Positions 1-64,000 of a stretch of DNA of 64,000 nt are shown one piece after another (within the stretch, counting starts at the first letter, position 1; each line of letters opens with the position of its first letter). The notes beneath the pieces were generated by a model. That model did no database searches. It saw only the letters and a list, made by a program, of their open reading frames with translations, and was not told the origin of the DNA. The DNA comes from Apostichopus japonicus (Eukaryota > Echinodermata > Holothuroidea > Aspidochirotida > Stichopodidae), in contig NC_092575.1 in assembly GCF_037975245.1 (NCBI RefSeq), positions 325,001-389,000 on the forward strand, written 5' to 3'. A program made the position numbers and the translations under genes.

Positions 1-1168
1 TGCATTTGGTGCTGGCTTTTCAGGTAAGGATTCATATTAAATGACAGTTAAACAAGGTAACATGTGACTAATGAAGAGTCAATGTAGTCAAACAAGCCAG
101 GATCATGTCAATGGGCAGGGGAGGGGAGGGGGATAAGGTGTGGATCATTCCTCTTCCCTCCTCTTACAATGACAATTCAGTCTTGTGCTCTGCAGTTCTC
201 TTCATATGTGTTTGTATTCAGGTACACTGTGAACCATTTCTAGGATCAAACCACATAGTAGCTGGTATGTTTATGATACATTTAAAGCATCTTGTAATGT
301 AATTTTCAGATGCTTTGGACACCATGTTGAGGGTGATCATGAAAGGGAAAAGTACATGCATCCAAAAACATGGAAAATTCAAGGATACTTTATATAAAGG
401 AGTGACTTGTATTACGCGAAAATAAATGAAGCTAACTTCTTCCTGACTTCAAAAGAGTCCAACAAGAATGCATACTAGGCGTCCACCAAGAATGCAAAGC
501 AAGGCGTCCACCAAGAATGCAAACTAGGCGTCCACCAAGAATGAAAAACTGGGCGTCCACCAAGAATGCAAAACAAGGCGTCCACCAAGAATGCAAAACC
601 AGGTGTCCACCAAGAGTGCAAAACAAGGTGTCCACCAAGAATGCAAAACCAGGGGTCCACCAAGAATGCAAGACCAGGGGTCCACCAGAATGCAAAACAA
701 GGCGTCCACCAAGAATGCAAAACAAAGCATCCACCAAGAATGCAAACTAGGCATCCACCAAAATCCAAATCCAGGGGAACAAAGCTTGAGAATCCTGTTT
801 TGCACACAAGTGTATAGACTTCTGAATGGTAGATTCTGAACAAAGGCGGCAGCTAGAGACCTTAGAGAGGGTGATTGGGGAGGCAGCTAGAGACCTTAGA
901 GAGGGTGATTGGGGATGCAGTGCAACAATGTTACCAGTTCTTAGGCTAGATCGGAGATATATAGGGATTGGGATGTGAGGTGTGATGTAAGTTTTCATCA
1001 TTCACAACATAACATATTTTCATCCTTTCTTCAGGTCATGGATTTAAGATGGCTCCCGTGGTTGGACGGATATTAGGTGAACTTGTCTTTGGGGATAAAT
1101 TGTCGTATGACATCACATCTCTGAGTGCCAAGAGGTTTGCCAAGTATTCTGATTCCTCCAAACTTTGA
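1..1168 (+). CDS. PIPOX: Peroxisomal sarcosine/pipecolate oxidase-like, 3' end only (copy 1)
   Basis: Two exons are visible: 1-23 (reads AFGAGFS plus the first base of a Gly codon, then donor gtaagg) and 1035-1168 (after acceptor ttcag). Joined, they read GAGFSGHGFKMAPVVGRI and so on, the C-terminal FAD-binding region of PIPOX/monomeric sarcosine oxidase, flavoenzymes that oxidise N-methyl or cyclic secondary amines such as sarcosine and L-pipecolate. The protein ends SSKL and stop; SKL is the canonical type-1 peroxisomal targeting signal, so a peroxisomal matrix location is expected. The rest of the gene lies upstream of the window. A second, complete PIPOX gene lies at 16967-23810 on the other strand; its last exon has the same start phase and is clearly homologous but diverged, so this is an old paralogue, not an assembly duplicate. 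Whether the missing part is intact cannot be told. Confidence 0.88.
480..770. repeat. ~25-bp minisatellite in the last intron of PIPOX copy 1
   Basis: About 11-12 copies of a unit close to gcgtccaccaagaatgcaaa plus a few bases, with substitutions and small length changes. It sits wholly inside the intron between the two visible exons. Several overlapping open frames across it are by-products of the repeat. Confidence 0.9.
848..915. repeat. 34-bp direct duplication
   Basis: Two adjacent copies of a unit beginning ggcagctagagacctt, in the same intron, 120 bp before the last exon. Confidence 0.85.
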
Positions 1169-1244
1169 AATCCATCAGACAGATTGAAGACGGCCTGAAG
1201 CTCTGCATGATGGGTTGTGGCTGATCTTGTATATCTCCATGGTG

Positions 1245-1250
1245 ATTAAA
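1245..1250 (+). terminator. Candidate poly(A) signal ATTAAA of PIPOX copy 1
   Basis: An ATTAAA hexamer lies 77 bp after the stop codon, before the 39-bp minisatellite begins. Position and sequence suit a short 3' UTR; there is no transcript evidence. Confidence 0.4.
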
Positions 1251-1587
1251 TGAAATATTTAGTACTACAGCAGTACTACTCTATAAATGGTTGATTGCGT
1301 GATAAGCCTTAATAGGACACTGAAACGTAAAGTAAAGACGATTGTGAGAAACAGTTTACATATGAAAAGAAAAATTGGCTTGCATAGGATCAGAGGAGTC
1401 ATGCGATGCACAAAGATAGAAACTAACAGATAGAAACAATGAAGGTTTACAATGTACTACAGTTTGGGCTGAGTAAATGTAGGGCAGCTTTCAGCAGTTG
1501 AAACTGTCTACAATTATCTGCTGTTTTTCAAATATCAAAACCTGCAGAAATACTGGCAAATGTAAACGACACAATCTATTAGTTAAT

Positions 1588-2832
1588 CAATATTGTCCTA
1601 CGGTTGGGTATTATCTATTAGTTATTCAACATTGTCCTACGGTTGGGTTTGTCTATTAGTTATTCAACATTGTCCTATGTGTGGGTTTGTCTATTAGTTA
1701 TTCAACATTGTCCTACGGTTGGGTTTATCTATTAGTTATTCAACGTTGTACTACTGTATGTGTGGGTTTGTCTATTAGTTATTCAACATTGTCGTATGGT
1801 TGGGTATTATCTATTAGTTATTCAACATTGTACTACGGTTGGGTATTATCTATTAGTTATTCAACATTGTCCTATGTGTGGGTTTGTCTATTAGTTATTC
1901 AACATTGTCCTACGGTTGGGTTTATCTATTAGTTATTCAACGTTGTACTACTGTATGTGTGGGTTTGTCTATTAGTTATTCAACATTGTCGTATGGTTGG
2001 GTATTATCTATTAGTTATTCAACATTGTACTACGGTTGGGTATTATCTATTAGTTATTCAACGTTGTCCTACGGTTGGGTATCATCTATTAGTTATTCAA
2101 CGTTGTACTACGGTTGGGTATTATCTATTAGTTATTCAACGTTGTCCTATGGTTGGGTATTATCTATTAGTTATTCAACGTTGTACTACGGTTGGGTATT
2201 ATCTATTAGTTATTCAACGTTGTCCTACGGTTGGGTATTATCTATTAGTTATTCAATATTGTCCTATGGTTGGGTATTATCTATTAGTTATTCAACGTTG
2301 TCCTACGGTTGGGTATTATCTATTAGTTATTCAATATTGTCCTATGTTGGGTATTATCTATCAGTTATTCAACGTTGTCCTACGGTTGGGTATTATCTAT
2401 AAGTTATTCAATATTGTCCTAGGTTGGGTATTATCTATTAGTTATTCAATATTGTCCTATGGTTGGGTATTATCTATCAGTTATTCAACGTTGTCCTACG
2501 GTTGGGTATTATCTATAAGTTATTCAATATTGTCCTACGGTTGGGTATTATCTATTAGTTATTCAACGTTGTACTACGGTTGGGTATTATCTATTAGTTA
2601 TCCAACATTGTCCTACGGTTGGGTATTATCTATTAGTTATTCAACATTGTCCTACGGTTGGGTATTATCTATTAGTTATTCAATATTGTCCTATGGTTGG
2701 GTATTATCTATTAGTTATTCAACGTTGTCCTACGGTTGGGTATTATCTATTAGTTATTCAATATTGTCCTATGGTTGGGTATTATCTATTAGTTATTCAA
2801 CGTTGTCCTACGGTTGGGTATTATCTATTAGA
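1588..2832. repeat. 39-bp minisatellite (~32 copies)
   Basis: Unit approximately tattcaacgttgtcctacgg followed by ttgggtattatctattagt. Variant positions (c/t in tacgg/tatgg, cct/act) recur in blocks, which suggests exchange between units. Because 39 is divisible by three, two frames stay open for hundreds of codons with a 13-residue periodicity; this is not taken as a gene. Confidence 0.95.
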
Positions 2833-3500
2833 TATTACTGGTATGCTGCATCTTCTCTGTATTACAATATACTACCAGCATCATCATAATAAAATGACAT
2901 TAACATAAGAGCCAGCTCACTATACTAAAGAGTTGGATAATTTGTTAGAGACTATCTGCTATGATTTATTATAAATTACATTTCAATTTTTTCATACCTC
3001 GATCATTTTAAATGTCTACCAATCAGTATTGCTATTTGCCTTTTACATCTGTTTGTTTCAAATCATATTCTATTGTTACAATTGAAGCGATCATTATTCA
3101 TTCAAAGTGCCTTTAACGAAGTTAGGAAATATTCTAAATACACTTATCATGTACTTTTTATAATCAATTAAATGTTAACATATTGCTTGCTATAATTATA
3201 ATAAAATGAACTTTTATTGCAATGAATAAAAGGTATTTTCTTTATTTTATTAACCATTAAAATACTTGAAATAGGTTTATGAATAATGCAGAAAAGTGCA
3301 GTGTGTCATGAAAACTCAAACCATGGATATTACTTTCGTTAAAAGTCCTCTGAAGACCGAAGAAAGAGATCTCTATCCCTTATGAAAGGTAGAAGAAGGC
3401 TAAGAATTAGGGATTATCCAAAAAATAGGGACCCTAATATTAAGACCAAACATTAAAACAGTTAAAAAGTAATTAATTCTCTCGTCACTCATCAGAAAAA
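2833..3500. other. AT-rich intergenic DNA, nothing recognised
   Basis: No splice-flanked coding exon, RNA gene or repeat structure was recognised between the minisatellite and the LINE relic. Confidence 0.5.
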
Positions 3501-4370
3501 TCTCAAACTTGAAAAGACCTGCAGAGAGAACACCAGTGAAATCAACCCAAAACACTTTTGGAAAATAGGTCAATAATTTTTTAAGCCAAAGATCTACCCA
3601 ATTCTTGGCAATAAAACCAATTGTCTGCTTGATAAAACTGAGCGAAGTTCAGGGTCGGTCTGATCTATTGGTAAATACTTTACAAAATATATATTATTAT
3701 TATTCTTATAATAATTTTGATGATGGCTTTAAAAGTAACTTATTGGTATATTCCAACCCTTAGCATCCACATTCAGATGTCCGATCCTTTCATAATCAGT
3801 GCTGGCACTACGCAAGGGTCTGCCTTAAGCCCTCTTTTGAATAGCCTGTACGTTCCTGACATTCCAAGTTACCTACAATACGCTTCAAAGATCAAAACAC
3901 CCACCTTAGACACTTCCCTGACAATTTCGCTGTTTTGGCATTCTGGTAAGTTAATTAAAACCAGTTTTGACTACAAAGGTTTATAATTTTTTTGGAAGAA
4001 TATTGCGATAAATGGGGAAATTAAAATGACCTCTCTTCAATCGAAACTGGTGAATTTTATCGTTTTACTGTTTTCCAGAATAAAGGAATACTGAGTACCA
4101 ATTTGAAAATTTCGACTCTGAAGATCCTGCTAGGATCAAAAAGTCAGGCCCTCTAACTTTTACATCAGTATCAAATTAAACATCTTAAGGACATGTCCTT
4201 CCCTCATCTGAAGCTGCCTTCCTTGGATATACCAAGATAAAAGAAAATCACCTTCAACAACATTCCAAACTTATAGGCTAAACTCCTTAATAAACAAGAG
4301 TATACCATGTTAATATGTATAATACTTCGATGAAACATCCATATGTATGGTAACATTAGCTTATACTAAG
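3500..4370 (+). mobile_element. Degenerate non-LTR retrotransposon (reverse transcriptase relic)
   Basis: Around 3540-3640 the frame reads INPKHFWKIGQ and similar. At 3780-3870 it reads SAGTTQGSALSPLLNSLYV, followed by DIP. The second string matches the reverse-transcriptase signature of Jockey/CR1-type LINEs, where a conserved PQG-x-x-LSP-x-L-F/Y motif precedes 'Y-x-N/D-D-I-P'. The catalytic FADD box expected about 25 residues later is not recognisable and frames are broken by stops, so the element is dead. Its ends were not defined; the limits given are approximate. Confidence 0.7.
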
Positions 4371-4566
4371 CAATTAAACCAAAGTAAAATAAAACTAATA
4401 TAATCCAGTCAACTAATCCTCACGCATCAAAGGGCAGGCATCAAAAAGGCACCAAAGGGCTCTCTAACAAAAATATTTCTATACCTACAACTCAGTGGCA
4501 GAGATTTCTTGTCAGAAGTGGGGGGGGGTTGCAGGCCATTGATGAAATAAAAAGTCATAACTGCTG

Positions 4567-4850
4567 GCTCACTATCAAGTGGAGCGCCACCATAAGTTGG
4601 CGCGAAGTGAACAAGAATTTTTTGGCAAATATTGCCTCCAGATTGCAGTAAATGGCACTGCCCAGGCCTTGAAAAGCTGCATTTAACCAGGGACGTATGC
4701 AGGATTTTCTAACCCGGGGGGTGCGTATTACTTTATAAGCGGAGCGCCACCATTGGTTGGCGCGCAGCGTACAAGCAAATTTCTGGTTTTGGTACCCCCA
4801 GATCACCGGAAATGGCACTTCTCGGGCTTGAAACTGACCAACCATATGTA
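4567..4850. repeat. Dispersed repeat module, two copies (third at 5350-5450)
   Basis: Copies begin near 4574, 4734 and 5350 with a core like aagcggagcgccaccat followed by ggttggcgcgcagcgtac, then a T-rich stretch and 'ccagatcgccggaaatggcacttc'-like sequence about 100 bp long. The core holds an internal inverted repeat (gcgcca/tggcgc). This looks like fragments of a high-copy transposon family, with no coding content seen. Confidence 0.6.
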
Positions 4851-5288
4851 CACTTTTACCTGAGAACCAAGTTTTTTCCAAATACTTTTTTTCTCATCTA
4901 TAACCTTTTTGAAGATTGTCACCAGTCACACATCATGTTCGACTTCATCACATATCCTGTGGATCATTGCTTTTGTAGGTGATTCTTCATCACGGCCCAC
5001 AATATCCGTCAGCCCCACTGTTCAGAATTTGAAAATTCACAATTCTCGTGAATAAATTCACTTCAAAACATACCCATAATGTTGCACAAAATATCATCTA
5101 TGGACAACCGATATAGAAAAACCTCCTTCAAACCCTAACAGACGGGTCAAAATTGCACGAGTATGATGAAGAATGTTGGTTAGGGAATTTTCGAAAATTC
5201 AGACGGCTACTAAAAAATTTCGTTGAAGGAAATAAAAATATACCAGATATTTCCGAAACCGAACACTACACACATCGACAGTTTTGAG

Positions 5289-5853
5289 CATGGGCGCAGA
5301 TCAGTCTTGGATAATGGTGGGGACGCGTGTCTGTTTTATGACACTATCTAAGTGGAGCGCGACCATGGGTTCGCGCGTAGCGTACGATTTTTTTGGGCAA
5401 ATATACCTCCCAGATCGCCGGAAATAACACTTCCCAGACCTAACGATGCTCCTAAACCTCCTTAAGTTTTAGATCTCATGGCTTAGAAATTTAGTTTGGA
5501 GAAATACATGGGCGTCTGCAGAAAGAAAATCAGGGGACAAATAATCCAAGTAGACTTTTGTATATACGATGGGTCTGGGGTCCTCTCCCAGAAAACAAAT
5601 ATAGACTGCCGCAAATGCGATTTCCGTCCTATATTTAACAACTGTGGAAAAAATACAATAAAATGAGAACTGCTGCATGTCATTTGCACAATGCTGGATC
5701 AAACTGCGCCAAAGTTCAATACAGGGGAACTTGAATGCAGCTATTGGTCAAGACAAATTGGTGGGGGGGGGGGGACACGGTATATCATGTCCCCACTACT
5801 GAAAAAGTTGGTGGGGACGCGTCCCGCTGTCCTCACCAGGATCTGCGCCCATG
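5289..5853. mobile_element. 565-bp element with 14-bp terminal inverted repeats
   Basis: catgggcgcagatc at 5289-5302 is the exact reverse complement of gatctgcgcccatg at 5840-5853. Just inside, ggtggggacgcgt (left) pairs imperfectly with the right-hand ggtggggacgcgtcc region. Between the ends are a copy of the dispersed module (5350-5450) and a run of G (5762-5773). No transposase is encoded, so this would be a non-autonomous DNA element, possibly with a nested insertion. A target-site duplication is not clear. Confidence 0.5.
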
Positions 5854-5939
5854 GTTTGGAGGCTGTTTATCGTGGAACGCCATTTTCATGCTCACTGATA
5901 TGATGTGATATCTGCTGTTTGCTTTACAAATTCGAATAA

Positions 5940-6048
5940 TTTTGTCACTGTTCCTCTTTCTCTTCCCGTTTTCTTGCCGTATTTTCTACTCCATCCTTTT
6001 CTCCTTTTCTCTCTTTCTTCTTTTTCTTTTCCTTCCTTCACCTCGTTG
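5940..6048. other. Polypyrimidine-rich stretch
   Basis: About 100 bp that is almost entirely C and T on the plus strand, with interruptions. It may favour triplex structure; no gene function can be assigned. Confidence 0.5.
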
Positions 6049-6350
6049 AAGTTGGCAAGTGTATACAGTTCCAAAGCTATTCAACAGCAACAAAACGTTA
6101 TTTTGTGTATGTCTGTTGTGGGGTGAAGTTAGCGCTATGAGCTACAAGTTCCAATGCGCAAGGTGGGGGAAAGGGGCTAGAAATAATGTGTGGGTCAATT
6201 CTAACTCGGTTTTCGGTCGTTAATTGTTGATGTAGCCTACCAGGTAAAAGGTTGAAATGACTTTAACAATTTCAAATTAAATAATTTGATTTATTATGCC
6301 ATTTGGAGCACATAACATAGGCTATAACAGAACATAACTGGCAAAAACTA

Positions 6351-6426
6351 GGGGGGGTTGATTGTGTGGGCCAACCCCCCCTCTTCAAAAAGTGGGGGGT
6401 TAAAACCCCCAACCCCCCCCCCCCCC
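6351..6426. repeat. G/C-tract hairpin cluster
   Basis: ggggggttg (6352-6360) is the reverse complement of caacccccc (6372-6380), giving a 9-bp stem with an 11-nt loop. A second G-run (6394-6399) faces C-runs at 6406-6426. Most likely this is the end of a degraded transposon. Confidence 0.5.
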
Positions 6427-6429
6427 TGT

Positions 6430-7248
6430 TTCTCCACCACTGCTACAAATTCGACCCCCTTTATGATCAACTTATAAAGTTCAAAACAAAAAATGTAAAC
6501 AAACATCCTCTGGTATCTGGTCACTAATCTCTAAAATTTATATTCAAATGTTTATTCACGCGCATGACTTTGCTAGATGGGAGGCGGCCTCAAATTAAAA
6601 CATCTGTTGACTCGCTTGACTTTGCTAGCTAGGAGGAGGCCTCGGCTCTGGGAGGAGGCCCCTAGCTTAGGAAGCTAGATGGCTAGAGTTAAAGCAGTCG
6701 GCAGGTGACAGTATGGCCATTGATGTGGATTATAGTTTAGAAGGGTATCCCACAGGGGTTGGGAAGGGGAGGGGGGTGGGGGTTGGTGGAAGCTGAAATT
6801 AAACTATTCTTTTATACTTGTCTCCTCTTGCCAATTGCTTCCATTCCATCTGTTGAAAGAGTACTATTTTTTATTCTTACTTTTAGATCTACTTTAGCTT
6901 GTTTTTGTTTTGAATTTTTCCCATCCCATATGAGCTCAAACTGGGAATATTTACACCTACACAACCACAGAATGATAGTAAACAAACAGAATAGTAGTCA
7001 AATCATCATTTACTCAGTTAATTCAATACAATATTTTACTCCATATGAATAAAATAAAAAAAGATCACATTGCAACAAGCCATTAATGAATAAAGTATAA
7101 CACCACCGTTCAGTCGTGTAATAAAGACAACGTACATTGAGTATTTTACACACTTCTCTTTCTTTTAACAAGAGAAGTATTTTTGTGGATGAACAGTGAG
7201 TGACTGACACCTTACAAAAAGAATACCAATAAATATATACATATATGT
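6430..7248. other. Intergenic DNA, nothing recognised
   Basis: It contains short duplications of a 'gctaggaggaggcctc' type around 6575-6665 and no supported exon. Confidence 0.5.
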
Positions 7249-8272
7249 CCATGTAACTTGTGATAGTGTGTGTTAACCCACTCACAGTCCATGTAACTTG
7301 TGATACAGTGTGTGTTAACCCACCCACAGTCCATGTAACTTGTGATACAGTGTGTGTTAACCCACCCACAGTCCATGTAACTTGTGATACAGTGTGTTAA
7401 CCCACCCACAGTCCATGTAACTTGTGATACAGTGTGTGTTAACCCACCCACAGTCCATGTAACTTGTGATACAGTGTGTGTTACCCACATCACAGTCTAT
7501 GTAACTTGTGATACAGTGTGTGTTAACCCACCCACAGTCCATGTAACTTGTGACACAGTGTGTGTTAACCCACCCACAGTCCATGTAACTTGTGATACAG
7601 TGTGTGTTAACCCACCCACAGTCCATGTAACTTGTGATACAGTGTGTTAACCCACCCACAGTCCATGTAACTTGTGATACAGTGTGTGTTAACCCACCCA
7701 CAGTCCATGTAACTTGTGATACAGTGTGTTAACCCACCCACAGTCCATGTAACTTGTGATACAGTGTGTTAACCCACCCACAGTCCATGTAACTTGTGAT
7801 ACAGTGTGTGTTAACCCACCCACAGTCCATGTAACTTGTGATACAGTGTGTGTTAACCCACCCACAGTCCATGTAACTTGTGATACAGTGTGTTAACCCA
7901 CCCACAGTCCATGTAACTTGTGATACAGTGTGTGTTAACCCACCCACAGTCCATGTAACTTGTGATACAGTGTGTGTTAACCCACCCACAGTCCATGTAA
8001 CTTGTGATACAGTGTGTTAACCCACCCACAGTCCATGTAACTTGTGATACAGTGTGTTAACCCACCCACAGTCCATGTAACTTGTGATACAGTGTGTGTT
8101 AACCCACCCACAGTCCATGTAACTTGTGATACAGTGTGTGTTAACCCACCCACAGTCCATGTAACTTGTGATACAGTGTGTGTTAACCCACCCACAGTCC
8201 ATGTAACTTGTGATACAGTGTGTGTTAACCCACACCACAGTCCATGTAACTTGTGATACAGTGTGTGTTAAA
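7249..8272. repeat. 42/40-bp minisatellite (~25 copies)
   Basis: Unit is ccatgtaacttgtgatacag plus tgtgtgttaacccacccacagt; the shorter form lacks one 'tg' step. Units are nearly identical, and each carries the palindrome gttaac. The many open frames over this array on both strands are repeat artefacts. Confidence 0.95.
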
Positions 8273-9469
8273 AGACTGACAGCAAACAAACGACCATCAC
8301 CTACTTCTTAAAATACCAGACAATTATACCTGATAAAGTTTGGTTTGTTCCATTTGAGTTATCTTAAAAGTCTTAGCACAGTACTTTTCGGTCACTAACA
8401 CTTCCTCTGTGGAATTTTATCCCCATCATGTGTAATCAAGTTAACAATAACAGTATGTTCTGCTTAGACCTTAATTTGTTTCTATTCAGAGTTGTACTTT
8501 TGTAAGAAATTGCCCTACTTTACTTATAACTTGTGACCATAGATGAAACAACAGTACAAAACACAAGAAGAACAGACTGAATATGTTAACATCCAATCAA
8601 AAGCAAGGATGAAATGAAGTGTTATATATAATAGATACTTCTTGTATAACAATTTACAATTTATACAAACATAGCTTTCGCGGTCACATCTTTCATTGAC
8701 AAGAACAGCCCTTAGTGGATCAACCATCGTGGGGAAGTAGTTTCTGATATCAGAAGTCTCAAGCGTAACAAGCCAAAGTTATGTACATTAATATACCAAT
8801 CAAGAAGACAATAGCTCAGCTACACAACAACAACATAAACCGTTAGATATATTCTGATAATGACTTCTCTTAGCTACCTGGTACAGGTAACTCTTTAACA
8901 GATGAAGAACATATATATATTATCCTTCCCATTCTATTTGCACATGATGAATGATGATCAACAATAGCAGCACCGTCCACATCAACCCTAAGTTAAAGAG
9001 GACTGCCCTGTTTGTTTCATTATTAAATTAAAGCAATAATGAAACATTGTTTCCAAGAGACTGAAGCTACGTATTAATCACCCATCTCACAAGAAGCCTG
9101 ATATAGGTGACTGCATGTCATCAACTTTATCCCAATCTAATATGTTTAAAAATGTTAAAATAAAAATATGTTTCATAACATACAGAAACTATTAATACTA
9201 AGTATTATTACAGATGTCAAGTGTGGTATAGTCTGCTATAAATAAATCTTTCCTCGCTATGTGAATGCTCTTTTTCTTTTTCTTAGGAATACAGATGACA
9301 AGGTGCTAAATGCACTCTTTTCTATGAGTAGTTGAAGGGTTTCCCATTCCCAGAGTTTTCCACTCAAATACTTCTAAAATATGTCCATTTGACTCAACTG
9401 TGAGATTTTAAAATGTTCTGTTAGCCCCAACAGCAAATAAACTAAATGCTACTGTTCACACAACAGTAG
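8273..9469. other. Intergenic DNA, nothing recognised
   Basis: No coding exon with family similarity, RNA gene or tandem repeat was recognised. Confidence 0.5.
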
Positions 9470-10525
9470 CTATGGCATAAAATTCACCAAGTACACATGT
9501 AACATAGAATGCATACTGTAGCTATGGCGTGTAGAACTCACCCAGTACACATGTAGGATAAAATGCATACAGTAGCTATGACACGTATAATTCACCCAGT
9601 ACACATGTAGGATAGAATGCATACTGTAGCTATGGCGTGTAGAATTCACCCAGTATACATGTAGGATAGAATGCATACTGTAGCTATGACATGTATAATT
9701 CTACCAGTAAGCATGTAGAATAGAATGCATACTGTAGCTATTGCATGTAGAATTCACCCAGTACACATGTAGGATAGAATGCATACTGTAGCTATTGCAT
9801 GTAGAATTCACCCAGTATACATGTAGGATAGAATGCATGCTGTAGCTATTGCATGTAGAATTCACCCAGTACACATGTAGGATAGAATGCATACTGTAGC
9901 TACAGTATGACATGTATAATTCTACCAGTACGCATGTAAGATAGAATGCATACTGTAGCTATGGCATAAAATTCACCCAGTACACATGTACAGTAGGATA
10001 GAATGCATACTGTATGACATGTATAATTCTACCAGTACGCATGTAAGATAGAATGCATACTGTAGCTATTGCATGTAGAATTCACCCAGTACACATGTAG
10101 GATAGAATGCATACTGTAGCTATGGCACGTAGAATTCACCCAGTACACATGTACAGTAGGATAGAATGCATACTGTAGCTACAGTATGACATGTATAATT
10201 CTACCAGTACGCATGTAAGATAGAATGCATATGCATTCTATCTATACTGTAGCTATGGCATAAAATTCACCCAGTACACATGTACAGAAGGATATAATGC
10301 ATACTGTATGACATGTATAATTCTACCAGTACACATGTAGGATAGAATGCATACTGTAGCTATTGGATGTAGAATTCACCCAGTACACATGTAGGATATA
10401 CAGTAATGCATACTGTAGCTATGACACGTATAATTCACCCAGTACACATGTAGAATAGAATGCATACTGTAGCTACAGTATGGCGTGTAGAATTCACCCA
10501 GTACACATGTAGGATAGAATGCATA
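9470..10525. repeat. ~54-bp minisatellite (~19 copies)
   Basis: Unit begins catactgtagctatggcgtg and continues tagaattcacccagtacacatgtaggatagaatg. Sub-variants have lost the gctatggcg part or gained an extra 'acagta', so copies fall into recurring types along the array. Confidence 0.92.
10218..10243. repeat. 26-nt perfect palindrome inside the 54-bp array
   Basis: agatagaatgcat is followed directly by its exact reverse complement, atgcattctatct, with no spacer. All other units are head-to-tail, so this marks a fold-back junction where part of one unit was inverted. Confidence 0.85.
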
Positions 10526-11094
10526 TTGTCAAGGCAGTCATGAATTTCTTTAGGCAGGTTTTGCTTATATTTTGCTTATGGCAAATTAAATTTCAGATTT
10601 CCTCCCTGCATGAGTTTGTTACTAATAGTAAAAGTGTTTTAAAACTGAATGAAATTTTCATTTCTTTGCCAATTAATGTTCATGTATCCTGAGAAACTAA
10701 CACTGCAATCTTATCATTTAGTAATACCCAACTTGCTAGGTCAAAAGACTTGAAAAATTGCCACAAATTGGCAAGAAACACAAATTTCAGAAATACAGAT
10801 TTTAAGATAACCCCTCAGAGATGAAGAAATTAATTCATGATTTCCTGAAATGTAACAATATCATCAAACAGAACAATGGCAATCAGTTCTTCAGAGAAAA
10901 AACAGTTAAGCAGCACACTTCTTCCAATCATTCTATGGTCTTTTCTTCTGTTAAATCAGCCTCAAGTATGGTAACAAAATATCATAGGTTGGGAATATTA
11001 CATACATTACATACATTATATTACATAAATTACATTCCCTTGAATTTGCTCCAACAAATGTTCCCTCCACATCTGAGTCAATTGTCTGAGATAT
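10526..11094. other. Presumed 3' flank / 3' UTR of the KIAA2013 homologue
   Basis: AT-rich, with no repeat and no exon recognised. No canonical AATAAA was seen on the minus strand close to the stop codon. Confidence 0.4.
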
Positions 11095-13002
11095 TTATGC
11101 TTTACTTTGCTCCTTACTACTCTTCCAAGATATGATACGGCTTGCCCCAGGCCGATCGCTGCAATACTCATTGTAAATCAGTTTGATCAAAAACATATGA
11201 AAGAGTATGATCATGCTAAAGATGGCAATCCAGAAAAAGACAGGAATGTGGAATGGTTCTCCCTTCCCAGACTCTGACTTTGGAGGTATCTCATCTAACC
11301 GCTTACTTTTGTTGATGTGGATGATTTTACGTAAACTTATGAGGTGTTCTTTGCTATGTGAAATGTATAAGAAGGGAGTTGATGGTTCAGTCCATCTTAA
11401 TTCAAAGGTCTGATGTTGAGGCTGCAGCTCCTTGGGGTCTGAAGCACAGCCTGCTTCACATGCATACAGCTTGAGTGGTTCCTTCTTTTGAGCGTGAGAA
11501 CTAACCACACGTACTTGTATAGTCTGCTTGTTCAACCTCGGATCAATTTCAATGTCTACAAAAGTTGTGTTAATTAAGAGATTGTGAAAATGATATTGCC
11601 CCTCAAAGTAAGAGGGATCTGCATGAAAAGATAGTTCCTTGTCAGCAAATTGACCTCCTAAGAAACTAAGCATGACAGCTTGATTAATACCTTGTGTTCC
11701 TGCACGGAGGAGTCCTGAACATCCATGCTTGTACAAGACATGCATCCAATGAGAGAGCAAATCATTCAGATCTGCCTCTTTTTGTAATCCTTTCCATAAA
11801 TCCACTTCATGAATCGTTGGTTGGCCGTTGAAGCAAGATGTTGGTCGTTGTAGTTCTTGCAGCATCTCCTTCTTCATCTGTTTTGTAGTAGATGGGAGCA
11901 CAAAGTATGCAGGTACTGATGACAGTAGGTAGTAGATAGTAATCATCCCAAGCTCTGTATTTAATACCATTTTATCTTCTTCATCATCATCATCTTCCTC
12001 TGAGTTGACGGCCACAGTAGGCTCCACCATCAGATGACTATTCCAAATATTCTCTGACCAAATGTTCAGATGGTCCATTTCAACTTCACTCATGTCCATC
12101 CCTAGAAAACTGAAAAGTTCTTCTTCCACGGTATCAACCAGCTCTGAGAGAATGTCAGTTTCTGAGTGGGCATCTAAGAATGGTTCAGAGTATTTAATAA
12201 TTGACTGAGTTTTAATTTGATGGATGGATTCTGGCGGTACTTCAGAAAGCTTGCTGATGGATGTTGCAGCCACCACTAATGCAATATGATGTTGATGTGC
12301 TTTGTCTTGTGGGTATGGTGCAGGGAATCGTCCCGATGATAACGAATACTGGTATTCCTTGCCATTAATTTTGAATGACTCAGTGCTTGTTCCAGAGCCC
12401 TTCCAATAGTAAGGTCCATTCCTGCTCATTTCAAGGATGATTGGCACTGGTGATTTATTTTCTAAAGTGACAATCTCATAAAACACAGATGGTCTTGTTC
12501 TGTGAATAAATGATGTTACATTTAGCCACACACATGTGTTCATCACAAAGTAACATTGTATTCGCTCCACTTTTCCCTTCCTATAATTTACCACGTACAA
12601 AGTCTTATCATTGTATTTTTGTACACTGACACGAAGCATTGGTCGGTATGGAGCCATTACCGTTTTTGTTATCTCATACTTGAGCCTGATGTTATGAGGA
12701 GATAAATGGTTAACCACAAACCCAAGTTTACCATTCCCAATAAATGGCAGGACCTTCTGGTCTGTCTCTTCCTTTCCTGGGTACAAAATGGTTGCTTCTG
12801 ATGGTATAATGGATTTTTGTATTTCCTCTACTTTAAGGGTCATGCAGTCTGTAGTCATTTTGGACGTTTTGCTTCTCTGTATTAGCCAAGGAGCTATATA
12901 GCCAAAGAATATTAGAACGGTCAGGAAGGCTATACTGATTCTCCGCCACTTGCCAGTTGGTATGGAGGCCACAGAGGCCCTAAGTCTGTTGTAAGCCCAC
13001 AT
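11095..13002 (-). CDS. KIAA2013: KIAA2013 homologue, membrane protein of unknown function
   Basis: A single uninterrupted frame of 635 aa, almost the length of the human protein (about 634 aa). Residues 20-40 are a hydrophobic signal or anchor segment after a basic N-terminus. A large presumed lumenal/extracellular region follows, with N-glycosylation sequons at N161 (NVT), N182 (NKS) and N478 (NTT) and an acidic run at 335-343 (EEDDDDEED). A second transmembrane helix at about 585-609 precedes a short tail. The segment FHMFLIKLIYNEYC around 601-614 is nearly identical to the human C-terminal helix, and KLYACEAGC (511-519) matches the human KIYACKAGC. The family has no established function that I can name. 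The first Met is chosen because it opens the hydrophobic segment in the expected place. There are no introns in the CDS; a 5' UTR intron is possible but not shown. Confidence 0.9.
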   Translation of the reverse strand: MWAYNRLRASVASIPTGKWRRISIAFLTVLIFFGYIAPWLIQRSKTSKMTTDCMTLKVEEIQKSIIPSEATILYPGKEETDQKVLPFIGNGKLGFVVNHLSPHNIRLKYEITKTVMAPYRPMLRVSVQKYNDKTLYVVNYRKGKVERIQCYFVMNTCVWLNVTSFIHRTRPSVFYEIVTLENKSPVPIILEMSRNGPYYWKGSGTSTESFKINGKEYQYSLSSGRFPAPYPQDKAHQHHIALVVAATSISKLSEVPPESIHQIKTQSIIKYSEPFLDAHSETDILSELVDTVEEELFSFLGMDMSEVEMDHLNIWSENIWNSHLMVEPTVAVNSEEDDDDEEDKMVLNTELGMITIYYLLSSVPAYFVLPSTTKQMKKEMLQELQRPTSCFNGQPTIHEVDLWKGLQKEADLNDLLSHWMHVLYKHGCSGLLRAGTQGINQAVMLSFLGGQFADKELSFHADPSYFEGQYHFHNLLINTTFVDIEIDPRLNKQTIQVRVVSSHAQKKEPLKLYACEAGCASDPKELQPQHQTFELRWTEPSTPFLYISHSKEHLISLRKIIHINKSKRLDEIPPKSESGKGEPFHIPVFFWIAIFSMIILFHMFLIKLIYNEYCSDRPGASRIISWKSSKEQSKA

Positions 13003-14640
13003 CAGTAGAGTAAGCTGATGAGTCTACCTAATGTAGTGAAGCAGAAATATAATAACGCTGTCAAAGTCAAATACAAGTTGCACATGTTTTAGCTAAGACA
13101 TGCTTCAAGGCCTTCCTGAAATGATGTCAGAAATCTTTGCTATCACCAGTACAAATTGCAAATGGAAAGCTCAGTGTTTCTTCGATACTCTTGAAGGCAT
13201 CAACAATCACACAAAGACTGTTGAAAATAATACAAACTACTTAAATGAACTTTTTGCTTTCAAGATTGAATTATTAACAATGGAAAACAATATTCACTAA
13301 GAAGATTTTCAAATCAACCACTGTAAAAAGATTGTCCAGTAATTTGCTTTTGCTCCATAAACAAGACAACACATTTTATTTCACATTTCAGTAGGTAGCA
13401 ACTCATTAAATGCATCTAACATTATGAGATCTAATGAGTGTGAAACCAAGATAGCTGCTCCCATCCTTGGTGACCCTTTCCTCAACATCGCGTCTTAATT
13501 ATTAAACAATGCAGGTAAAGTGCTTTAGTAGACATGTAAGACAGCTGAAAATCTTAGCCGTACCCAGTGTGGATAGGCTCACTATTATAAAGAAACTACA
13601 GTAGCTATCCGACTTAAAGCCACACAATAGTTTATCAACCATTCATACATACAATACAAAAGCTTGCACAGCAATGGGATCATGATGAAATTAAGCAAGG
13701 ATGTCTAAAATCTCATCTAAATATTGGTACTGTAAGGCTGGTATTAACCTACATGTAGTTTTACCTGATACTCCTGAATTAGTAGACTGTAATCAACAGT
13801 CTACAGTGCATTTATTACAGAATAATGCATGAACTGGGGTACAACGCAAGCTAATGAAGGAATAGCGTTATACTTACATGTAAGTGCAATAACCTGCAAT
13901 AATGCAACGTAGTCCATTGATCACCCGTTCATGGTTACACCATTCAATTTGCAAAATTGTAAACCCTACAGCTACTGTAGTGTAACTTAATTTAGTAGCT
14001 AGTATAACTCTATTCTAGAGGAAACTACTGTAGACTGTTTGTGAAAACATTTAATAAATCAAATTTTAAGTGAAAATATACCCTTTCAGGCTCTAAGTGC
14101 AGACTGCGATACAGGATTTACCACTTATCTGAAGCTATATAGTGCATAGTAAACTGCTTTGCAGTTGGTTAGGGGAAAGAAAGAAAGATCTTCGAAGTCG
14201 CAAAACTGGTACTTCGTTGCAGAACAATGGGGTGAGGTATTAATTGCTGACGTTATACACAGGAAAGAATGACGTGTTTAATACAAACGAATGTGGGATC
14301 ATATTAAGTTTAATAGTATTTCATTAAAAATCTATAAGTAGAACGTGAAATGTATGCTTACCTGGAATGTTCTCTGACTTAACGTGTGAACTCAAACCAG
14401 TAACAAGAACGTTTTCACTTCTTTAGTGTTCAGTCGGAAACAAAATATGTGAATGTAACCATTGTGGGGACCTTTGAAATGCTAGATTGTAAGCTAACAT
14501 GTCGTAACAGTGTGGTACTTGTGGAGAAGTATTCTCAAGTGCTAAACCAACGGTGTTTCACTATCAATATACATATTCTATGCTGCGAAACAAATGGGGT
14601 TTACCCCAGCCTAGTATCATTGTACCAGATGTCAATTCGA
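13003..14640. other. Upstream flank of KIAA2013 homologue, nothing recognised
   Basis: This should hold the promoter and 5' UTR. No TATA box or CpG-rich segment stands out, and no further exon was recognised. Confidence 0.4.
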
Positions 14641-15480
14641 TAAAAGACTTCGTGGTTTGGAACTGATTTTAGCAAAATCTGTTTTAGCCCAGCAAGTTAT
14701 ATTTATTCAACAAAATCAAAACAGACCTGAAAATGTTGCATGGTCTACCAACGTACTTGTCCTAAAAATTGTAGCCAATATACGGTTATGGACTTACTGC
14801 TAACCTAAGTGTATTACTGCGATTCCCGCCACTCATTAATATGCATGTCTGCACCAATAATAAGAGCTGACAGTCATGGTGCGAACTATTGACCGTTTAA
14901 ATAAACTTACTGTTGCTAGCTGAATTAAGCCAAAATCTCATTTGGCCCAACCCCTGATGAATATTTATTCAGACAAATCAAATGACTGTGAAAATGATGA
15001 CGAGACTGGCCTATAACGATGCATCTATCCAAATATGAATTCAAGGCGTGGTACCAATTTTTGTAGAAATTGCACTTTTTTTACTGCATGTCCCACCCAC
15101 TCATTAATATGCATGTTCTGCACCGAAAATAAGAGACAATAATTGGATTATAGGTACTTTCATGGCGCCAACTATTGACTGAAATAAATTTATGGTTCTT
15201 GAGATTTTGTGTTTCAATATAGGGACCATAGGTGGATCCTGAGTTATCATTTTACTATGTATCAAAACAATTTGACTTACAGTTCTTGAGATTTCATGTT
15301 TTCAAGCTGATTTTAGCCAAATCAATTTAGCCCCATCCTTAATGAATAGTTATTCAGCCACTAGCAAACCAAAGTGACACTAAATATGTTGACATGATCA
15401 ATGAACTGATTTGCACAGAACCGCCCAAATATGAAATCAACACAAGGAACCTGTATGGAGAAATGTCATTTTGGAATTAT
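14640..15480. repeat. Degenerate tandem/dispersed repeat modules
   Basis: Related blocks recur: a 'ctgattttagc-aaatc-ttagccc' block near 14665, 14930 and 15310, a 'ccactcattaatatgcatg-tctgcacc' block near 14830 and 15100, and a 'cttgagattt-gtttt' block near 15200 and 15285. They look like about three diverged copies of a ~250-bp unit, probably an old transposon. No coding sequence was seen. Confidence 0.55.
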
Positions 15481-16107
15481 CCAAAATGTTGGACAAACAC
15501 TGCTGAAATACTCAGATGAAAGAACTTCCCAACCTCACACAGCTCACATATGCTATATTTATCAATTAAGTCCATTTTCCAACCTGGAGATTTTTCTTTC
15601 CTTAGTACATAATGAGAACCACTGACAAAATCTTGGTAAATTGAAAAGTGTTTCATTAATAATTTCATATAAATTAATGTCAAGAAATAAGTTTCATGAC
15701 AGAAATAGTGAATAAAATTTCATACAATAATGGGTCAATGATAAATGTATTTAGTCCTTTTATTGCAATTCATATGAACCATTATTATCAAATGAAATTA
15801 AAAGTTATTTATAAATAGCCTCTTCATTATTGTGCTAATTTTTTCATATAATTTATACAGTTATTTGTAATGCGCACTTGTTTATGGAAGAACAATGCAT
15901 TGGTCCATATAACATCGGAAAAAAAAGAAATTAATGAAGAATTAGTCCTACGGCCTAAAGAAAAATCAGGTTTTAAGGAAATGAAATATAGTCAATTTGT
16001 AGAATTTATGTTTACACAAGGCAAACTTATTTGTACATAGAAAAACTTTTATATTTAATATGAATAATATATATATATAATAATATTTTTTTTTAAATCT
16101 TAAGTAA

Positions 16108-16397
16108 CTTGCTAAACCATGATACTGATTGTTCTCAGGAATCAATATATTATAAATATTAAAGAACACTAGTATTGTATTCCCTACATATAGGCTAGAA
16201 CTTACAATGTTGGTCACCCATGTTCCAAAGTACTGTTCTTAACTGCAGCTCTTAACTGCCTTATGAACTTCACTTGCTAAACCATGATACTGATTGTTCT
16301 CAGGAATCAATATTACTATAAAAATGAAAGAACACTAGTATTGTATTCCCTACATATAGGCTACAACTTACATTGTTGGTCACCCATGTTCCAAATT
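16108..16397. repeat. ~125-bp duplication (two copies)
   Basis: cttgctaaaccatgatactg starts both copies (about 16109 and 16272); similarity continues through 'ggtcacccatgttccaaa'. The region is downstream of the PIPOX gene. Confidence 0.85.
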
Positions 16398-16694
16398 CAA
16401 CAAGTTCTTAACTGCCTACTGAACTTATCTCCCCCTCATTCGAGACATTAAATGCCTCAGTGTTTCAGAACAATATGTTACTAGGTCTGCCAGCTGCCCT
16501 ATCACTAGCAGTTTCCATTATGGAAGACTGTATGAGGAACAAGGAGTTCTGTGTGTATAGCTCGTACATGAAAGGAATTACACCAATATCATACAGAGAA
16601 ACACTGTTTATGTGAGTCTGATAATCTTTACTTCATACATTAACAGGGAAGTAAAACTAGAGATAAAGAAGCAGATTCAATAATACACAGGATA

Positions 16695-16880
16695 TAACAC
16701 ACTGTTTTAACCTAACAACATCCAGACCATGAACATTGTTTGCATCTATAGAAAGATATTCTTAGATCTCCAATCTCTATTGAAACTAACACACACTGTT
16801 TTAACCTAACAACATCCAGACCATGAACATTGTTTGCATCTATAGAAAGATATTCTTAGATCTCCATGCAATCTCTATTG
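16695..16880. repeat. ~95-bp duplication (two copies) in the PIPOX 3' flank
   Basis: Both copies run from 'acacactgttttaacctaac' to 'tctccaatctctattgaaac', nearly identical, so this is a recent tandem duplication. It lies about 90 bp beyond the PIPOX stop codon and may be part of the 3' UTR. Confidence 0.85.
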
Positions 16881-16966
16881 AAACTAAAGAAATGTTTCAT
16901 GTAATGATTGGGCATTTATCCAAACTGATACAATCACACACTGCTTTACTTATTGATCTGGGTCAC

Positions 16967-19900
16967 TCACAAACTAGCTTTTGAAACCACACTCTTGCCA
17001 AATCTGCTAATTCTAAGGGCAGATATATCATAAGATGGTTCCTGACCAGTTGCCAACTCAGAGAGAATCTTTCCCACTACTGGAGCAAGTTTGAAGCCAT
17101 GTCCTGAAAAAAAGAAAAAACTTCTATTAAATGCTACTAATTTGATTGCCACTGTACAGTGTAAGAGAACCCACACTCTGGATATAACAAGCAATTTATT
17201 TTAAAGTTTCTGTGCTTCACCCCATTTAAATTGGTTGTTAAGGTGATGCACGCTGATGTTATTTTTCCATTACATACACATATTTTGTCACAGACTGAAA
17301 TCTAATTTTATCAACAACAAAAATTTAATAAGAAAATAATTAAATGACACATTATTACCTATCCTACTCACTAGTAATCCTAAGTACCAGCGATGGCTTC
17401 ACTTGATTGTTTTGGATGATGGCATAGTCATGCGGGTATGTAAATGAAGTCACTTACAAACAATGGACTTCTAGTGCTGTGTGCAAAATGGTAATAATGC
17501 AACTTATGCAAGTCAGTGCTAGAATAGTGACCATTAAGCAGCCAAAAGCTTTCAATGATTAGTAGTCTCTTGTTATTCTGGAAACATAACTATGAACCAT
17601 ACCCAAAGTAGCATAGTCATGGAACGTAAATATCAATTGGAATGTTTCTAAACTGGTTTAGTAAGGACATCATCTACAAGAGGGAGAGCAAGTTAGAAAG
17701 GCTAATTATCATTGGTTTAGCTACAGTAGGTCTGATGGTTTGGATATGAATCTTAACTATTAAATATGTTATATAATAAGCATACACACCAGAAAAGCCG
17801 CATCCAATGACAATGTTCGGATGTGAAGGATGGTGGTCAAGGACCAGTTCCCAATCTGGGGTCACCTATGAATAAACATTACACTCATGAATATCCAGTG
17901 GTACTTTACTAAAGATCAACTATTCTTATTCTGATAAACACATCAATTAGACAGGCACTGTTTACATTTAAATGTTACTGTTTATTACATTCACTGTCTT
18001 CTACTTAGATATATTAAAAGAAAACAACAGCTGCAACATTGGCAATGTTGCAGCTCAATTGACTTTTGCAGAGAAACTTGCAACACCTATCGTGGGTCAC
18101 ACACCATGATTGAAAATCATTCCATATTATCTGTTTTTACAAGGAACAGAGAGAACACAATTTAAAATACTGTTCCTCTTTACAACATTGTCCATTAATA
18201 AATTCAATAAGCCTTTAGGAACTCCCAAAGTATTCTGTTTGAAAGAGGAACATTTTCAAAATTGTTTGGATTAGCTTTGACCTCAAATGATCTTTGGCCT
18301 CATTTCATACTTTATTCCACACATGACATGATCAAAATTGCCCAATTTTCAGCAAGAAAAATAAAGGTGAACTGTTATGACTAGACAAATGCATCCAATG
18401 CTTCGGAATAAACTCCAGATGTATATCAATTGAGTGACAGATCTAGAGAAACATTCCATTTAGCACTTGTTCAAAGCAGGCAAATGCAGTTGAAGCCCAT
18501 TTTTATGAGCATATTTTGACAATAAATATCCATATGGACACATTAAATAAACTCCTCTTGAATGACAACAAGTTAAAAGAGAGATAGTCCTAGTTTAGCT
18601 CAATGATGATAGAAGAAGGAGTTACCATACACTAAGGGATTACATGGGAGGGTTCTTACCTGCCCAAGCAACTAAACCAGACAACCAGGTCTGTTAAAGA
18701 TTGAGCACAGTGAAGTTCTGTCCGAGAGAAATAGCTGAGTAGTATAATCAACTTCATGTTGTCAATGGCTCAAGATGACATAAGACCAACCTTCTTGCAC
18801 TATAAAATGTCCCATATCTTCACAAAACCGTTCGTTTAAACCAGTGTGAACAAGTTTGAATTCTTCCTTTTGCCCATAACAACAGCATATGACATTTAAC
18901 CTCTTCATTACTGTGCACTATCTTGCAAACCAAGCCAACTGATATATAGAACCAACTTCAGTCAAAATTAGATTAATGCCTAACAAAGATGGTCAGTTTG
19001 AAAAATATTTCAGGTTTTGGCCAATTATGACCAAGAAGGATATTTGAACCCTTTATCCTTATACAACATTTGTACCTCTCACCTACCAACTACTGCCATC
19101 AACTTCCATCTTGATCAAAGGAAATCCCAAGGAGAAGGAGAAACATTTACAAGGATTCCATGGTTTGACCTACCTTGACCCCAAACACCTTAAACCTATG
19201 TATGTGTGAACATTTAAGAAGTCCCTGACAAAGCTTAGCAACAACTTGCATGAGTATCATAAGGATTGAGATTGCTCATTGTAAGAACACATGATATAAG
19301 TAACATTGTTCACTATAAACACTCACAGTATACATGCAGGATTCTGTTATGACTGGCTTATTGCCATCAATTCCTGGAAGGTAGTTGTTGATAAACCTTT
19401 GAATTAATTTAACTTCTCTATCATCAGTTGTAGCATGTTCATCTCTCCTATCTGGATCACAATCAATTCCACTGTGGTAGGCAATCTGATGGATATGTGA
19501 TGACAGAAATCTGTTATAGTTAGGATACAGCAGACTGGACAAATGGCAATATGTGGTAACACCTTATCATCAAAGTTAGGCTTAGTTATAAAAATATATA
19601 CTATACAAAGTGAATTTCCATTTACAAAAGAAAACATATATATCCTTCACAAACAAGACCATTTCTAATTTGTTACTTCTGTTAAACATATTCATACTAT
19701 GCCAATGATGACTACAGTATGCTAATACCACATACCTTGACAAGACCAGGATATTCATGCATATATAGGCAATAGTTACACATTTCTTATTTGTTACTTC
19801 TGTTCAACATATTCAGGAGCTATACTATGCTAATGATGACTACAGTATGCTAATACCACATACCTTGACAAGACCAGGATATTGATGCATATGCAACAGT

Positions 19901-22900
19901 TACACATTTCTTATTTGTTACCTTTGTTACACATATTCAGGAGCTATACTATAATGATGGCTGTATAATAATACCGCATACCTTGACGAGACCAGGATAT
20001 TCATGCATAGGCAATAGATACACATGCTTCTCTCCAGTTGAGTCATCAATTACACAAGGCATCTTGTCAAAATCACCAAACTTCTCCCTCCAGTAGCAAA
20101 CATTTATCCTCCATACCTGCTCAAAAATATCACAAGGCAAAGAACATAGAAGCAAAACTTTATGCGATTAGTTTAATACTTAGATACTTCTTGTAATGTT
20201 TCTTCTTATTAACACTTATACACACACACTCACCAATGTGATTAACACTGAAACCAAACAGCAAAATAAAGTTAATGTAATTGTAATATCACTAGATCCT
20301 AGCAGATAATACAGACTTGAAAAGTATACTCCATGATTCCATGTCACATGACTCCAGGATGATGAATGACTGTTACAATTACTCTATCATTTATATTATT
20401 CCCATTAATAACATACTTTACATGTGGTAATTGCAGCACATACTGTATATTGTACCACTCACCTAGCTATGTCTCATGCCCAAACCAAATTCCCCAAACA
20501 TGTGAACATGGATGTGAAAGAGTGATATATAATGACCATTCTTAAAGGTGACCATTCAATATTCTACGAATCATCCAGTAGACATATGTGTGTATATGTG
20601 AATATTGATCATTCTTATAGGTGACCATTCAATATTCTACCAATCATCCACTAGACATATGTGTGTATGTGAATATTGATCATTCTTATAGGTGACCATT
20701 CAATATTCTACCAATCATCCACTAGATATACATGTGTGTTTATGTGAATATTAGTCATTCTTATAGGTGACCATTCAATATTCTACCAATCATCCATAAG
20801 GTATATGTGTGTTTCTGTGAATATTAGCCATTCTTATAGGTGACCATTCAATATTCTACCAATCATCCATAAGACATCTATGTGTATGTATGTGAATAGT
20901 TTGTTCAGATTTGATCCATTCTCCTAGGAGAGTATTACTGCTCCCATTCAGACTGGTCAGTTAGGACAATCTCTCTCTAATGCTCACCTGTAATGGTATA
21001 TTCAGTCCGAGTGGTTTAAGGAGTTTAGAGGCCCAGGCTCCAGGTGTTATGACAACACTGTTTGCTCTGTGCACAGCTTTGTTTGTGTAAACAACCACAT
21101 ATCTTCCAGGGATAATATTTAGCACCTTCTCTTCATCTTTTAGAATCCCACCTTGCTTCTCAAACTGAACCTGATTGTAAAATGAACAGGACGTAAGAAG
21201 TCCACATCGAAACGGACTTGTCGGTGATAAGGTCTCTTATCATCCTGATATAACCTCTGCATCATACACTATGGCAGCAAATTGCACTGCCATTGGTTGC
21301 CACTGTCTTGTGAATATGTCATGAAGAGTATTATAATGTTGATGAATCAGGGCATGCCTTCTGGGCTGGCACCTTTGAAGACCATCACCATAAGTTCATA
21401 TTTTAACTGGCAAAAAGTGCCAAATACAGTTACATGGACATGACACACCCATTGAACAATGTTCCCTTTACAATAATGTTATTTACTTTCTCTTTAGGAC
21501 AGGTTTTATCTCATTGAGTTCAGCCACATTTAACAAACTTGAACCTCACCCAGATTTTTGTACTACACTGTTGCACAGTTTGTCACTACCTTCACTTTTA
21601 TATGAATTCATTCTTATGTGGAACCACATGCAACATAGAAAAATTGTAATTAACACCAAAGTAAGCATTTTTTGAAACGGTTATGATCTTTAATTTAAGT
21701 ACATACCTGAAACCCACGAAGTGCCTTGTCAGCCCTCAATGTCCCTGCTGAGTGATCTAAAACAGCTCTGAAATCTTTAGATAATTTCATTCCTGGGTAG
21801 TTTTGTCTAAGTTCTTCATGAGTCAGCTCTTTAAATGGTTTACCACATTTTAGTAACTCCCTCTTCCGGTTATCAAGAAGATCATAGGGTGGTTTCTGGA
21901 TAACAAGTAACTTAGTATTCCTGCAGAAAAACAAAATATTTAATATCCTGAAATACTTTATAATTAATTCCTGGTAGTTTTGGGGGGTTAAGGTTGGAGT
22001 AGCTATCTAAACAATTTCACATAAGGTCATAGAAACTAAAACTTTTTGACTTGCATAGACCTATTACACTGTATTCATAAGAAAATACAGTTTTACAACA
22101 ACTTAAGGAAAAGTGTCGATCTGACATTTGACCTTTTAACTGGTGAGCTGAACAAAAGTGAAGTCACTATACAGGTGAAGGATTTGTGTTTAATTAAAAT
22201 GTTCTAATGGTCCTTATGGAGCATAGCATTAGTTCATGAAAGGCAATTCACATCCTCAACTACAGATAGCACAATCTTTTACTGTTCAACTAGAAACTTG
22301 ACAGCATAGAGGACTAAACCTACTTGAACAAGGTGGTCTCTGTTTCCTTTTCTAATTGTGACCAAAGAGGAAATGCCTCCTCCATCATTTTCATGTAATG
22401 CTCTTGGCTGTAGGAGAACCTAGTGATGCGAGATTGACCATGAGAACTGCCTCTGGAATGTGGTAGACCAAACTAAAACAGAGCACAAAAAAACACAAAT
22501 AAGGAACCTGCAAAAGATTATTTAAATAATAATTATGGGTGTCTTAAGCACAATTCATATTGAAGCTCATTCTGTTCGTTTACTTACTATACTGTTAGAC
22601 TATTATTTCACTGAGTATTGATATCAAAATTAATCAAGGAAAAACTTTGTGACTACTTTGATCATTCAAATGACAGGCTAACAGCTCTATTAGACTCCAA
22701 ATGATACAATACTAGAAGCAAACTGCTCAGTCGGTAAATATTTCTCATGTGCATTCCAAGGTTCAACATCACTGAATTTAATCTTTGTTTCCATCTACTG
22801 TATTTTATACTCAATACATCATTTTGCAGATAACAGGTTTTAATTTTCTGCAGCATCATGCACCCAGATGATATGAAAATTTTCCAGTAGCCATTATGTC

Positions 22901-23810
22901 AAACTTTACAACGTCATGACAAAACACAGAACTTCAAGTTGATAATAGATGCACTTATAACGAATGCATTAGTCTCCAGTACAGAATTGCTATGCAAAAC
23001 TTTCTACAGTATATGTCCCATTCCAATATCAATCTGCATAACTACCTATATATGGAGAAGTTATCATATTTTTAATTAAGTAACTTTGATTTCCCAAAGT
23101 TAATTAACAGCCATTATAATTAGCATTAGATATGCTATTCTTAATTATAAGTCTGACATTTAAAAGGGAAATATCACATCCAAACTAATTAAACCATAAT
23201 GCAGAGAAATAAAACCATAATGCTGAAAATTCATTAGTCCCAGCCTTCAAATTCATAGCTACATATTGTAATTTGTTACTAAGGTATAAAATATGTGATT
23301 CATTTTAATTCAAACTAACTTTTATAAAGACAATATTTGCTTTAATATGCCACATCAAACCACCATAGCAGCTTATACGGCCTGGAATAGTTAGCACTTA
23401 CATTGTTTAATTCTGATGAAGTAACTCACCTGTAATTTGTTATTTTCAAACTTACTTTCAGAAATGATCTAATTAAGAAAAGAAACTAAAACTGGCCAAA
23501 TACTCAGGCTATCCACTGTACCAAAGGAATTTCTTTCAGGTAAAATTATGCAAAGATGTGGACATTGTATGACTGAAATTATTACAACGCACCCAGGCAA
23601 AAAAATTTAATATGTTGGTCCTGTACAGTGTATGTCATCACAGAATAATTTTGTGGTTTTACTATAAGTAAGCCGATACAAGGCATACTTTACCTGTTCC
23701 AATAAAAGTGTTTTCTTCTTCTTCTTAGAGAGGTGATATGCTGTGGCAGAGCCTTCTATTCCAGCACCAATAACTATGCAATCATACTGGATTCCAACCA
23801 TGCTCGTCAT
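16967..23810 (-). CDS. PIPOX: Peroxisomal sarcosine / L-pipecolate oxidase (complete)
   Basis: Eight exons, written from the 5' end: 23810-23694, 22472-22324, 21920-21707, 21170-20988, 20116-19982, 19485-19327, 17865-17790, 17103-16967. All joins keep frame and use GT-AG; the total is 1170 nt = 389 aa (human is about 390). The family uses FAD to oxidise sarcosine and L-pipecolate in peroxisomes, releasing H2O2. Seen here: the dinucleotide-binding GAGIEG at 15-20, [13 protein letters not shown] after the first intron, [15 protein letters not shown] with Cys316 (the covalent flavin attachment site in the family), and [16 protein letters not shown] near the end. Odd points: five lysines at 29-33, and a C-terminus SKASL whose last tripeptide ASL is not a standard PTS1, unlike copy 1 (SKL). 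An acceptor tttttag at 23823-23829 implies a 5' UTR exon further upstream. Confidence 0.93.
18029..18055. repeat. 27-nt near-perfect palindrome (13-bp arms) in PIPOX intron 6
   Basis: agctgcaacattg and caatgttgcagct are exact reverse complements separated by one base. The arms would form a compact hairpin in single-stranded DNA or pre-mRNA. No known element was recognised. Confidence 0.8.
19640..20040 (-). repeat. ~120-bp triplication spanning the PIPOX exon 5 donor
   Basis: Three copies spaced about 128 and 118 bp. The rightmost contains the real exon 5 end at 19982 ([10 protein letters not shown], then donor gtatg). The two in the intron copy roughly the last 40 nt of that exon plus the donor, with junctions at 19736 and 19864 (AAG then gtatgtgg). 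The duplicates differ from the exon by a few substitutions, so they are neither brand new nor ancient. Confidence 0.85.
20534..20900. repeat. ~70-75-bp tandem repeat (5 copies) in PIPOX intron 4
   Basis: The unit includes cattcttataggtgaccatt, then caatattctaccaatcatcc, then a variable 'agacatatgtgtgtat' part. It stops about 90 bp short of exon 4, with no splice-edge copy. Confidence 0.88.
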
Positions 23811-24337
23811 GATGAACTAGATCTAAAAACATAAATAAATTACTAAGAATGATTTACCCAACACACTGGCATATATATGAAATGATGAGACTTTAATGCT
23901 GACATTATCTAGTTATGCAGCTGAAATAGCAACCACCTGACTATGTGACAAATGATGACAGTATAAGATAAATATAACCACACATGACTTTTTTCAGTAA
24001 TGATCTACCCAATGGAAAATAAGAAATTAGTACTCCCAATCCTAATACTTCATTAAATCGAGCTTTATGAGAAATATTAGATGTTCAGTATAGATTGGTT
24101 TGTCAAGTTTGTTTCAGGTAAAAAACTTGAACAAGTTCCAACCCATGTAATGAACAAGTAATGTTCAAGTAATGAACTAGTAATGTTAAAGTAATGAACC
24201 TGTGTACAAGTTGAAAATTTTCTATTATTGATTTGTGCATGTGATTTAGGCCGATATATTGATTTGCCAACAGTTAGAACTTTAAATCTTAGGCTCCATT
24301 TTAAAATTATAAATTTATGTCAAACTGCAGTACTTTT

Positions 24338-25305
24338 AAAGGAATTGTCTGGTGGAAGATTTTGATACATTGCCCTTGTAGTTTCTCTTTCTAACCATGC
24401 AAAAAATGTCCCCAAATCTGGTTTTCAAATTCACCATTTTCTCACCAAAAGTACCGTTTGTTCGAACGCATCAATTAGGTGATTGACGTAGCGCAGGCAA
24501 ATAGGCAAAACAGGCGACTTGAAGTTAGCACTCCCATTTCCGCAGCAAATACACTCTCACGTGTAAGCGCACAGGTGCTTGCCTATAATTGCGTAGATAT
24601 CGCGAAGGTATACAGCCTACCATGCCCAGTTGGTATACTTATATAGCGGTGCACATAATATACTCTCACACTCAAACGACAGTTCATAAACTGTTCTTCG
24701 ATTGCTGAATAATATTCACGGATCAACTTTTCGGTAAAAGGAAACTTGGAAAGTATTAAGAACACCAAAAGATGAAACTTGGCGGAATCGATGTCAGAGC
24801 AGAATGTAGTACCGAGAAGCTTAGGCTTCGCAGAACTGTCCGATTGTAAATGTTAGAGTAGCCTACATGCGAACATTATTCGCGTTGGAGCTGGATAGCG
24901 CGATGTATAAACAACGAAGAGTCTGCATGCTGTTCAAACTTGTGTTACACAAAGACAACAAAACCTCCGATCTACTACATATATGGTGGCTCAAGGAGTT
25001 TTTGAAAACATATCTAATTTATAAGAAATTTCACCGAAAATGAAGGATGAAATTAATCTGTATACAAACGCGGTTTTTGTTGTGATTACTGTAGGTACTG
25101 TACAGAGTGTGGGTTATGTCGCAATCTGCAGCATAGATGACGTCACGTTCTGTACTGTTTTAATCATATTGGAAATGTCCATCCTTAACGATTAAAAAAT
25201 TGTTTCTCTGTCAAACGCAACATTAGCGTTCTCATACTTTGACAACATTGGAAAATTATTTATCATTTTTTAACGTAACTTCTTTGGGCCACCAGACAAT
25301 CCTTT
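24338..25305. mobile_element. ~970-bp MITE-like element with ~17-bp terminal inverted repeats
   Basis: aaaggaattgtctggtgg at 24338-24355 is mirrored by ccaccagacaatcctttt at 25289-25306 (one base gap). Both outer edges carry ttttaa/tttaa, so a TTAA-type target duplication is possible. The interior has no transposase frame. It lies between the PIPOX 5' end and the Rab-like gene and contains a perfect CRE palindrome, tgacgtca, at 25138-25145. Confidence 0.55.
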
Positions 25306-25306
25306 T

Positions 25307-27080
25307 AATTGTTGTTAATTTGGAATGACCATCACAAAATCAGTTTGAAGATTTGCAAGAGTGCAATCATCTGCAATAATAACAATTTAAATATGCAGAT
25401 CATGCATCTATGCAGTCACGTACCTCAACAATATGCTATGACAAAGGTTACTCATTAAGGAAGAAACACTTCCCTTTTTGAGTCAGAAAAAGAAGCCATA
25501 TGTAAAGAAACAAACTGAGTTAACCCCAAACAGCAGAAACTGTTCATTCAAACACTCACTGCACAAACAGGAATAGAGCACAAACACAGGATGCACAACT
25601 TCCCAAGACATAAATAGATGGGCACACTGTGTGGACCTATACTGTAGGTCAGTAGGTGGATGTCCCAGTTCTGGCAGTAGCAGAACAATATACTAGTGTC
25701 AGTAGTGAGACTGATGTTACTGTTGGGCATTTCTTTACAAGGCCTAGGCTAGAACTTGACTAACTTATGTATTTTGTGTGCATGCCTCACCATATATTAT
25801 GAATAGACTAAGTTGGGCCTAAGGCCTACATCATGAATCATTATACTTCACAGCATACGTCCAGCTCCAGCTCCAGGTTATCAGGTGATTCAGGTAGAAT
25901 GTTGACAACATTACGAAGACCTAGTTCGGAACTAGATATACGGCTCTGGCCTAGTTCTGTACATCCCGCCACCAATGCCTAAGACACTTTGAATTGATGA
26001 GCCCAGCTTCTTGTTTCCATAAACAAAAAATTTGCCTTGTTACATTACCTTTTCTGTCTTGCTTGTACTTGTTGGCCTACTCACGAGTCACTGTAAATTG
26101 TTGGTACCATTCATAGAAATTGAAGTCACTGATTGGAACCCAGTTTGCTTCAAATGGCAACGAACGTGGCTTGTACTAGTAGTACTGTGCAACCAAGTCA
26201 GCTGGAAAACTTTCCGGTGTCGCAGAAAATATTGTCCCCCTGTGCACAGCAGTTATGACTGTGACCAGGAAATGTCTGAGCGGACTAAAATATCCTACGA
26301 CTTAGCAAAATAGCGTTCTTACTGATATGGTTAAAAAGGCCTACAAGTTCTACAACTCTATTTTCGAACAATTTAAAACTCAATTTGAAAATGTATAAAA
26401 AATTGTTCACTTTTTCAAAAGTCGTGAGTTTTAAAAGAACAAAATAGCTTCAATGATCGTAGAACAAGTAACTATATATGATCTACAGACATTGTAAATG
26501 TACCTGGTCTAGAATGTTTCACAATATGAAGACAAGCTAACTAACTCTTGTTTTGTTATCTAATAAATTATAACTCTTACTCAATGTTTGTAGCGCTCGG
26601 TTGACGTTTATATCCTCTAGTAGGATTTTTGCCGAATTAACCCATTCAGATTCAGATAGTACACAGGCCCCCAGAACTGTGTTAAATTTATGTGCAACAA
26701 TAATCCGCTCTTCAACAACGTTAATTTATACATAATAATGGTACAATCCAAATAAGATTATAATTTAAAGAGCCCGGCCTATTGACGACTCACAATAGTT
26801 TTTACCATGTCATCAAATTCATGCAGAATAAACCATGGGGATTGGGATATTCACAACTATTAAATTTTTCAAGTTACGACTGTGGTATAGGCTATATGAA
26901 GTTTTATTTTCTCACAAACTATAGAGTGTCTATTAATATAGTACACCGTGTGTATTATCTAAGTACAAACCATCAAACTGACCGTAATAATCAATGCATA
27001 TCACAAAACCTTTCAAATTTCATTACGATCTACATGTAGAATCAAACAACACAATTAACCTTCAATACAATTTCTACAAA
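25307..27080. other. Intergenic DNA, nothing recognised
   Basis: This could include an upstream non-coding PIPOX exon, but no site is distinctive. An open stretch at 26032-26313 lacks an ATG and family similarity. Confidence 0.4.
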
Positions 27081-27520
27081 GAATGTCTATTGAAATAGGA
27101 ACAAAATCATAATTATTTTAATTGCACATAATTTTAATCATGCTTTTGCAAGAACAAATGTTTTAAAAATGAATTTTTTTAACCAATTTCCTAGGATTTG
27201 GAATGAACTTACCCCTGAGACCAGGAATTTGCTCTTGTGTGGTTCTTACCAGTCATTTGTGTGCAATATTAAGGAACATTTCTTAGCTTTATCACATGTG
27301 TAATTTGTCATTTTTAATTCTTATATTTCTTATGGTTTATTTGTGAATATTATATATTTATTTTAGTTCCAAGTCTCTTATTGTAAGGGTGTACAGGCCT
27401 CCGGGCTACAGGAATTTGCTTTCCTTTTGTACATCCTGATCCGCTTTGTGTTTTCATACTTTGTTGTTTGTATACTGCTTTTTGATTGGATCAAATATAT
27501 AATGAAATGAAATTAATTAA
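27080..27520 (+). mobile_element. LINE 3' end relic (C-terminus of ORF2 plus 3' UTR)
   Basis: At about 27180-27300 one frame reads FFNQFPRIWNELTPETRNLL and onward to FVCNIKEHFL. This matches the 'R-x-WN-x-LP-x-x-I/L... F-K-x-x-L' ending typical of CR1/L2/Jockey reverse-transcriptase proteins. The tail 'tgaaatgaaattaatt' at about 27500-27520 looks like the short-repeat 3' terminus of such elements. It is a 5'-truncated copy, same strand as the Rab-like gene. Confidence 0.6.
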
Positions 27521-29138
27521 TATATAGGGGGCTAGTCGTTGTACTACTTCTACCAGATTAGTTTTTAATGCGCTCCTGTGAGTTGCATGATGCGGATCTT
27601 AGGCAACATATATTCTAGTGATTCCACTCTTCGAATAATATCGAACTTTTACCCGAAATCACTGTACAGAATGTGTCTCTCCCGTAAGAAGACCTTCGAT
27701 CACCAGTGGACGCTTCACTTTTATCATTAGGCTACTGGCCATTCAACGGCGATGCAATTACCCGAAAGTTTGCTAATTAAACCTGATATGGTTTCCAACC
27801 GGCAGTGTCATATATTACTTTCACAAATAATTTGCCACTAATCCGCTAACATATTACGTAATACCGTTCTCACTTTAGGCTTGACAACAGCGGAGTTTTG
27901 TCGGCCGTGACATATCAGCCTCATTTGAATACAGTGAAGTTGCATGCTGAGGGTCATAGAGTCAAAGATGAGTGTTCTGTTTTTACCTCCATGGGCAGAC
28001 AGACTATACGTAACAAAGGTATAAGTCGAGTTTGTTTTCGTTAGAAAGTGTTGAAGTTTATATTGGTTACAAAGATGAAGACAACATTTATCGCTTTATA
28101 GCAATTTCAGTTTCTACTACTGAGTTTTGGTACAGCCATTTGAAATAGTTCTAGGTCAAGTTCATTTAGGAGACACCAAAATCCCCAAAAATATTTGATA
28201 ATCATTTATCATTATCAAATTTCTTACAGATGGATAATAAAATTGATTAGTTGCTGTTCCTAGGCTGTTTAAGACATCGAAGTACTCTTGTAAATCCATG
28301 TTCTTTACATGATGGTAATTTGCCTTTTTCTAATTTGTAGCCTTCTGTGTATGCAGACATGCGGTGAATAAAACCCGTTGAACTTAACTATTGTTTCACT
28401 TCTTATTTTAATGTGGAGGTAATATTTCAAGGCTATGAGGAACCCGTGTACAAATACTTCATTTTTACATACAACTGTAATTTGTGTAAAGGCATTGAGT
28501 CAGTCTATGTGAGGTACTTGGTCACCACAAAAGCGCTTAAGTTGTCAGCTGTCATATGTATTGCGCAATTACTGCTACTTGCTACTACTAGGGGAATCTT
28601 TGTCTTGCACACATCAAGGTCAGTCAGTACACGTTGAGACTGACAATAGCTCACTCTTTGTTTTATTACCGTTGATGGCAGCAATCAATGACAACATGTC
28701 TTCCAGAAAATGAGGTTGTTAACATCGTTAACGGATTCTACTTCGATCTGATAGACAGGTATCTTCCAAAATTGTAAGTGGAATTTGGTTGGAAGCACGG
28801 TGATACATCGGTATACTCGTAAAATTCGTTGATTTAGGCAAATTACAAGTCTGTTGAAACGACTTTTTACAACGGTCATAGTTTTATCGTTACTTGAGAC
28901 AGAAGTATACCTGATCAACAGAATTAATTAACCGCAGTTTTGTTACTAACTCCAAAAAAGCTACAGTATATTGTGGCCCAATAGCTTGGGATAGCTCTCA
29001 TGAAAGAGTGAGTTTCCTATCGGGAAGAAACTTAATTGTTCACGTGTAGAAATTTGTCTGGAATACATGTACGCTACCATGCAGCAGTCAACGTCTTGAC
29101 AAGCATACTCGAAGAAATTGCAAATTTATGCAGACAGT
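27521..29138. other. Upstream region of the Rab-like gene
   Basis: Presumed promoter and 5' UTR. A small inverted repeat (atttgataat / attatcaaat) lies at 28194-28221. No TATA box or other clear promoter element was identified. Confidence 0.4.
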
Positions 29139-32100
29139 ATGGCGGATATTGCTGTGAAAAGATCACCAAAAAACTCAGCGCAATTGAACTGGAGCTTATG
29201 TCTCATAATGCTCGGGGACAGTGGTACTGGTAAAACAAGTCTGGTTGAAACATTTATCGGCAGGAAAGGAGAAGCAAACAAATACGTGCCTCTCGAGAAA
29301 GAACTGGAAAGGAAAGGTCACCGTGTGACATTGGAGATAAGGGATACTGCAGGTAAATGTGAATGGTTGAATAGGTGTTGGCCTATGTCTAAATACAGTG
29401 TCGCCTGAGCTAATCTTGCACTGACGTAGCAGAAACATAATTAATCCAGGTAGCTGTACGATCCAATTGGGATGTTTTTTTCTTATACACTGACTGATTT
29501 CTCCTGTTTCTATTGACTAAAGGTTTAGAACTGTTAGGTTTAGTTCTAACTGGTTTAGAACTGTTAATATTGGCAGCAGCCTATGATTGCTCTAAGGCAA
29601 TATGACGAAAGAAAAACTACTGTATAAAGTATGAAAAACATAGTTTATCTAATTCATATGGATAGAATGTTAAAACGTTAATTGTTTAGGTCCCATCAAG
29701 CGATGTTTCTTTCGGATTCATTGTATAGACCCTTTAATAATGATAAGAACAGTTAGGAAATGGTTTATATGGACTAGGCCTACATTGAATACTGTAACAG
29801 TAATGTAGGCTACATGTTTATCTACATGAACAGAATAACAGAGCAACAGAAGTGAGTCTTTTTTTTTGGGGGGGGGGGGTGTCTGGCTTTTGGGTAGGAC
29901 AGCCTAGGTTTGGGGTACGGGTTTGGGTAGGGTTGGAGTTGGAGTAGGGGTTTCAGTTTGGGGTAGTGGAGGGCATTGGGGTAGGGAAGAGTTTGGGGTA
30001 AAGGGGAGGGATAATTTGGGGTTGGGGGTGCATATTGCATATTTCAAAGTTGGTTGACTTAAATTTCTGTCTTGTATTAATGAAATGGCTGAGTTGTGTT
30101 TGTATGTGTAGTTGCTATATATAGGCTGCTTAACATAAATTTCAAGCTTCTAGCAAGCAGAGACAATCAGCTTTACATGTTATTGTATTTAAAGCATACT
30201 GTACATGTCACAATGGGAACCATTTCCAACAAATCCAGGGGGCCATCAGAAAAATGACTTTATATAAGTCTTTGTCCTGGGCAGCCATTATTATTATCAT
30301 AAGAGCTGCACATTATCAAATATTATATACCTGCTAATATGCCATACAATAGAAAATATTATCGGATTGAATTTTTAACTTTTGGAAAGGCCATCAACCG
30401 GCTGCTTTATAGATGTCGATGTGAACGGTCATAACTGATCATCTAGAAGCAATTACCAGAGTCCTGCATACAGTATATATCCATTGTCATTTATAAGAGT
30501 TTGTCAGGACTTAATATTCATAGATTTATTCCTGCATTACCATAATTTTTTTACCCAAAGCTAGCGTAAAGATCTCAAATTACATGTCAGATTTCATTTG
30601 CTATTTGATGCAAGAAAGCCACAGATATCAATTTGTATTTTCATAAAGCATATTGAACAGAAAAAACTATAATGTTTTCATGTTTAATCACAATACCTGG
30701 ACCCGTAAGTGTTTGCGTGAAATCTAGAGCGACTTGATATCTCAAGTTTGTATGTTGCTGGTTGTTGCTTTACATTGTGATGATCCCATGCAATCATATA
30801 CCATCATAATTTATTTTATGAGGGCACGTGAGCACAGCTATATACACTCTCTATTGTGTTTATTATAAATGTCATCTGACAGGTTGGTTGTGCATATAAA
30901 TAATAAAATAATTTTTGGTTTCAGTTAAACATTATTTTAATTGCTGAACTTATAAAGAAAGATTTGCCCTTTTGGACTGTCTGCATGTCTATTGTTCAGA
31001 TTAAAATACAAATCCATTGAACTCTGAGCTCTGCAGATATTTTATTGTGCAAAATTTTCAAAGAGGAGGGTTTCATATACTGTCTTATGCAGACAATGCC
31101 CTAGGCATTTAGTATGCAGCTATATTCAATAGATGATATACTGTACAGTGTGATTTCTGAGTGAGCTTTTCTAACTAGCATATTTCTTCCAAAACATTTT
31201 AAATACTGTAGTTTAGTTTATGGTCGAACTAATTAAGATGGGCATGATTATTATACGTTAACATTGTACATGAAAAATATAGTTTTCAATCGGTTAAGCT
31301 ACCTACAATCTGTAGCTGTATGACTTTACTTTGTGTTACATGAATAGATCTAAGCAATGATTTAATGAGAGCGTATTGTTTTCTCCTCATTACCACAGGT
31401 ATGGAGAGATACAGAAGTCTAACCAAATCTCACTATAAAGGAGCTCATGGTGCTCTACTGGTATTTGATGTTACCAACCAAGATTCCTTCAACCACATAC
31501 AGCACTGGTATGAGTTTAACTTTCAATCAGACTAAAAATCAAATAAACAAATTAGCTAATATGAAAGAAGAACAGCCTTGCTATTAATTAGATTAATATC
31601 TTTAGCTTAATTGCCTAAGTGCTAAGTTATGATGGAGCTCACATCATGATGCTGCGATTGTTTGTCCGTCTGTCTGTCTGTCACAAACAGATCATCTTTG
31701 GGTCTGTCTGTCAAACTGTTGGAGACATTCTTTTGCAACATGACTGATGGGAGGGAAATAAGTCCCAACCTGGTCGAGTTTTGGCACATATGTACTGTTC
31801 AGTATTTACTAAAGACAAGTGCTCAGCTTTGAAGGAAATATGGAAGGATATATAGTCAAAATCTGAAATTCAGGACTCTTGGTGCTTGTTATTGCTTCAG
31901 CCATGTTTGATGACAGCAAGGTGAATTAAAAACAAGGGATCATGTTAAAGAGGTCAAATATCACTTGAGATCTTGAAAGGTCAAGATTGCAGTTTTTAAA
32001 AGATGGTGTTGATTGGGTTACTATAACTTTCCATAGGTCATGATTAGTGTTGGGGATACTCATCTGTTTGTGATGGGTGTCAGAAGGTACAGTGAACTTG

Positions 32101-35100
32101 AAGAGGAGGACAATGGGGGGGGGGGGGGAACCTAATGGTTACAAGGTTAAAAGATGGTTTTGATTGGGTTACTATGATAACTTTCCATAGGTCATGATTA
32201 GTGTTGGGGATACTCATCTGTTTGTGATGTGTGTCAGAAGGTACAGTGAACTTGAAGAGGAGGACAAGGGTGGTTACAATGGTAAAAATGAAAACACTGT
32301 ACTCCTAGAACTGTTATTCTCAACTTGTCATAATTCACTTTTACCCATATATGTTGTGACTCTTTCTCTCTCTCCTGTAATAAAAGTTAATTGTCTTCCA
32401 ATCTCAGAAATTTTGTGACGTTATAAAGATCAAATAAAATTTTCTTGTGGATTTGTTTACAGCTGCCATGAGTTTGACAAATTAGTAGAAAATAGAAAAT
32501 ACCAAACACAACACAATGTAGTGTAGTTTGTTTTCATTACTTGCTATATATAGTAGTAATTTACTTGGGACTGAGTAAGACTGTTGCTACAGTAGCTATA
32601 AAGATGCTGTGATTCTCAGTGGATTATTCAATTGATACGTATATGGGTGCAATAGCAGCATCAAGGACTGACCAAGACTATATACTTCTTGTAGATTTCA
32701 ACACACACAAATATAATGATGCCGTAAGGATTCATGCTTTGAGTGAGAGGGATGTATATGACAGCGTCAGTGCCTTCTCCGTAGCAATTAAAATCTGACT
32801 CATCCTGATCGTCCATGGCAACCACAGTAATAAGACAGACAGATAAATGACAAGAGCTCTGTTTGCTTAATGTTAGTTGCTGATCTCATTGAATTTAGTT
32901 CTCTCAGTACCTTCTTTGTTGTGTGAATCCTGGAACCTGCTTATTATGATGACTTGAAAACTACAGAACACATACCATTCATCATGTAGTGCAAGGACAA
33001 TGATATCTGGACGGCACAAAGGGACCTTGAACTATGTTCGCAGATTTAAAGTGATTTTATAAAGTTCATTGTCTTCTTTAGTTCATTAAACTGAGATATC
33101 TTGGGATGCATTTCTGACTTCCTCTATGATTCCATTAATTAAGTTAATAACACAAGGTTTGTTTATTGATTTTGTGGTTGCTGCTGCTTGTATAGTGTTA
33201 GTACTGTACACAGTCCAACTTCTCATTTATTTTGAAATTGAAACTGCTTTGAAGTTCATTGTTTGTCTTTGATTGACAACCTTGAGTAAACAAGTAGTTG
33301 TAATTTTAGACACTGTGTTTACTTTTGTCACAGGACAATGCTTAAGCTTTGTCAAAACCTTGGCAGGAACAGCACAACTGTATCCCCATGGCTGGCTAAA
33401 GTCCATTCAGTGTATTGTTGTTCATCTGTTTCACAATTTAGGGACTTCACTAGTATAGTTGTTAAGTTGTGTGTTATAAATTTGAAATGGCTGATGAAGA
33501 TGCTACTTCATTGCTTTCACATTTTCTCCTTGTCATTTCAGACAAAATTGATTGTTGTAAATATTTTCATACCAAGTACAGTCTTGACTGCGCCTGTAGT
33601 ACCATCAAAATGACCTTGCTACCCTGTTTGTGGAGGATAGATTTGTCTTGGTTTAATTGCGAAAGCCCATTCAGAAATATACATCCCCTCCCCCTCCCCT
33701 CCCCAACCCAAATTATGGTAAACAACTGACTCTGACTGCTGCATTATGGGTACTCAATGCCTGTGACTGCTACAATGAGGTACTCAATGCCTGTGACTGC
33801 TACAATGAGGTACCCAATGCCTGTGACTGCTACAATGAGGTACTCACTGCCTGAGACTGCTACAATGAGGTACTGACTGCCTGAGACTGCTGCAGTATGT
33901 GGTACTCAATGCCTGTGACTGCTGCATTATGGGTACTCAATGCCTGTGGCTGCTACAATGAGGTACTCAATGCCTGTGACTGCTACAATGAGGTACTCAA
34001 TGCCTGTGACTGCTGCAATGAGGTACTCACTGCCTGAGACTGCTGCAGTATATGGTACTCAATGCCTGTGACTGACCTGCAACAAGTGGTACTCAATGCC
34101 TGTGACTGCTGCAATATGAGGTACTCAATGCCTGTGACTGCTGCAATGTGTGGTACTCAATGCCAGTGACTGCTGCAATATGAGGTACTCAATGCCTGTG
34201 ACTGCTGCAATGTGGTACTCAATGCCTGTGACTGCTGCAATATATGTGGTACTCAATGCCAGTGACTGCTGCAATATGAGGTACTCAGTGCCTGTGACTG
34301 CTGCAATGTGGTACTCAATGCCAGTGACTGCTGCAATATTTTGTATTCAATGTCTGTGACTGCTACAATGAGGTACTCAATGCCTGTGACTGCTGCAGTA
34401 TATGGTACTCAATGCCTGTGACTGACCTGCAACATGTGGTACTCAATGCCTGTGACTGCTGCAATATGAGGTACTCAATGCCTGTGACTGCTGCAATGTG
34501 GTACTCAATGCCTGTGACTGCTGCAATATGAGGTACTCAATGCCTGTGACTGCTGCAATGTGGTACTCAATGCCAGTGACTGGGTATGTGAAACTCACTG
34601 CCTCTAACAGCAGAATGATGTGGTACTCAACTGCCTTTGACTATAGGTGGTACTCACTGCCCTTGACTTCTGCATTATGTGGTACTTTGCATATCTTGGG
34701 TAGATGTGTGTGTAGCTAATCACACTAACACTAGAGTCATTAATTTTGTTGACTGGTTTAATCCATGACTTTGTTGCAGCAGGTCAAAATTGTTCACTGT
34801 GTAGTAGGCTACAATGATTTTCAGTAGGCCTACAATGTTCTGCTCGCCTTGATATTTTGAACTGGCCATGTTTATGTAATCGTGGCATACAGTGTTTGGC
34901 TAAATAGTTTGATTTCTGCAGATCTCTGAATAGGTATTGTTCACACAAAACACCAAATAGAAGTGTAACCTTATGGGTCAGCTGCAGTACTGTAGGTAGG
35001 TTGTTTCTATAATAGAATTCAGGATGACACATTTTAACATTTACAGCTCAAATATATGTGAACACAGTGGCTGTGTTCACATAGAATAACATGCAAGTCA

Positions 35101-38100
35101 CCAGACAATGATTTCATTGTCTTAGCTACATTGTTGCATATCTTTGATTCCCAGAATAATGTCTGTAGATATAGCCTACATACTACTGTACTGTATGCCA
35201 ATCAGTACACAGAGCAGGGTCATACAGTCACTGAGGCATTCTGGTTCTGCAAATAAACTTTCTTCATATACATTGCAATCTGCATACTACTGTATTCCAA
35301 TCAGTAACCAGATCAGGTCCATAGTAACTGTGGCATTCCGGTTCTGCGATTGAATGTCTTCAGCATGTGCAGTTTAAAACATACATTATTCAGAAGCTGA
35401 TTCGTGCAGTATAGATGAATAATTCATGTTCTTTCTTCACTGTACTAAAAAACACAAATTGCCATCTGGTTAAGGTTATTGCACTATGATGGTGTAAGTG
35501 TATATAGTTTCATCATTATGTCTGATCTTGGACACAATAGAATTGTTCAAAGTACAGCAAGATATTGATCTTAATGGTTGTGTAATAAATAGATTTAATA
35601 TGCAACTCCACCTCTGATTGTATTACATTCAGTTAAGAAATAAACATCCTGGATTATTACCAAATATTGGGATAGTTGACAAATAAAGCTCAGTAATTGA
35701 GACACTGAACTGAAGTGAACTTAACTTGCAATTTAAAGAAATTAATCAATCCTGCTAAACATGCTAGCTTCATACTGTACAAGTGTACAGTACCTCAGGA
35801 TGTGTTTATGATACTGTATTTCCAAAGAAAAATACTGTATATAGTTTATATAAAAGATATCAGTATTCAGTGGCAATACATTGCTTGTTTGTCAGTAAAT
35901 TTGAGGCAAGTAAGCCACATTTATATAGGTTCCATTGAGTATTGCTGTGCCAATACTTATTTTAATGGGTTTCATTGAGTATTGCTGATGACAGTACTTA
36001 TTTTAATGGGTCCATTTACTGGTAAGCAGCTTCTCCATGTCTTCCAGCCTAGATTGAGCAATCTAGATTGTGATATCCTTTATTGTGATATGTTGTGATA
36101 TCGTTTACCTTCCATTTCAAATGGCAATGTGCAGCATACACTACAGTACCTGTCTACCCAACAACTACTGTAATTTTAAATTACCTTCAGGCTTTAGTAA
36201 CTTTATTGCAGCCAATTTAATTAAAATACTGAAGTTCACTCTCTTAAATTTACTCTCATTGATGATGCATTAAGTCACTCTGTACATGTATATAGAGTGT
36301 GTGTATTTTGGTAGCAGGCCTGGTACAGCTGCCACCTACAGACAGATTTCACACATGTCACCCCATGTGCTTTATCAGCCAGGTTATTTAGTTCATGCTT
36401 ATGACACAATTACTTACTGCACTATGTGCACAACTACATAAAACTGTTTGCTAAAGATGTTAAGCTTATCTTTAGGGGAGGTTTGTCCTCTTCTTGTTTG
36501 CCTACCAGGGTTTAAACCTTAGACTGCTCTGCATGAGCATACTCACATAGTAAGTATACTATACTCATACAACCTTAGACTGCTCTGCATGAGCATACTC
36601 ACATAGTAAGTATACTATACTCATACAACCTTAGACTGCTCTGCATGAGCATACTCACATAGAATGTATAGTATACTCATACAACCTTAGACTGCTCTGC
36701 ATGAGCATACTCACATAGTAAGTATACTATACTCATACAACCTTAGACTGCTCTGCATGAGCATACTCACATAGAATGTATAGTATACTCATACAACCTT
36801 AGACTGCTCTGCATGAGCATACTCACATAGTAAGTATACTATACTCATACAACCTTAGACTGCTCTGCATGAGCATACTCACATAGAATGTATAGTATAC
36901 TCATACAACCTTAGACTGCTCTGCATGAGGATACTCACATAGAATGTATAGTATACTCATACAACCTTAGACTGCTCTGCATGAGCATCACATGGTATAC
37001 TCATACAACCTTAGACTGCTCTGCATGAGCATACTCACATAGTAAGTATACTATACTCATACAACCTTAGACTGCTCTGCATGAGCATACTCACATAGAA
37101 TGTATAGTATACTCATACAACCTTAGACTGCTCTGCATGAGCATACTCACATAGTAAGTATACTATACTCATACAACCTTAGACTGCTCTGCATGAGCAT
37201 ACTCACATAGAATGTATAGTATACTCATACAACCTTAGACTGCTCTGCATGAGCATACTCACATAGTAAGTATACTATACTCATACAACCTTAGACTGCT
37301 CTGCATGAGCATACTCACATAGAATGTATAGTATACTCATACAACCTTAGACTGCTCTGCATGAGGATACTCACATAGAATGTATAGTATACTCATACAA
37401 CCTTAGACTGCTCTGCATGAGCATCACATGGTATACTCATACAACCTTAGACTGCTCTGCATGAGCATACTCACATAGTAAGTATACTATACTCATACAA
37501 CCTTAGACTGCTCTGCATGAGCATACTCACATAGAATGTATAGTATACTCATACAACCTTAGACTGCTCTGCATGAGCATACTCACATAGAATGTATAGT
37601 ATACTCATACAACCTTAGACTGCTCTGCATGAGCATCACATGGTATACTCATACAACCTTAGACTGCTCTGCATGAGCATACTCACATGGTATGTATACT
37701 ATACTCATACAACCTTAGACTGCTCTGCATGAGTATACTCACATGGTATGTATACTATACTCATACAACCTTAGACTGAGCTCTGCATGAGCATACTCAC
37801 ACGCGCCTGTATATGAATAGTATACTCATACAACTTTAGACTACATGAGCATACTCACATGGTACAGTATGTATACTATACTCATACAACCTTCTGACTA
37901 CTCTGCATGCGCATCACATGTATAGTCTACATCATACAACCTCATGAGATTCTAAAACCCCTTGTGTAATTACTACATCAGCTATCAGAAGCCACATTAA
38001 ACAAAGTTCCAAGGACAATATATATTGCAGTACTGTGCTTTCCATGGAAACCTGGAGCTCCTATGGTATCAACTCTAACATGCCAACGAATTCAGGCTTT

Positions 38101-38995
38101 CCTTGTACACTGTGTGTGATCATGAATATTTGTGTTAATCATTGTGCTCTCATCTCTATTGAAATGTAAATTTATACAAAATTGTACAATCTTTGCTGAA
38201 ATAGAAACTCTAAATATTGTATACCCAGACATGTAGCTTGAAACCCCTGTGTGACACCTGTATACATGTGATTTGTCTCTAAGCACTACAAAGTATGCTT
38301 TAAACCCCTCTGTGATACCTGATATGTCTCTAAGCACTGCAAAATAACCCTCTGTGACACCTGTATGTGATATATGTCTCTACGCACTGCAAAATAACCC
38401 TCTGTGACACCTGTATGTGATATGTCTCTAAGCACTGCAAAATAACCCTCTGTGACACCTGTATGTGATATGTCTCTAAGCACTGCAAAATATATGCTTT
38501 AAACCCCTTTGTCTTTTAATCATTTTGTTACATACAGTACAATATTGCCAAGGATGTTTTTGCATACATGTACAATATCATTGCTTTAATTCTTGCTGTT
38601 CTTATATTTATAGGTATGAAGACCTGAAGACTTATTCATCTCAAGATCAGATAATGAAATCTTTATTGCTTGGAACAAGGTGTCATAAACAGAATGAAAG
38701 AGCCGTCTCAGAAAAGAGTGCCCAAATGTTTGCTGATAATTACGACATGGACTATGTAGAAGTGAGTGTTGAAGAAGGTGTTAATGTTGAGGAGTGTTTT
38801 AACAGAGTAATTGACAGTATTCTAGAACACTGGGAACAGAGGCATCTCTACAGATTTGAGTCTCGCTCTCAATCGCAGGAATCAGGAGCAAAGTTGTACC
38901 TTCAGAACTGTTCAAACTGTTGTGGTTATATTCGACAGGGCTCTGAAACAAGCTCGGAGAAAGCTGTTGAAGCAGGCTCAGGGATCAAGGTGTGA
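29139..38995 (+). CDS. Divergent Rab-like small GTPase
   Basis: Three exons: 29139-29352, 31399-31507, 38614-38995; phases match and the joined frame is 234 aa. The start is the first ATG after an in-frame TGA at 29097 and has G at +4. Seen: P-loop GDSGTGKT (26-33), DTAG (69-72), the Rab-like ERYRSLT-x-x-HYKGAHGALLVFDVTN, and an E-V-S-x-E-x-x-x-NVEE-x-F stretch near 157-170. The fold is therefore Ras-superfamily, Rab branch, perhaps nearest Rab39. Several key residues differ: no Thr in the switch I 'YVPLEKE', Met73 where most Rabs have the catalytic Gln, TRCH (129-132) instead of NKxD, and SVE instead of SAK. There is no C-terminal prenylation CC/CxC; a CSNCC cluster (207-211) is internal. 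The C-terminus may be altered by splicing at 38989-38990 (AAG|gtgtga). The function is not known. Confidence 0.8.
29853..30035 (+). other. G-rich tract with G-quadruplex potential in intron 1 of the Rab-like gene
   Basis: A run of T then at least 13 G is followed by about 160 bp with repeated GGGG/GGG blocks spaced by short TA/TT-rich loops ('tttggggta', 'gggtaggg'), all on the coding-strand side. The region is otherwise devoid of C-runs. Confidence 0.7.
32035..32270. repeat. ~120-bp duplication in Rab-like intron 2
   Basis: gatggttttgattgggttac and the following 'ggtcatgattagtgttggggatactcatc' recur about 155 bp apart (near 32000-32110 and 32150-32270). The two copies are separated by a G-run at 32115-32128. 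Confidence 0.75.
33747..34600. repeat. ~30-bp minisatellite (~28 copies) in Rab-like intron 2
   Basis: Unit ggtactcaatgcctgtgact plus gctgcaatat, with variable 1-4 base spacers. Larger blocks repeat within it (for example a 'gacctgcaacaagtgg' variant at 34073 and 34423, 350 bp apart), indicating higher-order duplication. Confidence 0.9.
35057..35085. repeat. 13-bp perfect hairpin with 3-nt loop
   Basis: tatgtgaacacag and ctgtgttcacata are exact complements around a tgg loop. It is in intron 2 of the Rab-like gene; no known element matches. Confidence 0.8.
36520..37930. repeat. 56-bp minisatellite with 436-bp higher-order repeat
   Basis: Unit caaccttagactgctctgca followed by tgagcatactcacatag, a variable core and tatactcata. 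Two core types, gtatactatac and gtatagtatac, alternate; they are reverse complements of each other. A block of seven 56-mers plus one 44-mer (436 bp) is repeated, marked by 'gaggatac' at 36927 and 37363 and by 'gcatcacatgg' at 36985 and 37421. The right end (37680-37930) is diverged. Confidence 0.92.
38220..38500. repeat. ~48-bp minisatellite (about 6 copies) upstream of Rab-like exon 3
   Basis: Unit gtgacacctgtatgtgatat then gtctctaagcactgcaaaataaccctct. It ends about 110 bp before the exon 3 acceptor. Confidence 0.88.
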
Positions 38996-39357
38996 ATGAG
39001 GATTGGAAAGGTCAACGAGTGAACTGGATTTAATATGATAAAACACTGTATCTGTTGTGTGGTGAATGCAGTTTGTTATCAAATGCAAACAAATTTTACT
39101 TTTGTGTATGGTAGTGATCATGTAGTCTTACTACACTTACCCAGTACAGTGTTTGTATATGACTGCTCTATATAGTGCAGCCCTACAGTAAGTATAATTT
39201 ACACTGTTCTAATATCTGACATTGATGAGTCATGATGTTAAGTGTTGATTATATTATCAGAATGTATCAGCCTCACATCTCTCCCTTATGGGCTAGAGAT
39301 GTATGTATTTACTGTGTGTTGCAACATGATCAAACGTTCCATAAGAAAGAATTTTTA

Positions 39358-41190
39358 TGTAGGTTATTACAACCATCCCCATAACGTATCCTACTGATGG
39401 TTATTACAACCATCCTCATAACATACCCTGCTGTACGTTATTACAACCATCCTCATAACGTATCCTACTCTAGGTTATTACAACCATCCCCATAACGTAT
39501 CCTACTGTACGTTATTACAACCATCCTAATAATGTTTCCTACTGTAGGTTATTACAACCATCCTCATAACATACCCCACTGTATGTTATTACAACCATCC
39601 TCATAACATATCCTACTGTAGGTTATCACAACCATCCTAATAATGTTTCCTACTGTAGGTTATTACAACCATCCTCATAACATACCCCACTGTACGTTAT
39701 TACAACCATCCTCATAACATACCCCACTGTACATTATTACAACCATCCTCATAACATATCCTACTGTAGGTTATTACAACCATCCTCATAACATATCACT
39801 GTAGGTTATTACAACCATCCTCATGATGTATCCTACTGTAGGTTATTACAACCATCCTCATAACATACCCTACTGTACGTTATTACAACCATCCTAATAA
39901 TGTTTCCTACTGTAGGTTATTACAACCATCCTCATAACATACCCCACTGTACATTATTACAACCATCCTCATAACATATCCTACTGTAGGTTATTACAAC
40001 CATCCTCATGATGTATCCTACTGTAGGTTATTACAACCATCCTCATGACATATCCTACTGTAGGTTATTACAACCATCCTCATAACATACCCTACTGTAC
40101 GTTATTACAACCATCCTCATAATGTTTCCTACTGTAGGTTATTACAACCATCCTCATAACATACCCTACTGTACGTTATTACAACCATCCTCATAACATA
40201 TCCTACTGTAGGTTATCACAACCATCCTCATAACATATCACTGTAGGTTATTACAACCATCCCCATAACGTATATATCCTACTGATGGTTATTACAACCA
40301 TCCTCATAACATATCCTACTGTAGGTTATTACAACCATCCTCATAACATATCACTGTAGGTTATTACAACCATCCTCATAACATACCCTACTGTACGTTA
40401 TTACAACCATCCTCATAACATATCACTGTAGGTTATTACAACCATCCCCATAACGTATATATCCTACTGATGGTTATTACAACCATCCTCATAACATATC
40501 CTACTGTAGGTTATTACAACCATCCTCATAACATATCACTGTAGGTTATTACAACCATCCTCATAACATACCCTACTGTACGTTATTACAACCATCCTCA
40601 TAATGTTTCCTACTGTAGGTTATTACAACCATCCTCATAACATACCCTACTGTACGTTATTACAACCATCCTCATAACATATCCTACTGTAGGTTATTAC
40701 AACCATCCTCATAACATATCACTGTAGGTTATTACAACCATCCCCATAACGTATATATCCTACTGATGGTTATTACAACCATCCTCATAACATATCCTAC
40801 TGTAGGTTATTACAACCATCCTCATGATGTATCCTACTGTAGGTTATTACAACCATCCTCATAACATATCACTGTAGGTTATTACAACCATCCCCATAAC
40901 GTATATATATCCTACTGATGGTTATTACAACCATCCTCATGATGTATCCTACTGTAGGTTATTACAACCATCCTCATGACATATCCTACTGTAGGTTATT
41001 ACAACCATCCTCATAACATATCACTGTAGGTTATTACAACCATCCCCATAACGTATATATCCTACTGATGGTTATTACAACCATCCTCATAACATATCCT
41101 ACTGTAGTTATTACAACCATCCTCATAACATATCCTACTCTAGGTTATTACAACCATCCCCATAACGTATCCTACTGTAGGTTATTGCAA
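39358..41190. repeat. 37-bp minisatellite (~49 copies) 3' of Rab-like exon 3
   Basis: Unit aggttattacaaccatcctc plus ataacatatcctactgt. It has many recurring variant types (acgttatt, aatgtttcc, gatgtatcc, a shortened 'catatcactg'), which form repeating blocks of several units. It lies between the Rab-like stop codon and a possible downstream terminal exon, so it is either intronic or 3' UTR. Confidence 0.92.
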
Positions 41191-41257
41191 CTCTGGAGGT
41201 AATTAAATGGCACAGTTGTAAGCTGATTGGCTGATGAAAATGATTTTTCTGTTGCAG

Positions 41258-41323
41258 ACAACTTACTGTAACTGCTGGTTATCTAATCAACCCACTGAGC
41301 TGAGCAGTGATACCACTGTGTAA
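41258..41323 (+). other. Possible alternative last coding exon of the Rab-like gene
   Basis: A good acceptor (tttttctgttgcag) at 41244-41257 is followed by a 21-codon frame in the phase needed to join a donor at the end of exon 3 (AAG then gtgtga, cut after 38988). It reads TTYCNCWLSNQPTELSSDTT and a final V, then TAA. Using it would replace the last residue and skip the minisatellite. The ending DTTV fits a class I PDZ ligand. This rests on splice-site appearance only. Confidence 0.35.
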
Positions 41324-42050
41324 CATCCAAGATGGTAGTTAGATGCCACTTGTGACTATTTATAGAACTTGCTGAGCACTATTGATATTGCATGAACTAT
41401 CGGCAGTTCCTTACTAGCAAGCAAGGATAGAAGATTCCTTAACACGATATGTTCTTAGCTCGGGACTAGTTTGCCTTGGGCAGAACTAATAACGTTTATA
41501 CATTCCTTTCAAAATACATTTCATGAAATGCCAAAAGGACTTTGAAACATTGATTTCAAGCCTGTAATCAATTTAAGTGAATATTTAAGTTATTTATGAT
41601 TATTCAGCATGTGTTTAGAACAGTATTATGATCAACTTAAGTTTAAAGATACATAAGAAACTATAATTATCTTTCCCATTTTGTGTGTTGCTTTATTTAT
41701 ATTGTGCAATTGTTTTATTTTCTCTTCTAAAACTAATCCTTCCTAAGACAAGCATTTTTCTTGCCTTTAACTTTTCTTTTATTCTACCTTAAAATCTATT
41801 GTCAATATTCTGCACAGCTGTAATGTCATTCACCAATGTAAGCTTTTACTGTACTCTACATATGTAGCCTACACATTCATCCACAACAAATTTGTCTTTG
41901 TATTTAACTGTAAATGTTAGCAGATTTATCACTTCATGTAAAGTGAAATTCACATGTTATTATTCATCACTGATTTGTACAACTTAAACAAATTGAAGAT
42001 GTATTAGTGAGTTATAGCGAGTATGAGCTTGGCCTGTTCCAGGGAAGTTT

Positions 42051-42056
42051 AATAAA
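42051..42056 (+). terminator. Candidate poly(A) signal AATAAA downstream of the Rab-like gene
   Basis: This AATAAA lies about 730 bp after the possible terminal exon at 41258 and is followed by T/G-rich sequence. It would fit if the gene extends past the minisatellite. Confidence 0.3.
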
Positions 42057-42269
42057 GATGTATATAAGTGTTGCCAGTAAGCAGTGCAAGATTGATTAAT
42101 GGTTATCTTCTGGGAAGATTACTGACTTAGTGTGAATCCTAGATAGATTCCAGTACTAGTTAGAACCTAGATAGATTCCTAGATAGAACCTAGACAGAAC
42201 CTAGATAGAAACCTAGATAGATTCCAGTACTAGTTGATATTACTACACAACATAAAGCTTCCTAAACTG

Positions 42270-42870
42270 TGATCAGCAGTAAGATGCAAAATATATATAC
42301 AATGTATATATTGCTGATAGACTTAACTACTGATACTGTGATCTGCAGTAAGATGCAAAATATATATTGCTGATAGACTTAACTACTGACACTGTGATCT
42401 GCAGTAAGATGCAAAATATATATTGCTGATAGACTTAACTACTGATACTGTGATCTGCAGTAAGATACAAAATATATATTGCTGATAGACTTAACTACTG
42501 ATACTGTGATCTGCAGTAAGATGCAAAATATATATTGCTGATAGACTTAACTACTGATACTGTGATCTGCAGTAAGATGTAAAATATATATTGCTGATAG
42601 ACTAAATTACTGATACTGTTATCTGCAGTTAGATGCAAACTATATATTGCTGATAGAGTACACTACTAATACTGTGATCTGTTTATCTGTAGTAAGATGC
42701 AAAATATATATTGCTGATAGAGTAAACTACTGATACTGTGATCTGCGGTAAGATGCAAAATATATATTGCTGATAGACTAGCTACTTATACTGTGATCTG
42801 CAGTTATATTCAAAATATATATATTGCTGATAGACTTACTATCTACTAATACTGTTATCTGCAGTGAGAT
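42270..42870. repeat. 56-bp minisatellite (~10 copies)
   Basis: Unit aagatgcaaaatatatattg then ctgatagacttaactactgatactgtgatctgcagt. Just before it, 42120-42230 holds short 'cctagataga' repeats. Confidence 0.9.
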
Positions 42871-43797
42871 GCAACATACTGCCAATATAGAGTAACAATT
42901 ACCTACTGTACATCATGATATGCAGAAAGATACACATCAGCTTTAATTACATGTTATGATTTGAAGAAACTAGAAAGAGACTGAAACCAGTGTCATAGTT
43001 AAGCATATATGCTTAAGGGCCAGTGTCATGTTTCTACTACCTTAAGTCTGTGTGGACTTTAGTGTGACGGAACACTATTAAATCTGTTATATCATCGAAA
43101 GGAAATCAAATTTGTCACAGATTTTACTCAGTTTATCTCTTCATATAAACCAATCATTATGGTTTTGTTTTATCCTTTAAACTGTTTAAACTTTTAATAT
43201 TTGTTGTTTTCATTCCAATCCTTAAAGTCTTCCCTTGGTAGATGTAGCCCCTTGAACAGAACATCCACAGAACAAGTATAATTTTTCCATTTTATAATAA
43301 TATTACAATGCACAATGTGTCCGCTGCTTAATGTTGCATCCATCCATGCACGGTATACTTATTGAATATTTGGTAACTTAAAGCATGGTTTGGTTACAGG
43401 AGAAACTGCCTGATATAGTAAATATGTTTGATATTAAAAGTTTATGTTAACAAGATCCATGTGAACATGCAGTAAATGATCAGGAGGGAATACGCAAGAG
43501 TTAGATCTCTGTTGATAATACATGCAACAGGAGGTTGTGGAGAGCCATAAGCTTGAGAGGTAAATGCAACTTATAATGTTTGTCATGTTCAAATATGCAG
43601 TGTATTGAAAACAATAAATTGTTGGTCTTTCAAGTGGATGTGATTATTCTTACTTGTTTTTACTTATTCCATATTTTATTGAATATAACACAAACCTGCC
43701 TCCAACTATCTCAGTACATGAAAATCGTGGTCATGAACAAAATAAACAGTTTCAGGATTCTCAGCAAGACTGATAATTTGATCTAGGTTGGAATTAC
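42871..43797. other. Intergenic DNA, nothing recognised
   Basis: AT-rich; no exon with family similarity. Confidence 0.5.
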
Positions 43798-44522
43798 CCA
43801 ATCAGACTCCTATAGGATAGACCTTAGATACTACACACTGCCACTGAACCAAGGACTTAGCCAATCAGACTCCTATAGGATAGACCTTAGATACTACACA
43901 CTGTCACTGAACCAAGGAATTACCCAATCAGACTCCTATAGGATAGACCTTAGATACCACACACTGCCACTGAACCAAGGAATTACCCAATCAGACTCCT
44001 ATAGGATAGACCTTAGATACTACACACTGTCACTGAACCAAGGAATTACCCAATCAGACTCCTATAGGATAGACCTTAGATACTACACACTGCCACTGAA
44101 CCAAGGAATTACCCAATCAGACTCCTATAGGATAGACCTTAGATACTACACACTGCCACTGAACCAAGGAATTACCCAATCAGACTCCTATAGGATAGAC
44201 CTTAGATACTACACACTGTCACTGAACCAAGGAATTACCCAATCAGACTCCTATAGGATAGACCTTAGTTACTACAAGCTGCCACTGAACCAAGGACTTA
44301 GCCAATCAGACTCCTATAGGATAGACCTTAGATACTACACACTGCCACTGAACCAAGGACTTACCCAATCAGACTCCTATAGGATAGACCTTAGATACTA
44401 CACACTGCCACTGAACCAAGGAATTACCCAATCAGACTCCTATAGTATAGACCTTAGATACTACAAGCTGTCACTGAACCAAGGACTAAGCCAATCAGAC
44501 TCCTATAGGATAGACCTTAGCT
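43798..44522. repeat. 63-bp minisatellite (~11.5 copies)
   Basis: Unit ccaatcagactcctatagga then tagaccttagatactacacactgccactgaaccaaggaattac; the first spacings are exactly 63 bp. Units are almost identical, so expansion is recent. Each unit contains a CCAAT box-like sequence, probably by chance. Confidence 0.93.
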
Positions 44523-45388
44523 ATTCATAATGTGGACACTTAACTGTATACATTGTGTACTTTTCAATTATTCTTACTTAATTGATCCGTTGCTTAGTAA
44601 ACTATCACTCATGACATATTAGCCCCGTACTGTATAATAGGCATACTAGTACAACAATTCCTTTCATAAAGATCATATATATCAGTATATTTCAGATGTA
44701 AAGCCAACAGATACCAGTGGATAGTACTGAGGATTGTTCTATTAAGAATAAAGGGATGAGGCTGTTATTGAGCAGGTGCTACTAAAGTATTCAGAAACTG
44801 AATAGAGACAAAAATACTTGATTGAAGAATAGAACACTTGTATTTGGATTCCAAAGAACTCTTACTTGGACAGTGATACTCAGTACTCAAAATATTGAGT
44901 ACTTGTAAATACTTGATACACTGATAGTACTGTACTACAACACATCGTGACTGCAGAGAAAATGTTGAAACAAGACAAGTAAGATTTGGCAATAAAATAA
45001 AAATATTTTCTTCATTTTATGTACATATGATAGTTCCCATTTTCCTCATCCATGGTCTACTGAAGTCAAATACTTAACCACATTTTTGGTAAAAGAGTCA
45101 TCAATCTGGACTCTGCATTCATTACCTTTCCATCTCACTACTAATGAAACTAATATTGCTTAATAAGTTTTGTGTGAACTAAAGCTTGTGCATTAATTCA
45201 ATTTAGGAAAAATACTTCTAGCACAATGATGCATTATGTAATAAATAGTATTCAAACTCTTAACAATTGAACAAAAAGTTGCATATTAGAACAATAGCAC
45301 GCATACTTTACTAACTTTACTATTCCATTTACTTTAATAACTTAAATACTTCAGGTAAGTCAATGTAAAAACTCAAATCTTATTTAGA
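44523..45388. other. Intergenic DNA between the Rab-like and TPC genes
   Basis: The 3' ends of the two genes face each other here. Short 'agtactca' imperfect repeats occur near 44870-44930; nothing else is recognised. Confidence 0.45.
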
Positions 45389-45394
45389 TTTATT
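45389..45394 (-). terminator. Candidate poly(A) signal AATAAA of the TPC gene
   Basis: tttatt on the plus strand is AATAAA on the minus strand, about 210 bp after the TPC stop codon and beyond the short 3' UTR repeat. Confidence 0.45.
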
Positions 45395-45459
45395 ATGATA
45401 TATTATAAACAGAATCCTAACCTTAAATATTTGTGCAATTACAATTAAAATTCAATTAA

Positions 45460-45580
45460 AATGTACAACATCTGACATAAACATGTACAATATCTGACAT
45501 TAACATGTACAATACCTGACATGAGCATGTAGAATAACTGACATGAGCATGTACAATACCTGACATGAGCATGTTCAAAG
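45460..45580. repeat. Short ~22-24-bp repeat in the TPC 3' UTR
   Basis: About five copies of 'catgtacaatatctgacat' with variants (agcatgta, taccTgac), directly after the TPC stop codon. Confidence 0.8.
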
Positions 45581-45603
45581 TCACCTTGGCTTGACCCTGA
45601 CTT

Positions 45604-48600
45604 TCACAACACTGTTGGTGGTACATCAGCATCATCTTCTTTGTTGTGATCTCCATTAAGAACAGTTCTTCTCTCCATATTGTATTCATCAGGACCATTC
45701 TCTATTGGTTCACTTTCATTGTTATCTTCTTTCCTGTTTTCTGAAACAACATCGTTATTAATTCCTGTTTCAACATCTTCAGAACTGTTCTCAGACCTAG
45801 CCTCAACCTCAGCTTCAACTTCAAACCTTGTTGCATCTTCACTGATCCCACCATCCTCCATGGATTCTGTTCTCTCATCCTCCTGTTCATTGTTTATCTG
45901 TTGGATGTTTCTCAGATTTGGAGACTGTTCATTCAACTCTGGTATGTGATTTGGATATCCCCCCGTGTTATCCTGGAAGGGTACCCTGGTGAGGAGGGGG
46001 CTGTCCCTAGCAGGGGGAGTTACAGCACACACTGTGGTAAGACTCTGCCTACTCATCTCTCTTACCAAGAAACGACGGAGTTCCTTACGTTCCTGTAAAT
46101 CTGAGTCTCGAATCCACTCCTGCAAACAATGTGAAAATGTTGTTGACTGATTTACTATTTCCAAATAGATTATGATTGCATGTAAGGAACTGTATAACTG
46201 TAAGGATGTAACAACAGAAAATATGTGCCCAGTGAGGTAAGTAGTGGAGTAAGACCTATATTAATACTGTATAACTGTAAGGATGTGTCAACAGAATATA
46301 TGTGCCCAGTGAGGTAAGTAGTGGAGTAAGACCTATATTAATATCATAGGAAAGTGTCATCATCTTCAAAACAGGAACAGACAGCCGTTAGCAATAACCT
46401 AAATCAATAAAAAATAATTACCTTTTATTTCCCCTTGAAACTGAGTTTCATCATCGTTACTTTACCAGTTTTAACCATAGCTAAATGTCTAACAATTCTG
46501 TCCAAAGTATTAAATTTTTTGCAGTTAGACAAAATTAACACCAAATCACAACTTCAGATCCCAGTACCAGGAAAAAGAATTTTAATATTCTGCACAGACC
46601 TAACTGGTGTCATTGAAGTTTGGACAAGGTAGCTGACTGAAGCAAAATAATGTTATGTTACTATTACAATTACAATTATTATTATTAAGAGTTATTAAGA
46701 GTATTAAAGTATTTAGAATATGAAACTTACCTCAACTTCTCTGGCATACATAGTTTTACTTAAGTCTGCCTTTGTCCTTGGTCTTGCACCTTTAAACCGT
46801 AAGCTTTGCTGGAAGGGAATAATATAGAGAAACTGTTAAAACCAAGAATAGTGCTTTTGATATGAAACTATAACACTAATTCAGTCAAAGGAGCAAATCT
46901 ACACAATTCTTTAATAGAAAAGGAAAAATGATCATAATGGAATTAGTTATGTTTGAGCCACATGCAGTCAGTGCTGTCACTGTAATGATAGTGTTCATAT
47001 CTCACAAATACTCAGCAAAATGAAACAAAAATGTTAGCAAACTGCTTATTCACTAAAGAGCCTATGTAAGAGAATGTGTAAAAGTAAGAGGGCCTGCTAG
47101 GATTGAACCGCCAGGCCCTCTTACGTTTACAAATACACACCAAGCCAGAGATTTTCACTCATAGCTTCTTTGATCACTCTAAGTTCATTCTTGTGTGCTG
47201 TGCTGTGCTGGGGATATTACAAAACTTGGCTAGTAGGCCTGTCTCACCTTTTTCACTGGGTAGACTTATGGTTCTCTATGAGACTTTATGGTTGGACCAC
47301 AACTGGGTGGTATTTCAAATTAAGCCAGGTTGAAGGAGAGAAATCATGCGGTTTAAAGAACATGCCTATGATTACTGAGAATTGAGCAATTAATCAGAGT
47401 TTACAAAGTGGAGTGTATAAATAAATGGGAATTGGAGTGTTAGAAATATAAAACCATGCAACTTGGTTACCATGGAAATACACATTGACAGTATTCCAAA
47501 ACTGCAAGATGTCATGCATTTATGTGAAAGGATGTGAGTGTGGATGGCTAAATTAAAAATGTTGTCTTTATAATGTGATATTAAAACCCTAATATCTAAG
47601 AACATCTGTCATATGGTTACTTACAGTTTGACTCAGTCTAAGGTCATTTTTTAATATTGTCAGCTGCAAATCAGATGCTGTTTCCTTGAACATGGATTGC
47701 ATATCTCCATAATATAGGTTTACATTCACTTCAATGGCTGTGTCAGCTGTGAAATAAAATGAAATCAATCTTTTATACTACAAGACATGTAGACTATTGA
47801 CAATCTTAACATCCCTTGAAAAGACAAAACTTTTAATACAATCAAGCATCACCTAAGTACAGCACACATATTTTGTTATCTGTGTTAACAAACTATTAGA
47901 ATAAACCTAACTGGGTCATCCATCCTGACATAAAGTGAGTTGTGTTATTTGTGTTAACAAACCAATTTTGAATGTAGCTAACACTGTCAACTATCATGAT
48001 TAAAAATGAGTTGTGTTATTTGTGTCAACAAACCAATTTAGAATGTAGCTAACACTGTCAACTATTCTGACTAAAAGTGAGTTTTACTTTATAATTCTCT
48101 TTGGCCAGAAACACATAAGACAATGGAAGAGGACATACTGTAAATAAGAGTTACATTGAAGTGAGTTTTCTCTCAATGAATGATTGTTGCTTTAAAGTAG
48201 CTTAGGTTATGTTCTTCTTTGATATATTGTCAATGATAATGAATGATTGTTGCTTTAAAGTAGCTTAGGTTATGTTCTTCTTTGATATTGTCAATGATAA
48301 TGAATTATTGTTGCTTTAAAGTAGCTTAGGTTATGTTCTTCTTTGATATTGTCAATGATAATGAATTATTGTTGCTTTAAAGTAGCTTAGGTTATGTTCT
48401 TCTTTGATATTGTCAATGATAATGAATTATTGTTGCTTTAAAGTAGCTTAGGTTATGTTCTTCTTTGATATTGTCAATGATAATGAATTATTGTTGCTTT
48501 AAAGTAGCTTAGGTTATGTTCTTCTTTGATATATTGTCAATGATAATGAATTATTGTTGCTTTAAAGTAGCTTAGGTTATGTTCTTCTTTGATATTGTCA

Positions 48601-51600
48601 TTGATATGAATGATTCCTTGTGTGACTGATAATAAATTGAACTCTCTTTGTAAGCAACACAACCACAAATCAGTTTCTGTACACAATATTACAATCCACA
48701 ACATCAAAATATCAAGCTTTATAAAAATCTGTTTTAAAGTAGCTACATACTCTGAAAACATTCTCATGAGACCAGGTTTATAACCTTGCATATAGCTGTT
48801 CATGGAGGATCCAGGGTTCTATCCTAGCACATACATCACTTTTGAATGATGACAAATTCTATCACACATTCACTAAAGCCATTAATTACTGAGGATATAA
48901 TGACATATACGGCACCTTCAATAATCCGGGCAGCATCACTCTGTGCAAACTGCATTCTAAAGAGGAAGGCTTCCAGAACATATGCAACAGTTACCGTAAC
49001 AACAACCTGAAAAGATGAAAATATAGAATGGTGCAGTCACAAGCTGATAAGCAGAGGGCAGCAGCTTCAAACTTACAGAAGGAAACTCCAGCAGGTTGTA
49101 ACCAAATTTATATTACTCGATGAACATAATGTGAGTTTCTTTCCAGACAAAATGACTGACAAATTTAAAATAAATGAAATTCATCCTAAAACTCACCATA
49201 CTAGAGAGGTAAAAGATGATGAAATAAAGAATACTCCATTCACTGACAGTCATAGCAATTGCATTCTGATGAATAAACAATGAATAGTAGGTTATTTATT
49301 TAGTTTTGTATAAATGAAAGTTTGTTGAGTTTACAGACAATCACAGCAGTACTTACTGTTGCAAGATATACTGACCTGTATATATGTATATGATAGATAT
49401 ACAATGTCTGTTGTGGCACTAAAGTACATGACATACTGACCTGTATATATGTTTGATCGATATACAATGTCTGTTGTTGCACTAAAGTACATGACATACT
49501 GACCTGTATATATGTATATGATAGATATACAATGTCTGTTGTGGCACCAAAGTACATGGCATACTGACCTGTATATATGTTTGATAGATATACAATGTCT
49601 GTTGTGGCACTAAAGTACATGACATACTGACCTGTATATATGTATGATAGATATACAATGTCTGTTGTGGCACCAAAGTACATGACATACTGACCTGTAT
49701 ATATGTATATGATAGATATACAATGTCTGTTGTGGCACCAAAGTACATGGCATACTGACCTGTATATATGTTTTATAGATATACAATGTCTGTTGTGGCA
49801 CCAAAGTACATGACATACTGACCTGTATATATGTATGATAGATATACAATGTCTGTTGTGGCACCAAAGTACATGACATACTGACCTGTATATATGTATA
49901 TGATAGATATACAATGTCTGTTGTGGCACCAAAGTACATGGCATACTGACCTGTATATATGTTTTATAGATATACAATGTCTGTTGTGGCACCAAAGTAC
50001 ATGACATACTGACCTGTATACATGTTTGATAGATATACAATGTCTGTTGTGGCACTAAAGTACATGACATACTGACCTGTATATATGTATATGATAGATA
50101 TACAATGTCTGTTGTGGCACCAAAGTACATGACATACTGACCTGTATATATGTATGATAGATATACAATGTCTGTTGTGGCACCAAAGTACATGACATAC
50201 TGACCTGTATATATGTATATGATAGATATACAATGTCTGTTGTGGCACCAAAGTACATGGCATACTGACCTGTATATATGTTTTATAGATATACAATGTC
50301 TGTTGTGGCACTAAAGTACATGACATACTGACCTGTATACATGTTTGATAGATATACAATGTCTGTTGTGGCACTAAAGTACATGACATACTGACCTGTA
50401 TATATGTATATGATAGATATACAATGTCTGTTGTGGCACCAAAGTACATGACATACTGACCTGTATATATGTATATGATAGATATACAATGTCTGTTGTG
50501 GCACTAAAGTACATGGCATACTGACCTGTATATATGTTTTATAGATATACAATGTCTGTTGTGGCACTAAAGTACAGCCTAATAACGTCTCTGTACTCCT
50601 GCCTGCATGGCTGGATGTGAAAAATTACACCACAGCTACATTATAAACTCTATTGGAGCATCAATTAAAAGATTAAGTAATGGACAGTGAACACAACTTA
50701 CCATAATAACATGCCAATTATTGCCAACTGTTAGTTCAAACAGAGTTACTGTTGATGAAATACAACATTCAAGTATTTAGAAACAAGCACCCAGATATTG
50801 AAGATAAATAAATTTGTGTAACCATAGCAACCTGACCTAAATATCCTTCTGTGAGTTAATGAATTATCAGATCATGTTTCAATCTCTAATATCATCAATT
50901 CTGCTAACAACAAAATATGGTCTGTTGGTGAAAATATTCAATCAAGAAATATATGACAGAATTAAGTAGAATTTATTTTTTAAGGCTTAATTTACCTTTC
51001 ATGTTTACTGGTTATGTTCTGCTTCTGGTTGTTCCGTACAGTGCACATATACTTATGTCCAGTTTGTGAAGAATACCATTAACTTGTAAATGTAATGTAT
51101 GAATTTGATGCAACATATAGTTTCTGTAACACACAATTACAAAACAAACAAAATATACAAAAAAATCAAATTGAATGACACAAAATACTATTTTGCAGTT
51201 TTCAGCCAAGGGACAAAGACAACCAACGTTTGACGTGTGCAGTGTGTGATACTGATTGTATGATAAACACAACAAATGAGAGACTATAACATTAGGATAT
51301 AACATTAGGACTGCTTTATACTATTCCTACAACACCAATCTTACCGTAAGCATTTAGTATGTGTTCAAAGTTGTTGAGGTAAAAGTACAAGTGATATGAG
51401 GAGCTGTTACTATAAAACTCTTCAAGAGTAGTATTTCTGTCGAAGAAGAAGACAAAAGGAGAGTAAAAATATAAATTGCCAGCTGAATGAAAGTTACACT
51501 CTCTGAATCATGTTTCCATTATGAATCTAGATTCATGTTATGGCAGGTTACTGGGTTGATAATAAAACTGTTCCTCTGCGATTCATAAACATGGCATGGT

Positions 51601-54600
51601 TAATATATTTAATATTATGTAATATCTCTAAGAATATTACATGTTTAACAAAAGAACATGTTGAGATGTAGACATAGCTACATGAAATGATGGCGTTGTC
51701 CATTATGTCGTATTCCATTTGTATTTTATACAAACACCCTGCTTTTACAAACTTGCAAGAAATGTAAGCCATTATACCTTCAACATAGTAATTAAACACA
51801 AATACGCTTATAATTTGACAAATGTTTTAATTGTAAAACTCTTTGAGTGGAAGAAAGTGGTATTATTGTCTTGAGATGAAAAAATGTTTTAGTCAGCAAA
51901 AACTTCAAAAGAAATGAATAAGCTAACAAGTCATGCCAATCTACTACTAACAAACTATCTTGCAGACGTAATACAGAAAATCTACTTACTGACAGCAATT
52001 TTCGAGTTTGGCCTCAGAGAAAAGTTCCATTCCCACAATGGCATAGAAGTAGTACATGACTACAATAACAAGACCCATGCTGAAATAAATAGCATTAGAA
52101 TAGCAGATTAGTATGGGCCATGCAGACCCATAAATAATAGCATTACAATAGCAGATCAGTATGGGCCATGCAGACCCTTGCTGAAATAAATAGAACAAGA
52201 ATAGCAGATTAGTATGGGCCATGCAGACCCATAAATAATAGCATTACAATATCAGATTAGTATGGGCCATGCAGACCCATGCTGAAATAAATAGAACAAG
52301 AATAGCAGATTAGTATGGGCCATGCAGACCCATAAATAATAGCATTAGAATAGCAGATTAGTATGGGCCATGCAGACCCATAAATAATAGCATTACAATA
52401 TCAGATCAGTATGGGCCATGCAGACCCATGCTGAAATAAATAGCATTAGAATAGCAGATTAGTATGGGCCATGCAGACCCATAAATAATAGCATTAGAAT
52501 AGCAGATTAGTATGGGCCATGCAGACCCATAAATAATAGCATTAGAATAGCAGATTAGTATGGGCCATGCAGACCCATAAATAATAGCATTACAATAGCA
52601 GATCAGTATGGGCCATGCAGACCCATAAATAATAGCATTAGAGTAACAGATATGTATGGGCCATGCAGACCCATGCTGAAATAAATAGCATTACAATAGC
52701 AGATCAGTATGGGCCATGCAGACCCATAAATAATAGCATTAGAATATCAGATTAGTATGGGCCATGCAGACCCATAAATAATAGCATTACAATAGCAGAT
52801 CAGTATGGGCCATGCAGATCCATAAATAATAGCATTAGAGTAACAGATATGTATGGGCCATGCAGACCCATGCTGAAATAAATAGCATTAGAATAGCAGA
52901 TTAGTATGGGCCATGCAGACCCATAAATAATAGCATTAGAATAGCAGATTAGTATGGGCCATGCAGACCCATAAATAAATAGCATCGGACTAGAAAAATC
53001 ATGATACACCAATGGTAATTGGTAATCAATGGTAATCTTTACAGTGAGAGAATTCTTTTGCATGCTTCTATTTTTCAGCAAGTTTGACCCCCAATTACTA
53101 AGAAGGAAGTCAAGGGTAACAGTGGGCCCTAATTTGTAGTCACATTATTCATTCACAACCACCAAACATGGTTTACTCCTTCACATTAGACAAGAAAGTT
53201 ATGCATTTGATAGACTTTTATTACCGTAATTCAATTGATATTATTAGAATTACCTGAACATTCTGGGCATTAGTACTCTGACTGTGGCAGCAACATCCCT
53301 GTACCTCTTACGGACCTTAAACAGCCTGCAAATTAAAAAACATAAGTAAAACGGTTGAACACGAGTCAGTGACTTGACATGGTTACTGATGAAGCATTAT
53401 CTTAACTAAATTTCCTTCCCTGGTTGTATTTTGTGTTGATATTAAGCAAAACATTATTCACAGGTATCTTCATTCCTCCTACTGGGATCATTGACTTCCC
53501 TGGTTGTACTTTGTGTTGGTACTCAGCAAAACGTTATTCACAGGTATCTTAATTCCACCTACTGGGATCATTGACTTCCCTGGTTGTACTTTGTGTTGGT
53601 ACTAAGCAGAACATTATTCACAGGTATCTTCATTCCTCCTACTGGGATCATTGACTTCCCTGGTTGTACTTTGTGTTGGTACTCAGCAAAACGTTATTCA
53701 CAGGTATCTTCATTCCTCCTACTGGGATCATTGACTTCCCTGGTTGTACTTTGTGTTGGTACTAAGCAGAACATTATTCACAGGTATCTTAATTCCTCCT
53801 ACTGGGATCATTGACTTCCCTGGTTGTACTTTGTGTTGATATTGAGCAAAACATTATTCACAGGTATCTTCATTCCTCCTACTGGGATCATTGACTTCCC
53901 TGGTTGTACTTTGTGTTGGTACTCAGCAAAACGTTATTCACAGGTATCTTAATTCCACCTACTGGGATCATTGACTTCCCTGGTTGTACTTTGTGTTGAT
54001 ATTGAGCAAAACATTATTCACAGGTATCTTCATTCCTCCTACTGGGATCATTGACTTCCCTGGTTGTACTTTGTGTTGGTACTCAGCAAAACGTTATTCA
54101 CAGGTATCTTAATTCCACCTACTGGGATCATTGACTTCCCTGGTTGTACTTTGTGTTGGTACTAAGCAAAACATTATTCACAGGTATCTTAATTCCTCCT
54201 ACTGGGATCATTGACTTCCCTGGTTGTACTTTGTGTTGGTACTAAGCAAAACATTATTCACAGGTATCTTCATTCCACCTACTGGGATCATTGACTTCCC
54301 TGGTTGTACTTTGTGTTGGTACTGAGCAAAACATTATTCACAGGTATCTTCATTCCTCCTACTGGGATCATTGACTTCCCTGGTTGTACTTTGTGTTGAT
54401 ATTAAGCAAAACATTATTCACAGGTATCTTAATTCCTCCTACTGGGATCATTGACTTCCCTGGTTGTACTTTGTGTTGGTACTCAGCAAAACGTTATTCA
54501 CAGGTATCTTAATTCCACCTACTGGGATCATTGACTTCCCTGGTTGTACTTTGTGTTGGTACTAAGCAAAACATTATTCACAGGTATCTTCATTCCACCT

Positions 54601-57600
54601 ACTGGGATCATTGACTTCCCTGGTTGTACTTTGTGTTGGTACTAAGCAAAACATTATTCACAGGTATCTTAATTCCTCCTACTGGGATCATTGACTTCCC
54701 TGGTTGTACTTTGTGTTGGTACTAAGCAAAACATTATTCACAGGTATCTTCATTCCACCTACTGGGATCATTGACTTCCCTGGTTGTACTTTGTGTTGGT
54801 ACTGAGCAAAACATTGTTCACAGGTATCTTAATTCCATCTACTGGGATCATTGACTTCCCTGGTTGTACTTTGTGTTGGTACTGAGCAAAACATTATTCA
54901 CAGGTATCTTAATTCCTCCTACTGGGATCATTGACTTCCCTGGTTGTACTTTGTGTTGGTACTGAGCAAAACATTATTCACAGGTATCTTAATTCCTCTT
55001 ACTGGGATCATTGACTTCCCTGGTTGTACTCTGTGTTGGTACTGAGCAAAACATTATTCACAGGTATCTTAATTCCTCCTACTGGGATCATTGACTTCCC
55101 TGGTTGTACTCTGTGTTGATATTAAGCAAAACGTTATTCACAGGTATCTTCATTCCACCTACTGGGATCATTGACTTCCCTGGTTGTACTTTGTGTTGGT
55201 ACTAAGCAAAACATTATTCACAGGTATCTTCATTCCATCTACTGGGATCATTGACTTCCCTGGTTGTACTTTGTGTTGGTACTAAGCAAAACATTATTCA
55301 CAGGTATCTTAATTCCATCTACTGAGATCATTGACTTCCCTGGTTGTACTTTGTGTTGGTACTTAGCAAAACATTATTCACAGGTATCTTAATTCCTCCT
55401 ACTGGGATCATTGACTTCCCTGGTTGTACTTTGTGTTGGTACTGAGCAAAACATTATTCACAGGTATCTTAATTCCTCTTACTGGGATCATTGACTTCCC
55501 TGGTTGTACTTTGTGTTGGTACTGAGCAAAACATTATTCACAGGTATCTTAATTCCTCTTACTGGGATCATTGACTTCCCTGGTTGTACTTTGTGTTGGT
55601 ACTGAGCAAAACGTTTGTCACAGATATCTTCATTCCTCCTACTGGGATCATTGACTTCCCTGGTTGTACTTTGTGTTGGTACTAAGCAAAACATTATTCA
55701 CAGGTATCTTAATTCCATCTTCTGGGATCATTGACTTCCCTGGTTGTACTTTGTGTTGGTACTGAGCAGAACGTTATTCACAGGTATCTTCATTCCACCT
55801 ACTGGGATCATTGACTTCCCTGGTTGTACTTTGTGTTGGTACTGTGCAGAACGTTATTCACAGGTATCTTCATTCCATTTACTGGGATCATTGACACATT
55901 CATACCGTACATTGAATGTTTCTTTACAAATACAACATTGAAGAAAAATTGAAAACTCTCAGCATAGGTTTGTTGCTTTTCACATTCTAGAGGTTAATAA
56001 CTTACCTTAGTAAACGTAAGGGTCTTAAAATAACCACAAAGTAAAAGTTGGTGTCTACAACTTGGAAGATGATGCCTGAGATGGCGACTACTGTCACAAT
56101 GAAATCAAATCTAGGAAATAAAACAGAGGATTATGGCAGAAGAAAGGCTCTAAGTGAGATAAAGAGAAAATGTAAGGGGGGAAAAAAGGAGAAAAACTAA
56201 GGCACAATAGAGGATACAAGGATATTAATTAAAGCCTAAACTTCATGTGCAGCCCTCACATGGCAGTGCAATTTTCTATAAAGAAACATCCTGATTGTAT
56301 TTGTGTAAATCAGTACATCAGGGCTATAGGTTTGAAGGTATTAATCTGAAGATGTTTAAAAATACAACAATGAGAGGCAACCCAAAATACCAAGAGTAAC
56401 TCTGTGAAGCAGACCATAACATTTACTGTAACATTGTTTGATCTGTACCTATCTAGCAAACAGGATACCATAGATCTAGTCATATATAACACGAAGACTA
56501 CAAATGACAAAAGATTTCAGTTATTTCACAAAAGATATTCATATAAAGGGGTTTAATCTACAGAGGAAGACTTTATATAAATGTGATAAACAACCTCTCT
56601 AAATCTCAACAACATTCTCACACTTAGACATTTCGGGGAAAACTTTGAAGTTTACAATGTACATAAACATGTTCCACTAGATTATGTAAATATGTAATTT
56701 ACATTTTTCATTTTTGCCAGACAAATGTTGTCCATATTTGGAATAAACCAACCTTATTTACCATAGTAATTGTGAATATCTAAATAAAACTGTAGTATTG
56801 TTCAATTAAATTCTCCATAAAACCGAAGTACTTGGAAAAAGGTACAGCATGTTACTTACACATTCCATGTGTTTCCAAAATATCTTTGACATCCCAATCC
56901 AAGGATCTTCAACAGACACTCTATCCCATAAACTGCACAAAGTAAAACCATGACGAACGCTTGAATTATACTCATACTGAATTAAATTAAGTTAAACATT
57001 TTCAGGAGAAAACAAACTGTTACTCTACTTCACACATCCAATCCTATTTGAAACACTTTGTAATTTACTCCCCAATAGAATCTTTCGTTGACAAATTTCT
57101 GATAACTTTGTAACGACACCAAATCAATTGCTCTTCTCAATTTTGATAGTAATAAAAATAGTTAAAAGTCACAAATACAGGTAAAAAGTTTGACTTCATA
57201 TTAAATTAAAAATTATCTCAGTCACAGAAGCAAAGTATTGAAACATTCCATAAAAACTTGAGTATTGCTGCACAGGAAAACAGAATCAGAATTAAAAGAC
57301 TTACATGTGACAAATGCAATGTCGTACCAATGAACAACCTCTAACGTTTCCATCACTTCTTGAGCACTGCCTGTACCTGCAGATGAAACAGGAATTATTT
57401 CAAGTTACTGACAAAACAGTCAGATAGCTTCATAAAGATTATCTTGTATTTGCGATAATAATTACCACATGCAGCTATGAACAATATTTATACCAATCAT
57501 CGAACAAAAATTAATACCAACATCTGAGGGCTAGGAAATCACTTGGATATGTTTGGAAAAGCTAACATGTAATGTTGCAAACACGAAGCACAAGACAATA

Positions 57601-60600
57601 TCATTAATATGAATAAGGTAATAGCAGCCATGGGCACAGTAATAGCATACCCAACACAGTAACACAGCATACCGAACACAAACAGCATACTGAGAAAAAG
57701 TAATAGCATACAAGGCACAGTAACACAGCATACTGAACACAGAAATATATTATACTGAGAAAAGGTAATAGCATACTAGGCACAGTAACACAGCATACTG
57801 AACACAGAAATATATTATACTGAGAAAAGGTAATAGCATACTAGGCACAGTAACACAGCATACTGAACACAGACAGCATACTGAGAAAAGGTAATAGCAT
57901 ACAAGGCACAGTAACACAGCATACTGAACACAAACAGCATACTGAGTAAAAGTAATAGCATACAAGGCACAGTAACACAGCATACTGAACACAGAAATAT
58001 ATTATACTGAGAAAAGGTAATAGCATACAAGGCACAGTAACACAGCATACTGAACACAGAAATATATTATACTGAGAAAAGGTAATAGCATACAAGGCAC
58101 ATTAACACAGCATACTGAACACAGAAATATATTATACTGAGAAAAAGTAATAGCATACAAGGCACAGTAACACAGCATACCGAACACAAACAGCATACTG
58201 AGTAAAAGTAATAGCATACAAGGCACAGTAACACAGCATACTGAACACAGACAGCATACTGAGAAAAGGTAATAGCATACTAGGCACAGTAACACAGCAT
58301 ACTGAACACAGAAATATATTATACTGAGAAAAGGTAATAGCATACAAGGCACAGTAACACAGCATACTGAACACAGAAATATATTATACTGAGAAAAAGT
58401 AATAGCATACAAGGCACAGTAACACAGCATACTGAACACAGAAATATATTATACTGAGAAAAGGTAATAGCATACTAGGCACAGTAACACAGCATACTGA
58501 ACACAGAAATATATTATACTGAGAAAAAGTAATAGCATACAAGGCACAGTAACACAGAATACTGAACACAGAAATATATTATACTGAGAAAAGGTAATAG
58601 CATACTAGGCACAGTAACACAGCATACTGAACACAGAAATATATTATACTGAGAAAAGGTAATAAAATCCTGAGCAAAGGTAATAGCATACTGCAAGCAT
58701 ATACTGAACACATTAACATGTCATACAGGACATCCTGGTGTGACCAAGGTACATCTAACAGTTATCTGCCTGTAAAAAATGATGTGAAAATGAACCTGAG
58801 CGGAGTCCTGAGAAGGCATGGTGTAATGAAATAACAATGTTTAAATGTAAGGTCATGATAAAACAATATATGTCTTCATTCCCAGCTCAGGTAACTTGTT
58901 GACTTTTAGATGAGTAACAGTGAAAGATAACAGCATGAATAGCAATGTTAGCAATGAATGTTTTACACTCACTTTGTAAAATTGTAATGATTTTTCACAT
59001 TCTTTTCCAGATTCAGTAGGTGTATATTTGTTTAAATATTTCCATGTTGTCATCTCTACAGACGTTATTGTCAGATGAGATAATTAAAGTCTTTGTAGAT
59101 ATAATTTTATAATTTGTATAAATATCCAACACTCATGACCTTTATTATATTGATTAAACTAACACAAATCTTTGATGGCGGAGAATCCTTGATAGATCGA
59201 CCCGCCATTATTTACAATTGCTATCAGACTTCACAGAAAACATTGACTTTCTGTGAAGCTGTCTCAAGCCTCCTATCACTATAGGGCTGTGAACTATAAG
59301 AATTAAATGTTATAACAGAAATGATGAATGTTTACTTACCGGAAATTACAATAGTAGAAATGATGAAGACAGACCCATTCAATGCTATCACAGCATCTAA
59401 CAGACAAAGAAAATAAAGAGTATATAACACAACTGCTGATGATATTTGATGCATTTGATATGCACAATATCATTCAAATGAGATTACTAATAAAATCAAC
59501 TTTTAATGTATAGTGAAATAACAAGCAAGATAGGATTAAAAATTCTCTCAGTTGTGCAAAAAAAGCCACCTTTAATAGTCACATAAGAAACTAGTACTGT
59601 GATCTTGGTATATTGCAGTAATGAAAGTAATTAATACAACTTAATAGAAACAAGAACGCGGTTGAGCAAACTGAATAATTTCCAAACCAAGAAGCCAGAT
59701 TATGGCTTAAAGCTAAATGAAATATTATAAATGTAAATAGAATCTTGTAATCTATCAATGACTACAACTGTGCTTCAAACAATGTATATCGAGTCAATTC
59801 TTACTATTGTTCACTGGTCTGAGAATTGACAGACAAAATAATTCTCCATAATGAAGTTCATGCTTGCCATGAGCCATGGTAACATTGATGGACAAATAAC
59901 TTTTCTGTTCAGACAACACAAAGGATAAGCCCAATTGTCCAAGGACAACAAAAGACTAAACATTCTCACAAGACAACTATGAACAGCAAGGATAGGGTAA
60001 CTACATGCATTGTGAATATTTTAATTATAAGGCTAGGAATTTACTTACAAACAAGTATTTCAAAAGGCTTGAGATTGACCAAGTAGTTGATTAATCTGAA
60101 GGGTTTATCCAGAGGTGGAAACAGGCTTTCAAACCAAAGTTTTTCATCTTGTTTTGCAGTCCACTTGAGGAGGCTAACTTCGTAAATGTTAAAAAACTCA
60201 GAGAGGTTTATAAAACCTGTCCCTGATGAGTTGAGAGTTCTGAAGGCCAAGAGAACATCTCTTTTGGAGTGGTTTGATTTGTAGTACTTCATAAGGCCTA
60301 GAAAGTGAGGGAAGGAGATAAGGCCTGGATGCTGCAAAAGAAAAGTGATTCACTATAAAACTGATCAGGAAATACACCAGATGACTGTATTTATTATATA
60401 GTTTTGACTGTTAGGTTATTATCTTGTATACAATTCACGCAACAGATCTGTCTCACCTAAAGATATTGTCAGGGTCAGAGAATGCTTCCTCCGCAAATAT
60501 TTGTAAGTCTGATTAATGAGAGGAAGGTTTCATCAATCTGCCATGAAGGTGTAACTATTGAATTTGCACACTCCAGACAAGCATAAAGGAGCTAATTATC

Positions 60601-62580
60601 AATTAATTAAGAAGAACAATTTAATTTCTTAGTTACTTAAGGATGCTTTTTTAGTAACAGTGCAACTTTGATCTTGCCATTAAATATGTTTGAGCAGAAA
60701 CAAAACATAGTCATGGTAGGTAAATCTCAAGATCTAAGAGATAGTAAAGAGACACATAGGTATATCTCTATATATAAGAGATTGTAAAGAGACACATAGG
60801 TATATCTCTATATATAAGAGATTGTAAAGAGACACATAGGTATATCTCTAGATTGTAAAGAGACACATAGGTATATCTCAATATATAAGAGATTGTAAAG
60901 AGACACATAGGTATATCTCAATATAAGTGACACACATTAAGTGACACTCATAGGTACATCTTAATAAAGAGATAGTTAAGTGACACACATAGGTACATCT
61001 TAATGATGAGATAGTTAAGAGGGGATCTTACCATTCTGCTGCAAAGTCTTCTGAAAGCCATGGAAGCTCCAAGTCTCTTATGTAAGTACAATCTTTTAAA
61101 CTTCTCCTTCTCAACATCAGTGAAAGTGTTGTAGACTACTGCCAGTAACTGTGATGTAATACAATATGAGAAAAGATGAATTCAGGCAAGTATATCTTAG
61201 AGAACTTGAATCGCAATACAGAATAATAATTTGTATAAAATACAGACAACTGTACATCTATTGATACTAGATAATAGGCCAAGGCCTTTCAACTACCCAG
61301 ACCTTTAGGAAAGCAACATTAAAAATGGTGGTAAAATATGCTGTGAAACACAATATAGTGTGCAACACTTCACACAGTTTGTAAGGGAAACTCCATATGG
61401 TGACATTGTTATATACTATGTAACCTGATATTACTGACAACCTGATACTATCATACAAATATACAGCAATTTGTGAGTCCTAGGCAATGCTTAATGTTAT
61501 AACAGTCTACAGAACTCATTATGTATATGTTTCACTGTGTAAGCTGCATACAGAACCTTGCATGGTATGGCCTTACACTGAACACAGGATTGCATTTGGA
61601 GTGACTATCATACAACAATGTCTTATTTAAGTAGGAAATTATCTGAGCATTCTGACATTCATTTTAGCCATTGGTGGGATACAGAAAGCTAACACGTTAT
61701 ATGTACTGAATGGGAACACTACAACAGCAACAAAGCAACAACTACAACATCAGCAACACAACAACAACATCAGCAACACTACAACAACACAACTATAGCA
61801 ACACAACAACTACAACACAACATCGGCAACACTACCACAGCAACAACACAACATCGGCAACACAACAACAACATCAGCAACACTACAACAGCAACATAGC
61901 AACAACACAACATCAGCAAAACAACAACGTCAGCAACACAACAGCAACTATAGCAACACAACAACAACAACACAACATCAGCAACACTACCACAGCAACA
62001 CAGCAACAACACAACTTCAGCAACACAACAATACAACATCAGCAACACTGCCACAGCAACAACACAACATCAGCAACACAACACAACATCAGCAACACTA
62101 CAACAGCAACACCACAACATCAGCAACACAACAACAACACAACATCAGCAACACTACCACAGCAACAACACAACATCAGCAACACAACAACAGCAACATC
62201 AGTAACACTGCCACAGCAGCACAGCAACAACACAACATCAGCAACACAACTATAGCAACACAACAACACAACATCAGCAACACTACCACAGCAACAACAC
62301 AACATCAGCAACATTGCCACAGCAACAACACAACATCAGCAACACAAAAACAGCCACACAACATCAGCAACACTACAACAGCAACACAGCAACAACACAA
62401 CATCAGCAGCAATACCACAACATCAGCGACACAACGAAAGCAACTCAACAACATCAACTGAGAGCAAGGTAGAGACTTACAACATTTGTTAGAAAATAGA
62501 GCTCCAATATGAGAAAGACAATGAAAAATAAAGCCGACCATCTTGAGCTATTGTAGGCAGGCATCATGACATCGGGATAA
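45604..62580 (-). CDS. TPCN1: Two-pore channel, TPC1-like (3' part; 5' end outside window)
   Basis: Sixteen exons from the 5' side: 62580-62481, 61148-61032, 60331-60049, 59396-59340, 57376-57305, 56932-56860, 56110-56006, 53325-53254, 52079-51990, 51436-51345, 50748-50702, 49265-49197, 49006-48916, 47746-47625, 46808-46731, 46119-45604. All are phase-consistent, giving 660 codons before the stop. TPCs are endolysosomal cation channels built of two six-helix domains. Seen in order: filter I YPDVMMPAY, IS6 (ELYFLTNVLLAVVYNTF), a linker with an EF-hand-like loop, domain II S1-S4 ending RPLRLLRLFKVRKRYRD, IIS5, pore II (TLFELTVGNNW), IIS6 (VAYVLEAFLFRMQ), then a C-terminal region with PRTKADLS and MYAREVEEW as in TPC1. 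The tail is an acidic extension of ~170 aa. TPC3 is the main alternative. The N-terminal ~280 aa are missing. Confidence 0.93.
46187..46343. repeat. 78-bp direct duplication in the last TPC intron
   Basis: Two adjacent copies starting ctgtataactgtaaggatgt and running to 'gacctatattaata', nearly identical. Confidence 0.88.
47875..48080. repeat. ~72-bp tandem repeat (about 3 copies) in a TPC intron
   Basis: The unit has gttatttgtgttaacaaacc then 'aattttgaatgtagctaacactgtcaactat', diverged between copies. Confidence 0.75.
48170..48605. repeat. 61-bp minisatellite (~7 copies) in a TPC intron
   Basis: Unit aatgaattattgttgcttta plus aagtagcttaggttatgttcttctttgatattgtcaatgat; near-identical copies. 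Confidence 0.92.
49375..50576. repeat. 63-65-bp minisatellite (~19 copies) in a TPC intron
   Basis: Unit gacctgtatatatgtatatg, then atagatatacaatgtctgttgtggcaccaaagtacatgacatact. Long open frames on the minus strand across it are repeat artefacts. Blocks of three units recur, indicating higher-order exchange. Confidence 0.93.
50702..50748 (-). other. TPCN1: TPC exon: filter II
   Basis: A 47-nt micro-exon encoding most of TLFELTVGNNWHVIM. The NNW of filter II is present; the residue before it is Gly where I recall Val in vertebrate TPC1. Confidence 0.85.
52080..52978 (-). repeat. ~48-56-bp minisatellite touching the TPC IIS5 exon acceptor (~18 copies)
   Basis: On the minus strand the longer units read 'tttatttcag' then CATGGGTCT, which is the acceptor and first 9 nt of the exon 52079-51990. 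Five of the ~18 units keep this full acceptor (near 52188, 52279, 52430, 52673 and 52870); the rest have lost the 'ttcagc' step. The array begins exactly at the exon edge. Confidence 0.9.
53254..53325 (-). other. TPCN1: TPC exon: end of S4 and S4-S5 linker of domain II
   Basis: With the preceding exon (56110-56006) it completes RPLRLLRLFKVRKRYRDV. Arginines occur every third residue (RPLRLLR), the arrangement of a working voltage sensor. The intron between the two exons holds the 80-bp array. Confidence 0.85.
53410..55893. repeat. 80-bp minisatellite, 31 units with no length change
   Basis: The marker caggtatctt occurs at 53461 and then every 80 bp to 55861 (one copy reads cagatatctt). Units differ only by substitutions at a handful of recurrent sites (c/aattcc, cct/cca/cat, ggtact/gatatt, aca/acg). 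It sits in the intron interrupting the IIS4 coding sequence. Confidence 0.96.
57610..58690. repeat. ~65/59-bp minisatellite (~17 copies) in a TPC intron
   Basis: Unit acaaggcacagtaacacagc, atactgaacacagaaatata, ttatactgagaaaaggtaatagcat; a shorter type replaces 'aaatatattat' with 'cagcat'. Confidence 0.92.
59229..59258. repeat. 11-bp hairpin in a TPC intron
   Basis: cttcacagaaa and tttctgtgaag are exact complements around an 8-nt loop, about 80 bp from the exon ending at 59340. No family was recognised. Confidence 0.7.
60049..60331 (-). other. TPCN1: TPC exon: inter-domain linker with EF-hand-like loop
   Basis: The 94-codon exon contains LNSSGTGFINLSEFFNIYEV, a helix-loop-helix resembling an EF hand (N-x-S-x-T-x-F-I-x-x-S-E). 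Position 1 is Asn and position 3 Ser, and position 12 is Glu, so Ca2+ binding is doubtful, as in other animal TPC1 proteins. It continues into the pre-S1 region of domain II. Confidence 0.75.
60715..61015. repeat. ~39-bp tandem repeat (7-8 copies) in a TPC intron
   Basis: Unit aagagacacataggtatatc then tctatatataagagattgt, degrading into 'aagtgacacacataggtacatcttaat' units towards the exon at 61032. Confidence 0.85.
61715..62465. repeat. CAACA-rich simple/tandem repeat next to the filter-I exon donor
   Basis: Irregular repeats of caacatcagcaacacaac-type words over 750 bp; the plus strand is almost free of G outside 'cag'. On the transcribed TPC pre-mRNA it is U/G-rich with many UGCUG and UGUUG words, beginning about 16 nt after the donor of the exon 62580-62481. 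The plus-strand open frame of 181 codons (Thr/Asn/Gln-rich) is not taken as a gene. Confidence 0.9.
62481..62580 (-). other. TPCN1: TPC exon: filter I and S6 of domain I
   Basis: It reads YPDVMMPAYNSSRWSALFF and onward to LYFLTNV. In TPCs the filter residues immediately precede PDVMMPAY and lie at the end of the previous exon, outside this window. The exon starts with the third base of a codon after acceptor ccctacag. Its first 22 nt are copied in the adjacent array. Confidence 0.9.
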
Positions 62581-64000
62581 CTGTAGGGGGCAAATAGTGA
62601 TATCAAATGGTGAGTTAATAGGCATCATGACATCGGGATAACTGTAGGGGGCAAATAGTGATATCAAATGGTGAGTTAATAGGCATCATGACATCGGGAT
62701 AACTGTAGGGGGCAAATAGTAATATCAAATGGTGAGTTAATAGGCATCATGACATCGGGATAACTGTAGGGGGCAAATAGTCATATCAAATGGTGAGTTA
62801 ATAGGCATCATGACATCGGGATAACTGTAGGGGGCAAATAGTAATATCAAATGGTTAGTTAATATATAGGCATCATGACATCGGGATAACTGTAGGGGGC
62901 AAATAGTAATATCAAATGGTGAGTTAATAGGCATCATGACATCGGGATAACTGTAGGGGGCAAATAGTAATATCAAATGGTGAGTTAATAGGCATCATGA
63001 CATCGGGATAACTGTAGGGGGCAAATAGTGATATCAAATGGTTAGTTAATAGGCATCATGACATCAGGATAACTGTAGGGGGCAAATAGTAATATCAAAT
63101 GGTTAGTTAATATATAGGCATCATGACATCGGGATAACTGTAGGGGGCAAATAGTAATATCAAATGGTGAGTTAATAGGCATCATGACATCGGGATAACT
63201 GTAGGGGGCAAATAGTAATATCAAATGGTGAGTTAATAGGCATCATGACATCGGGATAACTGTAGGGGGCAAATAGTAATATCAAATGGTGAGTTAATAG
63301 GCATCATGACATCGGGATAACTGTAGGGGGCAAATAGTAATATCAAATGGTGAGTTAATAGGCATCATGACATCGGGATAACTGTAGGGGGCAAATAGTC
63401 ATATCAAATGGTGAGTTAATAGGCATCATGACATCGGGATAACTGTAGGGGGCAAATAGTCATATCAAATGGTGAGTTAATAGGCATCATGACATCGGGA
63501 TAACTGTAGGGGGCAAATAGTAATATCAAATGGTGAGTTAATAGGCATCATGACATCGGGATAACTGTAGGGGGCAAATAGTAATATCAAATGGTGAGTT
63601 AATAGGCATCATGACATCGGGATAACTGTAGGGGGCAAATAGTAATATCAAATGGTGAGTTAATAGGCATCATGACATCGGGATAACTGTAGGGGGCAAA
63701 TAGTAATATCAAATGGTGAGTTAATAGGCATCATGACATCGGGATAACTGTAGGGGGCAAATAGTCATATCAAATGGTGAGTTAATAGGCATCATGACAT
63801 CGGGATAACTGTAGGGGGCAAATAGTAATATCAAATGGTTAGTTAATATATAGGCATCATGACATCGGGATAACTGTAGGGGGCAAATAGTAATATCAAA
63901 TGGTGAGTTAATAGGCATCATGACATCGGGATAACTGTAGGGGGCAAATAGTAATATCAAATGGTGAGTTAATAGGCATCATGACATCGGGATAACTGTA
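62560..64000 (-). repeat. 61-bp array made from the filter-I exon edge (24 copies, runs off the window)
   Basis: Unit on the plus strand: ggcatcatgacatcgggata, actgtagggggcaaatagta, atatcaaatggtgagttaat, a. A few units are 65 bp (extra 'tata'). On the minus strand each unit reads 'ccccctacag' then TTATCCCGATGTCATGATGC; the first unit is the real exon start. Twenty-three further copies lie upstream in the intron, some differing only at one base (g/a/c in 'tagtgatat'). Confidence 0.96.

Follow-up and report, generated by a model that had tools for sequence, protein, structure and literature searches.

The window analysed here is a 64,000-bp stretch of an echinoderm genome of 671.6 Mb in 35 contigs (G000:C15:325001-389000, that is, NC_092575.1); the next 7 kb past position 64,000 were also read, and positions there are given as extended coordinates. 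On the minus strand it carries exons of a two-pore channel (TPC) gene of the TPC1 kind, one of which adjoins a long array of 61-bp units. Mirages is the name given in amphioxus to tandem repeats that span intron-exon boundaries, as described in excerpts of two papers (PMC3087553, PMC3902484), and by every feature tested in the sequence the array is a mirage minisatellite. The features at the locus are as follows (a slash marks a splice boundary).

19660-20009, minus strand: second mirage in the window, a 128-bp TRF unit present 2.9 times across the exon end and donor of a sarcosine-oxidase-like gene
56005-56125 (approximate ends), minus strand: TPC domain II S3-S4 exon (RFDFIVTVVAISGIIFQVVDTNFYFVVILRPLRLLR), identified by eye
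61020-61140 (approximate ends), minus strand: next TPC exon (LLAVVYNTFTDVEKEKFKRLYLHKR...)
61715-62458, minus strand: second, degenerate array, TGTTG-rich on the transcribed strand, beginning ~22 nt downstream of the filter-exon donor
62481-62580, minus strand: authentic 100-nt TPC1-like exon (filter I and S6, YPDVMMPAYNSSRWSALFFIVFLILELYFLTNV), donor GTT/GTAAGT
62581-62619, minus strand: authentic proximal (58th) acceptor, with TTAAC (second A at -35, a putative branch point judged by motif), pyrimidine tract and CCCCCTACAG
62620-64000, minus strand: upstream acceptors, copies 57 to 35, each with 39 or 43 nt of intron and 22 nt of exon, the outermost of them cut by the window edge
62559-64000 in the window and to ~66117 in extended coordinates, minus strand: mirage array, 61-bp unit, 24 exon starts in the window and 58 overall

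A first-pass annotation of this DNA had assigned the exon at the array to TPC filter I, and protein comparisons bear this out. A piece of 36 aa from the filter exon matched TPC1 chains at an E value of about 1e-7, and four joined exons (128 aa) matched 6c96_A, "Two pore calcium channel protein 1" (which we take to be the mouse protein), at 5.5e-42 over residues 226-352. All four exons are open, and the alignment runs without gaps, exon junction included, from residue 1 to 127 of the 128-residue query. It places the S5 of domain I, the pore helix, the filter and S6 in TPC1 order, with an Ion_trans match of 67 bits. The preceding exon ends in ...LFVLQTTA followed by AA/GTGAGT; joining AA/T TAT gives ...TTANYPDVMMP, so the splice phases fit. 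A search of the genome with three joined exons found those exons here and no other strong match (next best E value 0.003). The domain II exons were recognised by eye in the translations, as were further exons of the gene, upstream to ~71.4 kb and downstream to ~45.6 kb. When 11 TPC exons with approximate ends were tested, edge-crossing copies were found at the filter exon only; two others had short matches in the flanking intron.

Tandem Repeats Finder reports the array in the window at 62559-64000 with a period of 61, 23.4 copies and 97% matches. On the minus strand of the window there are 23 occurrences (22 exact, one with a mismatch) of the 32-mer made up of CCCCCTACAG and the 22 exonic nt; its largest count in 100 dinucleotide shuffles was 0. 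A 24th exon start lies at 63995, its acceptor truncated by the window edge. Upstream of it the array goes on with another 34 exon starts and ends at an extended coordinate of ~66,117 (G000:C15 ~391,117). The assembly thus counts 58 exon starts, the first at 62,580 and the last at 66,081, separated by 57 spacings, of which 51 are 61 bp and 6 are 65 bp; no N occurs within the array stretch. On the minus strand, the commonest form of the unit reads ATTAACTCACCATTTGATATNACTATTTGCCCCCTACAG and then TTATCCCGATGTCATGATGCCT: 39 (or 43) nt from the end of the intron, comprising a TTAAC that resembles a branch point, a pyrimidine tract and CAG, and then the first 22 nt of the exon. The assembly does contain the array, and its structure is the one described in the first-pass annotation, which had the coordinates, the unit length and the reading of the unit as an acceptor plus 22 exonic nt right, and which had also anticipated that the array continues past the window. 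Its figure of 23 acceptors preceding the true one is correct for the window if the edge-cut copy counts; in the whole array there are 57.

The copies are very much alike. The 24-nt splice-site core, ACTATTTGCCCCCTACAG/TTATCC, is identical in all 58, and 57 of them have TTAAC, the second A lying at -35, the outermost copy having TTAAACTC in its place; CTAAC is additionally present in 11 copies. Copies 2-58 fall into eight variant types, and the outermost copy has diverged (GTTAAACTCATC). The variation reflects just a handful of mutational events, and the interior of the array is homogenised while its boundary copy is diverged, as is characteristic of a mirage. The order of the variants is not random: autocorrelation is highest at a lag of 16 units, a value reached by 2 of 2,000 shuffles, and a 601-bp stretch recurs 984 bp (16 units) further along with 2 mismatches. 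Together these two observations are the signature of a young array that has duplicated in blocks. The RNA structure predicted for about four units was nothing unusual in comparison with shuffles (z -0.06).

The array makes up about 94% of its intron, which is 3,755 nt long when counted to the last acceptor; counted to the first, it is 254 nt. The last acceptor alone leads into an open frame. As the first-pass annotation had predicted for distal acceptors, each of the 57 upstream ones reads into a premature stop, and the counts per codon length agree: the stop comes after 10 to 71 codons, namely after 29 codons in 39 copies, 10 in 11, 52 in three, 71 in three and 31 in one. Since the TPC1 alignment runs gapless through the last copy, the gene seems dependent on that acceptor. 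Use of an upstream copy would extend the 100-nt exon to between 161 and 3,601 nt. On the transcribed strand, the consensus unit has a single GT, in the poor donor context GAT/GTCATG, which makes small cassette exons unlikely. Recursive splicing of the AG/GT kind is excluded, because all 58 copies read CAG/TTATCC. Because the same 24-nt core is found in all 58 copies, the strength of the local signal cannot be what decides between them. What sets the last copy apart is that it alone continues into the remainder of the exon and, 100 nt downstream of the exon start, reaches a 5' splice site.

Boundary-spanning duplications recur elsewhere in this genome, at donors as well as at acceptors. In the second mirage of the window, the donor of the sarcosine-oxidase-like gene, CAAG/GTATG at 19981, has copies at 19863 and 19735, which makes three donor copies in all; the gene matches monomeric sarcosine oxidase at an E value of 1.2e-19 and the DAO family at 46.9 bits, and is presumably PIPOX. 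A wider sample consisted of the best 30 loci of at least 69 Ion_trans matches and the best 30 of at least 126 kinesin matches. It covered 49 separate intervals (183,225 bp) and held 78 of at least 195 matched segments whole, 32 of them Ion_trans and 46 kinesin. Four of these 78 segments overlapped a same-strand duplication, and on inspection three clear two-copy cases stood out. In a channel-like exon on C8 (Ion_trans match of 44.3 bits; a 44-aa piece of it had no match in Pfam), the acceptor and 37 exonic nt are copied 536 bp upstream. In a kinesin gene on C16, one acceptor has been copied once, and so has the end of an exon, the copy of which lacks the donor GT. The fourth overlap, a 21-bp array beside a kinesin donor on C15, was too degenerate to call. 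In the class III ADH gene of this genome (12.9 kb read), arrays are present and none overlaps an exon match; by its name, this is reportedly the gene in which amphioxus mirages were first described.

When the 78 segments were placed at random, the mean was 7.9 overlaps, against the 4 observed, and 113 of 2,000 trials gave 4 or fewer; at the sampled loci, 0.8% of matched exonic bases lie in duplications, compared with 6.5% of the rest. In this weak test, duplications do not seek exon edges and, if anything, are cleared from exons; the rarity of duplicated exonic bases is what would be expected if most invasions of exons were removed. Since duplications strike both donors and acceptors (in the sarcosine-oxidase-like gene, at two edges in the kinesin gene and in the Ion_trans exon), the process looks blind to function.

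Quite probably, then, the array is a boundary-blind, recently amplified mirage that is tolerated since exon definition picks the copy joined to the intact exon and its donor. A 61-nt stretch running from the intron end into the exon would first have been duplicated; slippage or unequal exchange would then have raised the number to 58, partly through 16-unit blocks. That there is a block pattern is observed, and the route is inferred. Exon definition across the 100-nt exon, helped by enhancers beyond nt 22, may lead the spliceosome to choose the last copy, and transcripts made from the other copies would presumably be removed by nonsense-mediated decay. The array would thus be tolerated rather than selected for, at some cost in output. 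The first-pass annotation had called the upstream acceptors decoys, a word that implies purpose; a boundary-blind minisatellite of the mirage kind appears to fit the sequence better. What counts against a passive array is that a full 3' splice signal lies 254 nt past the donor and is transcribed ~3.5 kb earlier than the last one, which would favour its early use.

The same geometry speaks for a splicing sink, which the first-pass annotation had named as an alternative to choice of the last site. Here the 57 upstream sites would vie for the donor; some of the pre-mRNA, how much depending on array length, would be spliced to them, run into stops and be destroyed, and the length of the array would set the channel dose. 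All copies offer the same local core, the outermost acceptor, so close to the donor, is made first, and each misuse ends in a stop. We nevertheless regard a sink as unlikely. With only a poor GT in the unit, an upstream acceptor can in practice do nothing except lengthen the exon, and exon definition should disfavour exons lengthened in this way. Moreover, amphioxus mirages are reported, in the excerpted text, to leave splicing normal (PMC3087553, PMC3902484). In its graded form the array would be an attenuator: over 3.5 kb, 57 equal acceptors would send a part of the TPC1 transcripts, its size depending on array length, to decay, and as the length of such arrays shifts easily, individuals or tissues would differ in dose. 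In our estimate this is a doubtful proposition. If it were true, mirages at many genes would add, in echinoderms and amphioxus alike, a widespread source of dose variation that changes fast.

It is very unlikely that the array was expanded by the assembly and that the real units are fewer. Assemblies commonly go wrong in long arrays of near-identical units, the 601-bp near-repeat speaks for an expansion, and a draft assembly was called wrong for one amphioxus mirage (PMC3087553, in the legend of Additional file 4); against this stand the eight variant types in non-random order, the diverged outermost copy and the uninterrupted sequence. That the array is coding, its upstream copies serving as extra exon, or that the locus is a pseudogene is highly improbable and already largely refuted, as nothing beyond the odd structure suggests it, while all 57 upstream readings stop, the four tested exons are open, their product can be aligned with TPC1 along 127 residues, and the genome has no second strong TPC match.

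A passive mirage has close parallels in amphioxus, where, according to the portions of the two papers at hand, mirages occur in Adh3, the globins BflGb6 and BflGb9, troponin C (TnC) and PGBD5 (PMC3087553, PMC3902484). As far as those portions go, the two sets agree in being boundary-crossing tandem repeats with the extra copies in the intron, the genuine exon intact and the splice signals kept in many copies. Both include an acceptor type (BflGb6 in amphioxus) and a donor type (BflGb9) (PMC3087553). The unit length of 61 or 65 bp found here lies inside the amphioxus range in the same excerpts, which give 10-72 bp for Adh3 and 150-160 bp for BflGb6 (PMC3087553). The host differs, being an echinoderm and not a cephalochordate, and so does the copy number: 58 here, compared with 6 and 3 units in two haplotypes of BflGb6 (PMC3087553) and, in PGBD5, where the figures depend on the assembly, either 2 or 7 of the 60-bp units and either 3 or 6 of the 108-bp units (PMC3902484), again by the excerpted text. 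The mitochondrial contig C35 (16,099 bp) fits an echinoderm host. It begins with COX1, whose frame is open for 517 aa under genetic code tables 4, 5, 9, 13 and 24 alike; AAA read as N (tables 9 and 14, the codes of echinoderms and flatworms) is preferred, as the stretches STNHKDIG and GNW then agree with those of other animals, which they do not with AAA as K. ND4L comes next, a gene order found in echinoderms. A search for the GFP family, which is present in amphioxus, had no match, although such a result does not prove that the family is missing. The parts of PMC3087553 available describe regular splicing as suggested by Adh3 data and globin RT-PCR, mirage length as unstable, with somatic instability at Adh3, and a proposed model of intron gain. 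In earthworm metallothionein genes, minisatellites are intronic and are not seen to cross splice sites in the portion of text examined (PMC12783039). Our search of open-licence papers found no echinoderm mirage; as far as that search extends, the echinoderm host and a copy number that is high relative to the amphioxus cases compared are new. The recurrence of mirages within one genome, at donors and acceptors, is documented here. From human, a minisatellite that carries multiple splice donors is on record, said to be that of IFI6/6-16. Judged by the title of that report, which PMC2572611 cites, it resembles the present array in being laid over a splice site with many sites of the same kind in a row, donors there and acceptors here.

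The locus offers a natural test of how the spliceosome chooses among 58 acceptors that share a local core: with local strength constant, position and exon context must decide. Recurrent mirages in one genome also bear on how introns grow, slide and originate. On the practical side, such arrays will mislead short-read mapping and gene prediction. Repeats are in any case abundant around this gene, as TRF covers 31% of the window and 51% of its TPC part (45.6-67.6 kb), compared with 8% in the loci sampled elsewhere, overlapping loci being counted twice. One of the arrays, with an 80-bp unit at 53415-55895, was considered as a plus-strand acceptor mirage; it sits between two TPC exons, and we take the resemblance to be chance. 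The first-pass annotation had also noted a strong donor-like motif in each unit on the opposite strand. Most copies do carry it, with 46 reading AAATGGTGAGT; "each" was too much, since 11 read AAATGGTTAGT and the outermost has neither. Reverse-complementing the branch-point region yields this motif.

The TPC-like channel gene is not the only gene in the window with a mirage, a tandem repeat whose unit spans an intron-exon boundary; a second one lies in a sarcosine-oxidase-like gene.

19660-20009: exon end plus donor in three copies, donors at 19981, 19863 and 19735

Boundary duplications also occur among the sampled loci elsewhere in the genome (the 30 best-scoring of at least 69 Ion_trans matches and of at least 126 kinesin matches). 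A single kinesin gene (L050/L065) has two separate ones, each two-copy, involving an acceptor at one and a donor at the other, whose copy lacks the GT; at the Ion_trans locus L034, a second copy of the acceptor and 37 exonic nt lies 536 bp upstream (86% identity).

G000:C16:12356868-12357185 and G000:C16:12359105-12359325: kinesin duplications
G000:C8:21187277-21187962: Ion_trans exon with copied acceptor

Tandem arrays make up about half of the TPC gene (45600-67560, numbering continued past the window's end), a far larger share than at the sampled loci, and their units differ; among them are an 80-bp unit in 31 copies, a 128-bp unit in 9.5 and a 65-bp unit in 16.

61715-62458: degenerate TGTTG-rich array, starting about 22 nt past the filter-exon donor

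Such a U/G-rich intron start might strengthen the donor, although this is only an idea.

Two long open frames lie elsewhere in the window; the repetitive one stays open because its unit length is a multiple of three.

43787-44530, +: 63-bp unit repeated 11.6 times, 247 codons without a stop
11095-13023, -: 642-codon frame of the DUF2152 family; the 189-aa segment searched scores 117 bits against PF10222

Finally, a small 31-kb contig holds five separate COX1 matches (G000:C29:14745-31219), perhaps a mitochondrial concatemer or a nuclear copy.
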